Positions 1 through 64,000 of a stretch of 64,000 nt of DNA are shown here, piece after piece (position 1 is the stretch's first letter; each line of letters starts with the position of its first letter). Source of the stretch: Bacteroidota bacterium (GTDB taxonomy: Bacteria; Bacteroidota; Bacteroidia; Bacteroidales; UBA12481); assembly GCA_018669475.1 (NCBI GenBank), contig JABHCC010000119.1:1-64000 (forward strand), given 5' to 3'. The notes under the pieces are model-generated. The model saw only the letters and a program-made list of their open reading frames with translations, was not told the origin of the DNA and did no database searches. The translations under genes were made by a program, and so were the position numbers.

Positions 1-195
1 ATAATTGGCACCTGGATGCTGGCCAGAAAATACATTGAGAATTGGATTGTCTGGATCGTCGTAGATTCGATATCCATCTTTTTGTACTTATACAAGGGAT
101 TATTTGCAACTGCCGTCCTTTTTATCATTTATACCATTATTGCCTTTATCGGCTATCAATCCTGGTTAAAAAAAATAAAGCAAGAAACATTATGA
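1..195 (+). CDS. pnuC: PnuC nicotinamide riboside transporter (3' end only)
   Basis: The reading frame is open from the first base to a TGA at 193-195, giving the last 64 residues of a membrane protein. The visible part has two hydrophobic segments and family-typical features: a tryptophan-rich stretch (ENWIVWIVVDSISIFLYLYK), then KGL and a final helix ending GYQSWLKK. These match the C-terminus of PnuC-type transporters, which import nicotinamide riboside for NAD salvage. The stop codon overlaps the ATG of the following kinase gene (ATGA), so the two are probably translationally coupled. The start lies outside the window. Confidence 0.85.
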   Translation: MIGTWMLARKYIENWIVWIVVDSISIFLYLYKGLFATAVLFIIYTIIAFIGYQSWLKKIKQETL

Positions 196-728
196 TTGTT
201 TTTCTATCAGGGAGTGAATCAACAGGTAAAACAGAATTAGCTAGATCATTGTCAGAGATTTACAAGGTTCCATGGATTCCTGAATTTGCCAGGGAATATA
301 TGGAGAAGCTTGATCATGATTACTCACAGGAAGATGTTGAAGCAATAGCGAAAATTCAGCTTATACAAATAAAAAAATATCAGGAAGAAGCTCTTGTTTT
401 TTTTGATACTGGACTGGTAATAACAAAAGTGTGGTTTCAAGAACTTTATAAAAGTGTACCTGAATGGTTTTCTGAAGTATATGAAATCATGGCTAAAGGA
501 CATTATCTGTTATGTTATCCTGATTTAGACTGGATTTCTGACCCTGTTCGTGAAAATGCTGATAAAAGACTGAGCTTACATGCAAAATATGAGTCGGAAA
601 TCACTAAACTTGCGGCACCGTATGCCATCATAAAAGGGCAGGGTGATTCACGACTGCAAATGGCAGTTAAGATTTTGGAAATCTGGGGATTTAATACAAA
701 TAACTCTGATCATGGTACTCGAAAATAG
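192..728 (+). CDS. NadR-like ATPase/nicotinamide riboside kinase
   Basis: This 178-residue P-loop protein starts at the ATG overlapping the pnuC stop; an upstream TTG at 42 in the same frame would run back through pnuC and is rejected. The Walker A motif GSESTGKT is at residues 7-14, followed by IPEFAREY, both typical of the C-terminal ribosylnicotinamide kinase domain of NadR (AAA_28 family). The adenylyltransferase domain of full NadR is absent. In Bacteroidota such stand-alone kinases follow pnuC and phosphorylate imported nicotinamide riboside to NMN, trapping it in the cytoplasm. The exact substrate is inferred from family and neighbour. Confidence 0.85.
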   Translation: MIVFLSGSESTGKTELARSLSEIYKVPWIPEFAREYMEKLDHDYSQEDVEAIAKIQLIQIKKYQEEALVFFDTGLVITKVWFQELYKSVPEWFSEVYEIMAKGHYLLCYPDLDWISDPVRENADKRLSLHAKYESEITKLAAPYAIIKGQGDSRLQMAVKILEIWGFNTNNSDHGTRK

Positions 729-1869
729 CGAATTAATTATTAAAACCTTTCAAGGACTTGAGGATGTTTTGGCTCAGGAGTGTCGCCAATTAGGTTTTCG
801 TGATATTGAAATATTGAACAGGGCGGTTAAGATAAATGGTTCATTAAAGGATCTGTACCGTGCTAATTATTTTCTAAGAACAGCCATTAAGGTGCTCGTT
901 CCGGTGTTCAGTTTTAGCGCCAGGAATGATGAAGAATTGTATGATGGCATTAAGAAGTACGATTGGCTGGATGTTTTGGATCCTTCCATGACTTTAGCTA
1001 TTGAATGTGTTCTGCATTCAGAGTTTTTCACTCATAGTAAATTTATTGCTCAAAAAACTAAAGATGCTATTGTAGATCAAATACGTGACAGAACAAAACG
1101 TCGTCCAAGGGTTGATCTCGAAAATCCGGACTTCAGGATATCATTACATATTACTGAAGACAAAATAAAAGTTTTTCTGGATAGTTCTGGTGACCCCTTA
1201 TTTAAACGTGGTTATCGTATCGGTCTGCATCAGGCTCCTCTTAATGAAGTACTTGCCGCTGGCTTGCTCCTGATTGCGGGTTGGAAAGGGAAGGGGAACC
1301 TGGTTGATCCAATGTGTGGATCAGGTACTTTGCTAATTGAGGGCGCAATGATTGCTCATGGCCTGCCACCAGGGATGTATCGAGAGAAATTTGGCTTTGA
1401 GGTTTGGAATGGCTTTGATCAGGATCTGTATTCTGATGTAACTGAAGAAGATTATCATCATGACAAGTTTGTTGCGAAAATTGTTGGTGGGGATATTTCC
1501 CAAAAAAATATTCGTATTGCACGAGAAAATCTTCACCGCTCTTCTCTTTTCAAGAAGGTTGAACTCGTGAATGAAGCGATGGAAACATTTGTGCCTCCTT
1601 CAGGAGGCGGATGGATGGTGACGAACCCTCCTTATGGTGATCGTTTAAAAATGCCCGAGATAAATAATTTATACGGTAGTTTGGGAAGTAGATTGAAGCA
1701 TTTTTATAAAAATTATCAAGCCTGGGTATTGTCTGGTAATATGAGTGCTTTGAAAAATGTTGGACTAAGACCTAGCTTTAAGAAAAACTTGGTAAATGGT
1801 TCAATCCCATGTTTATATAGTAAATATGATTTGTACGAAGGATCACTCAAACAATCAAAACGCCAATAG
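712..1869 (+). CDS. THUMP-domain class I RNA methyltransferase (RlmL/YpsC-like)
   Basis: A 385-residue protein whose N-terminal half (about residues 45-155) resembles a THUMP RNA-binding domain. Its C-terminal half is a Rossmann methyltransferase with the SAM-binding DPMCGSGTLLIEGA near residue 198 and the catalytic NPPYG near 305. NPPY marks N-methylation of a base; relatives (N-terminal half of E. coli RlmL, Bacillus YpsC) make m2G in 23S rRNA. The ATG at 712 is chosen because family proteins begin close to this point (LENSELIIKTFQGLEDVLAQE). It overlaps the end of the kinase gene by 17 bases, suggesting one transcript. Confidence 0.88.
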   Translation: MVLENSELIIKTFQGLEDVLAQECRQLGFRDIEILNRAVKINGSLKDLYRANYFLRTAIKVLVPVFSFSARNDEELYDGIKKYDWLDVLDPSMTLAIECVLHSEFFTHSKFIAQKTKDAIVDQIRDRTKRRPRVDLENPDFRISLHITEDKIKVFLDSSGDPLFKRGYRIGLHQAPLNEVLAAGLLLIAGWKGKGNLVDPMCGSGTLLIEGAMIAHGLPPGMYREKFGFEVWNGFDQDLYSDVTEEDYHHDKFVAKIVGGDISQKNIRIARENLHRSSLFKKVELVNEAMETFVPPSGGGWMVTNPPYGDRLKMPEINNLYGSLGSRLKHFYKNYQAWVLSGNMSALKNVGLRPSFKKNLVNGSIPCLYSKYDLYEGSLKQSKRQ

Positions 1870-1906
1870 AAGCCAGTAAACCACCAGGATTATTATTATC
1901 AGCTGT

Positions 1907-2263
1907 TTAGTTCTTTGCCAGATAATCCTTCATTTCTTGTTCGGTAGTTTCAATTTGATCCAGAAAACTTTGAACTAACTTTGGGTAATCCTCAATGGAA
2001 TCACCGTTCTTGGCAGTTAATTCAAGAGTTTTTAAAACCTTAGCAAGTTCATCCATTCCCATAACCGCCACTGAGGATTTGGCTTTATGAGCAAGTGAAC
2101 CCAATTCAGAATATTTCTGCTCTGCCAGTAGCTCCTTCATTCCATTTGTAAACTCCGGAATTTGATCTAAGAAGATTTGAATCATCTCATTGATCATTTC
2201 CTGACTCCCCATTGACATACTTTCGAGGTAATCCAAATTAGCAAAAGTAAAAAGTGTGGCCAT
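1907..2263 (-). CDS. Hpt-domain phosphotransfer protein
   Basis: A 118-residue helical protein that is essentially a single histidine phosphotransfer domain. The phosphoacceptor motif AHKAKSSVAVMG places the conserved histidine at residue 59. Such stand-alone proteins relay phosphate between hybrid histidine kinases and response regulators in the cytoplasm. No kinase gene adjoins it; it converges with the methyltransferase gene and is divergent from gcvT. A -7-like TACTTTCG lies upstream on the minus strand (weak). The partner kinase cannot be named from the sequence. Confidence 0.85.
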   Translation of the reverse strand: MATLFTFANLDYLESMSMGSQEMINEMIQIFLDQIPEFTNGMKELLAEQKYSELGSLAHKAKSSVAVMGMDELAKVLKTLELTAKNGDSIEDYPKLVQSFLDQIETTEQEMKDYLAKN

Positions 2264-2351
2264 AATTTGTGCTGATTGTCAATTTAAGACGAAAGTACAA
2301 TAAATATTTTTTTTTTGAAAAAGCTACTTGAATTGATAACATTAATCATAA

Positions 2352-2380
2352 TTTTTATGGTCTAAAATTATTTACATTTG
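2352..2380 (+). promoter_or_regulatory. Putative promoter of the gcvT operon
   Basis: TACATTTG at 2373-2380 matches the Bacteroidota -7 consensus TAnnTTTG. A T-rich TTTTTATGG at 2352-2360 lies at about the -33 position. The -33 match is weak. Confidence 0.4.
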
Positions 2381-2418
2381 TTGAATAACTTGAATTATTG
2401 GAGAAAACTGTTGAACCT

Positions 2419-3519
2419 ATGAAAGAAACACCATTTTATACTTTCCATGAACAATTGGGAGCTCGTCTTGAGTCATTTGCAGGATATAAAATGCCTATTG
2501 AATATTCAGGCATTAAGGATGAACATATGGCAGTCAGAAATAAGTTAGGTGTTTTTGATGTTTCGCATATGGGTGAATTCTGGGTTAAAGGTCCAGGGGC
2601 TTTTAAACTTGTACAATCTCTTACTACAAATGATGTTGCAGCCTTATACGATGGTAAGGTTCAATATACTTGCTTTCCTAATGGCAAAGGTGGTATTGTA
2701 GATGATTTACTTGTATACAGAGTTAACTCAGAATTGTATTTATTAGTGGTAAACGCTGCAAATATTGAAAAGGATTGGGACTGGTGCCAACAACATGCAG
2801 TGAATCAGGGTCTGATTATCGGGAAAGACCTGGTGAATGCGTCTGATGAAACGGCACAATTGGCTATTCAGGGGCCTTTGGCTTTAAAAGCAATGCAAAA
2901 ATTGTGTGATGAGCAGGTTGAAGACATGGAGTACTACACTTTCAAACAAATTTCTTTTGCAGGAATACCTGAAGTACTTTTTTCAACTACCGGATATACG
3001 GGTTCGGGAGGATGTGAAATTTATTGCAGCAATGAAGATGCACCAACACTGTGGAATGCAGTGATGGATGCCGGAAAAGAATTTGGAATTCAGGCAATAG
3101 GATTAGGTGCTCGTGATACTCTCAGACTGGAAATGGGATTCTGCCTGTATGGTAATGATATCACTGATCAAACTTCAGCAATTGAAGGTGGCTTGGGATG
3201 GATTACAAAATTTGTTGATGGAAATAATTTCATCGATCGTGAATTGTTGGAGCAGCAAAAAGCCGACAAACCAGTCAGAAGACTGAGAGGCTTTCTCATG
3301 AAAGAACGTGGGATTCCACGTCATGATTACGAAATTAAAAACCTGGATGGAGAAAAAATTGGTATAGTAACATCAGGTACCATGGCTCCGGCATTGGGCC
3401 AGGGAATTGGTATGGGGTACATCGATACAGCTTATGCAGGATTTGGAAAAGAAATATTCATTCAGATAAGAAATAAAACAATAAAAGCAGAAATTGTCAA
3501 ATTGCCTTTTTACAAATAA
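2419..3519 (+). CDS. gcvT: Glycine cleavage system T protein (aminomethyltransferase)
   Basis: A 366-residue aminomethyltransferase. It takes the aminomethyl group from lipoylated H protein and makes 5,10-methylene-tetrahydrofolate and ammonia. Family features in order are the N-terminal [24 protein letters not shown], the [11 protein letters not shown] segment, and [11 protein letters not shown] at the folate site. A TTG at 2398 is open in frame, but the ATG at 2419 gives the usual N-terminus ([16 protein letters not shown]). It is first in a tight series with serC (8-base gap), serA and DUF1015, linking glycine and serine one-carbon metabolism. Lipoate for the H protein could come from lipA/lipB near 62 kb. 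Confidence 0.95.
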
Positions 3520-3527
3520 TTAAAGCT

Positions 3528-4601
3528 ATGAGAAAACATATTTTTAACGCCGGACCTTGCATCTTATCAGATTCAGCCAGAGAGAATACAGCTAAAGCCA
3601 TCCTTGATCTCGACGGTATTGGTCAGTCGATTATGGAAGTCTCCCACAGAGGGAAAGAATTTGTGGCGATTTTTAATGAAACTGTTGAACTGTTCAAAGA
3701 AGTATTGAATATTCCGGAAGGGTATTCGGTTCTTTTCCTTGGTGGTGGAGCCAGTATGCAATTCTGTATGATTCCGTATAACTTTCTAAATAATAAAGGA
3801 GCTTATCTGAATACAGGAACCTGGGCCACTAAAGCAATCAAAGAAGCAAAACTATTTGGTGAGGTAGATGTGGTTGGTACATCCGAAGATGATAACTTCC
3901 TGTATGTGCCAAAAGATTATGTGGTACCAGCAGATGCTGATTATTTTCATATAACAACCAATAATACCATTAAAGGAACAGAGATTCTTAAAGATATGGA
4001 CTGTGAAGTACCACTGATAGCAGATATGTCATCCGATATTTTATCACGTCCTGTTGATGTTGCAAAATACGCCATGATATACGGTGGAGCACAAAAGAAC
4101 CTCGGGCCAGCCGGTGTAACATTTGTGATTATTAAAGATGAAATGCTTGAAAGTGTTACACGAGGTAACATACCTACTATGTTGAAGTATCGTACTCATA
4201 TTGAGAAAGAGTCGATGTTTAACACACCTCCGGTATTACCAATTTTCGTTGTTCGTGAAACATTAAAATGGGTTAAGGCTCAGGGTGGTGTTGATGAAAT
4301 GAATCGTAGAGCTCAGGAAAAAGCTGATTTGCTTTACAATGCAATGGATGATAGTAAAATGTTCGTTGGAACCGTTCCTGTTGAAGATCGTTCAAGAATG
4401 AATATTTGCTTTGTCATGAAGGAAGAGTATAAAGAAATGGAAGCTGAATTCATAAGCTTTGCTGCTTCAAAAGATTGTGTTGGAATAAAAGGACACCGTT
4501 CTGTTGGGGGATTCAGAGCTTCTTGCTATAATGCAATCTCTCTTGAAAGTGTACAGGTTTTAGTTGAGGCAATGAAAGAGTTTGAACAAAAAAATGTATG
4601 A
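3528..4601 (+). CDS. serC: Phosphoserine aminotransferase
   Basis: A 357-residue class V aminotransferase that converts 3-phosphohydroxypyruvate and glutamate to phosphoserine and 2-oxoglutarate, the second step of serine synthesis. The protein opens with the typical [12 protein letters not shown]. The PLP-binding lysine is in [14 protein letters not shown], and the C-terminus carries [15 protein letters not shown], which binds the phosphate of the substrate. Length is normal for the family. It sits between gcvT and serA, with serA starting 4 bases after its stop. Confidence 0.96.
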
Positions 4602-4605
4602 TAAT

Positions 4606-5526
4606 ATGAAAAAAATATTGGTTGCCACAGTGAAACCATTTGCTCCGGCAGCAGTGGTGGAAATAAAAGAAGTAGTTGAGAAAGCTGGCTATGAATTTCA
4701 TTTGTTTGAAAAGTATCCTGAACAAGCTGATTTTGTTAATGCTGTAAAGGGAATGGATGCACTAATTATCCGAAGTGATAAAGTTACTGCAGAAGTCCTG
4801 GAAAATGCTGATCAGTTGAAAATTGTTGTTAGGGCAGGAGCCGGATACGATAATGTTGATCTTGAAGCAGCTACAGCTAAAGGTGTTGTTGTAATGAATA
4901 CACCAGGTCAGAATTCAAATGCAGTAGCCGAATTGGCTATTGGTATGATGGTGTACCATGCCAGAAATGGGTACAATGGAAAAGCTGGTACTGAATTGCG
5001 AGGTAAGAAGATCGGAATACATGCAGTTGGTAATGTTGGGCTCCTGGTTGCAAAGATTGCCCAGGGATTTGGTATGGAGGTTTATGGATATGATCCATTT
5101 GTGGATGGAGCAAAACTTAAATCTGCAGGCATAACACCAGTAGATTCTGTTGATGATTTATACTCTTCCTGTCAGTTTATCTCATTGCATATTCCATCAA
5201 ATGCAGAAACAAAAAAGTCAATTGGGAAAGAACTTCTGGGCAAAATGCCTAAAGGTGCCGTTCTGGTTAATACAGCAAGGAAAGAAGTGATTCATGAAGA
5301 GGAGCTGATGGATCTGATGGAAGCAAGACCTGATTTCTCATATCTGTCGGATATTGCACCTGATTGCGCTGGTTTAATTGAAGAGAATTACTCCGGTAGA
5401 TTCTTTTTTACTCCGAAGAAAATGGGTGCTCAAACCGCAGAGGCAAATATCAACGCAGGTATTGCTGCTGCTGAGCAAATCAGAAATTACCTTGAAAAAG
5501 GAGACAATCATTTTCAGGTAAACTAA
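4606..5526 (+). CDS. serA: D-3-phosphoglycerate dehydrogenase, short form with Lys at the catalytic His position
   Basis: A 306-residue D-2-hydroxyacid dehydrogenase for the first step of serine synthesis. RAGAGYDNVDLEAA is the substrate/cofactor loop and KKIGIHAVGNVG the NAD-binding turn (a variant GxGxxG). There is no C-terminal ACT or ASB regulatory domain. Where most of the family have the catalytic HLGAST, this protein reads KKMGAQT, so the histidine is replaced by lysine. A short lysine-type PGDH group is known in Bacteroidetes and Entamoeba. ATGs at 4594 and 4606 and a TTG at 4582 are in frame; 4606 gives the usual N-terminus and avoids serC. Confidence 0.92.
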   Translation: MKKILVATVKPFAPAAVVEIKEVVEKAGYEFHLFEKYPEQADFVNAVKGMDALIIRSDKVTAEVLENADQLKIVVRAGAGYDNVDLEAATAKGVVVMNTPGQNSNAVAELAIGMMVYHARNGYNGKAGTELRGKKIGIHAVGNVGLLVAKIAQGFGMEVYGYDPFVDGAKLKSAGITPVDSVDDLYSSCQFISLHIPSNAETKKSIGKELLGKMPKGAVLVNTARKEVIHEEELMDLMEARPDFSYLSDIAPDCAGLIEENYSGRFFFTPKKMGAQTAEANINAGIAAAEQIRNYLEKGDNHFQVN

Positions 5527-5565
5527 TAAGATTAAGTAATAGTTTAACATTTTATCAATTGTATT

Positions 5566-6813
5566 ATGGCAATATTGAAGCCTTTCAAAGGAGTCAGACC
5601 TCCACAAAAATTTGCCAGTGAGGTTGCATCCCGACCCTATGATGTACTGAATTCGGCAGAAGCAAGAGTTGAAGCATCAGGCAATGAAAAATCATTACTT
5701 CATATAATTAAGCCTGAAATAAACTTTGAAGCCGGAATCGATGAACACGAACCTAAAGTGTACGATAAAGCACTTGAGATGTTCAATATGTTTCAGAGTA
5801 AAGGTTGGCTTGTTCAGGATGATAAGGAGTTATATTATATCTATGCTCAAACAATGGACGGTCGTACTCAATATGGTCTGGTTGGCGCTGCAGGAGTTGC
5901 TGACTATGAATCCGGGGTGATTAAAAAACATGAATTAACAAGGCCTGATAAAGAAGAAGATCGCATGATTCATGTTCGTGTAAACAATGCCAACATTGAG
6001 CCGGTGTTTTTTACTTTCAGAGCAGATGCTGATCTTGACAAACTTATGTCTGATTGGGTTAACAGTCACGATCCCGCTTATGATTTTACAGCTCCTGATG
6101 GTATTAGTCATCACTTTTGGACAGTTGATGATGATGCTACAATCGGAAGAATAACTGAATTGTTCGAGGCAATCCCTTACACATATGTTGCAGATGGCCA
6201 CCATCGTACTGCTGCTGCCGCACTTGTTGGGGATGAAAAGAAAAAGAATAATCCGAACCATAAAGGAACTGAGGAGTATAACTATTTTCTGGCTGTTCAT
6301 TTTCCTGATAACCAATTGAAGATAATTGACTACAACAGAGTAGTCAAAGATTTAAATGGGCTATCAAAAAAGGATTTTTTAAGTAAGCTTGATGAGAATT
6401 TTGTCGTTGAGATGAAAGGGAAAGATGCATATCGGCCTGATTCGCTACACAATTTTGGAATGTACTTCGATGGTAGTTGGTATTCCATGACAGCAAAAGA
6501 GGGCCGTTACAATGACAATGATCCGATTGCTGTGCTGGATGTAACTATATGCTCTGACCTGATTCTTAATGAGATTCTCGGAATCGAGAATCTTAGAACA
6601 AATAAGAGAATCGACTTTGTTGGAGGAATCAGAGGTTTGGGTGAATTGGAAAAAAGAGTTAATAGTGGGGAAATGGAAGTTGCTTTTGCACTTTATCCTG
6701 TTTCGATGAAGCAATTGATGGATATCGCAGACTCTGGAAATATCATGCCACCAAAAACAACTTGGTTTGAACCAAAACTTCGCTCGGGATTAGTAATACA
6801 TAAATTAGACTGA
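5566..6813 (+). CDS. DUF1015 family protein of the serine operon
   Basis: A 415-residue cytoplasmic protein of the DUF1015 family. It opens with the conserved FKGVRPPQKFASEVASRPYDV and holds the signature YVADGHHRTAAAAL near residue 207, where a DGHHR cluster suggests a nucleotide- or metal-handling active site (inference). Family members are found next to serA and serC in many Bacteroidetes, and a link to serine phosphorylation has been proposed for DUF1015 proteins in other bacteria. Here it is last in gcvT-serC-serA-DUF1015 and is followed by a strong hairpin. The biochemical role cannot be fixed from sequence. Confidence 0.88.
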   Translation: MAILKPFKGVRPPQKFASEVASRPYDVLNSAEARVEASGNEKSLLHIIKPEINFEAGIDEHEPKVYDKALEMFNMFQSKGWLVQDDKELYYIYAQTMDGRTQYGLVGAAGVADYESGVIKKHELTRPDKEEDRMIHVRVNNANIEPVFFTFRADADLDKLMSDWVNSHDPAYDFTAPDGISHHFWTVDDDATIGRITELFEAIPYTYVADGHHRTAAAALVGDEKKKNNPNHKGTEEYNYFLAVHFPDNQLKIIDYNRVVKDLNGLSKKDFLSKLDENFVVEMKGKDAYRPDSLHNFGMYFDGSWYSMTAKEGRYNDNDPIAVLDVTICSDLILNEILGIENLRTNKRIDFVGGIRGLGELEKRVNSGEMEVAFALYPVSMKQLMDIADSGNIMPPKTTWFEPKLRSGLVIHKLD

Positions 6814-6840
6814 TAATATCCTTAGGAGTGTGATTATAAA

Positions 6841-6875
6841 CAACAAAAAAGCCGCTAATAACGGCTTTTTTGTTG
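6841..6875. terminator. Bidirectional terminator between DUF1015 and the secreted protein
   Basis: A perfect 14-base inverted repeat (6841-6854 with 6862-6875; core AAAAAGCCG/CGGCTTTTT) with a 7-base loop. T-runs are present in both directions, so it can end both convergent transcripts. Confidence 0.9.
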
Positions 6876-6887
6876 TTTTCCGGGATG

Positions 6888-7637
6888 TCAATTGGCTCTG
6901 ACTGACACGTTATATTTACCAGTAGCCTGTTTGGCTGAAACTTCAATTGTCCAGGTACCATAATTATCATCCGCATCTTCTTTATCCCATTTAAAAACCT
7001 GAGACCATTTCACATCAGCGAGCGGAGATATTTCAAATTCATGAATAGTATCGTCATCTGGATTTATTAAGCGGATTAGTATAGTGCCTTCATTAACGGT
7101 ACCATTGGCGCCAAAGTGAAAATCCTTTGATCCCTCCTGTACCTCATATTTGAATTTAGTATCGAAGGTGAGGTCTTCAATAGCTTTGCTAATATTCAGT
7201 GATGTTGTTTCCTTGCTCCTTGAATACATTCCAAGATACCCTAAATCTGAAATAGCCTCTACTTCAATTGGATTAGATGGCCACTCGCGAAAATGAATTT
7301 GCGGAAGCCTGGGCATCTCTTCATCAGAATGATCCTGCCACCTCTGAATAGCTCGTTGGTATTCTTTAAGGCTACGATCACGTTCTCCTAGCTGATTTTC
7401 AAATAGAGCCTTGAGTTCCTTTTCCTGAAGAATTTTTGATTCCTGCAGAGCTTTCATGTTCTCCTCAATGTTCAGAATCTGATCCTTCTTTATTTCTTCT
7501 TCAAGCTGGCGCAGAACTTCTTGCTTATTCTTCTCTTTTTTTCGCTCAATCTCTTTTTTTGACTGAGCTTGTACACTTAGTCCTGAAATTAGAAGACCGA
7601 GTATAACTAATGATAAGGAATGTTTGATTATTTTCAT
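6888..7637 (-). CDS. Secreted protein with N-terminal coiled coil, unknown function
   Basis: A 249-residue protein with a clear signal peptide (MKIIKHSLSLVILGLLISG, cleavage after VQA). Residues about 22-115 are rich in K, E, Q and R with heptad-like spacing, which suggests a coiled coil. The C-terminal 130 residues look like a beta-rich domain ending KYNVSVRAN. The ATG at 7637 is preferred to an in-frame one at 7661, which would put eight residues before the signal peptide. It is transcribed divergently from the histidine kinase gene, so it may be a target or partner of that system. I do not recognise the family. Confidence 0.75.
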   Translation of the reverse strand: MKIIKHSLSLVILGLLISGLSVQAQSKKEIERKKEKNKQEVLRQLEEEIKKDQILNIEENMKALQESKILQEKELKALFENQLGERDRSLKEYQRAIQRWQDHSDEEMPRLPQIHFREWPSNPIEVEAISDLGYLGMYSRSKETTSLNISKAIEDLTFDTKFKYEVQEGSKDFHFGANGTVNEGTILIRLINPDDDTIHEFEISPLADVKWSQVFKWDKEDADDNYGTWTIEVSAKQATGKYNVSVRAN

Positions 7638-7693
7638 GGCAAACAAGTATTGGTTATCCATTTCAAAAGTATATGAAAAGCTAAAGCATAATT

Positions 7694-7728
7694 GTTAACA
7701 CAGGGTTAATGTCTTGTTAATGTGTTAA
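7694..7728. promoter_or_regulatory. GTTAA direct repeats, likely response-regulator site
   Basis: GTTAA occurs at 7694, 7705, 7716 and 7724, so the first three copies are 11 bases apart. That spacing is the classic phasing of direct half-sites for OmpR/PhoB-type regulators. The cluster lies between the secreted-protein gene and the kinase gene whose partner regulator is OmpR-type. Confidence 0.5.
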
Positions 7729-7761
7729 ACCGAAGGCTTTTGCTTGTATTTTAGCAAAGTA

Positions 7762-9165
7762 ATGAAGAACTCTAAAAAACAAATTGGTTTTACAATCCTG
7801 GCTCTGGTCATTCTGATTCTGATGCAGGCAGTTACAGTGTTGAGAATATATAAATTAGAAACAGACAAGTTCGACACTGAATATAGAGAATTAATAATTA
7901 ATGGTCTTGATCTATTCGAGGAAGCTAAACCTGGCATTGGTTTGGATGTGGCTCATGATAATCTTGATTTACAAACCAAACGATTGTTTGAATATTACAA
8001 ATTCGGAAAAGCAAGTGATACATTAGGTTTTAGAAAGATCACATTAAAACTGATACAGGAAGATTTTGAGAAGAATCAGGAAATGGATGTTCTCATTAAG
8101 AAGATTCTCCAAAACAAGAAGATAAAAACAAAGTTCAAGGTTCATATCTTATTTCATAAAATTGAGTTTGACGGTTATAGCGATACCCTTTCAATTTTCA
8201 ATGAAACAATAGACTCTAATTGGGAGTATGTTGATGATCTGAGAATTCCGGATGGAGCCCTGTCTGTTAAACGAGTGAACCATTGGGGTTCTTATTATAG
8301 CTGCAACTATGAGTTACTCATTGATTTTGCCGAGAAAGAAAAGATGGTATTAGGGCAAATAGCCGGAATGATGGCAATAATGCTTGTGGCACTATTTGTA
8401 ATAGGCTTCATATTTATTACTATTTTAAGAAATATGTTGGAGGAACGAAGGCTTTCATTACTGAAGACAGATTTCATCAATAATATGACCCATGAACTTA
8501 AAACACCTTTGTCAACTATTGCTATAGCGACCAAGTCTCTGAGTAATAGTGATTTTGCCAGTGATTCGGAGAAGGTGATTGGCACAGCTAAAGTGATTGG
8601 CCGTCAAAATAAGCAGTTGTCAAAGCAGATTAATCATCTCCTCGACGTCAGTATGTGGGAAAGACAGCAATTTGACCTGGATAAACGTTGGGTTGTTCTA
8701 GGCGATTTTCTTCATGACCTGGTCGAAGCTTTTAAATGGGAATGTAAAGATTTGGATATGACAATCCTTCAGGATTGTAAAATAGATCCAAAACTTGAGG
8801 TTTTTCTCGATGAAACACAAATTACAACGGCTTTACACAACTTGTTGATCAATGCAGTTAAGTATACTGACAAAAAACCGGAGATTTCTCTTAGCTGCGA
8901 GTATACCGATCAGATAATTCTGATCATAAAGGATAATGGAATTGGAATGTCAAAAGACAATGCCAAACATGTTTTCGAGAAATTCTATAGGGTTCATACC
9001 GGAAATATTCATAAAGTTAAAGGATTAGGTTTAGGACTATTCTATGTCAGGCAGATTATCGAAGCCCACCGTGGAACAATTCAACTAGTCAGCAAACTGA
9101 AGAAGGGAAGTACTTTTACAATTAAAATACCAAGTAATGGCAGATCAAATAATTCTACTGGCTGA
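7762..9165 (+). CDS. Two-component sensor histidine kinase
   Basis: A 467-residue inner-membrane kinase. One membrane segment is at about residues 8-27 and the second at about 200-225, which bracket a periplasmic sensor of about 170 residues. HisKA follows with the phospho-accepting histidine near 244 in NNMTHELKTPL. The ATPase domain shows NAVKYT (N box), DNGIGM and GLGLGLFYV. There is no HAMP domain. The ATG at 7762 is preferred to an in-frame TTG at 7744. The response regulator gene overlaps its 3' end by 29 bases. The arrangement resembles Bacteroides RprX/RprY, but orthology is not shown. Confidence 0.92.
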   Translation: MKNSKKQIGFTILALVILILMQAVTVLRIYKLETDKFDTEYRELIINGLDLFEEAKPGIGLDVAHDNLDLQTKRLFEYYKFGKASDTLGFRKITLKLIQEDFEKNQEMDVLIKKILQNKKIKTKFKVHILFHKIEFDGYSDTLSIFNETIDSNWEYVDDLRIPDGALSVKRVNHWGSYYSCNYELLIDFAEKEKMVLGQIAGMMAIMLVALFVIGFIFITILRNMLEERRLSLLKTDFINNMTHELKTPLSTIAIATKSLSNSDFASDSEKVIGTAKVIGRQNKQLSKQINHLLDVSMWERQQFDLDKRWVVLGDFLHDLVEAFKWECKDLDMTILQDCKIDPKLEVFLDETQITTALHNLLINAVKYTDKKPEISLSCEYTDQIILIIKDNGIGMSKDNAKHVFEKFYRVHTGNIHKVKGLGLGLFYVRQIIEAHRGTIQLVSKLKKGSTFTIKIPSNGRSNNSTG

Positions 9166-9814
9166 GGATGATACAGATTTAGGTAATATTCTTTCTCAAT
9201 ATCTTGAAATGCAGGGCTATAAGGTTTTATTGGCTCGTGATGGTCAAACCGCCTGGGAGATGTTTCAGGATAACGATGTTCAAATTTGCGTTCTGGATGT
9301 GATGATGCCAATGATGGATGGCTATGAAGTAGCTGAAAAAATAAATCGAAAATCACCTGAAACTCCTTTTCTATTCTTAACCGCAAAGAGCTTGAAAGAA
9401 GATCGTATTAAGGGACTGAAATTAGGTGCAGATGATTATATCGCAAAGCCATTTGACGTTGATGAACTTGTTTTGCGAATACAAAATATTCTGCGTCGTA
9501 CAGGTTCTCCTGAGGTTATGTCATTCCAGATTGGCCAATATGATTTCTCTTTTGAAGAATTAGTCCTGAAAGGGCCTGAAGACAGTCATAAACTTACTAT
9601 GAAGGAGGGTATGTTACTTCGATTCTTCCTGCAGCATCAGAATAAACTGGTTAAGCGTGAAGATATTCTGGAAGAATTATGGGGTGAGAATGATTACTTT
9701 CTGGGCAGGTCAATGGATGTATTCGTAAGTAGATTGAGAAAATATCTGAGTAATGAGAAGTCTGTCGCGATTGATACAGTCAGGGGAACCGGATATATTT
9801 TCAGGAGGAAATAA
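9137..9814 (+). CDS. OmpR-family response regulator
   Basis: A 225-residue regulator. The receiver domain (about 1-120) has acidic residues in LLAEDDTD, the phospho-accepting Asp near residue 54 in CVLDVMMP, and the late lysine in YIAKPFD. The C-terminal winged helix (about 130-225) ends RKYLSNEKSVAIDTVRGTGY, typical of OmpR/PhoB DNA binding. It overlaps the kinase gene by 29 bases and is surely its partner. The 11-base-spaced GTTAA repeats upstream of the kinase are the obvious autoregulatory candidate. Confidence 0.95.
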   Translation: MADQIILLAEDDTDLGNILSQYLEMQGYKVLLARDGQTAWEMFQDNDVQICVLDVMMPMMDGYEVAEKINRKSPETPFLFLTAKSLKEDRIKGLKLGADDYIAKPFDVDELVLRIQNILRRTGSPEVMSFQIGQYDFSFEELVLKGPEDSHKLTMKEGMLLRFFLQHQNKLVKREDILEELWGENDYFLGRSMDVFVSRLRKYLSNEKSVAIDTVRGTGYIFRRK

Positions 9815-9827
9815 ACAAGTTATATGT

Positions 9828-10466
9828 CTACTCAGCTAAGCGATAAATGTATTGCTTGTCAGTGTATTCGAATCTCAGCAAACCGAAAATCAATAAATTT
9901 GCCAGAGTCTCAACCGCCTCTTTTTGTCTTAATCTGCCAAGCTTTTTAAATTTAGATAAACTTAAGTAGTCATGCTCACTGAGATATTTAAACACTAATG
10001 ATTCAGGTATAGAATATCTAACTAATGTACCCCGCGATTGTTTTTGTTTCTGCCATACTTTGATTAAAACTGGCGAAGCCAGAATGTTTTCATCCTTTAC
10101 GCGGAAATAAGCGTTTTTAGTTCCATCGCTGTTTTTAACGTAATGAGGTTTCAATGTGCTCTCCTCAATCCTTACTTCAAGAACAGTTTTGCCCTCAAAA
10201 TTCCATGCCTTACTTAGAAAATCAATCTCAGGGACAGAATAAAGCTGAGCCGCCGCCTCAACCATATAAAACTCTTCCTCTGTTTTAACTCCCACAATAG
10301 TACCATTATCCTTAACCCCTATAAGCAGCCTTCCCCCAATGGTATTTGCAAATGCACTTAATGAACGACTTATCTTTCTCGAGTCAGTAATTCCAAATTT
10401 GAAATCCTGCTGCACATACTCGCCATGTGCAATCATATCATCGAGATTAGTAAATTTTCCAAGCAT
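9828..10466 (-). CDS. AlbA_2 (Schlafen-like) domain protein
   Basis: A 212-residue protein whose N-terminal part is an AlbA_2 domain. It shows EYVQQDFKFGI, then SAFANTIGGRLLIGVKDNGTIVGV, the pattern of the divergent AAA-4/Schlafen core that binds nucleic acid. The last 60 residues look like a small winged helix (SLSKFKKLGRLRQKEAVETLA). Related proteins are putative transcription regulators, but no target is evident. It converges with the response regulator gene and is divergent from the M14 peptidase gene. The minus-strand ATG at 10466 is well placed. Confidence 0.8.
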   Translation of the reverse strand: MLGKFTNLDDMIAHGEYVQQDFKFGITDSRKISRSLSAFANTIGGRLLIGVKDNGTIVGVKTEEEFYMVEAAAQLYSVPEIDFLSKAWNFEGKTVLEVRIEESTLKPHYVKNSDGTKNAYFRVKDENILASPVLIKVWQKQKQSRGTLVRYSIPESLVFKYLSEHDYLSLSKFKKLGRLRQKEAVETLANLLIFGLLRFEYTDKQYIYRLAE

Positions 10467-10552
10467 GGAGCAAAAATCTCAATTTATTACCAATTTTAAT
10501 GCATTTTTTTGTGAAATTGGCAACTCAAATTGAATAAACACCATATTAGATT

Positions 10553-11692
10553 ATGATCGTATCAGCAAACTTCGATAGTGGCAATATTATTTTTGATTCA
10601 TCACGAGAAACCAAAGATTTTACTGAAATAAATCTCAGAATCCGCAAGGATATAGGGGCTAAATTTATGCAGTGGTTTCATTTTAGAGTACAGGATGTTA
10701 ATAAGCAAGCTCTTGTTCTTCGGATATTAAATGCAAGTGAGGCCTTTTCTCCTACCGGATGGAGGGGGTATGAAACATGTGTGTCATATGACCGATTGAA
10801 CTGGTTCAGATGTGAAACTGAATATGATGAAAAAGAGCTGATAATCAGATTGAAGCCTGAGCACAACACTGCCTATTTTGCGTATTTTACACCATTCAGC
10901 TATGAACAGCATTTAAGCCTTGTGTCAAAATCACAATTATCACCCATTTGTTCTCTAAGATCTATCGGAAAAACTGTTCAGAACAGGGATATTGATTTAC
11001 TGACTATCGGAGAGAATTCAGTTTTGAAAAAGAAGATATGGATTCTTGGTCGCCAGCATGCAGGTGAAAGCATGGCCTCATGGTTTGTGAAGGGTTTTTT
11101 AGAAAGGATACTTGATTCGGATGATCCGGCTGCAATAAAACTATTAAGAAAAGCCGTTTTTTATGTTGTGCCCAGCATGAATATTGATGGAGGGATAGCA
11201 GGAAATATCAGAGTTAATGGTGCTGGTAGGGATCTGAACCGGGAGTGGGCAGATCCTGACAAGGAAAAAGGTCCTGAAGTATACTTTGTGAAAAATATGA
11301 TGAATGATCTGGGAGTTGACCTCTGCTTCGATATCCATGGAGATGAAGAGCTGCCATACAATTTTGTCTCGCGGATTGATGGAATTCCAGGATTTGATGA
11401 GCGTTTGGCCAGACACCAGTCTGGTTTTACTGAAGCTTGGAAAATCGCGAGTCCTGACTTCCAGGATGAATATGGTTATCCTGTTGATGCTCCGGGCAAA
11501 GCCAATTTGTCAATTTGTTCGAAAAATATTGCTCATACATTTAATTGCCTGGCTCTGACTGTAGAGATGCCTTTCAAAGACAACGCAGATTTGCCGAATC
11601 CGGGAACAGGATGGTCAGTTAAGCGCTCAGAGCAATTTGGTGCCTCACTTGTAAGTGCACTTCTTATGATCATCGATCAGATCAATCGCTAA
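10553..11692 (+). CDS. M14-family zinc carboxypeptidase (cytosolic carboxypeptidase type)
   Basis: A 379-residue metallopeptidase. A beta-rich N-terminal domain (about 1-120) of the M14_N type precedes the catalytic domain. Zinc ligands are in RQHAGES (His about 168, Glu about 171) and DIHGDEE (His about 262); the general-base Glu is in LTVEMPFKDN. NIDGGIAGNIRVNGAGRDLNREW carries substrate-binding residues. This is the layout of CCP/AGBL-type carboxypeptidases, which in bacteria remove C-terminal acidic residues. No signal peptide is present, so it is cytoplasmic. It is followed after 36 bases by a thioesterase gene; the native substrate is unknown. Confidence 0.88.
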   Translation: MIVSANFDSGNIIFDSSRETKDFTEINLRIRKDIGAKFMQWFHFRVQDVNKQALVLRILNASEAFSPTGWRGYETCVSYDRLNWFRCETEYDEKELIIRLKPEHNTAYFAYFTPFSYEQHLSLVSKSQLSPICSLRSIGKTVQNRDIDLLTIGENSVLKKKIWILGRQHAGESMASWFVKGFLERILDSDDPAAIKLLRKAVFYVVPSMNIDGGIAGNIRVNGAGRDLNREWADPDKEKGPEVYFVKNMMNDLGVDLCFDIHGDEELPYNFVSRIDGIPGFDERLARHQSGFTEAWKIASPDFQDEYGYPVDAPGKANLSICSKNIAHTFNCLALTVEMPFKDNADLPNPGTGWSVKRSEQFGASLVSALLMIIDQINR

Positions 11693-11728
11693 TAATTAAT
11701 AAAGCATTATCCACATAATAATAATAGA

Positions 11729-12469
11729 ATGAATCCTATTTGGGAAGAGTCATTTGCAATTGCAACCTATCATACTGATCCCTTCGGGAATCTAAAAATA
11801 GCATCCCTCTTTGAACTATTTCAGGATGCTGCAAGCAGAGATGCAGCACGCAAAGGATTTGGTTATTATAATCTGGTTGAAAAGGGAATATTCTGGGTGT
11901 TAATCAGAGTGGAAGCAGAGATCCAAAGAATGCCAGCATGGGAAGAGGAGATAACTTTCAGAACATGGCCAAAGGATATGGCTGGTATAGTGGCCTTTCG
12001 GGATTTTGAGATATTATCTAAAACAGGTAAGACACTGATCTCTGGTACAAGTTCATGGAGCCAGGTAAATCTAAAAACACGCCGTCCGATGAGGATTGAC
12101 CTTGTTGTTGATAATAATACACTACCGGATAAGCATGCCATGGAAAAAAGAGCTGAAAAAATAGTGAACCCGGCAGATCTGCTTTGGCACGATCCCTTGC
12201 AGGTAAGATCAAGTCATATTGATGTGAATTGGCATGTGAATAATACACAATATCTCGACTGGATTATTAATGAACTTCCCATCGAATGGATAAAAGATAA
12301 AACCCTTGCAAGAATTGGTATTAATTTCCTGGCAGAGGGTAAATTAAATGATATAGTATCAGTGGGATTGTCACATAGTTCAGAACTTGAATGGTCAGCT
12401 TGCGTAAGAAGAGATGGCAACAATGGAGATCTTTGTCGGGTTAAGCTTACATTTGCGGAACGAAATTAA
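11729..12469 (+). CDS. Acyl-ACP thioesterase
   Basis: A 246-residue double hot-dog protein of the acyl-ACP thioesterase family (PF01643). The N-terminal hot-dog spans about 1-130 (FQDAASRDAARKGFG) and the second about 150-240. The catalytic Asp-Asn-His set is in DVNWHVNNTQYLDW near residue 165. It would hydrolyse acyl-ACP to free fatty acids in the cytoplasm. It is followed after 16 bases by the YggS-type gene, so the two are probably co-transcribed. Chain-length preference cannot be read here. Confidence 0.88.
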   Translation: MNPIWEESFAIATYHTDPFGNLKIASLFELFQDAASRDAARKGFGYYNLVEKGIFWVLIRVEAEIQRMPAWEEEITFRTWPKDMAGIVAFRDFEILSKTGKTLISGTSSWSQVNLKTRRPMRIDLVVDNNTLPDKHAMEKRAEKIVNPADLLWHDPLQVRSSHIDVNWHVNNTQYLDWIINELPIEWIKDKTLARIGINFLAEGKLNDIVSVGLSHSSELEWSACVRRDGNNGDLCRVKLTFAERN

Positions 12470-12485
12470 CTGGCAATCCCCAAAA

Positions 12486-13151
12486 ATGAAATCGGTAAAA
12501 TCAAATATAGAGCAACTGCAGAATAACATCCCTCATTCAGTTAAGGTAGTAGCTGTTTCAAAAACTAAGCCTGTTGATCTTATAATGGAGGCGTATGAGG
12601 CGGGACAAAGGATTTTTGGCGAAAACCGTGTTCAGGAGTTGATAAGCAAACATCCGGCGATGCCTGAGGATATTGAGTGGCACATGATTGGTCATTTACA
12701 GTCTAAAAAAGTTAAGCTCCTGGCCCCATTTATCAGTCTAATTCATTCTGTCGATACATTAAAACTTCTTGGAGTAATCCAGGCAGAAGCGTTAAAAGCT
12801 AAGCGTAAAATTGGTATTCTGCTTCAGGTTCATATTGCTGAGGAAGAGAACAAATATGGTTTTTCACATGAAGAGATTCGTGATTTCTTCATGGAGGAAA
12901 AGAATTTGGAATACCCCGATGTCAATTTTAAAGGCTTGATGGGTATGGCGAGCTATACTGAAGATAGAGAGCAAATAAGATCTGAATTTAATTCGCTGTC
13001 ACAACTTTTTAAAGAGATCAGGATACAGAATTTTGATAAAACTGATCAGTTTACCGAATTATCCATGGGTATGTCAGGAGACTATCAGCTGGCAGTTGAT
13101 GAAGGCAGTACGATGATTCGTGTGGGTACCCTGATTTTTGGAGGGCGCTAA
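12486..13151 (+). CDS. YggS-family PLP homeostasis protein
   Basis: A 221-residue single-domain fold-type III PLP protein. The PLP lysine is in VVAVSKTKP (about residue 26). Further family blocks are FGENRVQEL, EWHMIGHLQSKK, and the phosphate-binding ELSMGMSGDYQLAVDEGSTMIRVGTLIFGGR at the C-terminus (cited in parts: LSMGMSGD, IRVGT, IFGGR). YggS/PROSC proteins have no known catalytic activity and buffer PLP and amino-acid pools. The ATG at 12486 gives the normal N-terminus; the longer in-frame extension from 12414 lies inside the thioesterase gene. Confidence 0.93.
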   Translation: MKSVKSNIEQLQNNIPHSVKVVAVSKTKPVDLIMEAYEAGQRIFGENRVQELISKHPAMPEDIEWHMIGHLQSKKVKLLAPFISLIHSVDTLKLLGVIQAEALKAKRKIGILLQVHIAEEENKYGFSHEEIRDFFMEEKNLEYPDVNFKGLMGMASYTEDREQIRSEFNSLSQLFKEIRIQNFDKTDQFTELSMGMSGDYQLAVDEGSTMIRVGTLIFGGR

Positions 13152-13187
13152 AACATCCGGCAGGTTGAAAATAATCTTGTACTACAT

Positions 13188-13691
13188 TTATTCCTGAATG
13201 ACATGAATTAAATCTACGGCAAGTAGTTTAGTATGTTCTGATAAACCAGATAGTCCATTTTTAATGCTTTCAACCAATTCATCCCGAATCTCATCTGTTA
13301 CAGTTTGGTCAAGAAAAGTATTCTCGATAACTGAAAAAGCTTCAAGTGCAACCAGATATTGCTGATTGAGAAAGATGTTAGCAAAGAATGGTAGATGCTC
13401 AGTGAAATTCAGATTCGATTCCCAGCATATCTGAGTCAGATCAGCAAGGATTGCATTATTCTTTTCATCCTTCATGGCCTCAATCAGGATCTCTGTCATT
13501 TTCTCATGTTTAATATCGGCCAGCAAATCGGTCAGGGCTTTTTTATTAAGATGCTCCTTTTGATAATGCAAAGCATTAATAATCCTCGATAAATCATCCA
13601 GACTACCGGATTGACGTATGGAATCAACTTCACGTAAGAAAATCTCAGAATCCTGATTATGTAATGGGTCAATTTGTTCAGGCTTTGTCAT
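13188..13691 (-). CDS. Small helical HEAT-like protein of unknown function
   Basis: A 167-residue acidic, all-helical cytoplasmic protein without signal peptide or membrane segment. Repeated helix pairs such as LTDLLADIKHEKMTEILIEA and the next repeat look like degenerate HEAT/ARM units (inference). It starts 15 bases after the uvrA stop and is on the same strand, so it is probably the distal gene of that transcript. I do not recognise a named family. Confidence 0.7.
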   Translation of the reverse strand: MTKPEQIDPLHNQDSEIFLREVDSIRQSGSLDDLSRIINALHYQKEHLNKKALTDLLADIKHEKMTEILIEAMKDEKNNAILADLTQICWESNLNFTEHLPFFANIFLNQQYLVALEAFSVIENTFLDQTVTDEIRDELVESIKNGLSGLSEHTKLLAVDLIHVIQE

Positions 13692-13706
13692 GTCCTTAGA
13701 ATTATG

Positions 13707-16520
13707 TTAGATTTTTTGCTTAATGAAAGAGCCAGTATATGAATTTTTACAATTCGCAAGGTCTTCTGGTATACCGGCGAATATTAATTCCCCTCCTTGA
13801 TCTCCACCTTCAGGTCCAAGGTCAATTACCCAATCTGCAGACTTAATAATCTCCGGATTGTGTTCAATTATCAGAATGGTGTGTCCTTTATCAAGTAGGG
13901 CATTCAGGGCTTTTAGAAGCACTTTTATATCATGAAAATGCAAACCTGTGGTAGGCTCATCAAAAATGAACAATGTTTTACCGGTGTCCTGTCCTTTGGA
14001 GAGAAAGGAGGCCAGCTTTACCCTTTGACTTTCCCCGCCTGATAGGGTAGAGGATGATTGCCCCATTTTCACATACCCAAGACCAACATCCAGTAATGGT
14101 TGAAGTTTTGAAGCAATGCGTTTTGATTGTGCTTCTTTCTGATTCAAAAAGAAAGTGATGGCTTCCTCAACTGTTAATTCAAGCAAATCATGAACGTTTA
14201 AGCCCTGATATTTAACGTCAAGAATCTCATCTTTAAATCGTTTTCCATTGCAGTGATCACAAACCAGATACACATCGGCCATAAATTGCATCTCAACTTT
14301 AATAAGGCCTTCTCCCTGACATTCTTCGCATCGTCCACCATCAACATTGAAAGAATAATGAGCGGGTTTGAAGCCATTCAGTTTCGATTGTGGTAATCCG
14401 GCGAATAATTTTCTGATTTCATCATATGCTTTCAGGTAAGTAACCGGATTTGATCTCGAGCTGCGTCCGATGGGATTCTGATCAACTAATTCAATAGAGC
14501 TGATCATGTGTGTGTCACCTGAGATGACGCCATACCTGCCAGTTGAACCTGATTGTCCATGAAGTTGTTTAGCCAAAGCCGAGTAAAGAATCTGGTTAAC
14601 TAAAGATGATTTACCCGATCCACTAACTCCCGTTACAACAGTAAGTATTTCCAATGGGAATTTCACATCCACATTCTTGAGGTTATTCTCGCAAGCACCT
14701 TTTACCTCAATGAAATTATTCCATGGCCTCCTTGAGCTCGGTACGTCGATTTTGTCTTCGTTACGAAGGTACTTGGCTGTCAATCCATTTGACTCTGCCA
14801 GCATTTTATTAAAAGGTCCATTGAAAATAATCTCCCCTCCCAGTCGCCCTGCCAGTGGACCAATATCAACAATAAAGTCAGCAGCTTTCATGATTTCCTC
14901 CTCATGTTCCACTACCAAAACAGTGTTACCCAGTTCTTTGAGATTCTTCAATACACCGATCAGTCTCTTGGTGTCACGTGGATGAAGACCAATGCTTGGT
15001 TCATCAAGAATGTATAGTGATCCGACAAGACTACTACCAAGTGAGCTGGCGAGATTAATTCTTTGCGATTCTCCTCCGGATAATGTATTAGATGTGCGGT
15101 TTAGATTAAGATATCCTAAACCAACTTTTACAAGGTAATCCAGACGATTGCGAATTTCAACGATTAGTCTGTCAGCAATTTTCTGATCATGACTGTCAAG
15201 CTGAAGTTCGTTAAAGAAATGCAGTAATTCATCAACAGGCAGTTCAACCAGATCGCTTATTGCTTTACCACCGATCTTCACATAGCCAGCTTCCTTCTTG
15301 AGTCTCTTTCCCTTACACTCGGGGCATTTTGTTTTTCCCCTGTATCTGGCAAGCATAACCCGATATTGAATTTTATATGCATTTTCCTGTAAATGGATGA
15401 AAAAATCATTTAGTCCTTCGAAGAATTCATTTCCTGACCATAAGATGGAAATTTCTTCGGGTGATAACTGATAAAAGGGTTTGTGAATAGGGAAGTTAAA
15501 TTTGGAAGCTTTAAAGACAAGTCTTTCCTTCCATAATTTCATTTTCTCACCTTTCCAGCAAACAACGGCATCATCAAATATTGAAAGACTTTTATTTGGA
15601 ATCACCAGGTCTTCGTCAATTCCTATTGTACTGCCGAATCCTTCGCATTTTGGGCAGGCACCAACCGGGTTATTGAAACTAAACAGATGAACAGTTGGCG
15701 AATTAAACTGTATCCCATCAGCTTCAAAGCGGTCACTGAAGCTTAGATTTACTATTTTATCCCCGGCTTCAAATATCTTAATGTTGCATTCACCCCTACC
15801 TTCATAGAAGGCTGTCTGGACTGAGTCGGCCAATCTCGAAGACAGGTCTTCATCTTTGGGATCAACCTGTATTCGGTCAATAAGAATTGATACAGGGCAT
15901 TCATTACAAAGGCTATCAATATTTTCAAGTATATCAGATATTTTCCTGATATTTCCGTCCTCTTCAACTCGCGAAAACCCTTGTTTCATCAGAATTTCAA
16001 GCTGTTGCTCCTGACTTCGACCGTTATTTGTTAACATTGGAGCGAGAATCATGACTTTAGTATTCTCTGGCAATCTCAGAACAGTATCAACTACATCTCC
16101 CACTGAATGCTTTTGAACAGCTTTTCCTGATACAGGTGAATATGTTTTTCCACCACGGGCGTAAAGTAGCTTAAGAAAATCATATATTTCTGTTGAAGTG
16201 CCAACAGTAGATCTGGGATTACGGGTATTAACTTTCTGTTCGATAGCTATCGCAGGGGGTATTCCGGTAATTTTATCCACATCCGGTTTGTCAAGCCGGC
16301 CCAGAAACTGGCGGGCATATGCTGATAAACTTTCAACGTACCTTCGCTGCCCTTCAGCATATAATATGTCAAATGCCAGAGATGATTTTCCTGATCCGGA
16401 TAGTCCGGTAACAATAATCAGCTGATTTCTGGGAAGATCAATATCGATGTTCTTGAGGTTATGTACCCGGCCACCACGAAGGCTTATTATTTTATTTTCT
16501 GTATTGTTGCTTTTGGGCAT
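13707..16520 (-). CDS. uvrA: Excinuclease ABC subunit A
   Basis: A 937-residue DNA-damage recognition ATPase of nucleotide excision repair. Two ABC modules are visible: Walker A GLSGSGKSS (residues 39-47) and GVSGSGKSS (about 635), signatures NTLSGGESQRINLA and STLSGGESQRVKLA, and Walker B LYILDEPSIGLHPRD and LFIFDEPTTGLHFHD. Zinc-binding CxxC pairs are in CPKCEGFG and CEECQGEG/CDHCNGKRF. The ATG at 16520 precedes the usual ISLRGGRVHNLKNI; an extension to 16580 adds only 20 unrelated residues. It is divergent from the sigma-factor gene. Confidence 0.97.
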   Translation of the reverse strand: MPKSNNTENKIISLRGGRVHNLKNIDIDLPRNQLIIVTGLSGSGKSSLAFDILYAEGQRRYVESLSAYARQFLGRLDKPDVDKITGIPPAIAIEQKVNTRNPRSTVGTSTEIYDFLKLLYARGGKTYSPVSGKAVQKHSVGDVVDTVLRLPENTKVMILAPMLTNNGRSQEQQLEILMKQGFSRVEEDGNIRKISDILENIDSLCNECPVSILIDRIQVDPKDEDLSSRLADSVQTAFYEGRGECNIKIFEAGDKIVNLSFSDRFEADGIQFNSPTVHLFSFNNPVGACPKCEGFGSTIGIDEDLVIPNKSLSIFDDAVVCWKGEKMKLWKERLVFKASKFNFPIHKPFYQLSPEEISILWSGNEFFEGLNDFFIHLQENAYKIQYRVMLARYRGKTKCPECKGKRLKKEAGYVKIGGKAISDLVELPVDELLHFFNELQLDSHDQKIADRLIVEIRNRLDYLVKVGLGYLNLNRTSNTLSGGESQRINLASSLGSSLVGSLYILDEPSIGLHPRDTKRLIGVLKNLKELGNTVLVVEHEEEIMKAADFIVDIGPLAGRLGGEIIFNGPFNKMLAESNGLTAKYLRNEDKIDVPSSRRPWNNFIEVKGACENNLKNVDVKFPLEILTVVTGVSGSGKSSLVNQILYSALAKQLHGQSGSTGRYGVISGDTHMISSIELVDQNPIGRSSRSNPVTYLKAYDEIRKLFAGLPQSKLNGFKPAHYSFNVDGGRCEECQGEGLIKVEMQFMADVYLVCDHCNGKRFKDEILDVKYQGLNVHDLLELTVEEAITFFLNQKEAQSKRIASKLQPLLDVGLGYVKMGQSSSTLSGGESQRVKLASFLSKGQDTGKTLFIFDEPTTGLHFHDIKVLLKALNALLDKGHTILIIEHNPEIIKSADWVIDLGPEGGDQGGELIFAGIPEDLANCKNSYTGSFIKQKI

Positions 16521-16614
16521 GATATTTGCATGCTTTTCATTAATTAATCGAGTGAAATTAATAGTTTTTTGTTCACGCAAAAAGAAAAATGTACATCAAG
16601 TAAAATATTTTTTA

Positions 16615-16622
16615 TAATTTTG
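16615..16622 (+). promoter_or_regulatory. Putative -7 box of the sigma-factor gene
   Basis: TAATTTTG matches the Bacteroidota -7 consensus TAnnTTTG and would give a 5' leader of about 90 bases. No good -33 TTTG is visible. Confidence 0.35.
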
Positions 16623-16659
16623 CGTTACAATATTGAAACCAAGTTTAACAATAACCCTT

Positions 16660-16714
16660 AGGAGGAAAGTCTATAGAAAAAAATCTACTTCTTGAACAAT
16701 AATAAATAGGAGGT
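16660..16714 (+). promoter_or_regulatory. Two Shine-Dalgarno-like sites in the sigma-factor leader
   Basis: AGGAGG at 16660-16665 and AGGAGGT at 16708-16714. The second is 4 bases before a TTG start and decides that start. Strong SD sites are uncommon in Bacteroidota, so they stand out. No ORF follows the first one at a sensible distance. Confidence 0.6.
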
Positions 16715-16718
16715 AGTT

Positions 16719-17309
16719 TTGAACTTGCAAAGTCTTGAGGACCATGTCCTTGTTAAGCAGTTTATCGATGGTGACCAGAGCTCTTTAGAAGAACTCATCA
16801 AGCGCCACAAAAGTAGAATATATACCTATATCCTACTAATAGTAAAAAATCCCCATTTGGCTGAAGATATCTTTCAGGATACCTTTATCAAAGTAATCAA
16901 ATCATTAAAAAGGGGTAAGTACCAGGATAAAGGGAAATTTGTTTCCTGGGTGCTGCGCATCGCGCATAATCTGATTATTGATTACTATCGTAAACAGAAA
17001 TACCAAAAAACAATCTCAAACGACGATACTGAGGTTGATCTTTTTAATTCAAAAAAGTTGGCTGAAGACACCATTGAGGATTCTCTCGTCCAGGATCAAA
17101 TACTATCCGAGGTGAGATATTTAATGGACAGTCTGCCATCAGATCAACGGAATGTTGTTTATCTGCGACATTATTGTGGTTTGAGCTTTAAAGAAATTGC
17201 CGATCAAACGGGGGTGAGTATTAATACTGCTCTTGGTCGTATGCGCTATGCTTTGATAAATATGAGAAGATTAATTGAAGAGCATAAAATGAATCTCACA
17301 GTTTCCTGA
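16719..17309 (+). CDS. ECF RNA polymerase sigma factor
   Basis: A 196-residue sigma-70 family protein of the ECF type. Region 2 spans about residues 10-95 (LVKQFIDGDQSSLEELIKRHK, cited in part, then AEDIFQDTFIKV and WVLRIAHNLIIDYYRK). Region 4 spans about 125-185 (LPSDQRNVVYLRHYCGLSFK with EIADQTGVSINTALGRM). Translation appears to start at TTG 16719, because a strong SD (AGGAGGT) lies 4 bases upstream and no ATG is available. No anti-sigma gene adjoins it. Very similar sigma factors are widespread in Bacteroidota, often as single genes, suggesting a core rather than SusCD-linked role. Confidence 0.92.
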   Translation: MNLQSLEDHVLVKQFIDGDQSSLEELIKRHKSRIYTYILLIVKNPHLAEDIFQDTFIKVIKSLKRGKYQDKGKFVSWVLRIAHNLIIDYYRKQKYQKTISNDDTEVDLFNSKKLAEDTIEDSLVQDQILSEVRYLMDSLPSDQRNVVYLRHYCGLSFKEIADQTGVSINTALGRMRYALINMRRLIEEHKMNLTVS

Positions 17310-17340
17310 TATCAGGATATGGTAAGTGAGTATTGGTCCG

Positions 17341-17369
17341 GGCCGGCATTTTTGCCGGCCTTTTTTTTT
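17341..17369 (+). terminator. Rho-independent terminator of the sigma-factor gene
   Basis: Stem GGCCGGCA/TGCCGGCC (17341-17348 with 17353-17360), TTTT loop, then nine Ts. Confidence 0.93.
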
Positions 17370-17435
17370 AGATGTGAATAATAAGTTGATAAGAAGCCCG
17401 TTTAGCTATTAAATGATAATAATAATAAAGTGCCT

Positions 17436-17666
17436 ATGCATAAAAAAACTACACTATTCTATCTTGTCAATGATTTAGAAAAACTTACAGAAGAGTATGA
17501 TGATTGTGATGTTGAAATGGATGATTCTGATATTTATAACAAATTGGAAATGACAGAATTCCAAAATCCGTCAGACCAGACGGTTCAGGCCATTTTAGAT
17601 TTTGCGCAATCTTATTCATGCATAAAATCCAGAACTTTGGATGAAATTGACTTGTATTTGAACTAA
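17436..17666 (+). CDS. Small acidic protein, unknown function
   Basis: A 76-residue protein rich in Asp and Glu (EEYDDCDVEMDDSD at about 22-35) with two cysteines and a predicted helical C-terminus (QAILDFAQSYSCIKSRTLDE). The ATG at 17436 is preferred to an in-frame GTG at 17430. It lies alone between two strong terminators, so it must have its own promoter, and this isolation argues for a real gene. I know no family. Function unknown. Confidence 0.65.
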   Translation: MHKKTTLFYLVNDLEKLTEEYDDCDVEMDDSDIYNKLEMTEFQNPSDQTVQAILDFAQSYSCIKSRTLDEIDLYLN

Positions 17667-17687
17667 TTACCTCAAAGTTCAAGATAG

Positions 17688-17716
17688 GGCCGGATAATTA
17701 ATCCGGCCTTTTTTTT
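17688..17716 (+). terminator. Rho-independent terminator of the small acidic gene
   Basis: Stem GGCCGGAT/ATCCGGCC (17688-17695 with 17701-17708), 5-base loop, eight Ts. Confidence 0.93.
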
Positions 17717-17791
17717 GTCAATTTCAAAATTCATGATATATTTGTGATATCAAAATGATACTATTATGTATTGAGCATGACAAAAGGAATA

Positions 17792-17867
17792 ATATTTTAA
17801 TCCACACACGGATGATAGTTTTTGTTGTGCGAGCTCCATCCGGTAAATAAAATAAAAATATATACTG
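17792..17867 (+). promoter_or_regulatory. Duplicated promoter/leader element, copy 1 (upstream of SPFH gene)
   Basis: A 34-base core at 17809-17842 begins CGGATG and ends CATCCG, an inverted pair. Inside is TAGTTTTTG (17816-17824), close to the -7 consensus, and TTTTAA at 17795-17800 sits at the -33 distance. The core is identical at 33 of 34 positions to 54168-54201, and in both places it ends exactly 25 bases before an ATG. The intervening AT-rich spacer is also similar. Confidence 0.7.
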
Positions 17868-18725
17868 ATGAAAAAAGAAAATCAATTTAAAGGTTCTAAT
17901 GGTTACTTGATGTTTACATTCTGGTTCTTTTTATTACTTGGGTCTACCCTGGGAGTATTCTTTCTTCCAATGAAGGTAGTTTATATCCCGGTTATGTTAA
18001 TCAGTTTATTCTGCATGGTCGGATTGGTTATTGTGAATCCGAATGAATCGGTTGTTTTGGTGCTATTTGGTAATTACAAAGGAACGATAAAGGAAAACGG
18101 ATTTTTTTGGGTTAATCCTTTTTTTGTCCGAAGAAAATTCTCACTACGGGCCAGAAACTTTGACAGCCAGCCAATAAAGGTTAATGATAAGGTAGGAAAT
18201 CCAATTATGATTGGTTTGGTATTGGTATGGAAAGTTGAGAACACTTTCAAAGCTGCATTTGATGTAGATGAGTATGAGCACTTTGTTGTTGTTCAGAGTG
18301 AGGCAGCCCTGAGGAAGCTGGCCGGCAGTTACCCATATGATAATTTTGAAGATGAGGATGCTGAAGTAACTTTGAGATCAGGTGGTGACGAGGTCAATCA
18401 TGATCTTGCCGAGGAGTTGGTTGAAAGACTTGAAATTGCCGGAATTAAAGTAATTGAAGCAAGAATAAACTACATAGCTTATGCTTCTGAGATTGCCGGA
18501 GCAATGCTTCGTCGTCAGCAGGCTACTGCAGTAGTTGCAGCTCGTCTGAAAATTGTTGAAGGTGCAGTTGGAATGGTTGAGTTAGCATTAGATCAGCTAT
18601 CTGCAAAGGAGATTGTAAACCTGGATGAGGAAAGAAAAGCTGCGATGGTATCAAATTTAATGGTTGTATTGTGTTCAGATGAATCTGCCCGTCCAATCGT
18701 GAACGCCGGTACCTTGCACAATTAG
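17868..18725 (+). CDS. SPFH (band 7/stomatin-like) membrane protein
   Basis: A 285-residue protein with two N-terminal membrane helices (about 13-33 and 37-56) and then an SPFH domain (VNPNESVVLVLFGNYKGTIK, then RARNFDSQPIKVND and KVENTFKAAFDVDEYEHFV). A helical region follows (EIAGAMLRRQQATAVVAARL) like that of stomatins and HflK/QmcA, which form large membrane assemblies. It is followed after 9 bases by a ribbon-helix-helix protein gene, a pairing seen elsewhere in Bacteroidota. Its start lies 25 bases after the duplicated leader element. A role in membrane organisation is the family expectation; the exact job is unknown. Confidence 0.88.
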   Translation: MKKENQFKGSNGYLMFTFWFFLLLGSTLGVFFLPMKVVYIPVMLISLFCMVGLVIVNPNESVVLVLFGNYKGTIKENGFFWVNPFFVRRKFSLRARNFDSQPIKVNDKVGNPIMIGLVLVWKVENTFKAAFDVDEYEHFVVVQSEAALRKLAGSYPYDNFEDEDAEVTLRSGGDEVNHDLAEELVERLEIAGIKVIEARINYIAYASEIAGAMLRRQQATAVVAARLKIVEGAVGMVELALDQLSAKEIVNLDEERKAAMVSNLMVVLCSDESARPIVNAGTLHN

Positions 18726-18734
18726 CAGGTAAGT

Positions 18735-18926
18735 ATGTCAAAAAAGAAATCCTTTGTATTACGTGTAGATCCTGAGATGCATGAGGCTATTGAAAAATGG
18801 GCGGCAGATGAGTTTAGAAGCATAAATGGTCATATCGAATGGATTCTAAGTCAAGCATTGAAGAAGGCAGGACGAAAACCCAAGGGGTCGAATCACGATT
18901 CGGCCCATCGCTTGACGAAACCGTAA
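18735..18926 (+). CDS. Arc-type ribbon-helix-helix DNA-binding protein
   Basis: A 63-residue protein. SFVLRVDPEMHEAIEKWAADEFRSINGHIEWILSQALKKAG (residues 6-46, cited here as key blocks FVLRVDP, EMHEAIEKWA, SINGHIEWIL) is a complete Arc/MetJ ribbon-helix-helix fold: a DNA-contacting beta strand and two helices. It follows the SPFH gene by 9 bases and is surely co-transcribed. The C-terminal tail after KPK is encoded by one copy of a palindromic 25-base repeat found again 46 bases downstream, so the last 12 or so residues may be a late replacement. It may repress its own operon (inference). Confidence 0.85.
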   Translation: MSKKKSFVLRVDPEMHEAIEKWAADEFRSINGHIEWILSQALKKAGRKPKGSNHDSAHRLTKP

Positions 18927-18955
18927 GAAAGGGTCGAATCACGATTCGGCCCATC
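18885..18955. repeat. Two direct copies of a palindromic 25-mer
   Basis: Identical 25-base units at 18885-18909 and 18931-18955, each with the palindromic core TCGAATCACGATTCGG flanked by GGG and CCC. The first copy is inside the RHH coding region. The second spans the stop codon of the DUF4159 gene on the other strand. Each can fold into a GC-rich hairpin, so the pair may also end transcription from either side. Confidence 0.85.
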
Positions 18956-19634
18956 ATTTCGTAAAAACAAAATGCAATAAATTGGCTCCCATCCTTAATG
19001 CTTTCAATCTTGTTTGTTCTGAATCATTGTGAACGGCGGGATCTTCCCATCCATCTCCGAGATCGCTTTCATATGAATAGAAGCATATCATACGGCCTTC
19101 CCAGAATAATCCAAAAGCTTGCGGACGCATATTATCATGCTCATGAATTTTTGGAAGCCCTCCTGAAAATGCATAAGGTGAGAGGAATACCGGATGATCA
19201 GGTGGAATTTCAACAAAGTCAGTATCAGGAAAAACTTTTCTCATTTCCCTACGGATAAAAGGATCCAAGCCATAATTGTCATCAATATGTAAAAATCCCC
19301 CTGCCAGAAGATATTTCCTGAGGTTTGCTGCCTCCTGTTCTGAAAATAGCACATTACCATGTCCGGTTATATGAACAAAAGGCACATTAAATATATCGCG
19401 GCTCCCCACTTCCACTGTAACTGGCTCTTCATCAATGCTAAAATTCAAGCTTTCATTACAAAATTTTGCAAGATTTGGAAGAGAAGTAGGATTGGCATAC
19501 CAATCTCCTCCGCCTCCATATTTTAGCAGACCAAGCTTCACTGTTGTATCCTGAGAAATACCAGCAATACTGTTAAGTAAAAACATGGTAATGAAAATCA
19601 GACTTCCGATTCTTTTTTTTCGACGATTCTGCAT
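18954..19634 (-). CDS. DUF4159 secreted protein
   Basis: A 226-residue protein with a signal sequence after a basic start (MQNRRKKRIGSLIFITMFLL, then NSIAGISQ). The rest is a DUF4159 domain of the glutamine amidotransferase-like fold: YGGGGDWYANPTSL, then ITGHGNVLFSEQEAANLRKY, GGFLHIDDNYGLDP and LSPYAFSGGLPKIHEHD. In Bacteroidota these proteins are often near MoxR/BatA-type clusters; here none is present. It is convergent with the RHH gene and its stop lies in the second palindromic repeat. Exported, function unknown. Confidence 0.87.
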   Translation of the reverse strand: MQNRRKKRIGSLIFITMFLLNSIAGISQDTTVKLGLLKYGGGGDWYANPTSLPNLAKFCNESLNFSIDEEPVTVEVGSRDIFNVPFVHITGHGNVLFSEQEAANLRKYLLAGGFLHIDDNYGLDPFIRREMRKVFPDTDFVEIPPDHPVFLSPYAFSGGLPKIHEHDNMRPQAFGLFWEGRMICFYSYESDLGDGWEDPAVHNDSEQTRLKALRMGANLLHFVFTK

Positions 19635-19708
19635 GGAGGTAAAAGTAATAAATCTGATGTTTTAAATATGAACTGCATGATGCAGAATTTTCACTATTTT
19701 TGACGATC

Positions 19709-19795
19709 GGAGAAATGCCGGAGCGGTCGAACGGGGCGGTCTCGAAAACCGTTGTGCCTTTCGGGGCACCGGGGGTTCGAATCCCTCTTTCTCCG
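19709..19795 (+). tRNA. tRNA-Ser (CGA anticodon)
   Basis: An 87-base class II tRNA. The acceptor stem is GGAGAAA/TTTCTCC, with discriminator G at 19795. The anticodon loop CTCGAAA (19741-19747) gives CGA, reading UCG. A long variable arm (TGCCTTTCGGGGCA) and the T arm GGGGGTTCGAATCCC are clear. The 3' CCA is not encoded (the next bases are CAA), as is usual in this phylum. Confidence 0.97.
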
Positions 19796-19864
19796 CAAAT
19801 GGGTGTGGGTTTGTGTGTGGAAGTAGTGTGGGTGTGATGGACGTTGGAGTGCAGTATAATATTG

Positions 19865-19890
19865 ACCGGTTCTTTTGAGCCGGTTTTTTT
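19865..19890 (+). terminator. Rho-independent terminator after tRNA-Ser
   Basis: Stem ACCGGTTC/GAGCCGGT with one wobble pair (19865-19872 with 19877-19884), TTTT loop, followed by a T-run. Confidence 0.9.
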
Positions 19891-20306
19891 GTGCTTGCAT
19901 GGTCTGTTCTGATCCCAACATAAGTCAAGTATCTGTGTTTTAAGAATAAATATAAATTACGAGCTAATCGTTAAGATATCAATTGCTTATGATGATTATA
20001 ACATCAATTAAACCTCCACAAACGTGAAGAGCCATTTTGACCGGAATATATAATATCTGCAAAGGATGCAATATCGCAGGGATTGTTTTAATCTCATTTG
20101 ATATTTTTTACGCCATGCGTACAGCATAAAGTTTGTCAAATATGAAATTATTAGAACAGATCGATATTGGCAAAAGTACCTTTGGTTATTGGCCTAAAAA
20201 AAACTTGGAAGAGCATGTGGCCATTAAGCTTGGCTCAGGAAAACTGACTCCCTTCAAGGTGAACTCTCAGAAGAGCCCATCAATCTGGGAAAATCAAAGC
20301 CTGGAT
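19891..20306. other. Gene-poor stretch between tRNA-Ser terminator and S9 peptidase
   Basis: No convincing gene. A 59-codon plus-strand ORF from ATG 20142 to 20321 (starting MKLLEQIDIG) runs into the 3' end of the peptidase gene on the other strand. It has protein-like composition but no family I recognise; it may be a small gene or a remnant. The rest is AT-rich with no clear repeat or hairpin. Confidence 0.35.
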
Positions 20307-22385
20307 TTATTCTCTTTTTAGCTTCCTTTCGAAAAAATCAAATGTAGCTTCATAGGCCTTCACCCAACTAGAATGGAGTAAGAATCCATGTACCTCGTCT
20401 GGGAATACCAGTTGTTCGAAATATACTTTGTTTTTGCGAAGGCTTTCAACAAGGCTAACTGTTTCGCTAAAGGGTACATTCCTGTCGTCATCACCATGGA
20501 TGAGGAGAACAGGGGATTTCCAGCTATCCATATAGGCTATGGGAGATGATTCAAATGCAAGTTTCGCTGCCTCTTTTGATTTAGCAGGGCTATAACCGGC
20601 ATCAAAATTCCCTATAACAACATTCCAGTTGTGTACTCCGTGGAGATCAACACCGGCCGAGAATAAGTCTGAGGCCTTTGCCAGGCCCATTGCAGTAAGG
20701 AAACCCCCGTATGAACCTCCCCATAAGCCAATTTTTTCAGCATTAACATCAGCTCTGTTTTTAAGATAAAGGCCGGCACCAAGCACATCCTGGAATTCAC
20801 TGGCACCCCTAGCACCATAATTTAAGGCTTCACGAAACTCCATTCCATAACCTATTCCACTTCTGTAATTTACTGACATAACGATATATCCATTATTTGC
20901 CAGAAACTGATTGAGTGAATATGCATTATGATAATAAGCACTGTGATGGTATCCAAGAAACATTTGTCTTCTGGAACCTCCATGGAAAAACAGGACAGCC
21001 GGGTATTTTTGACTTTCCTTCATGTTAGGTGGCAGGAATAACTGTCCGTGAATTTTCATCCCGTCTGTGGCATTGAAAATGACTTGTTCAGGTTTCACAA
21101 GCTTACCATCAGGGAAGTTTGAATTATAGGAATCTGATCTTATTTCTCTAATTCTTCCTTTCTCCAATATTGCAGGGTAAGCTGGGGTACTCGAGCCTGA
21201 TGCCAAACAAAAGATCTTGTTCGATAGGGTTATATTGGGAGCCCATTCGATGCCCTCACCTCTGGTTATTTGCTTATTACTTCCGTTAGCCAAATTTATT
21301 CGCCATACATGCTGTCTGTCGATATCTCCCTCATTGCCTGAGTATACCATAGTTTTTTTGTCGGGAGATATACTAACAAATTGCACCTCTGATTCTCCCG
21401 GGGTGAGTAGTTTCAAGTCTGATCCATCAGAATTTATTGAGTATAAATGGGTCCAACCATCTCCTTCCCAGGGAAAAATCAGTTTCATATCATTAGACCA
21501 ATAGATTTGTTGAGCAGAAGAAATCCCTCTCAATGCACTTCCCTGACCTTCATTTGCTTTCCAAATTTCTATTGAAGAATTGCTTTTAACATCAGCAATA
21601 CGGATGCTCCATGGTAGAGCACTTCTTCTGGGTGTGAAGGGCAGACCTTGAGATTCACCTGGCATTCTGACAAAAGCGATTTTTTCTCCATCAGGCGACC
21701 ATACCGGTTCAACATCCTGATCAACGCTTGGTGATATGAAGCTTATCAGTTTTGTATTTAAGTCATAAATACATATGAATGAATGATCGCCTCTCATGCT
21801 TGCAAAAGCAATTTTAGTATTATCCGGTGACCATCTCAGGTAGCTGACGGCTCCTCTCACAGAAAATACCTGTTCAGCATCCATTTCTGAGCTTAAATCT
21901 TTTCTCCAGGCTTGTCCTCTCCGGCTGAATAATAGAGTTTTTCCATCAAATGAAAGAACAGGATTATTTCCTTCAGAAATCAGGACGGGCTTCTTGTCAT
22001 CAGTATTAATTTTCCAGATTTGTCTTTTTGCTTCTTCTGGAAGGCTTAAGGGATTTGGTATTTCGCCTTGTTGGTTTGGTGCTCCACCTCTTTCAAAAAT
22101 AAGAAAAGTATTATCGGGACTTATTATAAGGTTTGAAATCTCTTGACCGGTATCCTTAGAGTAGTTAGTTATTTGCTGAGTTTCTTTTCCATTAGAAACA
22201 AAGATGTTTCTAACTCCTTCCTGGCTTTCCACCCATGCAACGAGATCGGCTGTCTTTGAGTTTACTAATCTGGACGGGAATCCGGAGCTCATGATATCTT
22301 TGATTGTGAAATCTTTTTGAGCTAATCCATCTTGAAAAGGAAGAATTAATAATATCAGGATAAAAGCAAGAAATAGTTTTTTCAT
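20307..22385 (-). CDS. S9-family (prolyl oligopeptidase/DPP-type) peptidase
   Basis: A 692-residue exported serine peptidase. A signal peptide (MKKLFLAFILILLILPFQDG, then LAQ) is followed by a WD/PD40-like beta-propeller (about 30-410) and an alpha/beta-hydrolase domain. The nucleophile is in GLWGGSYGGF (Ser about 558), the Asp in LLIHGDDDRNVPF, and the His in DEVHGF. This is the layout of acylaminoacyl/dipeptidyl peptidases used for peptide breakdown in the periplasm. The ATG at 22385 gives the signal peptide directly; an upstream start at 22415 adds ten residues. No co-transcribed neighbour is seen. Confidence 0.93.
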   Translation of the reverse strand: MKKLFLAFILILLILPFQDGLAQKDFTIKDIMSSGFPSRLVNSKTADLVAWVESQEGVRNIFVSNGKETQQITNYSKDTGQEISNLIISPDNTFLIFERGGAPNQQGEIPNPLSLPEEAKRQIWKINTDDKKPVLISEGNNPVLSFDGKTLLFSRRGQAWRKDLSSEMDAEQVFSVRGAVSYLRWSPDNTKIAFASMRGDHSFICIYDLNTKLISFISPSVDQDVEPVWSPDGEKIAFVRMPGESQGLPFTPRRSALPWSIRIADVKSNSSIEIWKANEGQGSALRGISSAQQIYWSNDMKLIFPWEGDGWTHLYSINSDGSDLKLLTPGESEVQFVSISPDKKTMVYSGNEGDIDRQHVWRINLANGSNKQITRGEGIEWAPNITLSNKIFCLASGSSTPAYPAILEKGRIREIRSDSYNSNFPDGKLVKPEQVIFNATDGMKIHGQLFLPPNMKESQKYPAVLFFHGGSRRQMFLGYHHSAYYHNAYSLNQFLANNGYIVMSVNYRSGIGYGMEFREALNYGARGASEFQDVLGAGLYLKNRADVNAEKIGLWGGSYGGFLTAMGLAKASDLFSAGVDLHGVHNWNVVIGNFDAGYSPAKSKEAAKLAFESSPIAYMDSWKSPVLLIHGDDDRNVPFSETVSLVESLRKNKVYFEQLVFPDEVHGFLLHSSWVKAYEATFDFFERKLKRE

Positions 22386-22439
22386 AGCAACAAACCAGTT
22401 GATTAAGGAAATCAATGTAAGGAAAAATATGCTTCATAG

Positions 22440-22751
22440 GTATGAAAAGGACAAACCGATAAGTCTTTTGTCGCATCAGCAATACCACATCCACACTCAA
22501 ACTGCGCCCATTGTGAGGTGGAAACTGAAGTAAGCCTAATCCAAACTTCTTGGCCTACGGACAGAAACCACATTATAGGCTGGTACTGCCGGGTTTGACT
22601 GCAAAACAAGTTAAAGCCCAAAACTTAGGCTTGTGATTAGTTCTTCTTTACTCTTTTGGTTAACTTAAACTATTCTTCTAAATTATTGTCGTAAATCTAA
22701 AGGAGGTGTGAGAGGACACATAGGGAAGTAATCCCTATCTGCCTACTCGAT
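22440..22751 (+). mobile_element. Probable group II intron remnant lacking its reverse transcriptase
   Basis: The stretch 22510-22640 (for example GAGGTGGAAACTGAAGTAAG and GACTGCAAAACAAGTTAAAG) resembles the conserved domain I region upstream of group II intron proteins. The 3' part reads GTGTGAGAGG, then an ATAGGG/CCCTAT hairpin (22720-22725 with 22733-22738), then CCTACTCGAT at 22742-22751, the usual order at the 3' end of bacterial group II introns. No intron-encoded protein lies between, and domain V is incomplete. The 5' limit is uncertain. Identification is from recalled consensus, not from a search. Confidence 0.5.
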
Positions 22752-22922
22752 TTTATAGATTGATTTGACTCTCATGCCGTTTATTATTTAATTATATACT
22801 AATTTCCTTGATGATGTATGTAACATATATTCTCGTTGAGTTTGAAATTATCTGAGTCTTTTAACCAGAGGATACATATAAAGAAGTATTTTCACAATCT
22901 ACTATAACGAAGAATTTTAGAA

Positions 22923-23987
22923 ATGGAAGAATTACATATAGGCAATCTGAAGATTAAACTCCCAATTATACAAGGGGGAATGGGTATTGGTGTTTCAATG
23001 TCAGGATTAGCAGGGACAGTAGCTAACCATGGTGGGGTAGGTGTGATAGCTGTAGCTGGTCTTGGAATGTTTGAGCCTGATTATGCTAGAAACTTTCTTG
23101 AAGCTAATGCAAGAGCTCTTAAGAAGGAGATTCAAAAGGCAAAGGCCATGACTGATGGCGTATTGGGCGTAAACATTATGGTGGCCCTAACCAATTTTTC
23201 TAATTTGGTGAAGACATCTATAGAAGAAGGGATTGATATCATTTTTGCTGGTGCAGGGCTACCCTTAAATCTGCCTCAATACTTAACAGAAGGGGCAAAA
23301 ACAAAACTTGTACCCATAGTGTCATCAGGAAGGGCTGCTAAAATACTATGTTCCAAATGGAAAGGACTGTTTGATTATTTGCCTGATGCAATTGTCGTTG
23401 AAGGGCCAAAAGCTGGTGGACACCTGGGTTTCAAAAGGGAGCAGCTTGACGATCCTGATTTTGCATTAGAAAAGCTATTACCTGAAGTAGTTGAACAGGT
23501 GAAATATTTCGAAGAAAAATACAGGACTAAAATACCTGTGATTGCTGCGGGTGGAATTTATACAGGTGGGGATATCAAAAATATTATGGATATGGGTGCA
23601 TCTGGTGTTCAGATGGGAACACGTTTTGTTACTACCGATGAATGTGATGCTTCCATGGATTTTAAACAGACTTACATCGATTCCAAGGAAGAAGATATGG
23701 AAATCGTTAACAGTCCGGTTGGTATGCCAGGACGAGCTATCTTTAATGAATTTATAGCTAAAGTAAGGAGGGGTGAGAAGCGTCCGATAAAATGTCCTTA
23801 CCAATGCTTAAGAACCTGTGATATTAAAACTACACCCTATTGTATTGTTGCTGTTCTGGTAAATGCCCAGAAGGGGAATTTTTACAATGGTTATGCCTTT
23901 GCAGGATCAAATGCATATAAGGCTACCAAAGTTATTTCTGTTAAAGAAACTATAGAATCCCTGGTGAGAGAATATAAGGAAGAGTAA
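22923..23987 (+). CDS. Nitronate monooxygenase/FabK-like FMN oxidoreductase
   Basis: A 354-residue TIM-barrel flavoprotein. Family blocks are PIIQGGMGIGVSMSGLAG at the N-terminus, GVNIMVAL, KAGGHLGF, IPVIAAGGIYTGGDI (phosphate-binding for FMN) and GVQMGTRFVTTDEC. The C-terminal region carries several cysteines (CPYQCLRTCDIKTTPYC) as in anaerobe members of the group. Function is either nitroalkane oxidation or enoyl-ACP reduction (FabK); the lack of fatty-acid genes nearby leaves it open. It stands alone with long non-coding flanks. Confidence 0.88.
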   Translation: MEELHIGNLKIKLPIIQGGMGIGVSMSGLAGTVANHGGVGVIAVAGLGMFEPDYARNFLEANARALKKEIQKAKAMTDGVLGVNIMVALTNFSNLVKTSIEEGIDIIFAGAGLPLNLPQYLTEGAKTKLVPIVSSGRAAKILCSKWKGLFDYLPDAIVVEGPKAGGHLGFKREQLDDPDFALEKLLPEVVEQVKYFEEKYRTKIPVIAAGGIYTGGDIKNIMDMGASGVQMGTRFVTTDECDASMDFKQTYIDSKEEDMEIVNSPVGMPGRAIFNEFIAKVRRGEKRPIKCPYQCLRTCDIKTTPYCIVAVLVNAQKGNFYNGYAFAGSNAYKATKVISVKETIESLVREYKEE

Positions 23988-24515
23988 TTGCAGCTGTGAT
24001 ACCTCATCATTTTATGCTAATCAGGTACTCTTTACTATCAATAACGACCTCTTTGGATATAATCCGGTTTTGATTGGCGTCTTCCCTGAACAAACCTTCT
24101 CGAGCTACCCGATCTTTTTGGATCGTGCTTCAATTAATACAAATTTTAAGTGCTTACGAGAACGGAACGTTTTAATGCCTGAAAAGCGTGATGAGCTTGC
24201 TGATATGATAGAGGGATATACTGGAGAAGAGCTTCCTCTTATGGTTCTATTGCATTATAAATAATAGTCATTTCCCCTCCCCAGGGTTTTTTATATACCT
24301 ATCTTCTAACCGAAGTGGGTAGACTTATTTTATCAACAAAAAATTACGGGACTGACTTTTGACAAAAAAAAGGAGCAAAGGATATTCATATCAGTTTCCC
24401 ATATTTGAAAGAATAGCTCTGTCCTATTTTCTGTTTGTTATGCTTTAGAAACAATAAGCTTTTCTCCTTTTACGTTGTTAATCCTGAAGCTCACTTCACT
24501 AAATATTGAACCAGA
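23988..24515. other. Gene-poor stretch with a possible gene remnant
   Basis: One frame stays open through 24001-24264 and encodes a protein-like C-terminus ending EGYTGEELPLMVLLHYK, but it has no ATG; the only candidate start is TTG 24070. It may be the tail of a broken gene. From 24265 to 24515 I see only AT-rich sequence with no clear hairpin or repeat. Confidence 0.4.
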
Positions 24516-25769
24516 ATGACTAGAATTGTTTCTTCCCATCAATGGGTTTTCGCAGCTTTTATATCCCTTTTCTTTCCCTTTGTGCTAACTTCTTGCAACG
24601 GAGATTCGGACGAATCACCCGATGGAATCATAGAAATTGATGTTCTACAAGCCTTTGAAACACAAAGAAACTTGAACGCAAGTGAGTTAATTGACGAAGT
24701 GGAGATAATTCCCTTAGAGTCTAAAGTGGATTCATATTTCAGGTATTCCAATTGCTATTCAATTGGAAACAAGTATATCCTGGTCGTAGATTCAGAAGGG
24801 GCAGAATTGGTCCTTTTTGATCGCAAAGGGAAGTTTATCCGGGCCATAGGTAAAAAGGGGAAAGGTCCTGGAGAGTTTGGTATTCCCAAAGAAGCCACTA
24901 TGGATTCTGATGAAGAATTTATCTATGTCTATGATACCGGTATCAACAAATTGATGAAGTTTTCAATAAAAGGACTGTTTATCAATGAAATCAGCACCAA
25001 GGAAATCGCGCCGTCCAGGTTTGCACAAGGTATTGAGTTTATCAACAAGAATCAATTTGTGCTAGTGAGCAAACGCCCCTATCAAGCGATGGATGGATAC
25101 GCTTCACTTACAGTATTTGATAAAGATTTAAATCTGGTAAGAAGTATTTTACAACGTGCCAATGATGAAAATCTCCAAAATAATTTTATCCCTCATGCGA
25201 TGTTTAAAGTTAATCCTGACCGAATGACTTTTTGGGAACCTTTGGAAGATACCTTATATACTATTTCTCCTCTTGGTGACGTTACTCCAACTCATGTGAT
25301 AGGATTCTCAAAAGGTGGACCTGACCGAAATCTTATACCCGGTCCATTTCCATTCATAAACTCAGAAAATAAGATTCTTTCCATAACAGAAATAGGAAAA
25401 TATATGAATATTTGGGGGATGAAGAATCAGGAATACTTTACTGCTTTTTATAAGCACGAAACCAAAGAGATCTTTGAAGTTACTGGAGGGAACTCCTGCA
25501 TACTGCCTGAAGAAGGCAATCCTTTTGGCTTGAATAATGATTTATATGGCGTGGGTTATATTTTGCTCGGTACCTATGCTCCCAAAATTGATCGCTATAT
25601 CTTACTTTTAGATCTAAATACTATATCCAATTATTACGATTTAGACTGTAGTGCTGACAAATCGGTCAAGTATCCTAAACTTCGCGATCAACTTCTGGAA
25701 TTTGAACAAGATCCAGAAGGCTCAAGCCAGAAAATTATGGTTCTGATGAAATCAAAATCGGAACTGTAG
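24516..25769 (+). CDS. 6-bladed beta-propeller lipoprotein
   Basis: A 417-residue outer-membrane or periplasmic lipoprotein. The signal ends in the lipobox LTSC with the lipidated Cys at residue 27. The body follows the 6-bladed beta-propeller pattern common in Bacteroidota: LIDEVEIIPLES, then YILVVDSEGAELVLFDRKGK, AIGKKGKGPGEFGIPKEATM and FIYVYDTGINKLMKFSIKGL, each blade starting with a strand that ends in a turn. Such proteins are abundant but mostly of unknown role; ligand binding or surface assembly is proposed. No partner gene adjoins it. Confidence 0.87.
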   Translation: MTRIVSSHQWVFAAFISLFFPFVLTSCNGDSDESPDGIIEIDVLQAFETQRNLNASELIDEVEIIPLESKVDSYFRYSNCYSIGNKYILVVDSEGAELVLFDRKGKFIRAIGKKGKGPGEFGIPKEATMDSDEEFIYVYDTGINKLMKFSIKGLFINEISTKEIAPSRFAQGIEFINKNQFVLVSKRPYQAMDGYASLTVFDKDLNLVRSILQRANDENLQNNFIPHAMFKVNPDRMTFWEPLEDTLYTISPLGDVTPTHVIGFSKGGPDRNLIPGPFPFINSENKILSITEIGKYMNIWGMKNQEYFTAFYKHETKEIFEVTGGNSCILPEEGNPFGLNNDLYGVGYILLGTYAPKIDRYILLLDLNTISNYYDLDCSADKSVKYPKLRDQLLEFEQDPEGSSQKIMVLMKSKSEL

Positions 25770-25778
25770 TGCTCTTCA

Positions 25779-26969
25779 CTAATAAATCAATACTTCGTTT
25801 CTTTTTTCTTTGAATTCTATTTGTCCCTTGATTTCAAGCTCGTTTAGTTCCGCTGGAGAACCATTGCTTTCAATCCATTCCCTTATGTCAGATGTGCCAT
25901 TAATATAGTCGATTCCTAATCCATCTGTTTCATATTCATAGGGATCGGTGTTCCAGAATTTCTCCAGATTAAGTTCATGATAAAGAATTCTTAAGCTATG
26001 TTGCATCAGTTTCCATGGTTCAAATTCATCTCGATTAGTGCAATGGAATTGAAAACCACCACATACCTTACCCATATGTTTCTGAAAGGTGGGCTTGAAG
26101 AACGTTGGTCTCAGAACAAAACCCGATAATCCTGCCTTTGAGAGTTCTTTGTTAAGAAGAGGGGATAAGCTGAATGGATCTAATTCGGGATGACCAAATA
26201 ACTCAAGACTTCTGGTGGTACCACGACCTTCAGAAAACTCAGTACCTTCGATCAACACGCTTCCTGGATAAACCAGTGCGCCAGAGGGCGTAGGTAGATT
26301 CGGTGAGGGATTTACCCATGGTAGCCCTGTATCATCCCAATGCATACTACGTTCCCATCCGGTCATCGGAACAACTTCAAGATTGACCTCATTGTTAAAC
26401 TCCTGATTGAAAAGCAAAGCCATTTCACCAATACTTAAGCCGTGCCGCATCGGTATCTGAGCCATACAGACAAATGAATACCAGGCAGTTTGAGGTAAGT
26501 TGCCTTCAATAGTGAGTCCGTCAATTGGATTTGGTCGATCCAAAACCAGAATTCGGATATTTCTCTGTCTGCATGATTCCATTATCAGATACAGAGTCCA
26601 TATATAGGTGTAAACCCGGGTGCCGACATCCTGTAAGTCGATAATCAGGGTGTCAAGGCCATTCAGCATCTCAGGGCTTGGCTGCCTGGCAGAACTATAA
26701 AGGCTATAAACGGGAATACCCAATGATGGGTGTACCTGATGACTTGTCTCAATCATGTTATCCTGATCCAAAGTCGAGAATCCATGCTGAGGGCCAAAAA
26801 GTCTGTCTAGTCTGTTTCCGATTAGCTCGTTAATAATCAGATGCCCGGGTTCAAGGCGAGCAGTTACTGATGCTTCGTGTCCCAGGTATGCTACCTTGTT
26901 ACCAAGATTTAAAAGAAGCTTACTGTTCTCTGTTAATCGGTCGAGCCCGGTCTTAATTCTATTCGACAT
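25779..26969 (-). CDS. DUF1343 family protein (NamZ-type exo-muramidase)
   Basis: A 396-residue protein of the DUF1343 family, whose founding member NamZ is an exo-beta-N-acetylmuramidase of cell-wall recycling. Blocks seen are FGPQHGFSTLDQDN, GIPVYSLYSSARQPSPEML, LIIDLQDVGTRVYTYIWTL, VLDRPNPIDGL and EGTEFSEGRGTTRSLELFG. No signal peptide is evident here, unlike many exported relatives. The ATG overlaps the tolC stop by one base (TGATG), so translation is coupled to the efflux operon, an unexpected pairing. It is the last gene of that operon. Confidence 0.88.
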   Translation of the reverse strand: MSNRIKTGLDRLTENSKLLLNLGNKVAYLGHEASVTARLEPGHLIINELIGNRLDRLFGPQHGFSTLDQDNMIETSHQVHPSLGIPVYSLYSSARQPSPEMLNGLDTLIIDLQDVGTRVYTYIWTLYLIMESCRQRNIRILVLDRPNPIDGLTIEGNLPQTAWYSFVCMAQIPMRHGLSIGEMALLFNQEFNNEVNLEVVPMTGWERSMHWDDTGLPWVNPSPNLPTPSGALVYPGSVLIEGTEFSEGRGTTRSLELFGHPELDPFSLSPLLNKELSKAGLSGFVLRPTFFKPTFQKHMGKVCGGFQFHCTNRDEFEPWKLMQHSLRILYHELNLEKFWNTDPYEYETDGLGIDYINGTSDIREWIESNGSPAELNELEIKGQIEFKEKRNEVLIY

Positions 26970-28300
26970 CACTTATAGCCCTCTTCAACAAAGCCTCCTG
27001 TTAATCTGCTTAAGTTTGTATGTGATTGAATCAGGGCATAAATCGCCTGAACTTTTTGCAAAGCGGCATTTAAGTATAGAAGTTGAATATCTCTGTAGTT
27101 AAAGGAGTTAATAGCTCCTGATTTTAATTTGTCTGCGGAAATATCCAGATTTAATTCAGCAGTTTTCAAACTCTCTGTTGCCACTTCGTTTTGTATCTTT
27201 CTGATATTATATGCATCAAATTCATTGAGTAATTGATTGCTTACCAGATGAACCATCTCCTGTGTTTCTGTATTAGCTATAGTCTCATTAATCTCAGCAA
27301 TCTGTTTGCTACGCTTACGATTCCCTCCACTATATATATTATATGACAATGAGAGGTTGGCGTATGGCATCATACCAGAGCTTGTTACATTTCCGGCGCC
27401 AGAGACAAATTGATTAGAGAATGAGTTATCCCATCCTGATGAGAAGCTGAGCGATGGAAAATAGGATGCTTCAGCAAGCCTTCTGTCATTATCTTTTAAC
27501 TGAATGTTAATGAACTGATTCTGAATAGTGTGGTTGTTAGATGTCATCTTTTCAAGCAAATCATTGGCAGAGTATTCCTCTGTACTATGCACGAAAGGAT
27601 CAACAAGAGTCCAATCAGAATTCAGGTCGTCAGCCATTAAGAAATTCAAATTTCGCATAGCTGTTTTTACCAGAATCTCCTGGTTTAGCAACTGATACTG
27701 ATCACTCAGAAAAAGGTTTTTTACCTGGAGAACCTGATAACTGACACTGCCTCCATATTCTTTTTTTCTTTCTTCAGCTTCAAAACGATCTTTTGATAAC
27801 TCCATTACTTTCTGATATACAGATTTGCGCTCCAGATGCAAAAGAGTGCTGTAATAAGCTTCAATAATATCCTGAATGATATTCTCAATAACAACAGCAG
27901 ATCTTCCTTCTGCAAGATCTTCAAGAGACTCAAACTTCTCCTTTGTGAGTTGAACTTTAAAACCGTTGAATAGTACCCATCGCATTCCAATTCCCCCTGA
28001 TAATCGGTTTAACCCGCTTGTATTATCAGTTTCAATATTAAGATTGTTAGCTGAAGATAGATCCAGATCCACAGTTGGATATCGACCTGCCTGGCCCCAG
28101 GAATTGTTGATTCCGGCAATTTCAGAATCATATTTTGACAGAATGATTCCATAATTATTCTTCAAAGCTTTTTGAATAGCCTCAGTCAGACTCAATGGAT
28201 CAGGACTTGAACCAGTGGCTTTTAGAACCTGGGAGCTGAGCGGCTGAATAATAAGAAATAATATTAATAGCAGTATTGAAGTATTTTTTATCCAATTCAT
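26969..28300 (-). CDS. TolC-family outer-membrane efflux protein
   Basis: A 443-residue outer-membrane channel. The signal peptide runs to about residue 23 (ILLLILFLIIQPLSSQ). Two TolC repeats follow, opening with LSLTEAIQKALKNNYGIIL and containing long amphipathic helices and GGIGMRWVLFNGFKVQLTKE and LSLSYNIYSGGNRKRSKQIAE at equivalent positions. It forms the outer-membrane duct for the RND pump encoded 12 bases upstream. Length and layout are normal. Confidence 0.92.
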   Translation of the reverse strand: MNWIKNTSILLLILFLIIQPLSSQVLKATGSSPDPLSLTEAIQKALKNNYGIILSKYDSEIAGINNSWGQAGRYPTVDLDLSSANNLNIETDNTSGLNRLSGGIGMRWVLFNGFKVQLTKEKFESLEDLAEGRSAVVIENIIQDIIEAYYSTLLHLERKSVYQKVMELSKDRFEAEERKKEYGGSVSYQVLQVKNLFLSDQYQLLNQEILVKTAMRNLNFLMADDLNSDWTLVDPFVHSTEEYSANDLLEKMTSNNHTIQNQFINIQLKDNDRRLAEASYFPSLSFSSGWDNSFSNQFVSGAGNVTSSGMMPYANLSLSYNIYSGGNRKRSKQIAEINETIANTETQEMVHLVSNQLLNEFDAYNIRKIQNEVATESLKTAELNLDISADKLKSGAINSFNYRDIQLLYLNAALQKVQAIYALIQSHTNLSRLTGGFVEEGYK

Positions 28301-28312
28301 TTCTTAGTGTTT

Positions 28313-31300
28313 TTATTCCCCTTGTGTTAAGAATTCTTTTTTCTTTTTAGCATTTTTTACGGCTATCTCGACAGCCTCTCTCTCTGGTGCTACACCAGTC
28401 CATATCCTTTGAATGAGAATTTTCAAGTCATTCAGGATCATAATGAGTACAGGAAAGAATATTAATATGAAAACAGTTCCAATGGCCACCCCATAAGCTA
28501 AACTAATAGCCATCGGGACAAGAAACTGAGCCTGAACACTCTTTTCAAGTATCATTGGGAATAGTCCGATTGTTGTAGTAATAGATGTTAACAGAATTGG
28601 TCGGAGTCTGAGTTTTCCTGCTTCGACAACAGCTTCTGTAACCTTTTTCCCTTCAACAAGTAATCCATCATATTTTGATAGAAAAACAATAGCATCATTA
28701 ATGATTACCCCGGTTAAAGCGATCATTCCCCAGAAACTCATAATTGAAACAGCTTTACCGTGAATTCCATGCCCCCATAATACCCCTAACATTGCCAGAG
28801 GAATCATCATTATAACTATGAGTGTTTGCCAACCGCTCTTGAAATGAAGAACCATTACAAAAATAATCAGGATAAAAGCAATGAGAAAGTATTGCATTAC
28901 TTTTTGAAGTGCTTCATTACTAGCCTTTTGTTGACCCTGGTATACATAACTAACACCAGGAAACATGCCTAACAGATTTGGAAGGATATCTGAATTAATC
29001 TGATCAATAATTTCGGGAACAGGAGCAAGTGGATCAACTGTTTCAGCTTCTACACGGATTTCTCTGGATCCATTATAATGATTTATTGCTACCGGACCAC
29101 GTTCGAGATGATAATCAGCTAGTTCAATCAATGGATATTCACCAAAGGCAGTTTTAATTTTCATCCTTTCCATTTGCCCAAGTGTCAAGCGGTCGGTTAG
29201 GGGGTACCTCACCCAAATTCTTAGTTCATCGCGTCCTTCCTGCAATCTTTGCGCTTGTCCACCGTAAAAACCCTGACGAACCTGACGTGCAATTGTATTT
29301 TCATCGAGGCCAAGGAAATAAGCTTTTTGCTTTAAGTCAAGCCGTACTTCCTGCTTTCCGAGTGCAACATTCTCAGTTATGTCTTTTAGTTGAGGAAGTT
29401 CGTTTAGGCGCTCCATCAGATAAACTTTAGCCTGATCAAGTTCTTCCAGATTTTGAGATAATAGCCCGATAGAAATCGGTGCCCCCCATCGGTTTCTTCC
29501 TCCAACAGTAAACTTGCTTGCTTGGGGAACTTGTCCGATTTTCATTCTCACTTTATTGGCAATATCATAACCTGATATTGGTAGTCCTTCAAGATCTCTG
29601 GGGAAAACACTTATACTACCAGCGTGGGCTCCTGATTCCTGCCCGCTAAAAGCCGTTCCCAGGTTGGTGTTGATCCTTTCGATAATATCATCTTCCTGAT
29701 CCAATTCCTTTTTAAGATCTTCATTGACGGCCCAAATAGCTTTTTCAAAGTTTTGCAGATATGAATAAGTAGTTTTCTCACCATCTCCGGGAGTGAAAGC
29801 TACATTTACTGCAAAGCGATCAAAATCGACCATCGGAAAGAAGGTGTTTTTAATATGTCCTCCCAGGAATAATCCAACCGTCACCAATACCATTGCAATT
29901 GGAATTCCAAAAACAGCCCATCTCCAGCGAATCAGCCATTTTAATGAGTGCTCATATATGTTATCGCGCAACCAAACAATAAATCCTTCAGAATACTTCT
30001 TGATACCACGATTTTTCCTATTTCGTTTCTTCTCATTTAACACAACGCCATTACCAAGATGCGCCGGTAATACCAGAAAGGCTTCAAATAATGAAAATGC
30101 CAGAGCTGCAATCACCACGAGCGACATTTCAAACATCATCTCCATTCGGGTGCCAGTTAGAAATAATAGGGGAGCGAAGGCTATAATTGTGGTTACAACA
30201 GAGGTCATTACAGCCGGCATTACTTCCATAGTGCCGTCAAGTGCTGCCTTCATTGGCGTTTTTCCCCGTTCAAAATGCAGATAGATATTCTCTGCAATTA
30301 CAATCCCATCATCGACAAGAATACCAATCACTAATATCATCCCAAATATTGACATCATATTAATGGTAACTCCAATGAACTGCGCAAAAATAAACATTGC
30401 GAGAAATGAGAACGGAATTCCAAAGGCCACCCAAAGAGAAAGTCTGAAGCTCAAAAATAATCCAAGTGCAATAATCACAAGAACGAGTCCAATTGATCCA
30501 TTGGTGGTTAGCAAACTTAATCTGTTTCTCAGAATATCAAGATAGGCTCTTGACATAACGATTTCAGCACCCTTGTCTGCGGAATTAAAGTCTTCCATGT
30601 AGGAGCGGGCAAAATCAGTTATCGCTTCCAAATCTTCTTCTGGTAGCTTCTCTATTGATATTGTTACGGCCGGTTGCCCATTTACCCAGGATTTATTGGA
30701 ATTTTCCGCAAATTTTTTCTTTACCAGAGCTACATCCCTGATACGTAAGAAACTACCATCAGCATTACCTTTAAGAATTATATCACCAATTTTATCAGGA
30801 CTTGAGCTTCTTGAACGAAGCCTAATAAGAAGCTCTTCGTCATCCGACCGGATTTGACCACCCGAAATATCCTGATTATTGTTTTGGATTGCTCTGATTA
30901 TCTGGTCGAAGGTGAGATTATAACGTAAAAGATCTTCTTCAGATATTTCGACAGATATTTCAAGTTGAGGGTACCCTGAGAGAGTAATCTGACTAATGCT
31001 GCCGGAGTTATAAAAGTCTTCTTCGATTCTTTGAGCATGCTTCTTTAGTGTCATTAAATCGACCTCTTGCCCTTTTTTGGCAACAACATTCAAACTCAAG
31101 GCCATTGCTCTTGATCTCTGTTTAGCAACAATAGGCCTTTCTGCAGCAGTTGGAAGTGATGAAATACCATCTACAGCATTTTTTACTTCCATCAGAATCT
31201 CATTTATATCATACTCGCCTGTTGTCTCAATGTTAACTCTTGCTGAGTTTTCAAGAGATGTCGAGTTAATTTCTTTTATGCCAATAATACCCCTGATTGC

Positions 31301-31510
31301 TTCTTCAATTCTTGAAGTAACACCTTCTTCCATTTCAACAGGGGAAGCTCCCGGATAAAAGACAGAAACAGTGATCATACGGCTTTCCACTTCAGGAAAG
31401 AAAGATTTATTCATTGAAATCATTGATACACCGCCTGCTACAAGAACCAATGCTATCAGCAGGTTCGCATATATCGGATAGGCAATAAACCGTTCGATTA
31501 TTTTTCTCAT
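28313..31510 (-). CDS. RND-family efflux pump permease (AcrB-like)
   Basis: A 1065-residue inner-membrane transporter with 12 expected membrane helices in two repeats and two large periplasmic loops. The N-terminal helix and FFPEVESRMITVSVFYPGAS are typical. The proton-relay pair lies in GILVDDGIVIAENI in helix 4, and VIINDAIVFLSKYDG is the matching segment of the second half. Together with the adaptor (12 bases upstream) and TolC (12 bases downstream) it makes a tripartite pump exporting drugs, lipids or other hydrophobic compounds. The sequence fits the HAE-1-like rather than heavy-metal group, but the substrate is not set. Confidence 0.94.
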   Translation of the reverse strand: MRKIIERFIAYPIYANLLIALVLVAGGVSMISMNKSFFPEVESRMITVSVFYPGASPVEMEEGVTSRIEEAIRGIIGIKEINSTSLENSARVNIETTGEYDINEILMEVKNAVDGISSLPTAAERPIVAKQRSRAMALSLNVVAKKGQEVDLMTLKKHAQRIEEDFYNSGSISQITLSGYPQLEISVEISEEDLLRYNLTFDQIIRAIQNNNQDISGGQIRSDDEELLIRLRSRSSSPDKIGDIILKGNADGSFLRIRDVALVKKKFAENSNKSWVNGQPAVTISIEKLPEEDLEAITDFARSYMEDFNSADKGAEIVMSRAYLDILRNRLSLLTTNGSIGLVLVIIALGLFLSFRLSLWVAFGIPFSFLAMFIFAQFIGVTINMMSIFGMILVIGILVDDGIVIAENIYLHFERGKTPMKAALDGTMEVMPAVMTSVVTTIIAFAPLLFLTGTRMEMMFEMSLVVIAALAFSLFEAFLVLPAHLGNGVVLNEKKRNRKNRGIKKYSEGFIVWLRDNIYEHSLKWLIRWRWAVFGIPIAMVLVTVGLFLGGHIKNTFFPMVDFDRFAVNVAFTPGDGEKTTYSYLQNFEKAIWAVNEDLKKELDQEDDIIERINTNLGTAFSGQESGAHAGSISVFPRDLEGLPISGYDIANKVRMKIGQVPQASKFTVGGRNRWGAPISIGLLSQNLEELDQAKVYLMERLNELPQLKDITENVALGKQEVRLDLKQKAYFLGLDENTIARQVRQGFYGGQAQRLQEGRDELRIWVRYPLTDRLTLGQMERMKIKTAFGEYPLIELADYHLERGPVAINHYNGSREIRVEAETVDPLAPVPEIIDQINSDILPNLLGMFPGVSYVYQGQQKASNEALQKVMQYFLIAFILIIFVMVLHFKSGWQTLIVIMMIPLAMLGVLWGHGIHGKAVSIMSFWGMIALTGVIINDAIVFLSKYDGLLVEGKKVTEAVVEAGKLRLRPILLTSITTTIGLFPMILEKSVQAQFLVPMAISLAYGVAIGTVFILIFFPVLIMILNDLKILIQRIWTGVAPEREAVEIAVKNAKKKKEFLTQGE

Positions 31511-31522
31511 AGTCTGCCTCTT

Positions 31523-32704
31523 TTAGCGATTTTTCTGATTGGATTTCCCGGATTTATTTGGCTTAACAGGATCTTTCCCAAGAATAGAGACAACTGATCC
31601 TTCCATTACATTAATCAAGGCTTGAGTAACCAGCATTTCTCCTTCTTTCAGACCTCGGAAGAGTAGTGTTTTTTCATTGACTTTGATGATATCAATAATC
31701 CTTTTTTGAAGTCGGCCTTCAACAATAACAAAAACTTCATTACTATTAAAAACAGCATTTCTGTTAATTTCCATTACATCTCTCACGACTTGTCCATTGA
31801 ACACAGCTGTGAGATATTCGCCTGAGAATACCGGGTCAGATGCTGGATTTTTCACTTTAACAAAAACAGATTGAGATTGTGTTCCGGGGTCGATAAACTG
31901 ACTCTTTCTGATAACTTTACCAGGCCATTCTTTTCTTCTGTTGTCAGAAGTTATTTTTACCCTATCCCCGATTTTGACAAAGTCTGATTGAAATCGGTTT
32001 AATGGAATTTCAAGTTCTAATTGGTCGGTACGAATTGCCCGGGCTACTCTCCCTCCCGTATTAGTGTAAGCACCTTCTTCAAGTAAAACCTCAGTATATG
32101 TTCCGTCAAACGGAGCATAAACACTTCTTCTTTTGAGACTTAGTTCTTCTCTGGATATATTGTAATACTCACTCAGTATATTTCGGCTGGCTAAAAATGT
32201 TTCCAAAGCCTGATCTTCAATGTTAGGCAATACAGGTAATGCACTGTTAAGACTGATCGATTGATAGAAGGAAGTAAAGGCTTCCTCAAAATCCGGATAA
32301 TCGATGTGTATATCCGGTAGGAGATTGACCAATAGTGTGAGATATTGACTCTTTTTTGCCTTAAGTGCCAACACAGCTTCATCAGGATAAATAGTGAACA
32401 GAAGTTGATCCTTCTGAAACATAGCTCCTTTTTTCAATGGAACTTTGTTAACAATAATTTTACCTGATGCTTCTGAAATAATATCAAGATGAGAAAGAGA
32501 CGCCATACGTCCATCTTCTTCAATAGGTGAATGGATATTCTCATATTTAACACTGCTTGCACTTACAAATCGTATTGTTTCAATATTGGGCCTGCTACGC
32601 GGATCTTCTTTCAGGGAAATGAGGTAACGCATTAAACCAAAGGCGAAACCGATAATAAAAATCAATATAGCAATGATGACAATTCTTCGATCTATTTTTC
32701 TCAT
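31523..32704 (-). CDS. RND periplasmic adaptor subunit (membrane-fusion protein)
   Basis: A 393-residue periplasmic adaptor anchored by an N-terminal helix (RIVIIAILIFIIGFAFGLM). The lipoyl-like halves are split by a hairpin: SEASGKIIVNKVPLKKGAMF early and SVYAPFDGTYTEVLLEEGAY later. The beta-barrel and membrane-proximal domains follow (GDRVKITSDNRRKEWPGKV). It links the RND pump to TolC. First gene of the operon; an 18-base palindrome lies 15 bases before its start. Confidence 0.92.
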   Translation of the reverse strand: MRKIDRRIVIIAILIFIIGFAFGLMRYLISLKEDPRSRPNIETIRFVSASSVKYENIHSPIEEDGRMASLSHLDIISEASGKIIVNKVPLKKGAMFQKDQLLFTIYPDEAVLALKAKKSQYLTLLVNLLPDIHIDYPDFEEAFTSFYQSISLNSALPVLPNIEDQALETFLASRNILSEYYNISREELSLKRRSVYAPFDGTYTEVLLEEGAYTNTGGRVARAIRTDQLELEIPLNRFQSDFVKIGDRVKITSDNRRKEWPGKVIRKSQFIDPGTQSQSVFVKVKNPASDPVFSGEYLTAVFNGQVVRDVMEINRNAVFNSNEVFVIVEGRLQKRIIDIIKVNEKTLLFRGLKEGEMLVTQALINVMEGSVVSILGKDPVKPNKSGKSNQKNR

Positions 32705-32719
32705 TTATATATAATTTAA

Positions 32720-32737
32720 AATAGTATTGATACTATT
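32720..32737. promoter_or_regulatory. Perfect palindrome, likely operator of the RND operon
   Basis: AATAGTATTGATACTATT is an 18-base perfect inverted repeat (8 + 2 + 8) just upstream of the adaptor gene and between it and the divergent DUF5916 gene. It has the size and place of a dimeric repressor site. No repressor gene is adjacent. Confidence 0.55.
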
Positions 32738-32918
32738 AGACAGCTCGATGCTAATTTGGTTTAATGATAGTTTATCTGGGTGAAAATTCTTTTACTTTTT
32801 AAAGCAATCAGAGAAAGGCGAGGTCTATTTAGAATTGGTACAAATTGTTGTATCAAGTGTAGCAAAATCAGGCTTTAGCCGTCTTATGGATGAAGAAAAA
32901 AATCTATTTATCCGAACC

Positions 32919-35561
32919 ATGAAAAGATTATTAACATTCTTCACTTGTATGACCCTCATTTTAAATGTTTTTGGTCAGCCAAGTGATATCCCGATTAAGT
33001 CCTATAAGGCACAAAAACTGAAATCCCAGGCACCAGTAATTGATGGAATACTCGATGAGGAGTTATGGTCAGATGAAAATCGCACAGGTGATTTCATGCA
33101 ATTTCAGCCTCATGAGGGTATTGCCCCTTCTCAAGAGACTGAGTTTGCCATCCATTTTGATAACAATAACATTTATGTTGGGATTTGGGCTTACGACAGC
33201 AGTCCTGATAGTATTTCACGCAGATTGACACGGAGAGATAATATTGATGGTGACGTTATTGGAGTGGATTTTGACAGTTATCATGATCATCGAACCTCAT
33301 TCGGCTTTTGGGTGAGCTCAAGCGGAGTGAAACTCGACCGGATTATGTCAGGTGATGGAAGTAATGAAGATGATTCCTGGGATCCGAATTGGTTTGTTAA
33401 AACAAGTATTAATGATGATGGGTGGACAGCTGAAATGAAGATTCCTCTATCTCAGTTAAGATTTGAAAATGCATCAACTGAGGGTTGGGGTCTGAATGTT
33501 ATGCGGCTTGTTTTCAGAACAGAAGAGGTTTCTGTTTGGCAACGCATTCCCAGAGGATCATCTGGTTTTGTACATAATTATGGACATTTAACCGGAATTA
33601 CAGATATTTCCCCAAAGAAACAATTTGATATCACTCCTTATACAGTTGTTTCAACTGAACGCTATGAAAAAACAGAGGGCAATCCTTTTGCTACAGGTAA
33701 AGATTATTCATATACAGCAGGTTTAGATGCAAAAATTGGCATTACAAACAATCTAACTCTGGATCTCTCTGTTAATCCTGATTTTGGTCAGGTTGAAGCT
33801 GATCCGTCACAAGTTAACCTAACCGCATACGAAACTTTTTTTGAAGAAAAGCGACCATTTTTTATTGAGGGACGGAGCATTCTATCAATGCCACTTATGA
33901 TTGGAGATGGTGATATGGCAAATGAGAATCTTTTCTATACACGCAGGATAGGAAGACGTCCACATGGGTATCCCAATATGTCAAATGATGAATATGCAGA
34001 TCTTCCGGCTTTCACAAGAATACTGGGAGCTGGAAAAGTTACGGGTAAAACTGAAAAAGGTTGGTCAGTGGGCTTGCTTGAAAGTGTAACGGCAGAAGAA
34101 AAAGCTGAAATAGCTTTTGATGGAGGAGATTCCAGATATGAAGCAATAGAACCACTTACTAATTATCTTATTGGAACAGTGCATAAAGACTATAATCAGG
34201 GGAATACAGTTATTGCCGGGATGATCACTTCAACCAGCCGACGGCTCGATAATACTAATCTTGAATATTTACATAAATCCGCATACACTGGTGGCTTTGA
34301 TTTCACACAGTTTTTCAAAAATAAGACATATTTATTGTCGATGAAGACATACTTTAGTCAGGTGTCAGGAACTGAGGAAGCAATAACCCGAACTCAACAA
34401 TCCCCAACTCATTATTTCCAAAGGCCTGATGCGGATCATCTCACATTAGATACCACCAGGACTTCTTTGATTGGTAATGGTGGTTCAATAATGCTTGGTA
34501 AGGTGGGGAATTCTCCATTAAACTTTGGAGGATTTATAAACTGGAAAACTCCGGGTGTTGAATTGAATGATGTTGGTTATATCAGAAGTACTGATGAATT
34601 GTTTACCATATTATGGGCCAGTTATCGATTTTACGAACCATTCAGTATTTTCAGGACACTCAGTTTCAATTCCAGTTTGTGGTCGGCTTTTGATTTTGGA
34701 GGGGTTTATAATGGATCCGGAGCAAACATTAATGCAAATTCACAGTTTAAAAACTTTTGGTCTCTCAACCTTGGTGTAAGCGGAAGAACTGAATCACTAT
34801 CTACAGGCATGCTAAGAGGTGGACCTTCCTTTATAACTCCTGCTTCATTGACTCCTTTTGTCAGGGTAAATACAGATGCAAGAAAGAAACTTGTGTTTGG
34901 AATATCAGGCTTTGCCCCAACTTCTTTTGAGGGGCATTCTCAAACAGTAGGAGGAGAGATAAGTTTGAGCTATCGACCATTTAATATGATGACTATCTCT
35001 CTCGATCCGAATATTATGTTGAATAAGAGTAATCTGCAATACATTGAAGAAAACTCTTTTAATGGTGATTCCCGATATATATTTGGTAGCATTGACCAGA
35101 AAGTACTTGGAATTAGTCTGAGACTGAATCTTACTATTACACCTGATTTGACTATTCAATATTGGGGACAACCTTTTATTGCATCTGGTAAGTATTCGAA
35201 TATCAAAATGATTACTGATGACCCCCTTGCTTCTGAATACGGAGATCGCTACCATGAGTTTACTGATGATCAGATCGTTTGCTATGAAGACGATGATTAT
35301 TGTGCTGTGGATGAGAATGTAGATGGTCAGGTGGATTATAATATAGAATATCCTGATTTTAACGTAAAAGAATTTAAATCGAATTTGGTGGCCCGGTGGG
35401 AATATCGACCGGGTTCAGTTTTTTATCTCGTATGGTCACAAGGAAGAAGCCAGTACAATTCATATGGTAATATGAGTTTAGGCCGCGACTTTGGTGACAT
35501 GTATGGTTCCTCTCCTCAAAATGTATTTTTACTGAAATTTTCATATAGGTTCGGGTTATAG
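32919..35561 (+). CDS. DUF5916 outer-membrane protein with CBM9-like N-terminal domain
   Basis: An 880-residue protein starting at ATG 32919, which gives a clean signal peptide (MKRLLTFFTCMTLILNVFGQ); the longer frame from 32835 is rejected. Residues about 30-215 look like a CBM9-type sugar-binding domain (APVIDGILDEELWSDENRTG, EMKIPLSQLRFE). The rest is a DUF5916 region with alternating beta strands ending SPQNVFLLKFSYRFGL, a terminal aromatic-rich strand of outer-membrane barrels. EKRPFFIEGRSIL is a family hallmark. Role unknown; binding of glycans or export is suggested by domain content only. Confidence 0.9.
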   Translation: MKRLLTFFTCMTLILNVFGQPSDIPIKSYKAQKLKSQAPVIDGILDEELWSDENRTGDFMQFQPHEGIAPSQETEFAIHFDNNNIYVGIWAYDSSPDSISRRLTRRDNIDGDVIGVDFDSYHDHRTSFGFWVSSSGVKLDRIMSGDGSNEDDSWDPNWFVKTSINDDGWTAEMKIPLSQLRFENASTEGWGLNVMRLVFRTEEVSVWQRIPRGSSGFVHNYGHLTGITDISPKKQFDITPYTVVSTERYEKTEGNPFATGKDYSYTAGLDAKIGITNNLTLDLSVNPDFGQVEADPSQVNLTAYETFFEEKRPFFIEGRSILSMPLMIGDGDMANENLFYTRRIGRRPHGYPNMSNDEYADLPAFTRILGAGKVTGKTEKGWSVGLLESVTAEEKAEIAFDGGDSRYEAIEPLTNYLIGTVHKDYNQGNTVIAGMITSTSRRLDNTNLEYLHKSAYTGGFDFTQFFKNKTYLLSMKTYFSQVSGTEEAITRTQQSPTHYFQRPDADHLTLDTTRTSLIGNGGSIMLGKVGNSPLNFGGFINWKTPGVELNDVGYIRSTDELFTILWASYRFYEPFSIFRTLSFNSSLWSAFDFGGVYNGSGANINANSQFKNFWSLNLGVSGRTESLSTGMLRGGPSFITPASLTPFVRVNTDARKKLVFGISGFAPTSFEGHSQTVGGEISLSYRPFNMMTISLDPNIMLNKSNLQYIEENSFNGDSRYIFGSIDQKVLGISLRLNLTITPDLTIQYWGQPFIASGKYSNIKMITDDPLASEYGDRYHEFTDDQIVCYEDDDYCAVDENVDGQVDYNIEYPDFNVKEFKSNLVARWEYRPGSVFYLVWSQGRSQYNSYGNMSLGRDFGDMYGSSPQNVFLLKFSYRFGL

Positions 35562-35568
35562 GTCCCGT

Positions 35569-35609
35569 GGTCCCCACGCCGCTCTGACAAGGTCAGGAGG
35601 CTGGGGACC
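35569..35609 (+). terminator. Hairpin after the DUF5916 gene
   Basis: Outer stem GGTCCCCA/TGGGGACC (from 35569 and to 35609) with an inner CTGAC/GTCAG stem. The T-run after it is weak (CTTTA), so it may be a terminator or an RNA-stability hairpin. Confidence 0.6.
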
Positions 35610-35655
35610 CTTTACCCCCCCCTAAAATAAGGGTTAGGGGTTAAGGGAATAGGGA

Positions 35656-36525
35656 TTAGGATTTTGGTTTTATTATTAGGCTTAGGCCTGATATTTTGTT
35701 TCCTGTTTGATTTCTCCCTGACCAGGGATGTATGGAAAGTGACTGATTTTTTTTCTTGTGAAGGTGAGTCACTAATAATGCCATTCCGCTTCCCCATAGT
35801 GCTCCTGCAAGTATATCTGTAGGGAAATGCATCCCGGATTTCACCGACCAATAACCTGAAAGAATTGCCAATCCATGGGTGCCTGCGTACACATAAGGTA
35901 GCCACTTCCTGTCAGGGTACATATCATGCATGATCAGGCTAACAAAGCTTGCATGATAGAATAAAATTCCTGCGTTACCCGAAAGGAATGACTCATTGTT
36001 CGCTGATCTGACTTTTTGTTCTAAACTCAAGGATGAATTATAGGTATAGGGACGTGGCCTTTTAATCGTAGCTTTAGTTAATAAAACCATTCCTTCGGTA
36101 AGATAGGCTCCTTCGAGATACATCAGACTCAGGGTTTTTAGTACACTCCATGATTCGCCGGTAATTCGATCACTAAGTCCCAGTCCTCCAATCAGTCCAA
36201 TGGTGCTCACAATTGATGCTGGTTCGAAGAACTCCCTGGTTCTATCCAGGCTCTTATCCCAATTTGTCGTGGCACCGCGATCTACAAACAATAATGATGA
36301 TGTTTTCAAGGCTAAAACTTCGCTGGCTGACATGTAATCCAAAGTAGTTTGAACCCTTCCGCCGGCATAAAGGAGAGCAGTTCCTGAACCAATAAGACAG
36401 ATCTCCTGTGCTGGTGAAAGCTGATAAGGAAAATCAGATTTTTTATTGTGCTTATTCAATTGGCCGTATCCGGCATCCGGCAGGTTGAGAAATACACAAA
36501 TGAATATAATAATACCTATTCTCAA
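35656..36525 (-). CDS. PAP2-superfamily protein with altered active site
   Basis: A 289-residue exported or membrane protein, starting at TTG 36525 with a signal-like stretch (MRIGIIIFICVFLNLPDAGYG); no ATG fits. The PAP2 motif 1 (Kx6RP) is intact at K151-R158-P159. Motif 2, normally PSGH, reads LSGN (181-184), so the catalytic His is replaced by Asn. Motif 3, normally SRx5Hx3D, keeps H233 and D237 but has Trp-Ser in place of Ser-Arg. The family removes phosphate from lipid phosphates; with two changes, activity here is doubtful. It precedes nothing co-oriented downstream. Confidence 0.82.
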   Translation of the reverse strand: MRIGIIIFICVFLNLPDAGYGQLNKHNKKSDFPYQLSPAQEICLIGSGTALLYAGGRVQTTLDYMSASEVLALKTSSLLFVDRGATTNWDKSLDRTREFFEPASIVSTIGLIGGLGLSDRITGESWSVLKTLSLMYLEGAYLTEGMVLLTKATIKRPRPYTYNSSLSLEQKVRSANNESFLSGNAGILFYHASFVSLIMHDMYPDRKWLPYVYAGTHGLAILSGYWSVKSGMHFPTDILAGALWGSGMALLVTHLHKKKNQSLSIHPWSGRNQTGNKISGLSLIIKPKS

Positions 36526-36540
36526 AATTATTTTTTCTTA

Positions 36541-37158
36541 TTAGTCAATCAAGGGAGTTGTCAGGATTTCATTTTTAAAATCAAACAGCATGTTTATCTG
36601 TTCGATGGTATTCCTGGGTGTAGATAAAGATGGAATATTATCATGACTGAAGAATCCTGCATCACTTGTTTCGATGAAATCAGATTTATCTTTTCCAATA
36701 TACTTACACTCAATGAAAATTTTGTATATATAATAAAGGTCCTGCGGATGAGAATGACACCTTTTATCGAGTACTGCAAGAAGCTTTGTGGCTTCCACTT
36801 TAACTCCTGCTTCTTCGCGTGTTTCTTTTACAGCCACCTCAGAAGGGGTATAGCCAATGTCGGCCCATCCGCCAGGCAATGACCATTTACCATCAATTTT
36901 CTCTTTGACAAAAAGTAATTGATTTTTATCATTGAATACTACGGCCCGGATATCAACTTTGGGCGTTTTGTATCCATTTTGTTCATGCATTTCCAGGTGG
37001 AGCTGATTGGGGTCGACTGAGTACAGGTTTTCAATTATGTTAAAGCAAAGTTGCTCAATCTCTTTATATCTGGTAAGATCAAAATCGTTATGGGCAAAGT
37101 GTTGTCCTTGCTCACTAAGTGCCTGAATCTGTTTGAGCAGGTTTAAGGGAGATTCCAT
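36541..37158 (-). CDS. Nudix hydrolase with NUDIX_N domain
   Basis: A 205-residue protein. The N-terminal helical part (about 1-60) is of the NUDIX_N type found in a Bacteroidota/Firmicutes subgroup. The Nudix box is complete: GGWADIGYTPSEVAVKETRE followed by EAGV, matching Gx5Ex7REUxEExGU. Related proteins cleave ADP-ribose or other nucleoside diphosphate derivatives. The ATG at 37158 is chosen over an upstream one at 37206, which lies 8 bases from the histidine kinase stop; either is possible, but 37158 gives the usual N-terminus (ESPLNLLKQIQAL). Confidence 0.9.
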   Translation of the reverse strand: MESPLNLLKQIQALSEQGQHFAHNDFDLTRYKEIEQLCFNIIENLYSVDPNQLHLEMHEQNGYKTPKVDIRAVVFNDKNQLLFVKEKIDGKWSLPGGWADIGYTPSEVAVKETREEAGVKVEATKLLAVLDKRCHSHPQDLYYIYKIFIECKYIGKDKSDFIETSDAGFFSHDNIPSLSTPRNTIEQINMLFDFKNEILTTPLID

Positions 37159-37214
37159 GAAAAAATGTTTAGATGCGTAAAATAGGGATTTTTGACCTAA
37201 TGTCACTTATCTTC

Positions 37215-38441
37215 TTAGCTTGACTCAGATTGATTTTTATAAGGCAGGGTAAAATAAAACGTAGTACCTTTCCCTGGCTCAGATTGAAGCCAAATCCGAC
37301 CTCCCATTAATGTAACGAGGTTTCGACAAATAGATAATCCTAAACCTGTACCTCCAAAGCGTCGAGACATAGTTGATTCTAATTGTCTGAAATGTTGAAA
37401 TACTGCATTTTGCTCTTCCGTAGCAATTCCAATGCCGGAATCTCTCACGTAAAACAGTAATTTTTTTTCTTCCAATAATCTGTATCCAAACTGAATGAAT
37501 CCTTTTGGAGTGAACTTGATAGCGTTTATAAGAAGGTTTATTAGTATTTGCCTCAAGCGGTAAGCATCATTATAAATAAGCGATTGATTATCTGACATAT
37601 CTGTTTCCAGGAAAACCAACAGGTGGCTTTTATCACGATTCATTTTCTCATTGATAGCGATTTCTTCCAATTCACGCAAATGCTCATTCAGGTTAAATTC
37701 AGATTCTGAAATAGTTAACTGGCTGCTTTCAATTTTAGAAATGTCTATAATATCATTAATCAGGCTTATCAACTGATTGCTGTTCTGGTGAATATGTTGG
37801 TAATACTTTGCTTTTTCCTCATTTGAAACATCGTCTTCCAGAATTAGATTAGAGAAACCAACAATTGCATTCAAGGGAGTTCTGATTTCATGCGACATAT
37901 TAGCCAGAAAAGCAGATTTCAATTTGTCACTATTTTCAGCCTGAATAATAGCTGAATGTAAATTCTTTTCGGCCGATTTACGCAGACTGATATCCTGTCC
38001 GATAATCAACAAACATTTGATATTTGCGTTTTCTTCAACAACCGGAATAAATCGAAATTCAAAGTATTCTTTCCTAGCTTCTGATATCTCACGAGATACA
38101 TCACAATAATCGGGTTCTCCTGATTGGCAAATATTCTCAATAAACTCTCTTGTAAGACCTGTTAGCTTTTCTCCGGAGATCAGATCATTAATAGCTTTGT
38201 TATGGTAAGTATCTGGTGTTTGAATTAAATGCTCACTTGAAGCAGAGTTGATGAAATCAATGTGTAAATCACATGATAATTGGATTACAATATCAGGTAT
38301 ATTATTAGTGAGATTTTGCCATAAAGATTCATTTGCTGATGGAGAATGGTCGACAGATAGCTGCTTTCTATAGTGTCGGTATAACCAGACACATATGAAA
38401 AGCGAGACAATAAGTAATGATGCAAGGATGGTCGTTAACAT
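37215..38441 (-). CDS. PAS-domain sensor histidine kinase (orphan)
   Basis: A 408-residue kinase with one N-terminal membrane helix (about 4-22), a PAS domain (about 45-155) and a C-terminal kinase core. The phospho-accepting His is near residue 183 in LANMSHEIRTPLN. The ATPase part has NLLINAIKFTPKG, RDSGIGI and FGGTGLGLSI. No receiver domain or response regulator adjoins, so the partner is elsewhere; the Hpt protein near 2 kb is one candidate only in principle. It is divergent from the hybrid regulator of the polysaccharide locus, with 120 bases between them. Confidence 0.9.
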   Translation of the reverse strand: MLTTILASLLIVSLFICVWLYRHYRKQLSVDHSPSANESLWQNLTNNIPDIVIQLSCDLHIDFINSASSEHLIQTPDTYHNKAINDLISGEKLTGLTREFIENICQSGEPDYCDVSREISEARKEYFEFRFIPVVEENANIKCLLIIGQDISLRKSAEKNLHSAIIQAENSDKLKSAFLANMSHEIRTPLNAIVGFSNLILEDDVSNEEKAKYYQHIHQNSNQLISLINDIIDISKIESSQLTISESEFNLNEHLRELEEIAINEKMNRDKSHLLVFLETDMSDNQSLIYNDAYRLRQILINLLINAIKFTPKGFIQFGYRLLEEKKLLFYVRDSGIGIATEEQNAVFQHFRQLESTMSRRFGGTGLGLSICRNLVTLMGGRIWLQSEPGKGTTFYFTLPYKNQSESS

Positions 38442-38561
38442 ATAATTGTTTAAAGATAAGGAATTAAGGAGTATTCATTTAAGTAATTTGGAAAGTAAAA
38501 TAACTTTTTGACGAATGGATAATAGATTTTTGTACTTTGGTCTTACCATTTTTTTGAAACC

Positions 38562-41500
38562 TTGAAGATTTTTGTCCCCATATTTATTTTGTGGCATTGT
38601 ATTAGTATTGCCTCATTGTCAGCTCAAGACGATACTGATTGGGTGTTAAGGTTCGAGAACCTTACAGTTGAAGACCGTCTGCCCAGTCATCGGGTTCTGT
38701 GTGTTTGCCAGGATTACAGGGGATTTATGTGGTTTGGAACTGAAGAGGGTTTATGCAGATATGATGGCTTCAGTTTTACTGAATACATGGCTGACTTAAA
38801 CAATTCTTTAAGCATTTCAAACAATGCCGTAAGATCAATAACGGAAGACTCTTTTGGTAATTTATGGATTGGAACTGATGGGGGAGGGCTGAATTATTTT
38901 ATTCCGGAAAAAGAAGAGTTTTATCAATTTCCTTTGCCAAATGTTGTACAGGAGGAGTCTTTAAATGAGCATGATAAAATCTACTCAATATTAAGAACTT
39001 CAGATAATAAATACTGGATTGGGTCTTATGGCCAGGGTATTTATCTGTTGCCGGCCTTTTCAAATGCAAATGATATCATACTGTTTTGTAAAAATAATAA
39101 GCCTGATAATATAATTCAATTCCTGCCGGATGGGAGTCAAACAGGTCTTAATGATGCATATGTTTTTTGCTTATATGAAGATCGTGCTAAAACTTTATGG
39201 ATTGGGACTGATGGCCGGGGTAGTGCGGAAGGTGGAGCATTACATAAGATTATCCAGACAAGTAAGGAAAAGAAAAAGCTTATTTGTACTCAATTCAGGC
39301 ATGATCCTACTGATATTGAGAGTTTAGGAAGTAATTATATAATGTCGCTCTTCGAGGATAGTAAAAGTAGACTGTGGGTGGCTAATTGGGAAGGCGGACT
39401 AAATTTACTTGACCGGGAAACGGGAAAGGTTCAAAGAATAAGAGGAAGAGATAATTCCACTGGCCATCTCAATAATGATGATGTCTACTGTGTTGTCGAA
39501 GACCACTATAGCAATCTATGGGTCGCAACATACGGAGGTGGGATTTCCAGAGTTTCAGAAAAGAAACCGGGACAATTTGAATTTATTACACAGCAAAACT
39601 TAAAAGACAAGGAGAATTCTTTAGTTGGTGATTTTGTAAGGCAGATTTTTGTTGATCAGGGCGGATTGTTGTGGGTAATAACATGGAAGTCTGGTATCAG
39701 CAGGTTGAGGGTAAGTAGAAACCCCTTTATTCATGTACCTCTGCCTGATCATGGAATAAGCGATACTATTACAGAAGTTGTACAACGAATCCAATCTGAT
39801 GATGCCGGAAGGATTCTCATTGAAACTCAAAAACAAGGATTACTGGAGCTGAATCTGACAAAAGAAGGTCAGCGAACAAACTATATATTTTCACAGAGCA
39901 AAGTTAGCTTTCCACCCGATCCTATATATAATACTTATATAGGTAGCCGGTTTTCATCTGATTCAATTTTTATTCGTGTTTTGGATGGAAAAAGAATCTT
40001 TTATGAAGACAGCCGAAATAATTTATGGATTGGGCGGGGATCTTATTTGGTGAAGTGTTATGTTCAGGACTCAGCAGAATTAAAAATTATTGAATACGAA
40101 CGAGACAGCAGGAATCCCGTGGCATTGAAGGGATATCAAGTTACTGGCATTACTGAAGATTCAAGGGGGATGATTTGGATATCAACGATGGATGCATTGA
40201 ATCGCTTTGATCCGAATACTGGTCAGTTCGAATATTTCACAATGAAGGATGGTTTGCCTGGTAACGCAATATCCGCTATGCTGACTGATTCATATGGATA
40301 TTTGTGGCTTGCAACCGAGAATGGTATTGCACGCTTTGATACAGAATCGCTGATATCAATAATCTATGATGAAGATGATGGCTTGCCTTTTACAGATTTT
40401 GCTAATAGAACTGGTTATGGAATGGAGGAGTTTCAAAATTTCCCGGCTTTTGCTTCCTTGCCAGATGGAAGTTTTATTTTCAGCACAATTCAATATGGAC
40501 TTTTATTATTTCATCCGGATGAAGTTTATACAGAATTAATACCTCCACCTGTTTGGATAACTGAATTAAGAATACTCAATCAAACGGTAAGAGCTGGTGA
40601 CTGGATTGAAGGACGACAGATAATAGATCGTGATATTTCGTTTGTTGAACAACTTGTATTGAAGCCAAAGGACCAATCCTTTACAATTGCTTTCAGTGAA
40701 CTGGATTTCTTTAATTCCGAGAAAACACGTTATGCATACAGACTATTACCTTTAGAACAAGAATGGATCTTTTCTGGTGCCGACAACCGTCAGGTAACTT
40801 ATTCTCATCTTCCGCCAGGAGATTTCACATTTGAACTCAAAGGAGCTAATTCTCACGGTGTATGGAATCCCAATATCCGGGAATTAAAAATATTCATCAA
40901 AGCGCCCTGGTACAGAACTTTATGGTTTAAGTTAATGGTACTTCTTTGTATTGTACTTGTAGCGACTCTCGCGATTATTTTTTTCAAGCAGCGTGCCATA
41001 ATTTATCAGGAATTGGAACTTGAACGCTTTAGAAGGAAGGAGTCGGATCGCTTTACACAAATGAGAATTCGTTTTTACACCAACGTGACTCACGAATTCA
41101 GAACTCCGCTTTCACTGATATTGGGTCCAGCCGAAAAGCTTCAGAATGCTGACACTGACCCTGCCAGACTGCAGGAGGATATATCTTTGATTAAAAGAAA
41201 TGCTTTGAGACTTTTGAATCTCGTAAATCAATTAATGGATTTTCGTAAAATCGAAACTAATGCTGTATCTCTTCAGGTAGAAGAGGGTGATGTATCAGAA
41301 TATATTAGTGGAATCGCTGATTTGTTCAGAGAAAATGCTGTATCAAGAGAAATAGATTTCAATGTTTCAACTAATCCTGATAAGATCATAGCTTACTTCG
41401 ATCATGGTGCAGTTGATAAGATTATTTTCAATCTTCTTTCAAATGCCTTTAAATTTACCGGAAAACAAGGGCAAATTCAAATAAGACTGGAACGTTTTGA

Positions 41501-42650
41501 GAAAACAATGGAGCCTGATCTCCCTGTTGATTGGTTAAGAATCTGTATTTCTGATACAGGTAAAGGAATTCCAAAAGACATGCTTCCTCGGATTTTTGAT
41601 CGCTTTTTCCAGGCCGAAACCAAGGTTATGGGCTCTGGAGTTGGATTGTCTATTGTAAGGAATCTGGTGAGTATACACCATGGTGAAATCAGAGTTATAA
41701 GCGAACTGGAGAAGGGAACCAGCTTCTATGTTGAGTTACCAATAGCAAGAATTGCTTTTTCAGATGAAGAAATTTCAAATCGAAAGAATAAATCTATTGA
41801 ATTAGCTCGTTTTCGCTCCACAGTTTTGCCAGATTTTTCTAAAACTGAAAAATTAAAAGATGATCATGGAGTACAGGACACAGCAGGTAATAAGACTATA
41901 TTGATAATTGAGGATAATGTTGACATGCTTCAGTTTATTTCTGACTTGCTGCAGAAACATTTTAATGTACGTTCTGCATCCTCCGCTGAAGAGGGACTTG
42001 AGATTATAAAAGAGGAAGAGCCTGATATAATATTATCTGACGTTATGATGCCTGGTATAGGTGGTTTGAATTTCGTCCAAAAAATCAAGAATAACATATC
42101 CTTTTCTCATATTCCCATCATACTGATTACCTCTTTAACAGGGAAAAGTGACGAAATTGCTGCTTTGAAATGTGGGGCGGATGATTACATAAGCAAACCT
42201 TTTGATCCCGAAATATTATTAGCCAAAATAGTCAATCGGATTAAAACACGTGAACAATTCATTCTCCGGTTCTCGAATTTAGATCAAAGAAAAATAGTTG
42301 ATCCGTCCTTAGGATCGAAAGATCAGGATTTTCTAAAAAATATGATGGGTATGATTGAAGAATCATACAGTAATCCTGACTTCTCAGTTAAGGATCTTGT
42401 AGGGCAAATGGGAATGAGTCATAGTGTGTTATTCAGAAAAGTTAAATCCATAACAGGGCAAAATATAAATGATATGCTTGTTTTAATCAGACTTGAGAAA
42501 GCCCATGAATTACTTACTCAGGAGAATGTTGCAGTTAAGGAGGTGGCATATCAGGTTGGCTTTAGTGATCCAAAATATTTCTCCACCCGTTTTAAAAAGA
42601 AATTTGGTATTTCCCCATCAAGATTAGGTGATTCACTTTCACGTAATTGA
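38562..42650 (+). CDS. Hybrid two-component sensor/regulator of the polysaccharide locus
   Basis: A 1362-residue one-protein signalling system. A signal peptide (MKIFVPIFILWHCISIASLS) starts at TTG 38562. It is followed by periplasmic two-component propeller repeats (about 40-640; repeated WFGTEEGLCRYDG-like units), a Y_Y_Y domain (about 690-770) and a membrane helix at about 787-808. The cytoplasmic part has HisKA with His near 844 (VTHEFRTPL), an ATPase domain about 950-1060, a receiver with Asp near 1160 (LSDVMMPG) and a C-terminal AraC domain (about 1265-1360). Such proteins bind a glycan fragment and activate the adjacent susCD. It stands 370 bases before susC. Confidence 0.96.
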   Translation: MKIFVPIFILWHCISIASLSAQDDTDWVLRFENLTVEDRLPSHRVLCVCQDYRGFMWFGTEEGLCRYDGFSFTEYMADLNNSLSISNNAVRSITEDSFGNLWIGTDGGGLNYFIPEKEEFYQFPLPNVVQEESLNEHDKIYSILRTSDNKYWIGSYGQGIYLLPAFSNANDIILFCKNNKPDNIIQFLPDGSQTGLNDAYVFCLYEDRAKTLWIGTDGRGSAEGGALHKIIQTSKEKKKLICTQFRHDPTDIESLGSNYIMSLFEDSKSRLWVANWEGGLNLLDRETGKVQRIRGRDNSTGHLNNDDVYCVVEDHYSNLWVATYGGGISRVSEKKPGQFEFITQQNLKDKENSLVGDFVRQIFVDQGGLLWVITWKSGISRLRVSRNPFIHVPLPDHGISDTITEVVQRIQSDDAGRILIETQKQGLLELNLTKEGQRTNYIFSQSKVSFPPDPIYNTYIGSRFSSDSIFIRVLDGKRIFYEDSRNNLWIGRGSYLVKCYVQDSAELKIIEYERDSRNPVALKGYQVTGITEDSRGMIWISTMDALNRFDPNTGQFEYFTMKDGLPGNAISAMLTDSYGYLWLATENGIARFDTESLISIIYDEDDGLPFTDFANRTGYGMEEFQNFPAFASLPDGSFIFSTIQYGLLLFHPDEVYTELIPPPVWITELRILNQTVRAGDWIEGRQIIDRDISFVEQLVLKPKDQSFTIAFSELDFFNSEKTRYAYRLLPLEQEWIFSGADNRQVTYSHLPPGDFTFELKGANSHGVWNPNIRELKIFIKAPWYRTLWFKLMVLLCIVLVATLAIIFFKQRAIIYQELELERFRRKESDRFTQMRIRFYTNVTHEFRTPLSLILGPAEKLQNADTDPARLQEDISLIKRNALRLLNLVNQLMDFRKIETNAVSLQVEEGDVSEYISGIADLFRENAVSREIDFNVSTNPDKIIAYFDHGAVDKIIFNLLSNAFKFTGKQGQIQIRLERFEKTMEPDLPVDWLRICISDTGKGIPKDMLPRIFDRFFQAETKVMGSGVGLSIVRNLVSIHHGEIRVISELEKGTSFYVELPIARIAFSDEEISNRKNKSIELARFRSTVLPDFSKTEKLKDDHGVQDTAGNKTILIIEDNVDMLQFISDLLQKHFNVRSASSAEEGLEIIKEEEPDIILSDVMMPGIGGLNFVQKIKNNISFSHIPIILITSLTGKSDEIAALKCGADDYISKPFDPEILLAKIVNRIKTREQFILRFSNLDQRKIVDPSLGSKDQDFLKNMMGMIEESYSNPDFSVKDLVGQMGMSHSVLFRKVKSITGQNINDMLVLIRLEKAHELLTQENVAVKEVAYQVGFSDPKYFSTRFKKKFGISPSRLGDSLSRN

Positions 42651-43020
42651 GATATAGTAGGGTGAATAATGAAAGACAATAATTGCTATAGGAAGATAAA
42701 AAAGGCTATATTTGCTATTCGCTGCAAGAAAAGGAGCGAAATATTTTAAAGAATTATCGACCAATATTTAAACTGTTTTGACTGAAAATTACACCTGCAA
42801 TATCATAAAAATTGAAACCTTTGTTCGGTTTCATTAGAAAATGGTTTTATGGTAAGAAAAATGCAGTGTGTTGAAATTTGTTTAGTTTTAGTCATTATGA
42901 ATTAAAGCGAGGCGATAATGATTTCAAGGTTGCTGCATTTTTCTTTTAACTAATGAAATTGTATAATATATTAATGAGGAATTGTTCTAGTATCAATATT
43001 CAACCTAAATTTTAGTTTCT
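42651..43020. promoter_or_regulatory. Leader/promoter region of susC
   Basis: A 370-base gap before susC. A hairpin GAAACC/GGTTTC (42814-42819 with 42827-42832) has a 7-base loop. I find no convincing TAnnTTTG box, so the promoter and the AraC-type site cannot be placed. The length is typical for a regulated leader of a SusCD operon. Confidence 0.4.
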
Positions 43021-46000
43021 ATGAGAAAAAAGTTACTGGTTTTATTCGTAGCTGTTATAGCTATGGTTGGTAGTGTCTTTGCACAGACACGTACCATAAC
43101 TGGATCGGTTACTTCCGCAGATGATGGAACTACTTTACCTGGCGTAACTGTCATGGTAAAGGAGACTCGTCAGGCATCTATTTGTGATGCTTACGGAAAG
43201 TACCGTATAACTGTTGGCCCTGAAGCAAAAACACTTGTGTTTCGCTTTTTGGGTATGTTGTCCCAGGAGGTTACCATTGGTAACCAAACTACTGTTAATG
43301 CTGCTTTAGAGCCTGACGTAGCCAACATCGAAGAAGTTGTGGTTACTGCTCTGGGTATTAAGCGGCAGGAAAAGGCCCTTGGATATGCCATTTCAAAGGT
43401 AGATTCAAAGGAGATTACTAAAGTGAATTCAACCAACTTTGGTTCTGCACTTTATGGTAAAGCTGCTGGTGTTAGTATCAGAACCGCTCCTGGTGGAGCT
43501 ACATCTGCTGTTGACATCAAGATACGTGGTATGAACTCAATCAATTTCAGTAATACACCACTGATTGTTGTTGATGGTGTTCCTATTCGTAATGGTGATG
43601 CTAATAACTCAGGTTATTGGGGTGATCAAAGAATTCGTGGAAATGGATTAATTGACATTAACCCAGAAGACATTGCAGATCTTTCTATTTTGAAAGGTGC
43701 ATCTGCATCAGCTCTTTATGGATCAGAGGCTGCTAATGGTGTGATTGTTATCACTACTAAGAAAGGTACCACACGCAAAGGTCTTGGAGTAGATGTTAAT
43801 TATTCATATATGACCGAGAATCCTGCTTTTAATCCATCACTGCAGAACAAATACGGACCAGGTTATTTCCAAGCGATTAACATGGGTTCATTTGGATCAG
43901 ACGAAGATGGTTGGTTATCAGCTGATAATCCTACATATTATAATGAGGATAGTGGTCAGTATGAGACCTATAATGGGTCAATCAGGTATCCAATTTATCG
44001 TTCATATGCACAATATGGACCTGCGTTTGATGGAGAGCCTGTAATTGGTTGGGATAATAAAATTCATCCTTACTCTGCTCAACCTGACAACTGGAATAAT
44101 ATTTTCAGAACAGGTACAAGTTCAATGGCTAACGTAGCATTGAATCAGGCAGGTGATTTTGGAAGCTTCCGTTTCTCTTATACCAGATTAGATTATCAAG
44201 GTATTACGAGAGGATCAGATCATGACAAAAATACCTTTAACCTGAATGCTACTTTAAACCTGCATCGTAATTTCAGATTAGATCTGGTAGCGCAGTACAT
44301 TAGTCAAAAGACTGAAAACCGTCCTTATAAAATTAACAGGATAACAAATAATTATGGTGGTTTCCTAAGTCGTTTTGACGATACGCAATGGTATCTTGAC
44401 AATTACCAGACATCATACGGATACAGATTCCGTACTGGTAGTCAGCCGAGTGCTACTCCTGATGAGAACCTGAATTATAATATGCGTGCAACCGCATTGC
44501 TTGATTATTTCTGGAGAACTCTTGCAAATAACCAGATTGAATTGCAGGATCGTTTGATCACCAGTTCAACTGCTACATGGACAATCGCTGAAGGTCTGAC
44601 TTTCCGTGGTAGGATTTCTAGTGATTATACAGGAATCAATGTTGAAAGCAGAAATCCAAATGCTGTTCCACTGAGTATTGGAACAGGTGGTTCATACAGC
44701 ATGTCTCAAAGCAGATGGAGCAGAACTTATGGTGATGCTATTTTGTCATACGACAAGCAAATATCCAACAACTTTGGATTATTAGTAAATGCAGGTTTCA
44801 CAGGTCGTCGTGAAATGTACAAATCAGTTAACGCTGGTACACAAGGTGGTTTAAGTGCAGAAAACTGGTTCCACCAGAATGCATCATCAAATAATGGTAC
44901 AAGGAATGGTAGTTCATCATTTAATGAGTATCTGAAGTATGCTTATTTCGGAACTGCTGCCTTCCGTTTCCGTGACTTTGCTTTTGTTGAATTCACTGGT
45001 CGACAGGAAAGTTCTTCTACTTTACCTCCAGGAAGCAACACATTCTTCTACCCATCAGTTAATGGTAGTTTTATCTTCTCAGAAGCTCTGGGTCTTGAAG
45101 GAGCACTTGATTATGGTAAATTACGTGTAGCTTGGGGTATTGTGGGTAATGCACCACCAATTTATGCTGCTAATAATGCTTATTCACAAGGTGCTGTTAA
45201 CGGAGTTATTTATAACTCAGTATCCTCAAATTATGGAAATGACGGTATTCGTCCAGAGGAAAAGCACGAATTTGAAGTAGGTACTGACCTTAAATTCTTT
45301 GGTAATCGCCTGGGAGTTGAAGCAAACGTATATCATAGTCGTATTATTGACCAGATTCTTTGGTTAGATGTTCCTCCAACAATTGGAGCAGGACGTATGC
45401 TTACCAATATTGGTGAGTTGAAGAATCTTGGTTTTGAAGCTGCATTGTACGGTTCAGTACTTGAAAGCAAGAATATGCGCTGGGATCTGAGAGGTAACTT
45501 CTCAATCAACAGAAATACTGTTGTAAGCCTGATGCCTGGTGTTGATATGTTAACTCACTCCAACATGGATGCAGGAGCTGCATTAATTGTTTCTGTACCT
45601 GGTGGATCTATGGGTGATATTATCACTTACATGCCACGTATAAATGACGCCGGACAATATATTGTTGATCCTGAATCAGGATACCATCAAATCAACTTTG
45701 ATGAATATGATGCCGAAGGAAATCCAGTTGACTATGGTTATGGTGATACCCGCCAGAAGGTTGGTAATGCAATGCCTAAGGTTGTTGGAGGATTCGGAAG
45801 TAATCTTGAAGTCAAAGACTTTTTCATTGATTTTGTAATTGATTATAGTATTGGTGGTGATGTTGTTTCTCTTGCAGGTCAGTATATGAAAGGTGCTGGT
45901 ATGTTTGAAGAAACTCTTGAATATCGTGATGAAGAGAATGGTGGATTAGCCTATTACACTGATGGTGATGGTACTCGTCATTTAGCTGATGGTGCCTCTG

Positions 46001-46425
46001 CTGGCCCGGCTGGTGAGCGAATTTACAATGATGGTCTTATCATTGATGGTGTTAAACCTGATGGTACACCTAATGATATCATTCTTTCTGCTGGTGAATA
46101 TTATATGAATACTTTCCAGTGGGGAGCTGTTCCGGCATGGGGTAGTGGAATGAGCCGTTATGATGATGCTGTTCATAAAAACACTTATGTTAAGTTCAGA
46201 GAATTGTCAATAGGTTACAATTTGCCACAAAGTATGGCTGATAAACTCAAATGCAATAGTATCAGAGTTGCACTCACAGGTAGTAATTTATTCTATCTAT
46301 ACAGAACTTTCAAACAGTTCGATCCTGAAACCAATATCGGTTCTAGCTGGGTAAACCAAGCGATCGTTTCTGGATCTACTTCTGCTACAAGAAGTATTGG
46401 TTTCTCAGTTCGTGCTAGTTTCTAA
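43021..46425 (+). CDS. susC: SusC/RagA-family TonB-dependent outer-membrane transporter
   Basis: An 1134-residue outer-membrane channel. The signal peptide ends at about 21 (VGSVFAQ). A carboxypeptidase D-regulatory-like domain follows (ITGSVTSADDGTTLPGVTVM), then the TonB box region, the plug (EEVVVTALGIKRQEKALGYA, KIRGMNSINFSNTPLIVVDG, ILKGASASALYGSEAANGVI) and a 22-strand barrel ending GFSVRASF with a terminal Phe. It imports oligosaccharides with the SusD lipoprotein encoded 28 bases downstream, powered by TonB. Glycan specificity is inferred from the nearby enzymes. Confidence 0.96.
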   Translation: MRKKLLVLFVAVIAMVGSVFAQTRTITGSVTSADDGTTLPGVTVMVKETRQASICDAYGKYRITVGPEAKTLVFRFLGMLSQEVTIGNQTTVNAALEPDVANIEEVVVTALGIKRQEKALGYAISKVDSKEITKVNSTNFGSALYGKAAGVSIRTAPGGATSAVDIKIRGMNSINFSNTPLIVVDGVPIRNGDANNSGYWGDQRIRGNGLIDINPEDIADLSILKGASASALYGSEAANGVIVITTKKGTTRKGLGVDVNYSYMTENPAFNPSLQNKYGPGYFQAINMGSFGSDEDGWLSADNPTYYNEDSGQYETYNGSIRYPIYRSYAQYGPAFDGEPVIGWDNKIHPYSAQPDNWNNIFRTGTSSMANVALNQAGDFGSFRFSYTRLDYQGITRGSDHDKNTFNLNATLNLHRNFRLDLVAQYISQKTENRPYKINRITNNYGGFLSRFDDTQWYLDNYQTSYGYRFRTGSQPSATPDENLNYNMRATALLDYFWRTLANNQIELQDRLITSSTATWTIAEGLTFRGRISSDYTGINVESRNPNAVPLSIGTGGSYSMSQSRWSRTYGDAILSYDKQISNNFGLLVNAGFTGRREMYKSVNAGTQGGLSAENWFHQNASSNNGTRNGSSSFNEYLKYAYFGTAAFRFRDFAFVEFTGRQESSSTLPPGSNTFFYPSVNGSFIFSEALGLEGALDYGKLRVAWGIVGNAPPIYAANNAYSQGAVNGVIYNSVSSNYGNDGIRPEEKHEFEVGTDLKFFGNRLGVEANVYHSRIIDQILWLDVPPTIGAGRMLTNIGELKNLGFEAALYGSVLESKNMRWDLRGNFSINRNTVVSLMPGVDMLTHSNMDAGAALIVSVPGGSMGDIITYMPRINDAGQYIVDPESGYHQINFDEYDAEGNPVDYGYGDTRQKVGNAMPKVVGGFGSNLEVKDFFIDFVIDYSIGGDVVSLAGQYMKGAGMFEETLEYRDEENGGLAYYTDGDGTRHLADGASAGPAGERIYNDGLIIDGVKPDGTPNDIILSAGEYYMNTFQWGAVPAWGSGMSRYDDAVHKNTYVKFRELSIGYNLPQSMADKLKCNSIRVALTGSNLFYLYRTFKQFDPETNIGSSWVNQAIVSGSTSATRSIGFSVRASF

Positions 46426-46453
46426 GGAGTGAAATGATTAAATATTAAACAAT

Positions 46454-48028
46454 ATGAAAAGAAAATTATATATAGTTTTAGTCATGTTCGCTGGATTGGC
46501 TGTTATCTTTAATAGCTGTAACAAGAGTGAACTTGAAGATCTTTACACAGATCCGGGGAAATCAACAGTTGCTACCGTTGAGAACTTCTTTACCGGAGTT
46601 TTAATGAGCGCAAATAATGTTGTTCTTCCTTGGTATTGGAGATTTTTCGTGGTTGAACAACCCACCCTTGGCCACTTTACTCAGGTAATGGGCTGGATGA
46701 ATACTGCTGATCAATATTTGGTTTCAGAAACAGTTACTAAATGGAGATGGGAGCAATATTATAATGGTCCTATGACTAAGTTCAGGGTAATGGAGTTGTT
46801 ATATAATGATCTCGAAGAGACAGATCAGGCCGACATGCGTGTTTTCATGCTGGCAGCTAAGATCTTCTTCTATGATCAGTCTCAACAAATGGTTGACCTC
46901 TTTGGTGACATTCCATGGTCAGAAGCTGGTAAAGTTCGCGAATTGGGCGACCTGGATGCAGCTCTTCCAAAGTATGACACAGGAAAAGAGATATATGACG
47001 CTATGTTAGCCGATCTTGAAAGCATCAATAACGAATTAGCTAGTCTTAAGGTTAAATCATTCTATGCTGGTTTGTTTGCTGATAAGGATTTACTGAATAA
47101 TGGTGATGTTACATTATGGAGAAAGTATGCAAACTCATTGAGTCTAAGACTGCTTATGCGTATGTCTGATGCAGTTGATGTCTCAGCTAAAGTTGCTGCT
47201 ATTCTGAATGATCCAGGTAAATATCCTATCGTTGAAAATAACGGTGAGAACATCATGCTCGATGCTGGTGGTCCTGATCTGTATGCTACAACTTCAAGTA
47301 TGAACGGTGGAATTCGTCAAGCTATGGAAACATGGGGACAATATGATATCGCTCCAAAGGCACTTTGTGACTTTATGGTGAATAATACTGACCCAAGGCT
47401 GGAAATCACTTTCGATCCAAATATCAATGGTGAGTATAACGGTATGGATCCTCTGATTGATGGAACAACTCAAAGTAATATGCTGGCTGATGGATTAATT
47501 GCTCGTTATGACACTTCATCTTTCACCAGAAATAATTATTTCCCTGGATTTGTTATCGGCGCGGCTGAAATTAGCCTTATCAAAGCTGAAGCATTTGAAA
47601 AGGGTTTTGCTACTGGTGATGCTAAGTCAGCTTATAATCTGGGTGTTGAGCAGTCAATAGAATTCTATTATGCTATTAATGCTACTGGTGATTATCGTGA
47701 GCCTATCGCTATGGATGCTGCTGCAGTTGCTGCCTATCTGCTTGCTCCTGGTGTTGCATGGGATGGCAATGACAAAATGGAAATGATTGCCACTCAGAAA
47801 TGGATCAATTCAGGACTTGGATCAATGACTCAGACATGGTCAGAGTTAAGACGATTCGATCTGCCTGTTTTTGATTTCTTACCTGATAACGCTACAGCAA
47901 GTGGACAAAGTTTACCTCCTATGAGGTGGCTATATCCTAGCTCAGAAAAAGCATTGAATGAATCAAACTACAATGAAGTAGTTGGAACTCAGGATATGGA
48001 CAATAAGATTTTCTGGGATAAAAATTAA
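46454..48028 (+). CDS. susD: SusD/RagB-family glycan-binding lipoprotein
   Basis: A 524-residue lipoprotein with lipobox FNSC (Cys 22). The rest fits the SusD-like_2 subgroup: ELEDLYTDPGKSTVATVENF near the start, WEQYYNGPMTKFRVMELLYN, TGKEIYDAMLADLESINNEL and DVTLWRKYANSLSLRLLMRM, which form the TPR-like helices. It lies on the cell surface as the lid of SusC and binds the glycan. It directly follows susC and ends at a strong terminator. Confidence 0.95.
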   Translation: MKRKLYIVLVMFAGLAVIFNSCNKSELEDLYTDPGKSTVATVENFFTGVLMSANNVVLPWYWRFFVVEQPTLGHFTQVMGWMNTADQYLVSETVTKWRWEQYYNGPMTKFRVMELLYNDLEETDQADMRVFMLAAKIFFYDQSQQMVDLFGDIPWSEAGKVRELGDLDAALPKYDTGKEIYDAMLADLESINNELASLKVKSFYAGLFADKDLLNNGDVTLWRKYANSLSLRLLMRMSDAVDVSAKVAAILNDPGKYPIVENNGENIMLDAGGPDLYATTSSMNGGIRQAMETWGQYDIAPKALCDFMVNNTDPRLEITFDPNINGEYNGMDPLIDGTTQSNMLADGLIARYDTSSFTRNNYFPGFVIGAAEISLIKAEAFEKGFATGDAKSAYNLGVEQSIEFYYAINATGDYREPIAMDAAAVAAYLLAPGVAWDGNDKMEMIATQKWINSGLGSMTQTWSELRRFDLPVFDFLPDNATASGQSLPPMRWLYPSSEKALNESNYNEVVGTQDMDNKIFWDKN

Positions 48029-48045
48029 GATACTGGAACTTGTAA

Positions 48046-48080
48046 CAAAAAAAGGGTGCTGATACAGCACCCTTTTTTTT
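48046..48080. terminator. Bidirectional terminator between susD and the fucosidase gene
   Basis: Stem GGGTGCTG/CAGCACCC (48054-48061 with 48065-48072), ATA loop, A-run before and eight Ts after, so it serves both convergent units. Confidence 0.93.
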
Positions 48081-48127
48081 ATCCCATAATTTATGAATGT
48101 AGAATCCTCAGATCTGCTACAGAATCA

Positions 48128-49558
48128 TTATTGTATTCTGAAGCAAATAGCGTAAGAGTGGGGAGGATCACTAATCAATTTTGCAGGAAGAATAATTTCC
48201 AACCCCTTCTCAGTAGATTTTGTTTTAATACGCCCTTTGTAACCAATTACAGAAACCTTGGCATTTGATGGTAAATCCAGATCATGCAGAGAAATACGAT
48301 CAGGATAATTTTCACCTTCTTTCGCAGTGTATATAGCGTAAATTGCAGAATGATCCTTTTTCTCAGTAAAATATAGTGGTCCGTTATAGTAAGGCTCGAT
48401 TTTACGTGTCGCATATATTGCCTCAGAGTTAATATCCATCCATGATCCTATTTTTTCTAAACGGTCATAAGCATCTGGATGCCATGTTCCTTCAGGACTA
48501 GGACCGACATTAAGTAATAAATTGCCACCCTTAGCAACAATATCAATCAACATGTGAACAAGTTCTCTTCCTGATTTATATTCAGCATTAAAAGAGTATG
48601 ACCAACCACCGCCCATAATAATACATGATTCCCAGGGATAAGGTAGCATCTCTTTGGGAACGGTATTTTCAGGAGTAAGGTAATTCTGATTAGGTCCTTC
48701 AACTGCTCTGTCAACTACAATTAAGCCAGGTTGTTCTTTTCTGGCTTTTGCTGCTAGTTCACTCATTCTGATATCCTGATTTTGAGTATTGGTGAAACTA
48801 TATCCAGGTTTGCAGTTATACTCTTCCACCTGCTCAGGCGTCATTCTTTGAACCCATCCACCATCAAGCCAGAGAATATCAACTTTTCCATAATCTGTCA
48901 TCAACTCCATAATCTGATTGTGAGTGAACTGAACAAAACTTTCCCATTTATCAGGATATTTCGTCACATCGTAATTAACATTCCGATCAGGGGTAGCGAA
49001 ATTTGGCCACCAATAATCTTTTGAATGCCAGTCTGGTTTTGAAAAGTATGCTCCTGCCATCAGACCCTTTGCTCTGAAGGAATCAAAGATCTCCCTGGTG
49101 ACATTAGCTTTTGGGTTTGAAGAGAAAGGAGTTTTAGGATCGGTGATTTTGTAATCAGTAAACTTACTGTCGAACATGCAATATCCATCATGATGCTTCG
49201 TAGTGAGCACAACATATTTCATCCCCGCCTTAGCAGCAGCTTCTGCCCATTTGTCAGGATCAAATTTTGTAGGATTAAATGTTGTTTGAAGATTTTCGTA
49301 TTCTTTTTTGTATTCAACATAGTTGTCGCTTTTCCTTTTGCACCAACCTACATCTTCAGAGCAGATTGACCATGATTCAACGATACCCCATTGAGAATAG
49401 GGTCCCCAGTGCATAAGTAATCCGAATTTAACATCTTCCCAGTTCTCCAGGCTTTCTTTCACAGCAGGGTCGGTGACCGGAAAATACTTTTGTTGATGAT
49501 GTTGGGCTGATGCAATTATTGGTGCAACAAGCAGAAAGAGAATAATTAGTTTCTTCAT
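48128..49558 (-). CDS. Alpha-L-fucosidase, GH29
   Basis: A 476-residue exported glycosidase with signal peptide MKKLIILFLLVAPIIASAQ. GH29 features are KFGLLMHWGPYSQWG, VVLTTKHHDGYCMFDSKFTD and the nucleophile Asp in VDILWLDGGW (about residue 230). A beta-sandwich C-terminal part follows from about 350. It releases L-fucose from glycans in the periplasm. It is the last gene of the minus-strand PUL set and lies about 150 bases after the DUF1080 gene, with a hairpin between, so it may have its own promoter. Confidence 0.95.
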   Translation of the reverse strand: MKKLIILFLLVAPIIASAQHHQQKYFPVTDPAVKESLENWEDVKFGLLMHWGPYSQWGIVESWSICSEDVGWCKRKSDNYVEYKKEYENLQTTFNPTKFDPDKWAEAAAKAGMKYVVLTTKHHDGYCMFDSKFTDYKITDPKTPFSSNPKANVTREIFDSFRAKGLMAGAYFSKPDWHSKDYWWPNFATPDRNVNYDVTKYPDKWESFVQFTHNQIMELMTDYGKVDILWLDGGWVQRMTPEQVEEYNCKPGYSFTNTQNQDIRMSELAAKARKEQPGLIVVDRAVEGPNQNYLTPENTVPKEMLPYPWESCIIMGGGWSYSFNAEYKSGRELVHMLIDIVAKGGNLLLNVGPSPEGTWHPDAYDRLEKIGSWMDINSEAIYATRKIEPYYNGPLYFTEKKDHSAIYAIYTAKEGENYPDRISLHDLDLPSNAKVSVIGYKGRIKTKSTEKGLEIILPAKLISDPPHSYAICFRIQ

Positions 49559-49624
49559 CTGTAATTTATCTTAATTTAATTTGACATAGTTTTTTCATAC
49601 TCTGAGTTGTGCCTGTAAATAACA

Positions 49625-49656
49625 CAATACCCCTGGCTAAACAGGCAGGGGTATTG
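49625..49656 (-). terminator. Hairpin after the DUF1080 gene
   Basis: An 11-base perfect inverted repeat (49625-49635 with 49646-49656; arm CAATACCCCTG) with a 10-base loop, downstream of the DUF1080 stop. The following T-run is poor. Confidence 0.6.
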
Positions 49657-49706
49657 AAAGAATATGTTATCAAACCCAATGGGTTATGAAAGATATCTAT
49701 TTGTTA

Positions 49707-51068
49707 TTAGTCAAGTTCCTTAATTTTGATATTTCTGAAACTAACCTGGTCACCATGATCCTGAATCAGAATATGCCCTTTCTTGTGTTCGCCGAAGTCC
49801 TTATATCTGGCATATTTGCTTTTTTGCACAAGTGCTTTGTAGATCTGTGTGCCTCTTTCGTACTCCACTACTTTCATATCGTTTAGCCAATGCTCAACAT
49901 GAGAGCCGGTAACAAGTATTCTTGCTTTATTCCACTGTCCTGGCTTTTTTACTTTTTTCGTTTCCAGCGCAGGAATCAGATCGTATAAAGAGGCAATAGT
50001 TCGATTTCCACCTATGCCATTTTTTGCATCTGGATGTACTAAATCATCAAGGAGTTGATATTCAAGCCCAATAGCAGATCCGCTCCCTTTATTCTGGCCT
50101 TCTGTAACAAAATATTTTATTCCTGAGTTTGCACCTTTTGAAAGTTTGAAATCAAGAGTCAATTCAAAAGAAGAGAACTCTTGAATAGTAACAATATCTC
50201 CACCATGTGCACTTTCTCCACCTCCGGATGCTGAAACACTGAGAATATCATTCTCCATTGGCCAACCAACTGAAGGGAAAGATTCTTTGTTAGCTCCCCG
50301 CCAACCATCTGAAGAATGGCCATCCCATAATAAGCGCCATCCTGCTTTCTTTTCCTGATCGGTAAGAGTGTTAGGTATGGTTGAAATTTGCTTTATCCCC
50401 TCATCGTCCCACTTATATTGGTCAAGATTCTCAGTTACAATTCTGATATTCTTCCAGATAACCTGTATACCTTCTTTATCTTTATTACCACCCACACCAT
50501 GAACCTGAAAAGCGATAAAACCGCTGGCATCTGCATCGTCAATCAGATTAGCAGCTGGAACACCGTTTATCCAGGTCTTAATATTATTACCAATAGCCTC
50601 AATATGGTATTTGTTCCAGTCGTTCTGTTTAAAAGCTTTTTGTGCCTTCGGATTATTCTCAAGTGAATAGAGCCAACCCCTACGAGCTTCATCGTATATG
50701 CCAGCACTCCAGGCGCGGGCAGCAGGGTCAATCTCAATTTGGTATCCGTGTACACGGCCATTATTATACTCTTTCAAACTATGACTTCGAATCTGTACCC
50801 CGGAATTAAGATTTGGATCAACTTTATATTCAAATTCTAGTATGAAATCGCCATAATCATCTTTTGTGGCTAAGAAACTGTTTGGAGTATTTAAAACAGT
50901 TGTCCCAATTAATAAACCTTTTTTTGCTTCGTATTTTGCTTTACCATTTAATTGCTTAAAGCCCCTAAGGTTTTTACCATTGAATAGAGAAACCCAATCA
51001 TCCTGGCCATAACTGCTGTTCGCAATTAATACTATTGATAGAAATAGTAATAAGTGTTTGATTTTCAT
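49707..51068 (-). CDS. Protein with two DUF1080 domains (3-keto-glycoside hydrolase type)
   Basis: A 453-residue exported protein with signal peptide MKIKHLLLFLSIVLIANSS. Two DUF1080 (concanavalin-like) domains lie at about 25-215 and 235-450, each starting WxxLFNGKNLRGF or WRLLWDGHSSDGW. Both contain SGVQIRSH- or SGIKYFV-type strands and GYQIEID/LEYQLLDD segments. Family members hydrolyse 3-keto-disaccharides or bind glycans. It lies between the sulfatases and the fucosidase and is probably a member of the same degradative set. Confidence 0.88.
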   Translation of the reverse strand: MKIKHLLLFLSIVLIANSSYGQDDWVSLFNGKNLRGFKQLNGKAKYEAKKGLLIGTTVLNTPNSFLATKDDYGDFILEFEYKVDPNLNSGVQIRSHSLKEYNNGRVHGYQIEIDPAARAWSAGIYDEARRGWLYSLENNPKAQKAFKQNDWNKYHIEAIGNNIKTWINGVPAANLIDDADASGFIAFQVHGVGGNKDKEGIQVIWKNIRIVTENLDQYKWDDEGIKQISTIPNTLTDQEKKAGWRLLWDGHSSDGWRGANKESFPSVGWPMENDILSVSASGGGESAHGGDIVTIQEFSSFELTLDFKLSKGANSGIKYFVTEGQNKGSGSAIGLEYQLLDDLVHPDAKNGIGGNRTIASLYDLIPALETKKVKKPGQWNKARILVTGSHVEHWLNDMKVVEYERGTQIYKALVQKSKYARYKDFGEHKKGHILIQDHGDQVSFRNIKIKELD

Positions 51069-51145
51069 GATATAATATTTCTTTGTGTATGCTTTTCAGA
51101 TCAAAGATAAAAAGGATTTGTAATTTACCGTGTTCGCGCACGGAA

Positions 51146-52624
51146 TTAATATCTGCTTTTGCCACTGCTTATATATTGATGCAACAATTTTTGCATTTCT
51201 TTTACAATCTCCGGTTCTTCAAGAAATAGATTGTTACTTTCAGTTATATCTTCAGATACATTATATAGTTGACCTTCAGGTTCTGAATCATTCCCTTTGG
51301 AAGTCCATCCTCCTGAACCTCTTCCATCAATATATTTCCAATCACCTTTTCTCAGACTGAACATTCCCGAAATGGAATGGTGAATAGTACCGGGTCGAAT
51401 AGGGTTTTCAAGTTTCTCACCTAAAATAACAGGAAGCATACTATAACTGTCTTCAGCAGCATTATCGGGGAGAGACTGGCCACTTATTGATGCTACTGTG
51501 GCAAATAAGTCAGTATGAGTTGTGATTTCATTTGTTACCTGGCCTTTTTTTACTTTCTGTGGCCACCGTAGAATATATGGAACATGGTGCCCTCCTTCCC
51601 ATACATCAGATTTCATTCCGCTGAAAGGGGCGTTTGCAAGATGGGGGAAAAGAGACTTATCAGATGGAGTCCAATGAGCACCATTATCACTTGTCACAAT
51701 AATCAAAGTGTTTTTCGCCTGTTTAGTTTGGTCCAAAGCATCGAGAACCAATCCAATACTCTGATCAACCTGATATACAAAATCTCCGTACAAACCTGCT
51801 TCTGATTTCCCTACAGCATCTTCTAATGGAACCCAAGGTGTATGAGGTGCTGAAAGTGGAAAGTATAGAAAGAATGGTTCTACCCGATTATCCATTCGAT
51901 GGATATATCTTACAGCTTCAGCGGTAATTCTTGGTAAGACCCCTTCAATGGTAAAACCTTCCTGCAAATCTCCAGGTCTCCAGAATACTCCCCTTGGATC
52001 ATTCTTACCAGCTGTTGTACTGGTTATTGGAGCAATCAGACGTCTATTACTTATATAACAGTATGGTGTCATGTCAAGAGAAGCCGGAATTATAAAAGAG
52101 AAATCAAAACCATGGTCACTAGGCCCTCCATGTACTAAGTTTTCATAATCTACATTATCTGTGGATGTTGGGGCCCATACACCACCTTCTAGTAATGGTA
52201 GTGAATCATTAATTTTTCCCCAATCCAGACCCAGGTGCCATTTGCCAATACATGCTGTATTGTATCCAGCATTCTTTAGTAAGCCAGCGACTGTCATTCT
52301 ATCTGGCTCGATCAGGCTGGGGGAGTGACCCACGAGAACACCGCTTTTTAACCTGCTTCTGAAACAGTACCTACCTGTTAAAACACCATAGCGTGTGGGA
52401 GTACAGACGGCTGACGGACTGTGTGCATCTGCAAAAATCATTCCTTCATCGGCAATCCTATCCATGTTAGGTGTGGGTACCTTACTTTCCTTATTCAGAC
52501 ATGTAAGATCCCCATAACCCATATCATCAGCCATTATAAATATAATATTGGGTAATTCATTTTTCTGATTGTTACATGCTGCTAATGAAACAAAAATGAT
52601 TAGTGTAATTATGGAGTATTTCAT
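51146..52624 (-). CDS. Sulfatase (family S1), lipoprotein
   Basis: A 492-residue lipoprotein with lipobox LAAC (Cys 17). The alkaline-phosphatase-like sulfatase core opens with NIIFIMADDMGYGDL (metal-binding Asp pair). The formylglycine site is C74-T-P-T-R78, then YGVLTGRY. IGKWHLG and IIVTSDNGAHWTP are further metal/sulfate-binding blocks. It removes sulfate esters from glycans and needs an anaerobic or aerobic formylglycine maturase, not encoded in this window. It lies 42 bases downstream of the other sulfatase gene. Confidence 0.95.
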   Translation of the reverse strand: MKYSIITLIIFVSLAACNNQKNELPNIIFIMADDMGYGDLTCLNKESKVPTPNMDRIADEGMIFADAHSPSAVCTPTRYGVLTGRYCFRSRLKSGVLVGHSPSLIEPDRMTVAGLLKNAGYNTACIGKWHLGLDWGKINDSLPLLEGGVWAPTSTDNVDYENLVHGGPSDHGFDFSFIIPASLDMTPYCYISNRRLIAPITSTTAGKNDPRGVFWRPGDLQEGFTIEGVLPRITAEAVRYIHRMDNRVEPFFLYFPLSAPHTPWVPLEDAVGKSEAGLYGDFVYQVDQSIGLVLDALDQTKQAKNTLIIVTSDNGAHWTPSDKSLFPHLANAPFSGMKSDVWEGGHHVPYILRWPQKVKKGQVTNEITTHTDLFATVASISGQSLPDNAAEDSYSMLPVILGEKLENPIRPGTIHHSISGMFSLRKGDWKYIDGRGSGGWTSKGNDSEPEGQLYNVSEDITESNNLFLEEPEIVKEMQKLLHQYISSGKSRY

Positions 52625-52643
52625 GAAGGTTTTTTTTGGGGTT

Positions 52644-52675
52644 CGGTTATTCAGTTATTCGGTTATTCAGTTCAG
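52644..52675. repeat. Short tandem repeat at the sulfatase junction
   Basis: Two near-identical 16-base units (52644-52659 and 52660-52675), each built from an 8-base unit of the form [GA]GTTATTC. The stop codon of the upstream sulfatase lies inside it. Confidence 0.75.
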
Positions 52676-54022
52676 TTTTCCATGGGGTCGCATTTCTGCA
52701 TCCATCTTTTTATCGAAATTGTTCATTATCATTTTCATGGAATCAGCTAATTCTGGAAACTGGTGAATCAGGTTGAATTGCTCACTTATATCCTCTTCAA
52801 TATTCATTAAAAAGGCCGTATCCTTTTGTTGTCTGTATTTCCATTTTCCCACTCTTACTCCTTCAATTTTCCCCCTAGATGAATAATATATAAATGGACG
52901 TTCAGGAAATAGCACATCCTCCTGAATAAGTTTTTCAAACAAATCAATGCCATCAATCTGATTGTCAGGCAAGTTCAATTGGCATATTCTAGCCAGGGTG
53001 GGCAGTATATCCATTGATGACCATACCCTGTGGTCGACAGCTGGAGCATCTTTAATATTGTCAGGCCATTTGATAATACATGGTTCCCGCATACCACCTT
53101 CCCAGGTACTACCTTTTCCACCCCGAAGTGGCCCAGCTGATCCGCCATGAGTCTTAAATGGTAGCCAGGGACCATTATCAGATGAGAAAAAAATTAAAGT
53201 ATTATCTAAAATGTCTAATTCCTTTAGAACTTCAACGATTTGTCCGGTACTCCAATCTATTTCTTCAACGGCATCACCATATAAGCCACGCTTACTGGTA
53301 TTCAGGAAATCATCAGAAACATATAATGGGATATGAACCATTGGATGAGCCAGGTAAATAAAGAATCTGTCACTCTGATGTTTATTTATAAAACCCAGAG
53401 TCCTCTCAGTTAGATTTTTAGTAAAGAGTCGCTGATCCGGATCAAGTTCAATGGTATCATTTCCTTCCATTAATGGCAGATAATGAGGATACTTCTTATT
53501 CCCCCTGAGAATTTGTTCTTTTCTACTCATATCATTACTGAATGGAATGCCGTAATACTCATCAAACCCATTCTGTAATGGTAAAAAAGGCTCTTGATGG
53601 CCCAGATGCCATTTTCCGTAGCATGCGGTGTGGTACCCTGCTTCCTTAAACAACTCAGGTAATAGAATCTCGTCGGGATTGATCCCATATCGGTACTGAG
53701 GGAAAATCACATGTTTGTGTAAATCAATTCTTTTAGGATAGCATCCTGAGAGAAGACTCGAACGGCTTGGGCTGCAAACCGGACTGGTTACATAAAACTG
53801 GGTATATTTTACTCCATCTCTGGCCAGTTGATCAAGATTTGGTGTGTTTATCGTTGGGTTACCATAAGATGCAAGATCTCCATATCCCAGATCATCGGTG
53901 AAAATCAGAATAACATTTGGTTCCTGATCGATATTATCATTATTGTCAGAACAAGAAAGCATATTGCTGATAATAAACATTGCTATAATCAGCTTTAAGA
54001 ACATATTGAATACTTTATGCAT
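52667..54022 (-). CDS. Sulfatase (family S1), lipoprotein
   Basis: A 451-residue lipoprotein with lipobox MLSC (Cys 24). An in-frame ATG at 54004 would shorten the leader by six residues and is equally good. Core blocks are NVILIFTDDLGYGDLASYG, the formylglycine site C83-S-P-S-R87, YGKWHLGHQ and FFSSDNGPWLPF. It differs in sequence from the second sulfatase, so the two probably cut different ester positions (inference). It is the first gene of the minus-strand set; its 5' end faces the alcohol dehydrogenase gene. Confidence 0.95.
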   Translation of the reverse strand: MHKVFNMFLKLIIAMFIISNMLSCSDNNDNIDQEPNVILIFTDDLGYGDLASYGNPTINTPNLDQLARDGVKYTQFYVTSPVCSPSRSSLLSGCYPKRIDLHKHVIFPQYRYGINPDEILLPELFKEAGYHTACYGKWHLGHQEPFLPLQNGFDEYYGIPFSNDMSRKEQILRGNKKYPHYLPLMEGNDTIELDPDQRLFTKNLTERTLGFINKHQSDRFFIYLAHPMVHIPLYVSDDFLNTSKRGLYGDAVEEIDWSTGQIVEVLKELDILDNTLIFFSSDNGPWLPFKTHGGSAGPLRGGKGSTWEGGMREPCIIKWPDNIKDAPAVDHRVWSSMDILPTLARICQLNLPDNQIDGIDLFEKLIQEDVLFPERPFIYYSSRGKIEGVRVGKWKYRQQKDTAFLMNIEEDISEQFNLIHQFPELADSMKMIMNNFDKKMDAEMRPHGKLN

Positions 54023-54150
54023 GATAGTTTAGTTTCCCAATTTTGTATAATCAGCTTCTAAAATACTAAAAAATGATGGTTCAGATGATGAGATAGTTTT
54101 CAATAAACACATCTTGTTGGTGAAACTGATAGAATAGTTACTTTTAGAAG

Positions 54151-54226
54151 ATACTTTAACACACACGCGGATGATAGTTTTTGTTATGCGAGCTCCATCC
54201 GACAAATAAAATTAAAATATAATCGG
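54151..54226 (+). promoter_or_regulatory. Duplicated promoter/leader element, copy 2 (upstream of alcohol dehydrogenase gene)
   Basis: The 34-base core at 54168-54201 matches copy 1 (17809-17842) at all but one position, again framed by CGGATG and CATCCG and holding TAGTTTTTG at 54175-54183. CTTTAA at 54154-54159 sits at the same -33-like distance as TTTTAA in copy 1. The core again ends 25 bases before an ATG (54227). Confidence 0.7.
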
Positions 54227-55387
54227 ATGAACAATTTTGAATTCTATAATCCTGTCAGAGTATTATTTGGTGAGGGACAAATCGCTAAGATTGTTGATTT
54301 GCTACCGGATAATGGAAAGATTCTATTAGTATATGGTGGCGGTAGTATTAAAATGAACGGAGTTTATGATCAGGTATTAGAAGTTTTATCCACAAAGAGT
54401 TTTGTTGAATTCGGTGGGATTAAACCAAATCCTGAGTATGAATTTCTTTTGCCAGCAATTGATCTAGTTAAGAGTGAAAATATAGAATTTATTTTGGCTG
54501 TGGGAGGTGGTTCAGTTGTAGATGCCTGCAAATTCATTTCTGCAGCTGCAAATTATGATGGTGATGATCCCTGGTCAATTCTATCAAACGCAGATCCGGT
54601 AAAATCAGCCATTCCTTTGGGGGTGATACTTACTTTACCTGCAACCGGAACTGAGATGAATGGTAATTCAGTTATTACCAGAGCCTCTACAAAAGAAAAG
54701 TTTGCATTTTCAAGTCCTGAAGTTTTTCCGCAGTTTTCAGTTTTGGATCCAACAATTACCTATTCCCTACCAAGAAGCCAGGTTGTGAATGGGGTTATTG
54801 ATGCATATATTCATGTTATTGAACAATACCTAAACTACCATGAAAGTGCTGATGTGCAAGATCATTACGCTGAGAGTCTTCTTAGAATTCTGAAAACTGA
54901 AGGGGGAAGGGCTATTACTTTTGAGAAACCTGATTATAATAATCGTGCTAATATAATGTGGGCTGCTACAAATGCATTGAATCATTTCTTGTCTGCAGGA
55001 GTTACGGTTGACTGGACTACACATATGCTCGGACATGAGCTTACTGCATTGCATGGCTTGGATCATGCTGTAACCCTGGCTATTGTTTTACCAGGAGTTA
55101 TGAAAGTTATGAAGGAAGTAAGAAAAGAGAAGTTGTTACAATATGCTAATAGAATCTGGGATTTGTCCGGGTCTGATCACTCTGGAATAATTGATCAGGC
55201 TATTCTAAATACAGAACAGTTCTTCATTAAGCTAGGTGTAGGAGTAAGGTTATCCGATTATGGAATTGATAGCAGTACTATTGATCAGATTGTAAGCAGA
55301 TTAGAGAAACGTGGTGTAGAGTATCTTGGCAGAGCAGGGGATCTGAAATTGGAACATGTAAGGCCAATTCTTGAATCACGTTTATAG
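54227..55387 (+). CDS. Iron-containing alcohol dehydrogenase, YqhD type
   Basis: A 386-residue cytoplasmic dehydrogenase. NFEFYNPVRVLFGEGQI and GKILLVYGGGSIKMNG open it; LAVGGGSVVDACKFIS binds NADP; NGVIDAYIHVIEQYL and HMLGHELTALHGLDH carry the metal ligands (Asp and three His). These follow E. coli YqhD closely, an NADPH-dependent aldehyde reductase of wide range. Beside a fucosidase locus it might reduce L-lactaldehyde made from fucose, but no fucose kinase, isomerase or aldolase is in the window. It has the duplicated leader element and is followed by a perfect terminator hairpin. Confidence 0.92.
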   Translation: MNNFEFYNPVRVLFGEGQIAKIVDLLPDNGKILLVYGGGSIKMNGVYDQVLEVLSTKSFVEFGGIKPNPEYEFLLPAIDLVKSENIEFILAVGGGSVVDACKFISAAANYDGDDPWSILSNADPVKSAIPLGVILTLPATGTEMNGNSVITRASTKEKFAFSSPEVFPQFSVLDPTITYSLPRSQVVNGVIDAYIHVIEQYLNYHESADVQDHYAESLLRILKTEGGRAITFEKPDYNNRANIMWAATNALNHFLSAGVTVDWTTHMLGHELTALHGLDHAVTLAIVLPGVMKVMKEVRKEKLLQYANRIWDLSGSDHSGIIDQAILNTEQFFIKLGVGVRLSDYGIDSSTIDQIVSRLEKRGVEYLGRAGDLKLEHVRPILESRL

Positions 55388-55410
55388 TTCTATTAATCAC
55401 AATAAGAAAT

Positions 55411-55448
55411 AATGACAAAGCTCCGGAACAACCCGGAGCTTTGTCATT
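55411..55448. terminator. Long perfect hairpin between alcohol dehydrogenase and symporter genes
   Basis: A perfect 16-base inverted repeat (55411-55426 with 55433-55448; arm core GACAAAGCTCCGG) with a 6-base loop, placed between convergent genes. Confidence 0.9.
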
Positions 55449-55509
55449 TATGCCATTATACCATTTATGTGATTATGTGATATTTGTTGTTGTTCTGAAG
55501 TTAAGCTTG

Positions 55510-57150
55510 CTATGAAAATAGTGAATAAAGGATAATCATAACAACGACTAAAATTCCTGATAAAACACGAGGATCAGTCCAACCGGTAATTTTACCTTTA
55601 GTTAAAAAGTGTAATGGTTTATCGAAAACTAATCCTTTGATTTTCTCCGGATCAGGTCTAGGTGTTAGGAAGCTGACTAGTACATAAACACAACTCAGGA
55701 ACACAAAGAGCCACCAACCCTGCATCATATATGGAATCCCAAGATTGTCAGTAATTGGCTTTACCCCTTCTCCAAAAATTCCTTCAAAAGCAGGAAAATC
55801 AATCATAAATACCAAGGCGCCTACAATAAAACCTGTAATAATTGTAATGAGTGAGGCCTGTTTTGTGCCTCTCTTCCAGAATACCCCCCAGATGAATACA
55901 ACCGCGATTGGAGGAGCAAGCACACTAAGAATTGTATTTATCGCATCAAATATACTTCTGAATCTTTCAATCATAGGAGACCATGCAATGGCTAATAACA
56001 TTACAGCCACAGCAGTCCATCGGCCAATATTTACTTGTTGCCGGTCTGTTGTTTTTGGCCTTATTCGTTTTACAATATCTACTGAAACCAGCGTCGCACT
56101 TGAATTAAGAGCTGCAGCTATAGTGCTCATCAGTGCGGCCATTAATGCGGCAGATAGTAGTCCCTTTAATCCGGTAGGTAATAATTGAGTAATTAATACT
56201 GGCAGGGCTTCATTTGCATTGTCTCCAATAATATCACTAAAAAGTGCATAGGCAAGAATACCAGGGACAACCATTATAAATACAGGGAGAATTTTGATAA
56301 ATCCTGCAAAGATAGGTCCGATTTGGGCATCCCTTAAGGACCTGGCTCCAAGAACTCTTTGCACAATTGTCTGGTCAGCACACCAATACCACAGACCAAT
56401 TACCGGGTAACCCAGAATAATTGAGTACCAGGGCAGGCTGGGATTGCTTTCTGCACTTCTTAACAGTACCATTTGATCAGGACGTAAAACTTCTTTTAGC
56501 TCGGCATAACTGTTTATCCCTTTATCCGGTAGGGCAAGAACAGCAATCACTGCCATAATACCAGCACCTAATATGAGAATAACAGTTTGGATTGTTTCTG
56601 TTATAACCACAGCTTTTAATCCACCCATCACAGTATAAATCGATGTGATTACTGATATAATAATTATTGAGACCCATTTGTCGATACCGAAAAAGGTTTC
56701 GAATACTACGGCACCAGCATACAAGCTAATACCTATATGCATAAAAAGAGCTCCGATTATGGCGAGAAATGCCAGGAATGTACGGGAAGCTCCGCTATAT
56801 CTTCTCTCAAGAAATTCAGGTAATGTGGAGATTTTATTTTTGAAATAGAATGGTGCAAATACTAATCCCAGAACAATTAGCAGGAAAGCTGCCATCCACT
56901 CGAAGTTACCTTGAACCATTCCATCACGGTATCCTGCAGCTGCGAGACCAACCAGGTGAATAGTTGATATGTTTGAAGCAAAAAGGGCGGCTCCTACAAA
57001 AGCCCAGTTCAGAGATCGACCTGCAAGAAAATATGAATTTGATGTCATTTTCTGTTTTCGTACAACCCAGATCCCAACTGTAAGGATCCCAAGTAAATAA
57101 ACAATAATAATTGCCAGATCTAATAAGGGAATTGAAATACCTCCGTTCAT
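55510..57150 (-). CDS. Sodium/solute symporter (SSS family)
   Basis: A 546-residue inner-membrane transporter with about 13-14 hydrophobic segments. SSS/SGLT features are NSYFLAGRSLNWAFVGAALF and FASNISTIHLVGLAAAGY near the N-terminus, YTVMGGLKAVVITETIQTVI and GLWYWCADQTIVQRVLGARS in the middle; these match the sugar-transporting SGLT-like branch. It likely imports a monosaccharide with Na+; fucose from the nearby locus is a guess. It is the last gene of a minus-strand series after dmsC, with a 32-base gap. Confidence 0.93.
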   Translation of the reverse strand: MNGGISIPLLDLAIIIVYLLGILTVGIWVVRKQKMTSNSYFLAGRSLNWAFVGAALFASNISTIHLVGLAAAGYRDGMVQGNFEWMAAFLLIVLGLVFAPFYFKNKISTLPEFLERRYSGASRTFLAFLAIIGALFMHIGISLYAGAVVFETFFGIDKWVSIIIISVITSIYTVMGGLKAVVITETIQTVILILGAGIMAVIAVLALPDKGINSYAELKEVLRPDQMVLLRSAESNPSLPWYSIILGYPVIGLWYWCADQTIVQRVLGARSLRDAQIGPIFAGFIKILPVFIMVVPGILAYALFSDIIGDNANEALPVLITQLLPTGLKGLLSAALMAALMSTIAAALNSSATLVSVDIVKRIRPKTTDRQQVNIGRWTAVAVMLLAIAWSPMIERFRSIFDAINTILSVLAPPIAVVFIWGVFWKRGTKQASLITIITGFIVGALVFMIDFPAFEGIFGEGVKPITDNLGIPYMMQGWWLFVFLSCVYVLVSFLTPRPDPEKIKGLVFDKPLHFLTKGKITGWTDPRVLSGILVVVMIILYSLFS

Positions 57151-57182
57151 AATGTTTCAGTTAAAAAATCAATGGTTAATAA

Positions 57183-58052
57183 TTAAAATCCGCCTTCGGA
57201 GAGAGCGAGTGCATAAAATAATGCACGACCAAAATACTGAGCAATAAGCAGACTTGCAAAAGTTAGTGATATGGGTATGGTAAGTTGACGGCATTGTGTA
57301 ATTTCTGATCGGATGACGAACAGGCTTCGAAATATTAGTATTAAGGCTACAATTTGAAGAAGAATTTTTCCGAAAAAGATCAAAGAATGACTACCCAGTA
57401 GAAGATCCATGGCTTGTTGACCAGGAATGCCATTTTGTTGAAGAAAATTGATGAATACTGGCAATAGAATGAGTGCAATAATGATCAATGCAGCATTTAG
57501 TACAGCTAATGCTCTCTGGCTTGAGTAGCTGCCTTTTTTTGTAATTAGTAATAATAAAAGAGGTGAGGCCAGAAGCAAGCTGCTGCCATAAAAACTAACA
57601 AACGTAAATACTGAGTTCCAGTTTGGCTGAGCCGGTAGCATATATAGTTTTGACATAGAGTATATAAGTATAATGCCAGCGATGCTACAGAGATCAAGAA
57701 GAACTTTCTGAATACGTTTCCAGCTGGTAGTTGTCCATGTGACAAGTATGAACAATATCAAAAAGCCAAGATATAATGACAGAAATATTATTTCTTTGCT
57801 AAGCCATGAGGTTTCAAAATGGTTTATTGCTTTAAAGGCCTTCATGGGATGTCCCAGATGAAGGAAAGAGAAGAGAACTCCAATAATTCCAATCGCGAGT
57901 GCGAGTAGTGGTATTGACTTAAGCATTCGCTGAATCGTACCTCTGCTATTAAATGCAGGCCAATAAATAAATGTATTAAAAAGGATAATCAGACCTACAG
58001 ACAATTGTATGGCCAGGGTGAAAATAATCAATGAATAATCGCTAACTAACAT
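57183..58052 (-). CDS. dmsC: DmsC-like membrane anchor of a DMSO-reductase-type enzyme
   Basis: A 289-residue inner-membrane protein with about eight hydrophobic segments, of the DmsC anchor family. Features are DYSLIIFTLAIQLSVGLI at the N-terminus, LHLGHPMKAFKAINHFETSW (typical of DmsC) and LFYALALSEGGF at the end. It would oxidise menaquinol and pass electrons to the DmsB-like subunit. The ATG at 58052 overlaps the dmsB 3' end by 11 bases; the upstream alternative at 58076 is less likely. Confidence 0.88.
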   Translation of the reverse strand: MLVSDYSLIIFTLAIQLSVGLIILFNTFIYWPAFNSRGTIQRMLKSIPLLALAIGIIGVLFSFLHLGHPMKAFKAINHFETSWLSKEIIFLSLYLGFLILFILVTWTTTSWKRIQKVLLDLCSIAGIILIYSMSKLYMLPAQPNWNSVFTFVSFYGSSLLLASPLLLLLITKKGSYSSQRALAVLNAALIIIALILLPVFINFLQQNGIPGQQAMDLLLGSHSLIFFGKILLQIVALILIFRSLFVIRSEITQCRQLTIPISLTFASLLIAQYFGRALFYALALSEGGF

Positions 58053-58671
58053 TTTCAGTCTCCTCTTTGTTGACAATTTTTGCTGATAACTCTTCAGCTA
58101 GTTTTGCTTCAGCATGTGGTGTAATCACAAGAGATGGTTTCAGTTCATCAGTACGTGGCAATGGGTAAACCGAGCGGTTTGAACCATATTTCTCTTGCAA
58201 GACATCCATCTGGCCAAAATCGAGTGCCCTCATTGGGCAAGATGATACACATGAAGGTAATTTTGAGTCTTTCAGGTAATCATAACACAAATCACACTTC
58301 GTCATCAGGCCAGAGGCAATATCGAATTGTGGTGCTCCATATGGACAGGCCCATTCACAATATTTACATCCAATGCACTTGTTGTCATTAATAAGAACCA
58401 ATCCATCCTCATTTTTAAATATCGCTTCGGTAGGGCAGGCAGGAAGACAGGCAGGTGCTTCACAATGATTACATGAGATTGAGAGATAGTAATTTGCTAA
58501 TCTGGGTTCCCAGGCTCCGCTGGTACGTTTAAGCCAATCACCACCGGATATTTCATAAACCCGACGCCATAACACACCAAGATCGAGATTATTCTTGTCT
58601 TTGCAGGCTATTTGGCAGGTTTTACATCCTGAACAGGCCGATACATCAATATAGAATCCGTACTGGGTCAT
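58042..58671 (-). CDS. dmsB: DmsB-like 4Fe-4S ferredoxin subunit
   Basis: A 209-residue iron-sulfur protein with four cysteine groups for four [4Fe-4S] clusters: CSGCKTCQIAC, CNHCEAPACLPAC, CIGCKYCEWAC and CDLC with CVSSC. This is the standard DmsB/NrfC plan. It carries electrons from the membrane anchor to the molybdenum subunit. The gene starts 3 bases after the dmsA stop and overlaps dmsC. Confidence 0.95.
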   Translation of the reverse strand: MTQYGFYIDVSACSGCKTCQIACKDKNNLDLGVLWRRVYEISGGDWLKRTSGAWEPRLANYYLSISCNHCEAPACLPACPTEAIFKNEDGLVLINDNKCIGCKYCEWACPYGAPQFDIASGLMTKCDLCYDYLKDSKLPSCVSSCPMRALDFGQMDVLQEKYGSNRSVYPLPRTDELKPSLVITPHAEAKLAEELSAKIVNKEETENVS

Positions 58672-58674
58672 GGT

Positions 58675-61053
58675 TTATTGTTTATACAACTTTGCTTCTG
58701 CCATTATTGTGTGTTGCGCGTTCCCAAATGCTAATGGGGTCCATCTTTCTGAACTAATTGTATTCACTGATCCGCCAATGTCATTGCCATCCTCATCAGC
58801 TTGCCACCAGGCTCCCTGAGGGATTGAGATAACTCCGGGCATTATACTATTTGTTATTCTTGCCTTCAAAATTACTGCCCCCCGATCATTGAAAGCTTTA
58901 ATAAGCTTACCATCCTTAATATTTCGTGATGCTGCATCAATAGGATTTATGAAGATTCTTTGTGGGAAAGCTTCTTTCAACCAGTCAACATTTGCATGAG
59001 TAGAATGAACTCTGCCCATGTAGTGTGGCCCAATGACCTGCAATGGAAATCGTGATACTGTAGCATCAAATGGAGATTCCCACTCTTGAATATACTTTGG
59101 TATTGGAGGAATTTCCTTAGGATTATTTAATCTATGCAGCTCAGTTGAAAAAATTTCAACTTTTCCAGATGCCGTTTTCAAAGGATTTGCAGCAGGATTA
59201 TTACGAAAATCTTCAAAACTGATCTTTGGATTCTTTACTGGTCTTGAATGCAGTCCAGCATTGGATTCAACAATTGTTTCAAAATCAGGAAGATCAGGAA
59301 ACCTTGATTGTTTAAAGGCATTCCAGAGCTTTCTTGTCCAGGCTTTTTCATCCATACCTTGTGTGTATGATTCGTAAACATCCAGCTTTTTAGCAATCTC
59401 AGCACAGATGCGGTAATCAGATTTAGATTCAAATGCAGGCTCCACAATCTGGGGCATTAAAATTACCTCTTCGCCATATTTCCAACCATCTTCCAATCCC
59501 CATGTTTCAAGTTGAGTACATGCAGGAAGTAAAAGATCTGCATACATCCCGGTAGGGGTAAGGAATTGATCTTGTACCGCGATGAATTCTACCTGGGTTT
59601 CATCCTTTAGTATTTTGGATGTACGGTTGATGTTACTATGTTGGTTAATAAGAGCATTTGAGGCAACTGCCCAAATAAACTTGATGTTCGACTTCAGAGC
59701 TGTAGTACCTTTTAGCCCTTCCTTATCAGTTAGTTCAGTTCCTCTGATAACCGCTTCAGTCCACAAAAATGACGGTATGCGTGCGCGCACAGGATTTCTG
59801 CCGGTCGGGAAAACAGACCACCTGGGTCCTCCGCCTGCTTGTAAAGCCATTCCACTAGCCCAGCCGCCATGAATACCTATATTCCCGCTTATTGCTGCTA
59901 ACACACATCCTGCTCTCACAACCTGTTCTCCATAGGCTCTTCTTTGCATTCCATAGCCCTGATAAAGCATTGCAGGCTTTATAGTTGCATATTCTCTGGC
60001 GATTCTAACAATGGTTTCTGCAGGTATTCCTGTAATTTTCTCTGCCCAGGCAGGAGTTTTTGGAATACTATCTTTTGTTCCTAATATATAATCAGCATAA
60101 GATTCTTGATTTTTATATCCGGCAGGCATATCATTAGATCTGAAACCTTGACAATGGGAAGAGATAAATGATTCATCGAGAAGGTCTTCATCCATCATGA
60201 CAAATACCATTGCGCTCATCATGGCCACATCAGTACCTGGACGAATAGGAATCCATTCATCAGCTAAAGCGACGGCAGACATTGTTTTCCGGGGATCAAT
60301 ACAAACGACTCTGGCTCCATTTTTTCGTGCTAACTTGATTAAGTAGTCCGAATTTGTACCGTCTTTCATTTCAGCAGGATTCCATCCCCACATAATAATA
60401 TATTTGGAGTTTAGCCAATCCTGACGTTGGTTTCCGGTAACAGATGTTCCATAAACAGTTGGAGTGGCTTTGCTTATGCAGGCCCATGAATATGAATTGT
60501 AGAAACCAAGTGATCCACCTATAAGGTTGCTTAATCGAACTGCTGGCCACCTGCCATTAGTCTGGCTATAACTACCTGTTCCATATGGAATATACAGGGC
60601 TTCATTACCATATTTATTTTTTACTCTGATAATCTCATCAGCCATAATGCTGGTAGCTTCATCCCAGCTAATCCTTTCGAATTTCCCTTCGCCTCTATGT
60701 CCTGTACGTTTCATAGGGTATCTAAGCCGATCAGGGTGATACTGCCGTCTTCGATATGCTCGTCCCTTGAGACAGGCACGCAGTTGAGGTTCTTCAGGTA
60801 AATCATTTGGACGATCATCGGTTTCAATACGACTGATGATTCCATCCTGAACCAAAATCTTTAAGATACAACGTCCACCACAATTATGCGATGGGCAACC
60901 CAGCCTGAACCAACCATTTGACTTTAGCCTATCGGCAAGCTTCTGACCTGGCTGTAATGCACTTAATGAAGATATATAATGGGGTGCAACAAATAAGCTG
61001 CCTCCTAGTATGGAGCTGGTTCTAATGAAATTACGCCGGTCACGAGAAGTCAT
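58675..61053 (-). CDS. dmsA: Molybdopterin oxidoreductase, DmsA-type catalytic subunit
   Basis: A 792-residue exported molybdoenzyme. A Tat-type signal (RDRRNFIRTSS) opens it. The [4Fe-4S] ligands are C53, C58, C62 and C94 (CPSHNCGGRC, LRACLKG). Molybdenum cofactor regions include SYSWACISK (about 187-195, Ser 188 at the position of the DmsA Mo-ligand serine by my alignment), MWGWNPAEM and GNIGIHGG. The C-terminal domain ends with the dinucleotide-binding block (SSERWTPLAFGNAQ). Substrate could be DMSO, trimethylamine N-oxide or another S/N-oxide; family placement alone does not tell. It follows lipB by 31 bases. Confidence 0.92.
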   Translation of the reverse strand: MTSRDRRNFIRTSSILGGSLFVAPHYISSLSALQPGQKLADRLKSNGWFRLGCPSHNCGGRCILKILVQDGIISRIETDDRPNDLPEEPQLRACLKGRAYRRRQYHPDRLRYPMKRTGHRGEGKFERISWDEATSIMADEIIRVKNKYGNEALYIPYGTGSYSQTNGRWPAVRLSNLIGGSLGFYNSYSWACISKATPTVYGTSVTGNQRQDWLNSKYIIMWGWNPAEMKDGTNSDYLIKLARKNGARVVCIDPRKTMSAVALADEWIPIRPGTDVAMMSAMVFVMMDEDLLDESFISSHCQGFRSNDMPAGYKNQESYADYILGTKDSIPKTPAWAEKITGIPAETIVRIAREYATIKPAMLYQGYGMQRRAYGEQVVRAGCVLAAISGNIGIHGGWASGMALQAGGGPRWSVFPTGRNPVRARIPSFLWTEAVIRGTELTDKEGLKGTTALKSNIKFIWAVASNALINQHSNINRTSKILKDETQVEFIAVQDQFLTPTGMYADLLLPACTQLETWGLEDGWKYGEEVILMPQIVEPAFESKSDYRICAEIAKKLDVYESYTQGMDEKAWTRKLWNAFKQSRFPDLPDFETIVESNAGLHSRPVKNPKISFEDFRNNPAANPLKTASGKVEIFSTELHRLNNPKEIPPIPKYIQEWESPFDATVSRFPLQVIGPHYMGRVHSTHANVDWLKEAFPQRIFINPIDAASRNIKDGKLIKAFNDRGAVILKARITNSIMPGVISIPQGAWWQADEDGNDIGGSVNTISSERWTPLAFGNAQHTIMAEAKLYKQ

Positions 61054-61084
61054 GCTGCGAGCTTAAGATTGATTATAAATATAA

Positions 61085-61786
61085 TCAATCTTTCAGGGCA
61101 TGGAAATAGCTAATTATTTTGTTTTTGAGAATTGTTTTTACAAACTGGATATCTTGTTCCTTTCCCAGTTCTTTTTGCAATGAGGTAACCCCTTTGTCGA
61201 CAAATCCACAGGGATTGATGTAATTGAAATAATCAAGCTTGGTATTTACATTAAAGGCTAATCCATGCATAGTAATATATCGGCTTGCCTTGACTCCAAT
61301 AGCACATATCTTGCGGGCATCTGCTGTGTCTGAATCCAGCCAAACCCCGGTTGCGCCGTCCATTCTTTGTGCTGTAATATTAAATTCACTAAGGGTTTGT
61401 ATTATGCATTCTTCAAGCCCAAAAACATATTGTTTCAGATATATCCCGAAATGCTCAAGATCGAAAACAGGATACGCTACAATCTGTCCGGGGCCATGAT
61501 AAGTGATGTCTCCACCACGGTCGATGTGATAATAGCTGGCTTTAATTTGTTTTAAAAAATCATCCTGGATTAACAGGTTGTCCCTGTTACCCGATTTTCC
61601 CAAAGTATAGACGTGTGGATGTTCTACAAATAATAGCTTATCTTTTAGAAATACTCTTGATGCTTCAGAGGATTCGCGATTGATAAGTTTCTGATTAACA
61701 CGCTTTTTAAATATTTCCTCCTGATACTCCCATGCTATTTTATAGTCCATGGAGCCAAGGTCTTGAAACTCGATACAATCAGTCAT
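61085..61786 (-). CDS. lipB: Lipoyl(octanoyl) transferase
   Basis: A 233-residue enzyme moving octanoate from acyl-ACP to lipoyl domains. Family blocks are RGGDITYHGPGQIVAYPVFD, ICAIGVKASRYITMHGLAFN with the catalytic Lys, and YINPCGF with the acyl-accepting Cys. Length is normal. It starts 3 bases after the lipA stop, so both are one transcript. Targets include the glycine-cleavage H protein used with the gcvT product of this window. Confidence 0.96.
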   Translation of the reverse strand: MTDCIEFQDLGSMDYKIAWEYQEEIFKKRVNQKLINRESSEASRVFLKDKLLFVEHPHVYTLGKSGNRDNLLIQDDFLKQIKASYYHIDRGGDITYHGPGQIVAYPVFDLEHFGIYLKQYVFGLEECIIQTLSEFNITAQRMDGATGVWLDSDTADARKICAIGVKASRYITMHGLAFNVNTKLDYFNYINPCGFVDKGVTSLQKELGKEQDIQFVKTILKNKIISYFHALKD

Positions 61787-61789
61787 AAA

Positions 61790-62653
61790 CTACTTAATAT
61801 GTTTTTCTGCATGATAAGATGACCTCACAAGAGGATCACTTTCAATATGTTTAAACCCTAAATCGCGACCAATACGCAGGAAATCAGCAAATTCATCAGG
61901 AGTAATCCATCGCTTTACTGGCATATGATCTCTTGAGGGCTGCATATATTGACCTATGGTTATTACGCTACAATCTACATTGAGCAGATCTTTCATAGTA
62001 TTAATTACCTCATCTTTTGTCTCACCCAGCCCAAGCATAATACCTGATTTTGTGATCAAACCCGATTGGGCAATCTGCTGCAGAACCTGAAGGCTCAGAT
62101 CGTATTTAGCCCTGGATCTGATTTCAGGACTCAAGCGTCGAACTGTTTCAAGATTGTGAGAGATTACCTCAGGTTTCTCATTTATGACTTGATTAATAAG
62201 TTCAGGTATGCCATCAAAATCAGGGATCAGGCATTCAATAGTTAATGAGGGACAGGCTTTCTTACAGGCTCGAATGGTATCAGCCCAAATGGATGCACCT
62301 TTGTCATCAAGATCATCCCTGTCAACTGAGGTTATGACCGCATGTCTCAAACCCATTTTTACAATTGACTCTGCAATTCGTTGTGCTTCAATAGTATCAA
62401 CCGGGCCAGGACGACCTGTTTTTACATTACAGAATTTGCATGATCTCGTGCATACATCACCGAGAATCATAAAGGTGGCTGTTCCTGAATCCCAACACTC
62501 TCCAATATTCGGACAATTACCTGAAGTACATATAGTGTGAAGTTTATTTTTATCTACAAGCTCCCTGACTTTGTAATAATCACCATCTTTTGGTAGCCTG
62601 GATTTCATTTTCATCCAGGATGGAAGTCTGTTAATTGGCTCTTTTATTCCCAT
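61790..62653 (-). CDS. lipA: Lipoyl synthase
   Basis: A 287-residue radical-SAM enzyme inserting two sulfurs into octanoyl chains. The auxiliary-cluster cysteines are C42, C47 and C53 (CTSGNCPNIGEC) and the radical-SAM cluster C68, C72 and C75 (CTRSCKFC). The ATG at 62653 is used; an extension to 62680 adds nine unusual residues. The C-terminus ends VRSSYHAEKHIK, close to the family norm. First gene of the lipA-lipB-dmsABC-symporter series. Confidence 0.97.
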   Translation of the reverse strand: MGIKEPINRLPSWMKMKSRLPKDGDYYKVRELVDKNKLHTICTSGNCPNIGECWDSGTATFMILGDVCTRSCKFCNVKTGRPGPVDTIEAQRIAESIVKMGLRHAVITSVDRDDLDDKGASIWADTIRACKKACPSLTIECLIPDFDGIPELINQVINEKPEVISHNLETVRRLSPEIRSRAKYDLSLQVLQQIAQSGLITKSGIMLGLGETKDEVINTMKDLLNVDCSVITIGQYMQPSRDHMPVKRWITPDEFADFLRIGRDLGFKHIESDPLVRSSYHAEKHIK

Positions 62654-62711
62654 AATATTATTGTGAGGGTAAAAGTACAATTATTTTAATTTGAGGGGGT
62701 GGGAAAATGGG

Positions 62712-62743
62712 TAACCCCGGAAGCACAGAGCTAACCGGGGTTA
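62712..62743 (-). terminator. Hairpin between the end-of-window gene and lipA
   Basis: TAACCCCGG at 62712-62720 pairs with CCGGGGTTA at 62735-62743, with a 14-base loop. It follows the stop of the 62777-63838 gene on the minus strand. Confidence 0.75.
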
Positions 62744-62776
62744 TTTATATATTGATGAACTGAATATTGTCAGGCT

Positions 62777-63838
62777 CTACTCGAAATTAACTGCAAAATC
62801 TGATTTGGAAAAAGTTTCAATAGCGTTTCCATAAAGTTCATTGATGTCACGATCAGAGTTCATAGTCCACAAAGCATCAATAATTCCATATAATTCTGAT
62901 GTGTCTTTTTTAAGCAATGATGAGGGGTGCTGAATATTCAAATCTGCCAAAATCTGATCAGTAATAAAATTGCTCAGTGTTTTATAAACTTCAAAGCATA
63001 ATCTTGGATCATAATTATCATATTGATCACTGCAAAGTTTAGAAAGAATACGAAAGCCTGCTTCCTCACAAATATTCTGCACAAGCCATCTTGGATCATC
63101 TCCATAGAAGTACCAGTCTTTATCATAACCTAATGCCTTGGCTGTTGGGCCATTTTCCATGCCCATGCTCAAAACAACCTGATAATTTGGAGAGTCAAAT
63201 TTTAAGCCTGTAATGTTTTCCCAACGGTTAATCAGGTTCCATTCCTGAAATCTGTCGTTGAGAGCATCTGCCAGAATTTGTATTTGGATAGTTTCATTTG
63301 GCCAAACATCCTCTTTGAATGAATCGTAGTTATTCATGAGGATTTTTGAGATCGTTTGAATTTCCTCTGAATAATTGAAAAGACTTTGATTTTCATTAAA
63401 TCCAGTCCATAGCTCTAATTCTTCAATATAGTATTCATACTTATTCTTGAATGTATCAAATGATTTCTGTGCTATTGCTGAATTCAGGTCAGTAAGATAG
63501 TCTGCTAACTGATCCTTTGAGGCTGGATTTATGTAACCCGGGAATGTTAAGAAGAAATAGCTGAGAACTCCCTCATCGCCGTCAGACCATCGAAGTAAAT
63601 CACCATGGTCTTTAAGATATTTCAAATCAGTTGGCTTAACTGATTCAAGGTATTTCTCCGCATATTGGCTTTTATAGCCAATTTGAGCAACACCCAACAA
63701 GTGACCTGCATAGTTTGGATAAAACTCCAAAACTGCCTTAATCGACTTTTTGCTGGATTCAGGCACAAAAGACATCCCCTGTAGGGAACAGGTAGTAAGC
63801 ATAATAGCTACTAGCACAAAGAAATGACGTTCTTTCAT
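62777..63838 (-). CDS. Secreted protein of unknown function
   Basis: A 353-residue protein with a signal peptide (MKERHFFVLVAIMLTTCSLQ, cleavage after about residue 21; a Cys at 17 is not in a clean lipobox). The body is acidic, aromatic-rich and mostly helical. I recognise no family. Its features are several DxD/WxxG segments (DGDEGVLSYFFLTFPGY, cited as marker; YDKDWYFYGDDPRWLVQNIC) without a known catalytic motif. It is separated from lipA by a hairpin and so has its own transcript. Its upstream region holds an 8-base inverted repeat. Confidence 0.75.
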   Translation of the reverse strand: MKERHFFVLVAIMLTTCSLQGMSFVPESSKKSIKAVLEFYPNYAGHLLGVAQIGYKSQYAEKYLESVKPTDLKYLKDHGDLLRWSDGDEGVLSYFFLTFPGYINPASKDQLADYLTDLNSAIAQKSFDTFKNKYEYYIEELELWTGFNENQSLFNYSEEIQTISKILMNNYDSFKEDVWPNETIQIQILADALNDRFQEWNLINRWENITGLKFDSPNYQVVLSMGMENGPTAKALGYDKDWYFYGDDPRWLVQNICEEAGFRILSKLCSDQYDNYDPRLCFEVYKTLSNFITDQILADLNIQHPSSLLKKDTSELYGIIDALWTMNSDRDINELYGNAIETFSKSDFAVNFE

Positions 63839-63872
63839 GATGAATTAAGATTAGTTTAATCTAAAGACGAGT

Positions 63873-63924
63873 GAGAACATTTATAATTACATGATTTTAT
63901 GCATCATTTGGTATTTATGTTCTC
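63873..63924. promoter_or_regulatory. Inverted repeat upstream of the end-of-window gene
   Basis: GAGAACAT at 63873-63880 and ATGTTCTC at 63917-63924, 36 bases apart, upstream of the ATG at 63838. It could be an operator pair or chance in AT-rich DNA. From 63925 to 64000 nothing further is seen. Confidence 0.25.
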
Positions 63925-64000
63925 AATTTTGATAAGTGTGGTTCTAATCAGATTGATTTTTTTGAAAATACACCTAGACTAATTCTAAATAAGCCTATAT

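Follow-up and report, generated by a model that had tools for sequence, protein, structure and literature searches.

Between a gene for a secreted coiled-coil protein and the divergent genes for a sensor histidine kinase and its response regulator, a Bacteroidota genome carries three evenly spaced copies of GTTAA, and the question raised by this locus is which protein reads them and to what effect. Boxes recognized by PhoB, PhoP and OmpR lie upstream of the core promoter and consist of tandem half-sites spaced by approximately one helical turn, and an initial annotation of this DNA had proposed that the GTTAA repeats are a site of this kind, bound by the regulator encoded downstream and able to control genes on both sides. 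The window (the whole 64-kb stretch of DNA analysed here) is part of a 5.56-Mb genome, G000, assembled in 215 contigs. Its two downstream genes, which overlap by 29 bp, do encode a kinase and an OmpR/PhoB-type regulator (PF00072, 3.3e-30; PF00486, 4.7e-19), and the box does lie between this plus-strand pair and the minus-strand gene of the secreted coiled-coil protein (Table 1).

Table 1. Coordinates of the repeats, promoter elements and flanking genes in the window.
Feature	Position	Strand	Remark
Regulator box, three GTTAA half-sites	7694..7720	+	11-bp period; place read from the sequence
GTTAA copies in phase	7694-7698, 7705-7709, 7716-7720	+	
Fourth GTTAA	7724..7728	+	Off phase, 8 bp after the third; probably incidental
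-7 box TACTTTTG of the secreted-protein promoter	7664..7671	-	22 bp from the box
Candidate -7 box TATTTTAG of the kinase operon	7747..7754	+	One base off TAnnTTTG
Secreted coiled-coil protein gene	6888..7637	-	ATG at 7637; signal peptide by eye
Sensor histidine kinase gene	7762..9165	+	HisKA, HATPase_c
OmpR/PhoB-type response regulator gene	9137..9814	+	Response_reg, Trans_reg_C

All four GTTAA copies originally described are present, with the first three exactly 11 bp apart; read in the direction of the secreted-protein gene the box is TTAAC-N6-TTAAC-N6-TTAAC. GTTAA occurs at a frequency of 0.00123 per base per strand, which predicts 0.00024 exact 11-bp triples for the window and 0.02 for the whole genome, and a test of 25 equal spacings (6-30 bp) across the window returned a single triple, that at 7694-7720, with 0.006 expected. 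The genome-wide scan for GTTAAn6GTTAAn6GTTAA that the initial annotation had suggested finds four exact places in the window's genome and no one-mismatch triples; the reversed control pattern, with up to one mismatch, occurs at seven places, none of them exact. Because the control has one-mismatch places but no exact ones, exact match is the carrier of the signal. The 12 family genomes together have 23 exact triples and six exact copies of the reversed pattern, all six in G011. A chance origin of the triple is thus excluded. A profile was built from 49 kinase-linked sites chosen by the exact 15 core bases, and outside the box core it has information also at positions 6, 7, 11, 17, 18, 22 and 28, with little in the farther flanks. 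The fourth GTTAA, which had been counted with the other three, was dropped as a box element, being present in one of the 49 aligned sites (the window alone); it is the three phased copies that matter. An 8-bp inverted repeat around the box, TTAACACA...TGTGTTAA, was likewise found in the window alone (1/49) and was set aside.

Conservation within the family is complete where the locus can be compared. Close orthologs of the regulator (70-79% identity) are encoded by eight of the other family genomes, and the exact triple is present in nine of nine orthologous divergent regions, at the same place and in the same orientation, with synteny inferred in G003, whose assembly divides the locus between two contigs. 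Neither a regulator ortholog nor an exact triple is found in G001 or G002, both incomplete assemblies (62% and 81% complete), and the secreted-protein search of the family, which recovers two copies in eight genomes and one each in G004 and G008, finds none in these two. Ten stand-alone paralogs of the secreted-protein gene in the family also have the exact triple upstream, such that genes for secreted coiled-coil proteins, nine adjacent to the kinase and ten stand-alone, lie downstream of 19 of the 23 family triples, and in all 19 GTTAA reads on the strand opposite the secreted-protein gene. One of the stand-alone genes, L091, was missed by the secreted-protein search, and its kinship rests on its N-terminus, judged by eye, because the ORF has the coiled-coil part only. 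The other four triples are without an adjacent secreted coiled-coil gene: two are on contig C16 of the window's genome and two form a T-rich pair common to G008 and G009. The C16 copies (43475-43501 and 51389-51415), separated by 7.9 kb, lie in identical 47-bp stretches; one is upstream of a lipoprotein-like gene and has an in-phase TTTG, and the other falls in a gap between convergent genes. In G008 a stand-alone coiled-coil gene has an intact box, and no regulator ortholog was found in this 93%-complete, 960-contig assembly, reflecting either an assembly gap or loss of the gene.

Beyond the family, a regulator search (E ≤ 1e-75) covering 247 genomes from the order recovered four further regulators with 51-58% identity, and at all four loci an exact triple lies between the kinase gene and that of a similarly built secreted protein. 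In a wider scan with one genome per species, the nearest named-record regulators among the matches listed are from Bacteroidota (for example, Bacteroidetes bacterium GWF2_49_14), and 41 of the best 80 loci among those matches have the exact triple upstream of the kinase and on the same strand as the kinase and regulator genes. A tree of 90 regulators, rooted for drawing only, places the triple-bearing rows and the window in one clade with support of 100/95. This clade comprises 52 rows: 42 with the triple (window included), seven with no readable upstream region (the contig is too short or, in L129, no kinase is found), L146, which is cut at a contig end, and two Tenacibaculum loci (L153 and L162) with an 11-bp pair and no triple. 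At the Tenacibaculum loci the box has changed to GTTAA-n2-GTTAA-n6-GTTAA, and the regulator gene is followed by one for a small secreted-looking protein. The 28 other scan loci, outside the clade, have no exact triple, and L197 has one with a single mismatch. At the triple loci, the spacing of GTTAA pairs in front of the kinase is 11 bp in 39 of 40 cases, and hardly any other spacing except 22 bp is seen; in the fortieth, L135, an inserted gene was scored as the kinase, and the triple does precede the true kinase. The divergent ORF is 140-330 aa long at 44 of 49 distinct triple-bearing divergent loci. It is approximately 800 aa in L125 (Flavobacteriaceae), L134 (Flavobacterium frigidimaris DSM 15937) and L175 (Pedobacter polysacchareus ZS13-49), and the two of these that were tested, L134 and L175, encode outer-membrane beta-barrels (PF14905) unrelated to the coiled-coil protein; the ORFs of L163 and L180 are of other kinds, without a Pfam match and secreted-looking by eye. 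Conservation of the repeats upstream of orthologous kinases, on which the initial annotation had staked its reading, is therefore near-complete in the family, in the order-level loci and in the clade of the scan.

The strongest signal, and one absent from the initial annotation, is the phase of the box to the promoter of the secreted protein. The sequence TACTTTTG conforms to the Bacteroidota sigma-A -7 box TAnnTTTG, from which a transcription start near 7659 is predicted. On the secreted-protein side, a distance of exactly 22 bp separates the box from the start of TAnnTTT at 46 of 49 kinase-linked sites and at all ten stand-alone sites, compared with 8.7/49 and 2.1/10 at any position in Markov controls, and the full TAnnTTTG is at +22 in 31 of the 49. 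The three exceptions at +22 are L125, L134 and L175, and because these still have TTTG at +26, TTT is found there in all 59 sites (49 kinase-linked and ten stand-alone). In the accessible part of the F. psychrophilum start-site map, TAnnTTTG lies at -12 to -5 (PMC9723704); the box would thus span approximately -61 to -35, and the repeats would therefore occupy the position of a class-II activator. GTTAA reads away from the secreted-protein gene, an orientation that may or may not suit activation by this regulator.

The kinase side is less regular. Here the candidate -7 box, TATTTTAG, is 26 bp from the repeats and ends 7 bp before the kinase ATG, predicting a leader of approximately 3 nt. TAnnTTT is found at +26 in 16 of the 49 sites, at +27 in three and at +37 in ten, such that the +26/27 group (19 sites) and the +37 group are one turn apart, and it is present at any position in 36 of 49 compared with 9.5 in the control. 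The -7 boxes on either side, together with reuse of the box before the stand-alone paralogs, support the suggestion of a single site acting in both directions. Since the kinase-side -7 box is less regular, and the window's own is one base off the consensus, autoregulation of the kinase operon is less sure than regulation of the secreted-protein gene.

How large a regulon does the box define? A composite of the box and the -7 element, allowing no mismatches, has 19 matches in the 12 family genomes, and these are exactly the nine kinase-adjacent and ten stand-alone secreted-protein promoters. Relaxed to three mismatches it has 48 matches compared with 29 for the reversed control, distributed as 19, 1, 2 and 26 with zero, one, two and three mismatches respectively; the one-mismatch site precedes the lipoprotein-like gene on G000:C16 (ORF in L003, 1580-2308). 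A regulon larger than the 19 promoters and the lipoprotein site was rejected, as the 28 matches at two or three mismatches compare with 29 control matches at up to three. The idea of a regulon motif thus stands in that the motif recurs at its targets, but the target set is very small. Genomes with any exact triple have one to six, and two of the 12 family genomes have none; eleven genomes reached through the named loci (that of L125 left out) also have one to six each. Some extra triples in these genomes precede other histidine kinases, in F. frigidimaris (L212), Pedobacter (L215) and Prolixibacteraceae (L201), and others precede unrelated genes. At some triples the -7 box is out of phase, at +21 in L204 and with none at +22 in L208, L211, L216 and L218. 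A row of four GTTAA with an 11-bp period is present in Pedobacter polysacchareus (G256:C15:92922-92959; L216/L217), with no kinase-like ORF start recognized among the surrounding ORFs listed. In a sample of the phylum the composite is found in two of 395 genomes, the window's own and G331, where the sequence around the match (L247) is AT-rich and has several copies of GTTAA, and no two of its ORFs make up a kinase-regulator pair. Being found in two of 395 genomes, the system is therefore apparently confined to certain lineages.

The regulator phosphoacceptor, D54, is invariant in the 13 sequences compared, and the helix RSMDVF(I/V)SRLRKYL is near-unchanged in the clade, with exceptions such as L151, L163, L175 and L180. 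The kinase sensor region is modelled with confidence (window 7762-8460; AlphaFold pLDDT 91.7) and sits between two long predicted helices that are probably membrane helices; because comparison of the model with PDB folds gave no match below E 0.03, no ligand is proposed. For the secreted protein, AlphaFold places a helix at residues 3-102 and strands at 145-248 (mean pLDDT 86.9), predicting a long helix followed by a C-terminal beta domain, a beta-sandwich of approximately 100 aa. The window's copy has no Pfam domain, CpxP-type or other; among 51 relatives, GBD_Hemicentin is matched in 17 and P-domain in four (E ≤ 0.01). Foldseek returned a best match at E 8e-6 and, in its 50 top rows, beta-sandwiches of many kinds with TM scores by query length of at most 0.33. 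A profile search of PDB sequences gave 20 matches to E 1, the best of them (E 3.5e-5) to part of a TATA-box-binding protein that aligns to the helical region and was taken as compositional noise. We have rejected any named function for this protein, as the window's copy has no Pfam domain and the fold matches are generic.

Box, period and phase to the -7 box are conserved across the clade, and the module of box and promoter also stands before the stand-alone paralogs. As this arrangement recurs at a fixed promoter distance beside the same genes in related Bacteroidota, the triple is very probably a docking site, and we regard it as likely that the protein it binds is the phosphorylated form of the downstream regulator, activating the secreted protein or proteins and its own operon. 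The kinase would sense an envelope signal and phosphorylate the regulator, molecules of which may bind the 11-bp repeats in a head-to-tail array. Lying at approximately -39 to -35, the proximal repeat would replace the -33 element and present the regulator to sigma or RNA polymerase, giving class II activation of the coiled-coil protein and its paralogs. The kinase-regulator operon would be autoregulated from the same site, using a -7 box whose distance is mostly 4 or 15 bp greater. The secreted protein might act as an effector in the periplasm or at the outer membrane, perhaps also as a feedback partner of the kinase, by analogy with the wiring of CpxP.

Alternatively, the same regulator could act as a repressor from the same box, holding down the levels of the kinase and the secreted protein until its own state switches. 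Polymerase could be obstructed by a box that reaches to -35, and in the accessible part of the report on the related RprY of P. gingivalis that protein is possibly a repressor and binds its own promoter (PMC3646045). However, the box overlaps neither the -7 element nor the predicted start, and it stands upstream of the -7 element at a distance that is invariant, as the TTT at +26 in every one of the 59 sites attests. A repressor site needs no fixed helical phase, whereas a class-II activator does, and we consider repression unlikely. A reading of the repeats as a promoter element or a structural one – a sigma contact, or curved AT-rich DNA – with no dedicated regulator draws on the AT-rich composition of the half-sites and on T-rich triples elsewhere that have no in-phase -7 box (L096, L105). 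It is hard to credit given that spacing and core are conserved while the farther flanks have little information, that the fetched loci with a triple are confined to the clade of this two-component system and to the secreted-protein paralogs, and that the composite is so rare in the phylum sample.

Could the box belong to a different OmpR-type paralog, with the linked regulator a bystander? Cross-binding is possible because related regulators share a similar C-terminal helix and have GTTAA pairs of their own; moreover, G008 has the box with no detected regulator ortholog, and some triples in other genomes precede other kinases. Nevertheless, the distribution of the exact triple among the best loci listed follows the clade of the linked regulator, none of the four exact triples of the window's genome is at another listed OmpR-type regulator, and G001 and G002 (62% and 81% complete) lack ortholog and triple alike. 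An 11-bp pair is found at only one of the 13 other regulator loci of the genome (on C171), a weak count in that only four of the 13 stretches reach the kinase start. Taken together these observations make use of the box by a paralog very improbable, and the preferred reading is that of activation by the linked regulator.

Related regulators nonetheless provide an informative comparison. The closest named model of the window's regulator is RprY (NF051850; 218.8 bits, below the 370-bit cut-off), and RprXY loci were therefore examined across 20 genomes from the window's order, 19 with a regulator above the cut-off together with the RprY-like gene on C27 of the window's genome (355 bits, below it). 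Within a fixed upstream window, these loci have GTTAA pairs spaced by 10 bp in eight of 20, by 19 bp in four and by 11 bp in none. The clade of the window's regulator has 11-bp pairs in 42 of 45 loci and 10-bp pairs in none, and scan loci outside the clade have an 11-bp pair in 13 of 26. Measured from the kinase start, the 10-bp pair is found at nine of the 18 RprXY loci with a kinase found, and an 11-bp pair at 14 of 29 loci without the triple, one of them from Tenacibaculum, compared with 0.03/29 in the Markov control. One RprXY locus (L290, in the set L278-L297) has four GTTAA in a row upstream of rprX. The 10-bp pair upstream of rprX is a candidate RprY box; it was not found in the accessible parts of two RprY papers (PMC3646045, PMC6032018), which have no 'motif' or 'consensus' wording.

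The groups also have in common the core RSMDV...LRK of the C-terminal helix, which we take to be the DNA-reading helix of these regulators. The window's regulator has GRSMDVFVSRLRKYL and RprY mostly ARSMDVYITKLRKHL, with ARSMDVYITKLRK(H/Y/L) in 19 of 20 RprY sequences and R in place of K in one; the scan loci have RS(M/L)DVF(I/V)... with few exceptions, and the C171 paralog has RSMDVYIAKLRSYL. All three geometries are present in the window's genome, the 11-bp triple in the window, the 11-bp pair on C171 and the 10-bp pair on C27, and each stands upstream of a kinase gene of its own. From the arrangement of the repeats the loci would fall into 10-bp pairs (up to four copies) in RprXY, 11-bp pairs in a middle group and, in the window's clade, 11-bp triples with a -7 box at 22 bp, and we tentatively raise the possibility that the RprY and window group shares one GTTAA half-site, with array geometry keeping the regulators apart. 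As a counterpoint, half of the loci outside the clade, and most RprY loci, are without such a pair. If the idea is true, spacing and copy number, more than sequence, insulate paralogous two-component systems within one cell. At six loci (L166, L171, L181, L188, L189 and L190; four of the six from Saprospiraceae) pair-type boxes face divergent secreted-looking ORFs, whose proteins have NPF near the N-terminus.

A literature search on RprY, Cpx, 11-bp repeats, and GTTAA or TTAAC in Bacteroidota found no report of the box in the titles and abstracts listed, a weak negative given its thin coverage of subscription journals, and the box is not mentioned in the accessible parts of PMC3646045, PMC6032018, PMC10951265, PMC10197871, PMC9723704 or PMC3158067. 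With known OmpR/PhoB-family boxes (PhoB, PhoP, OmpR and CpxR) it shares tandem half-sites and a regulator of the same domain make-up; it differs in having GTTAA in three copies at 11 bp and in lying 22 bp from a Bacteroidota -7 box. The CpxR consensus, for comparison, is given as GTAAA(N)4-8GTAAA in the portion of that report available to us (PMC3158067). With RprX/RprY the window has in common a kinase-regulator operon and GTTAA repeats upstream of the kinase gene, and it is set apart by its score (218.8 compared with 370 bits) and by its 11-bp spacing, the 10-bp spacing of RprXY being a feature seen in this analysis rather than a published criterion.

The closest parallel in wiring is CpxRA/CpxP, in which, as at the window's locus, the operon diverges from the gene of a small helical envelope protein with a box in between; the accessible part of a Yersinia study describes a cpxR-cpxP divergent promoter with a footprinted CpxR box between the genes (PMC3158067). 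The window's system has this divergent envelope gene and box, but membership in Cpx was rejected: its regulator scores 127 bits with the CpxR model (cut-off 341) and its kinase 93.9 with that of CpxA (cut-off 486), and in place of a CpxP-type domain its secreted protein, which has no Pfam domain, combines a long helix with a beta-sandwich in its AlphaFold model. The best reading is thus of a narrow, autoregulated envelope circuit that appears to be wired like CpxRA/CpxP without being a member. Envelope-stress sensing is poorly mapped in Bacteroidota compared with Cpx in enterobacteria, and here an operator, a transcription start and a few targets are predicted for an uncharacterized Bacteroidota two-component system, most of the targets being secreted or outer-membrane proteins. 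The comparison with RprXY, in turn, makes it simple to ask what keeps closely related regulators from acting at one another's promoters.
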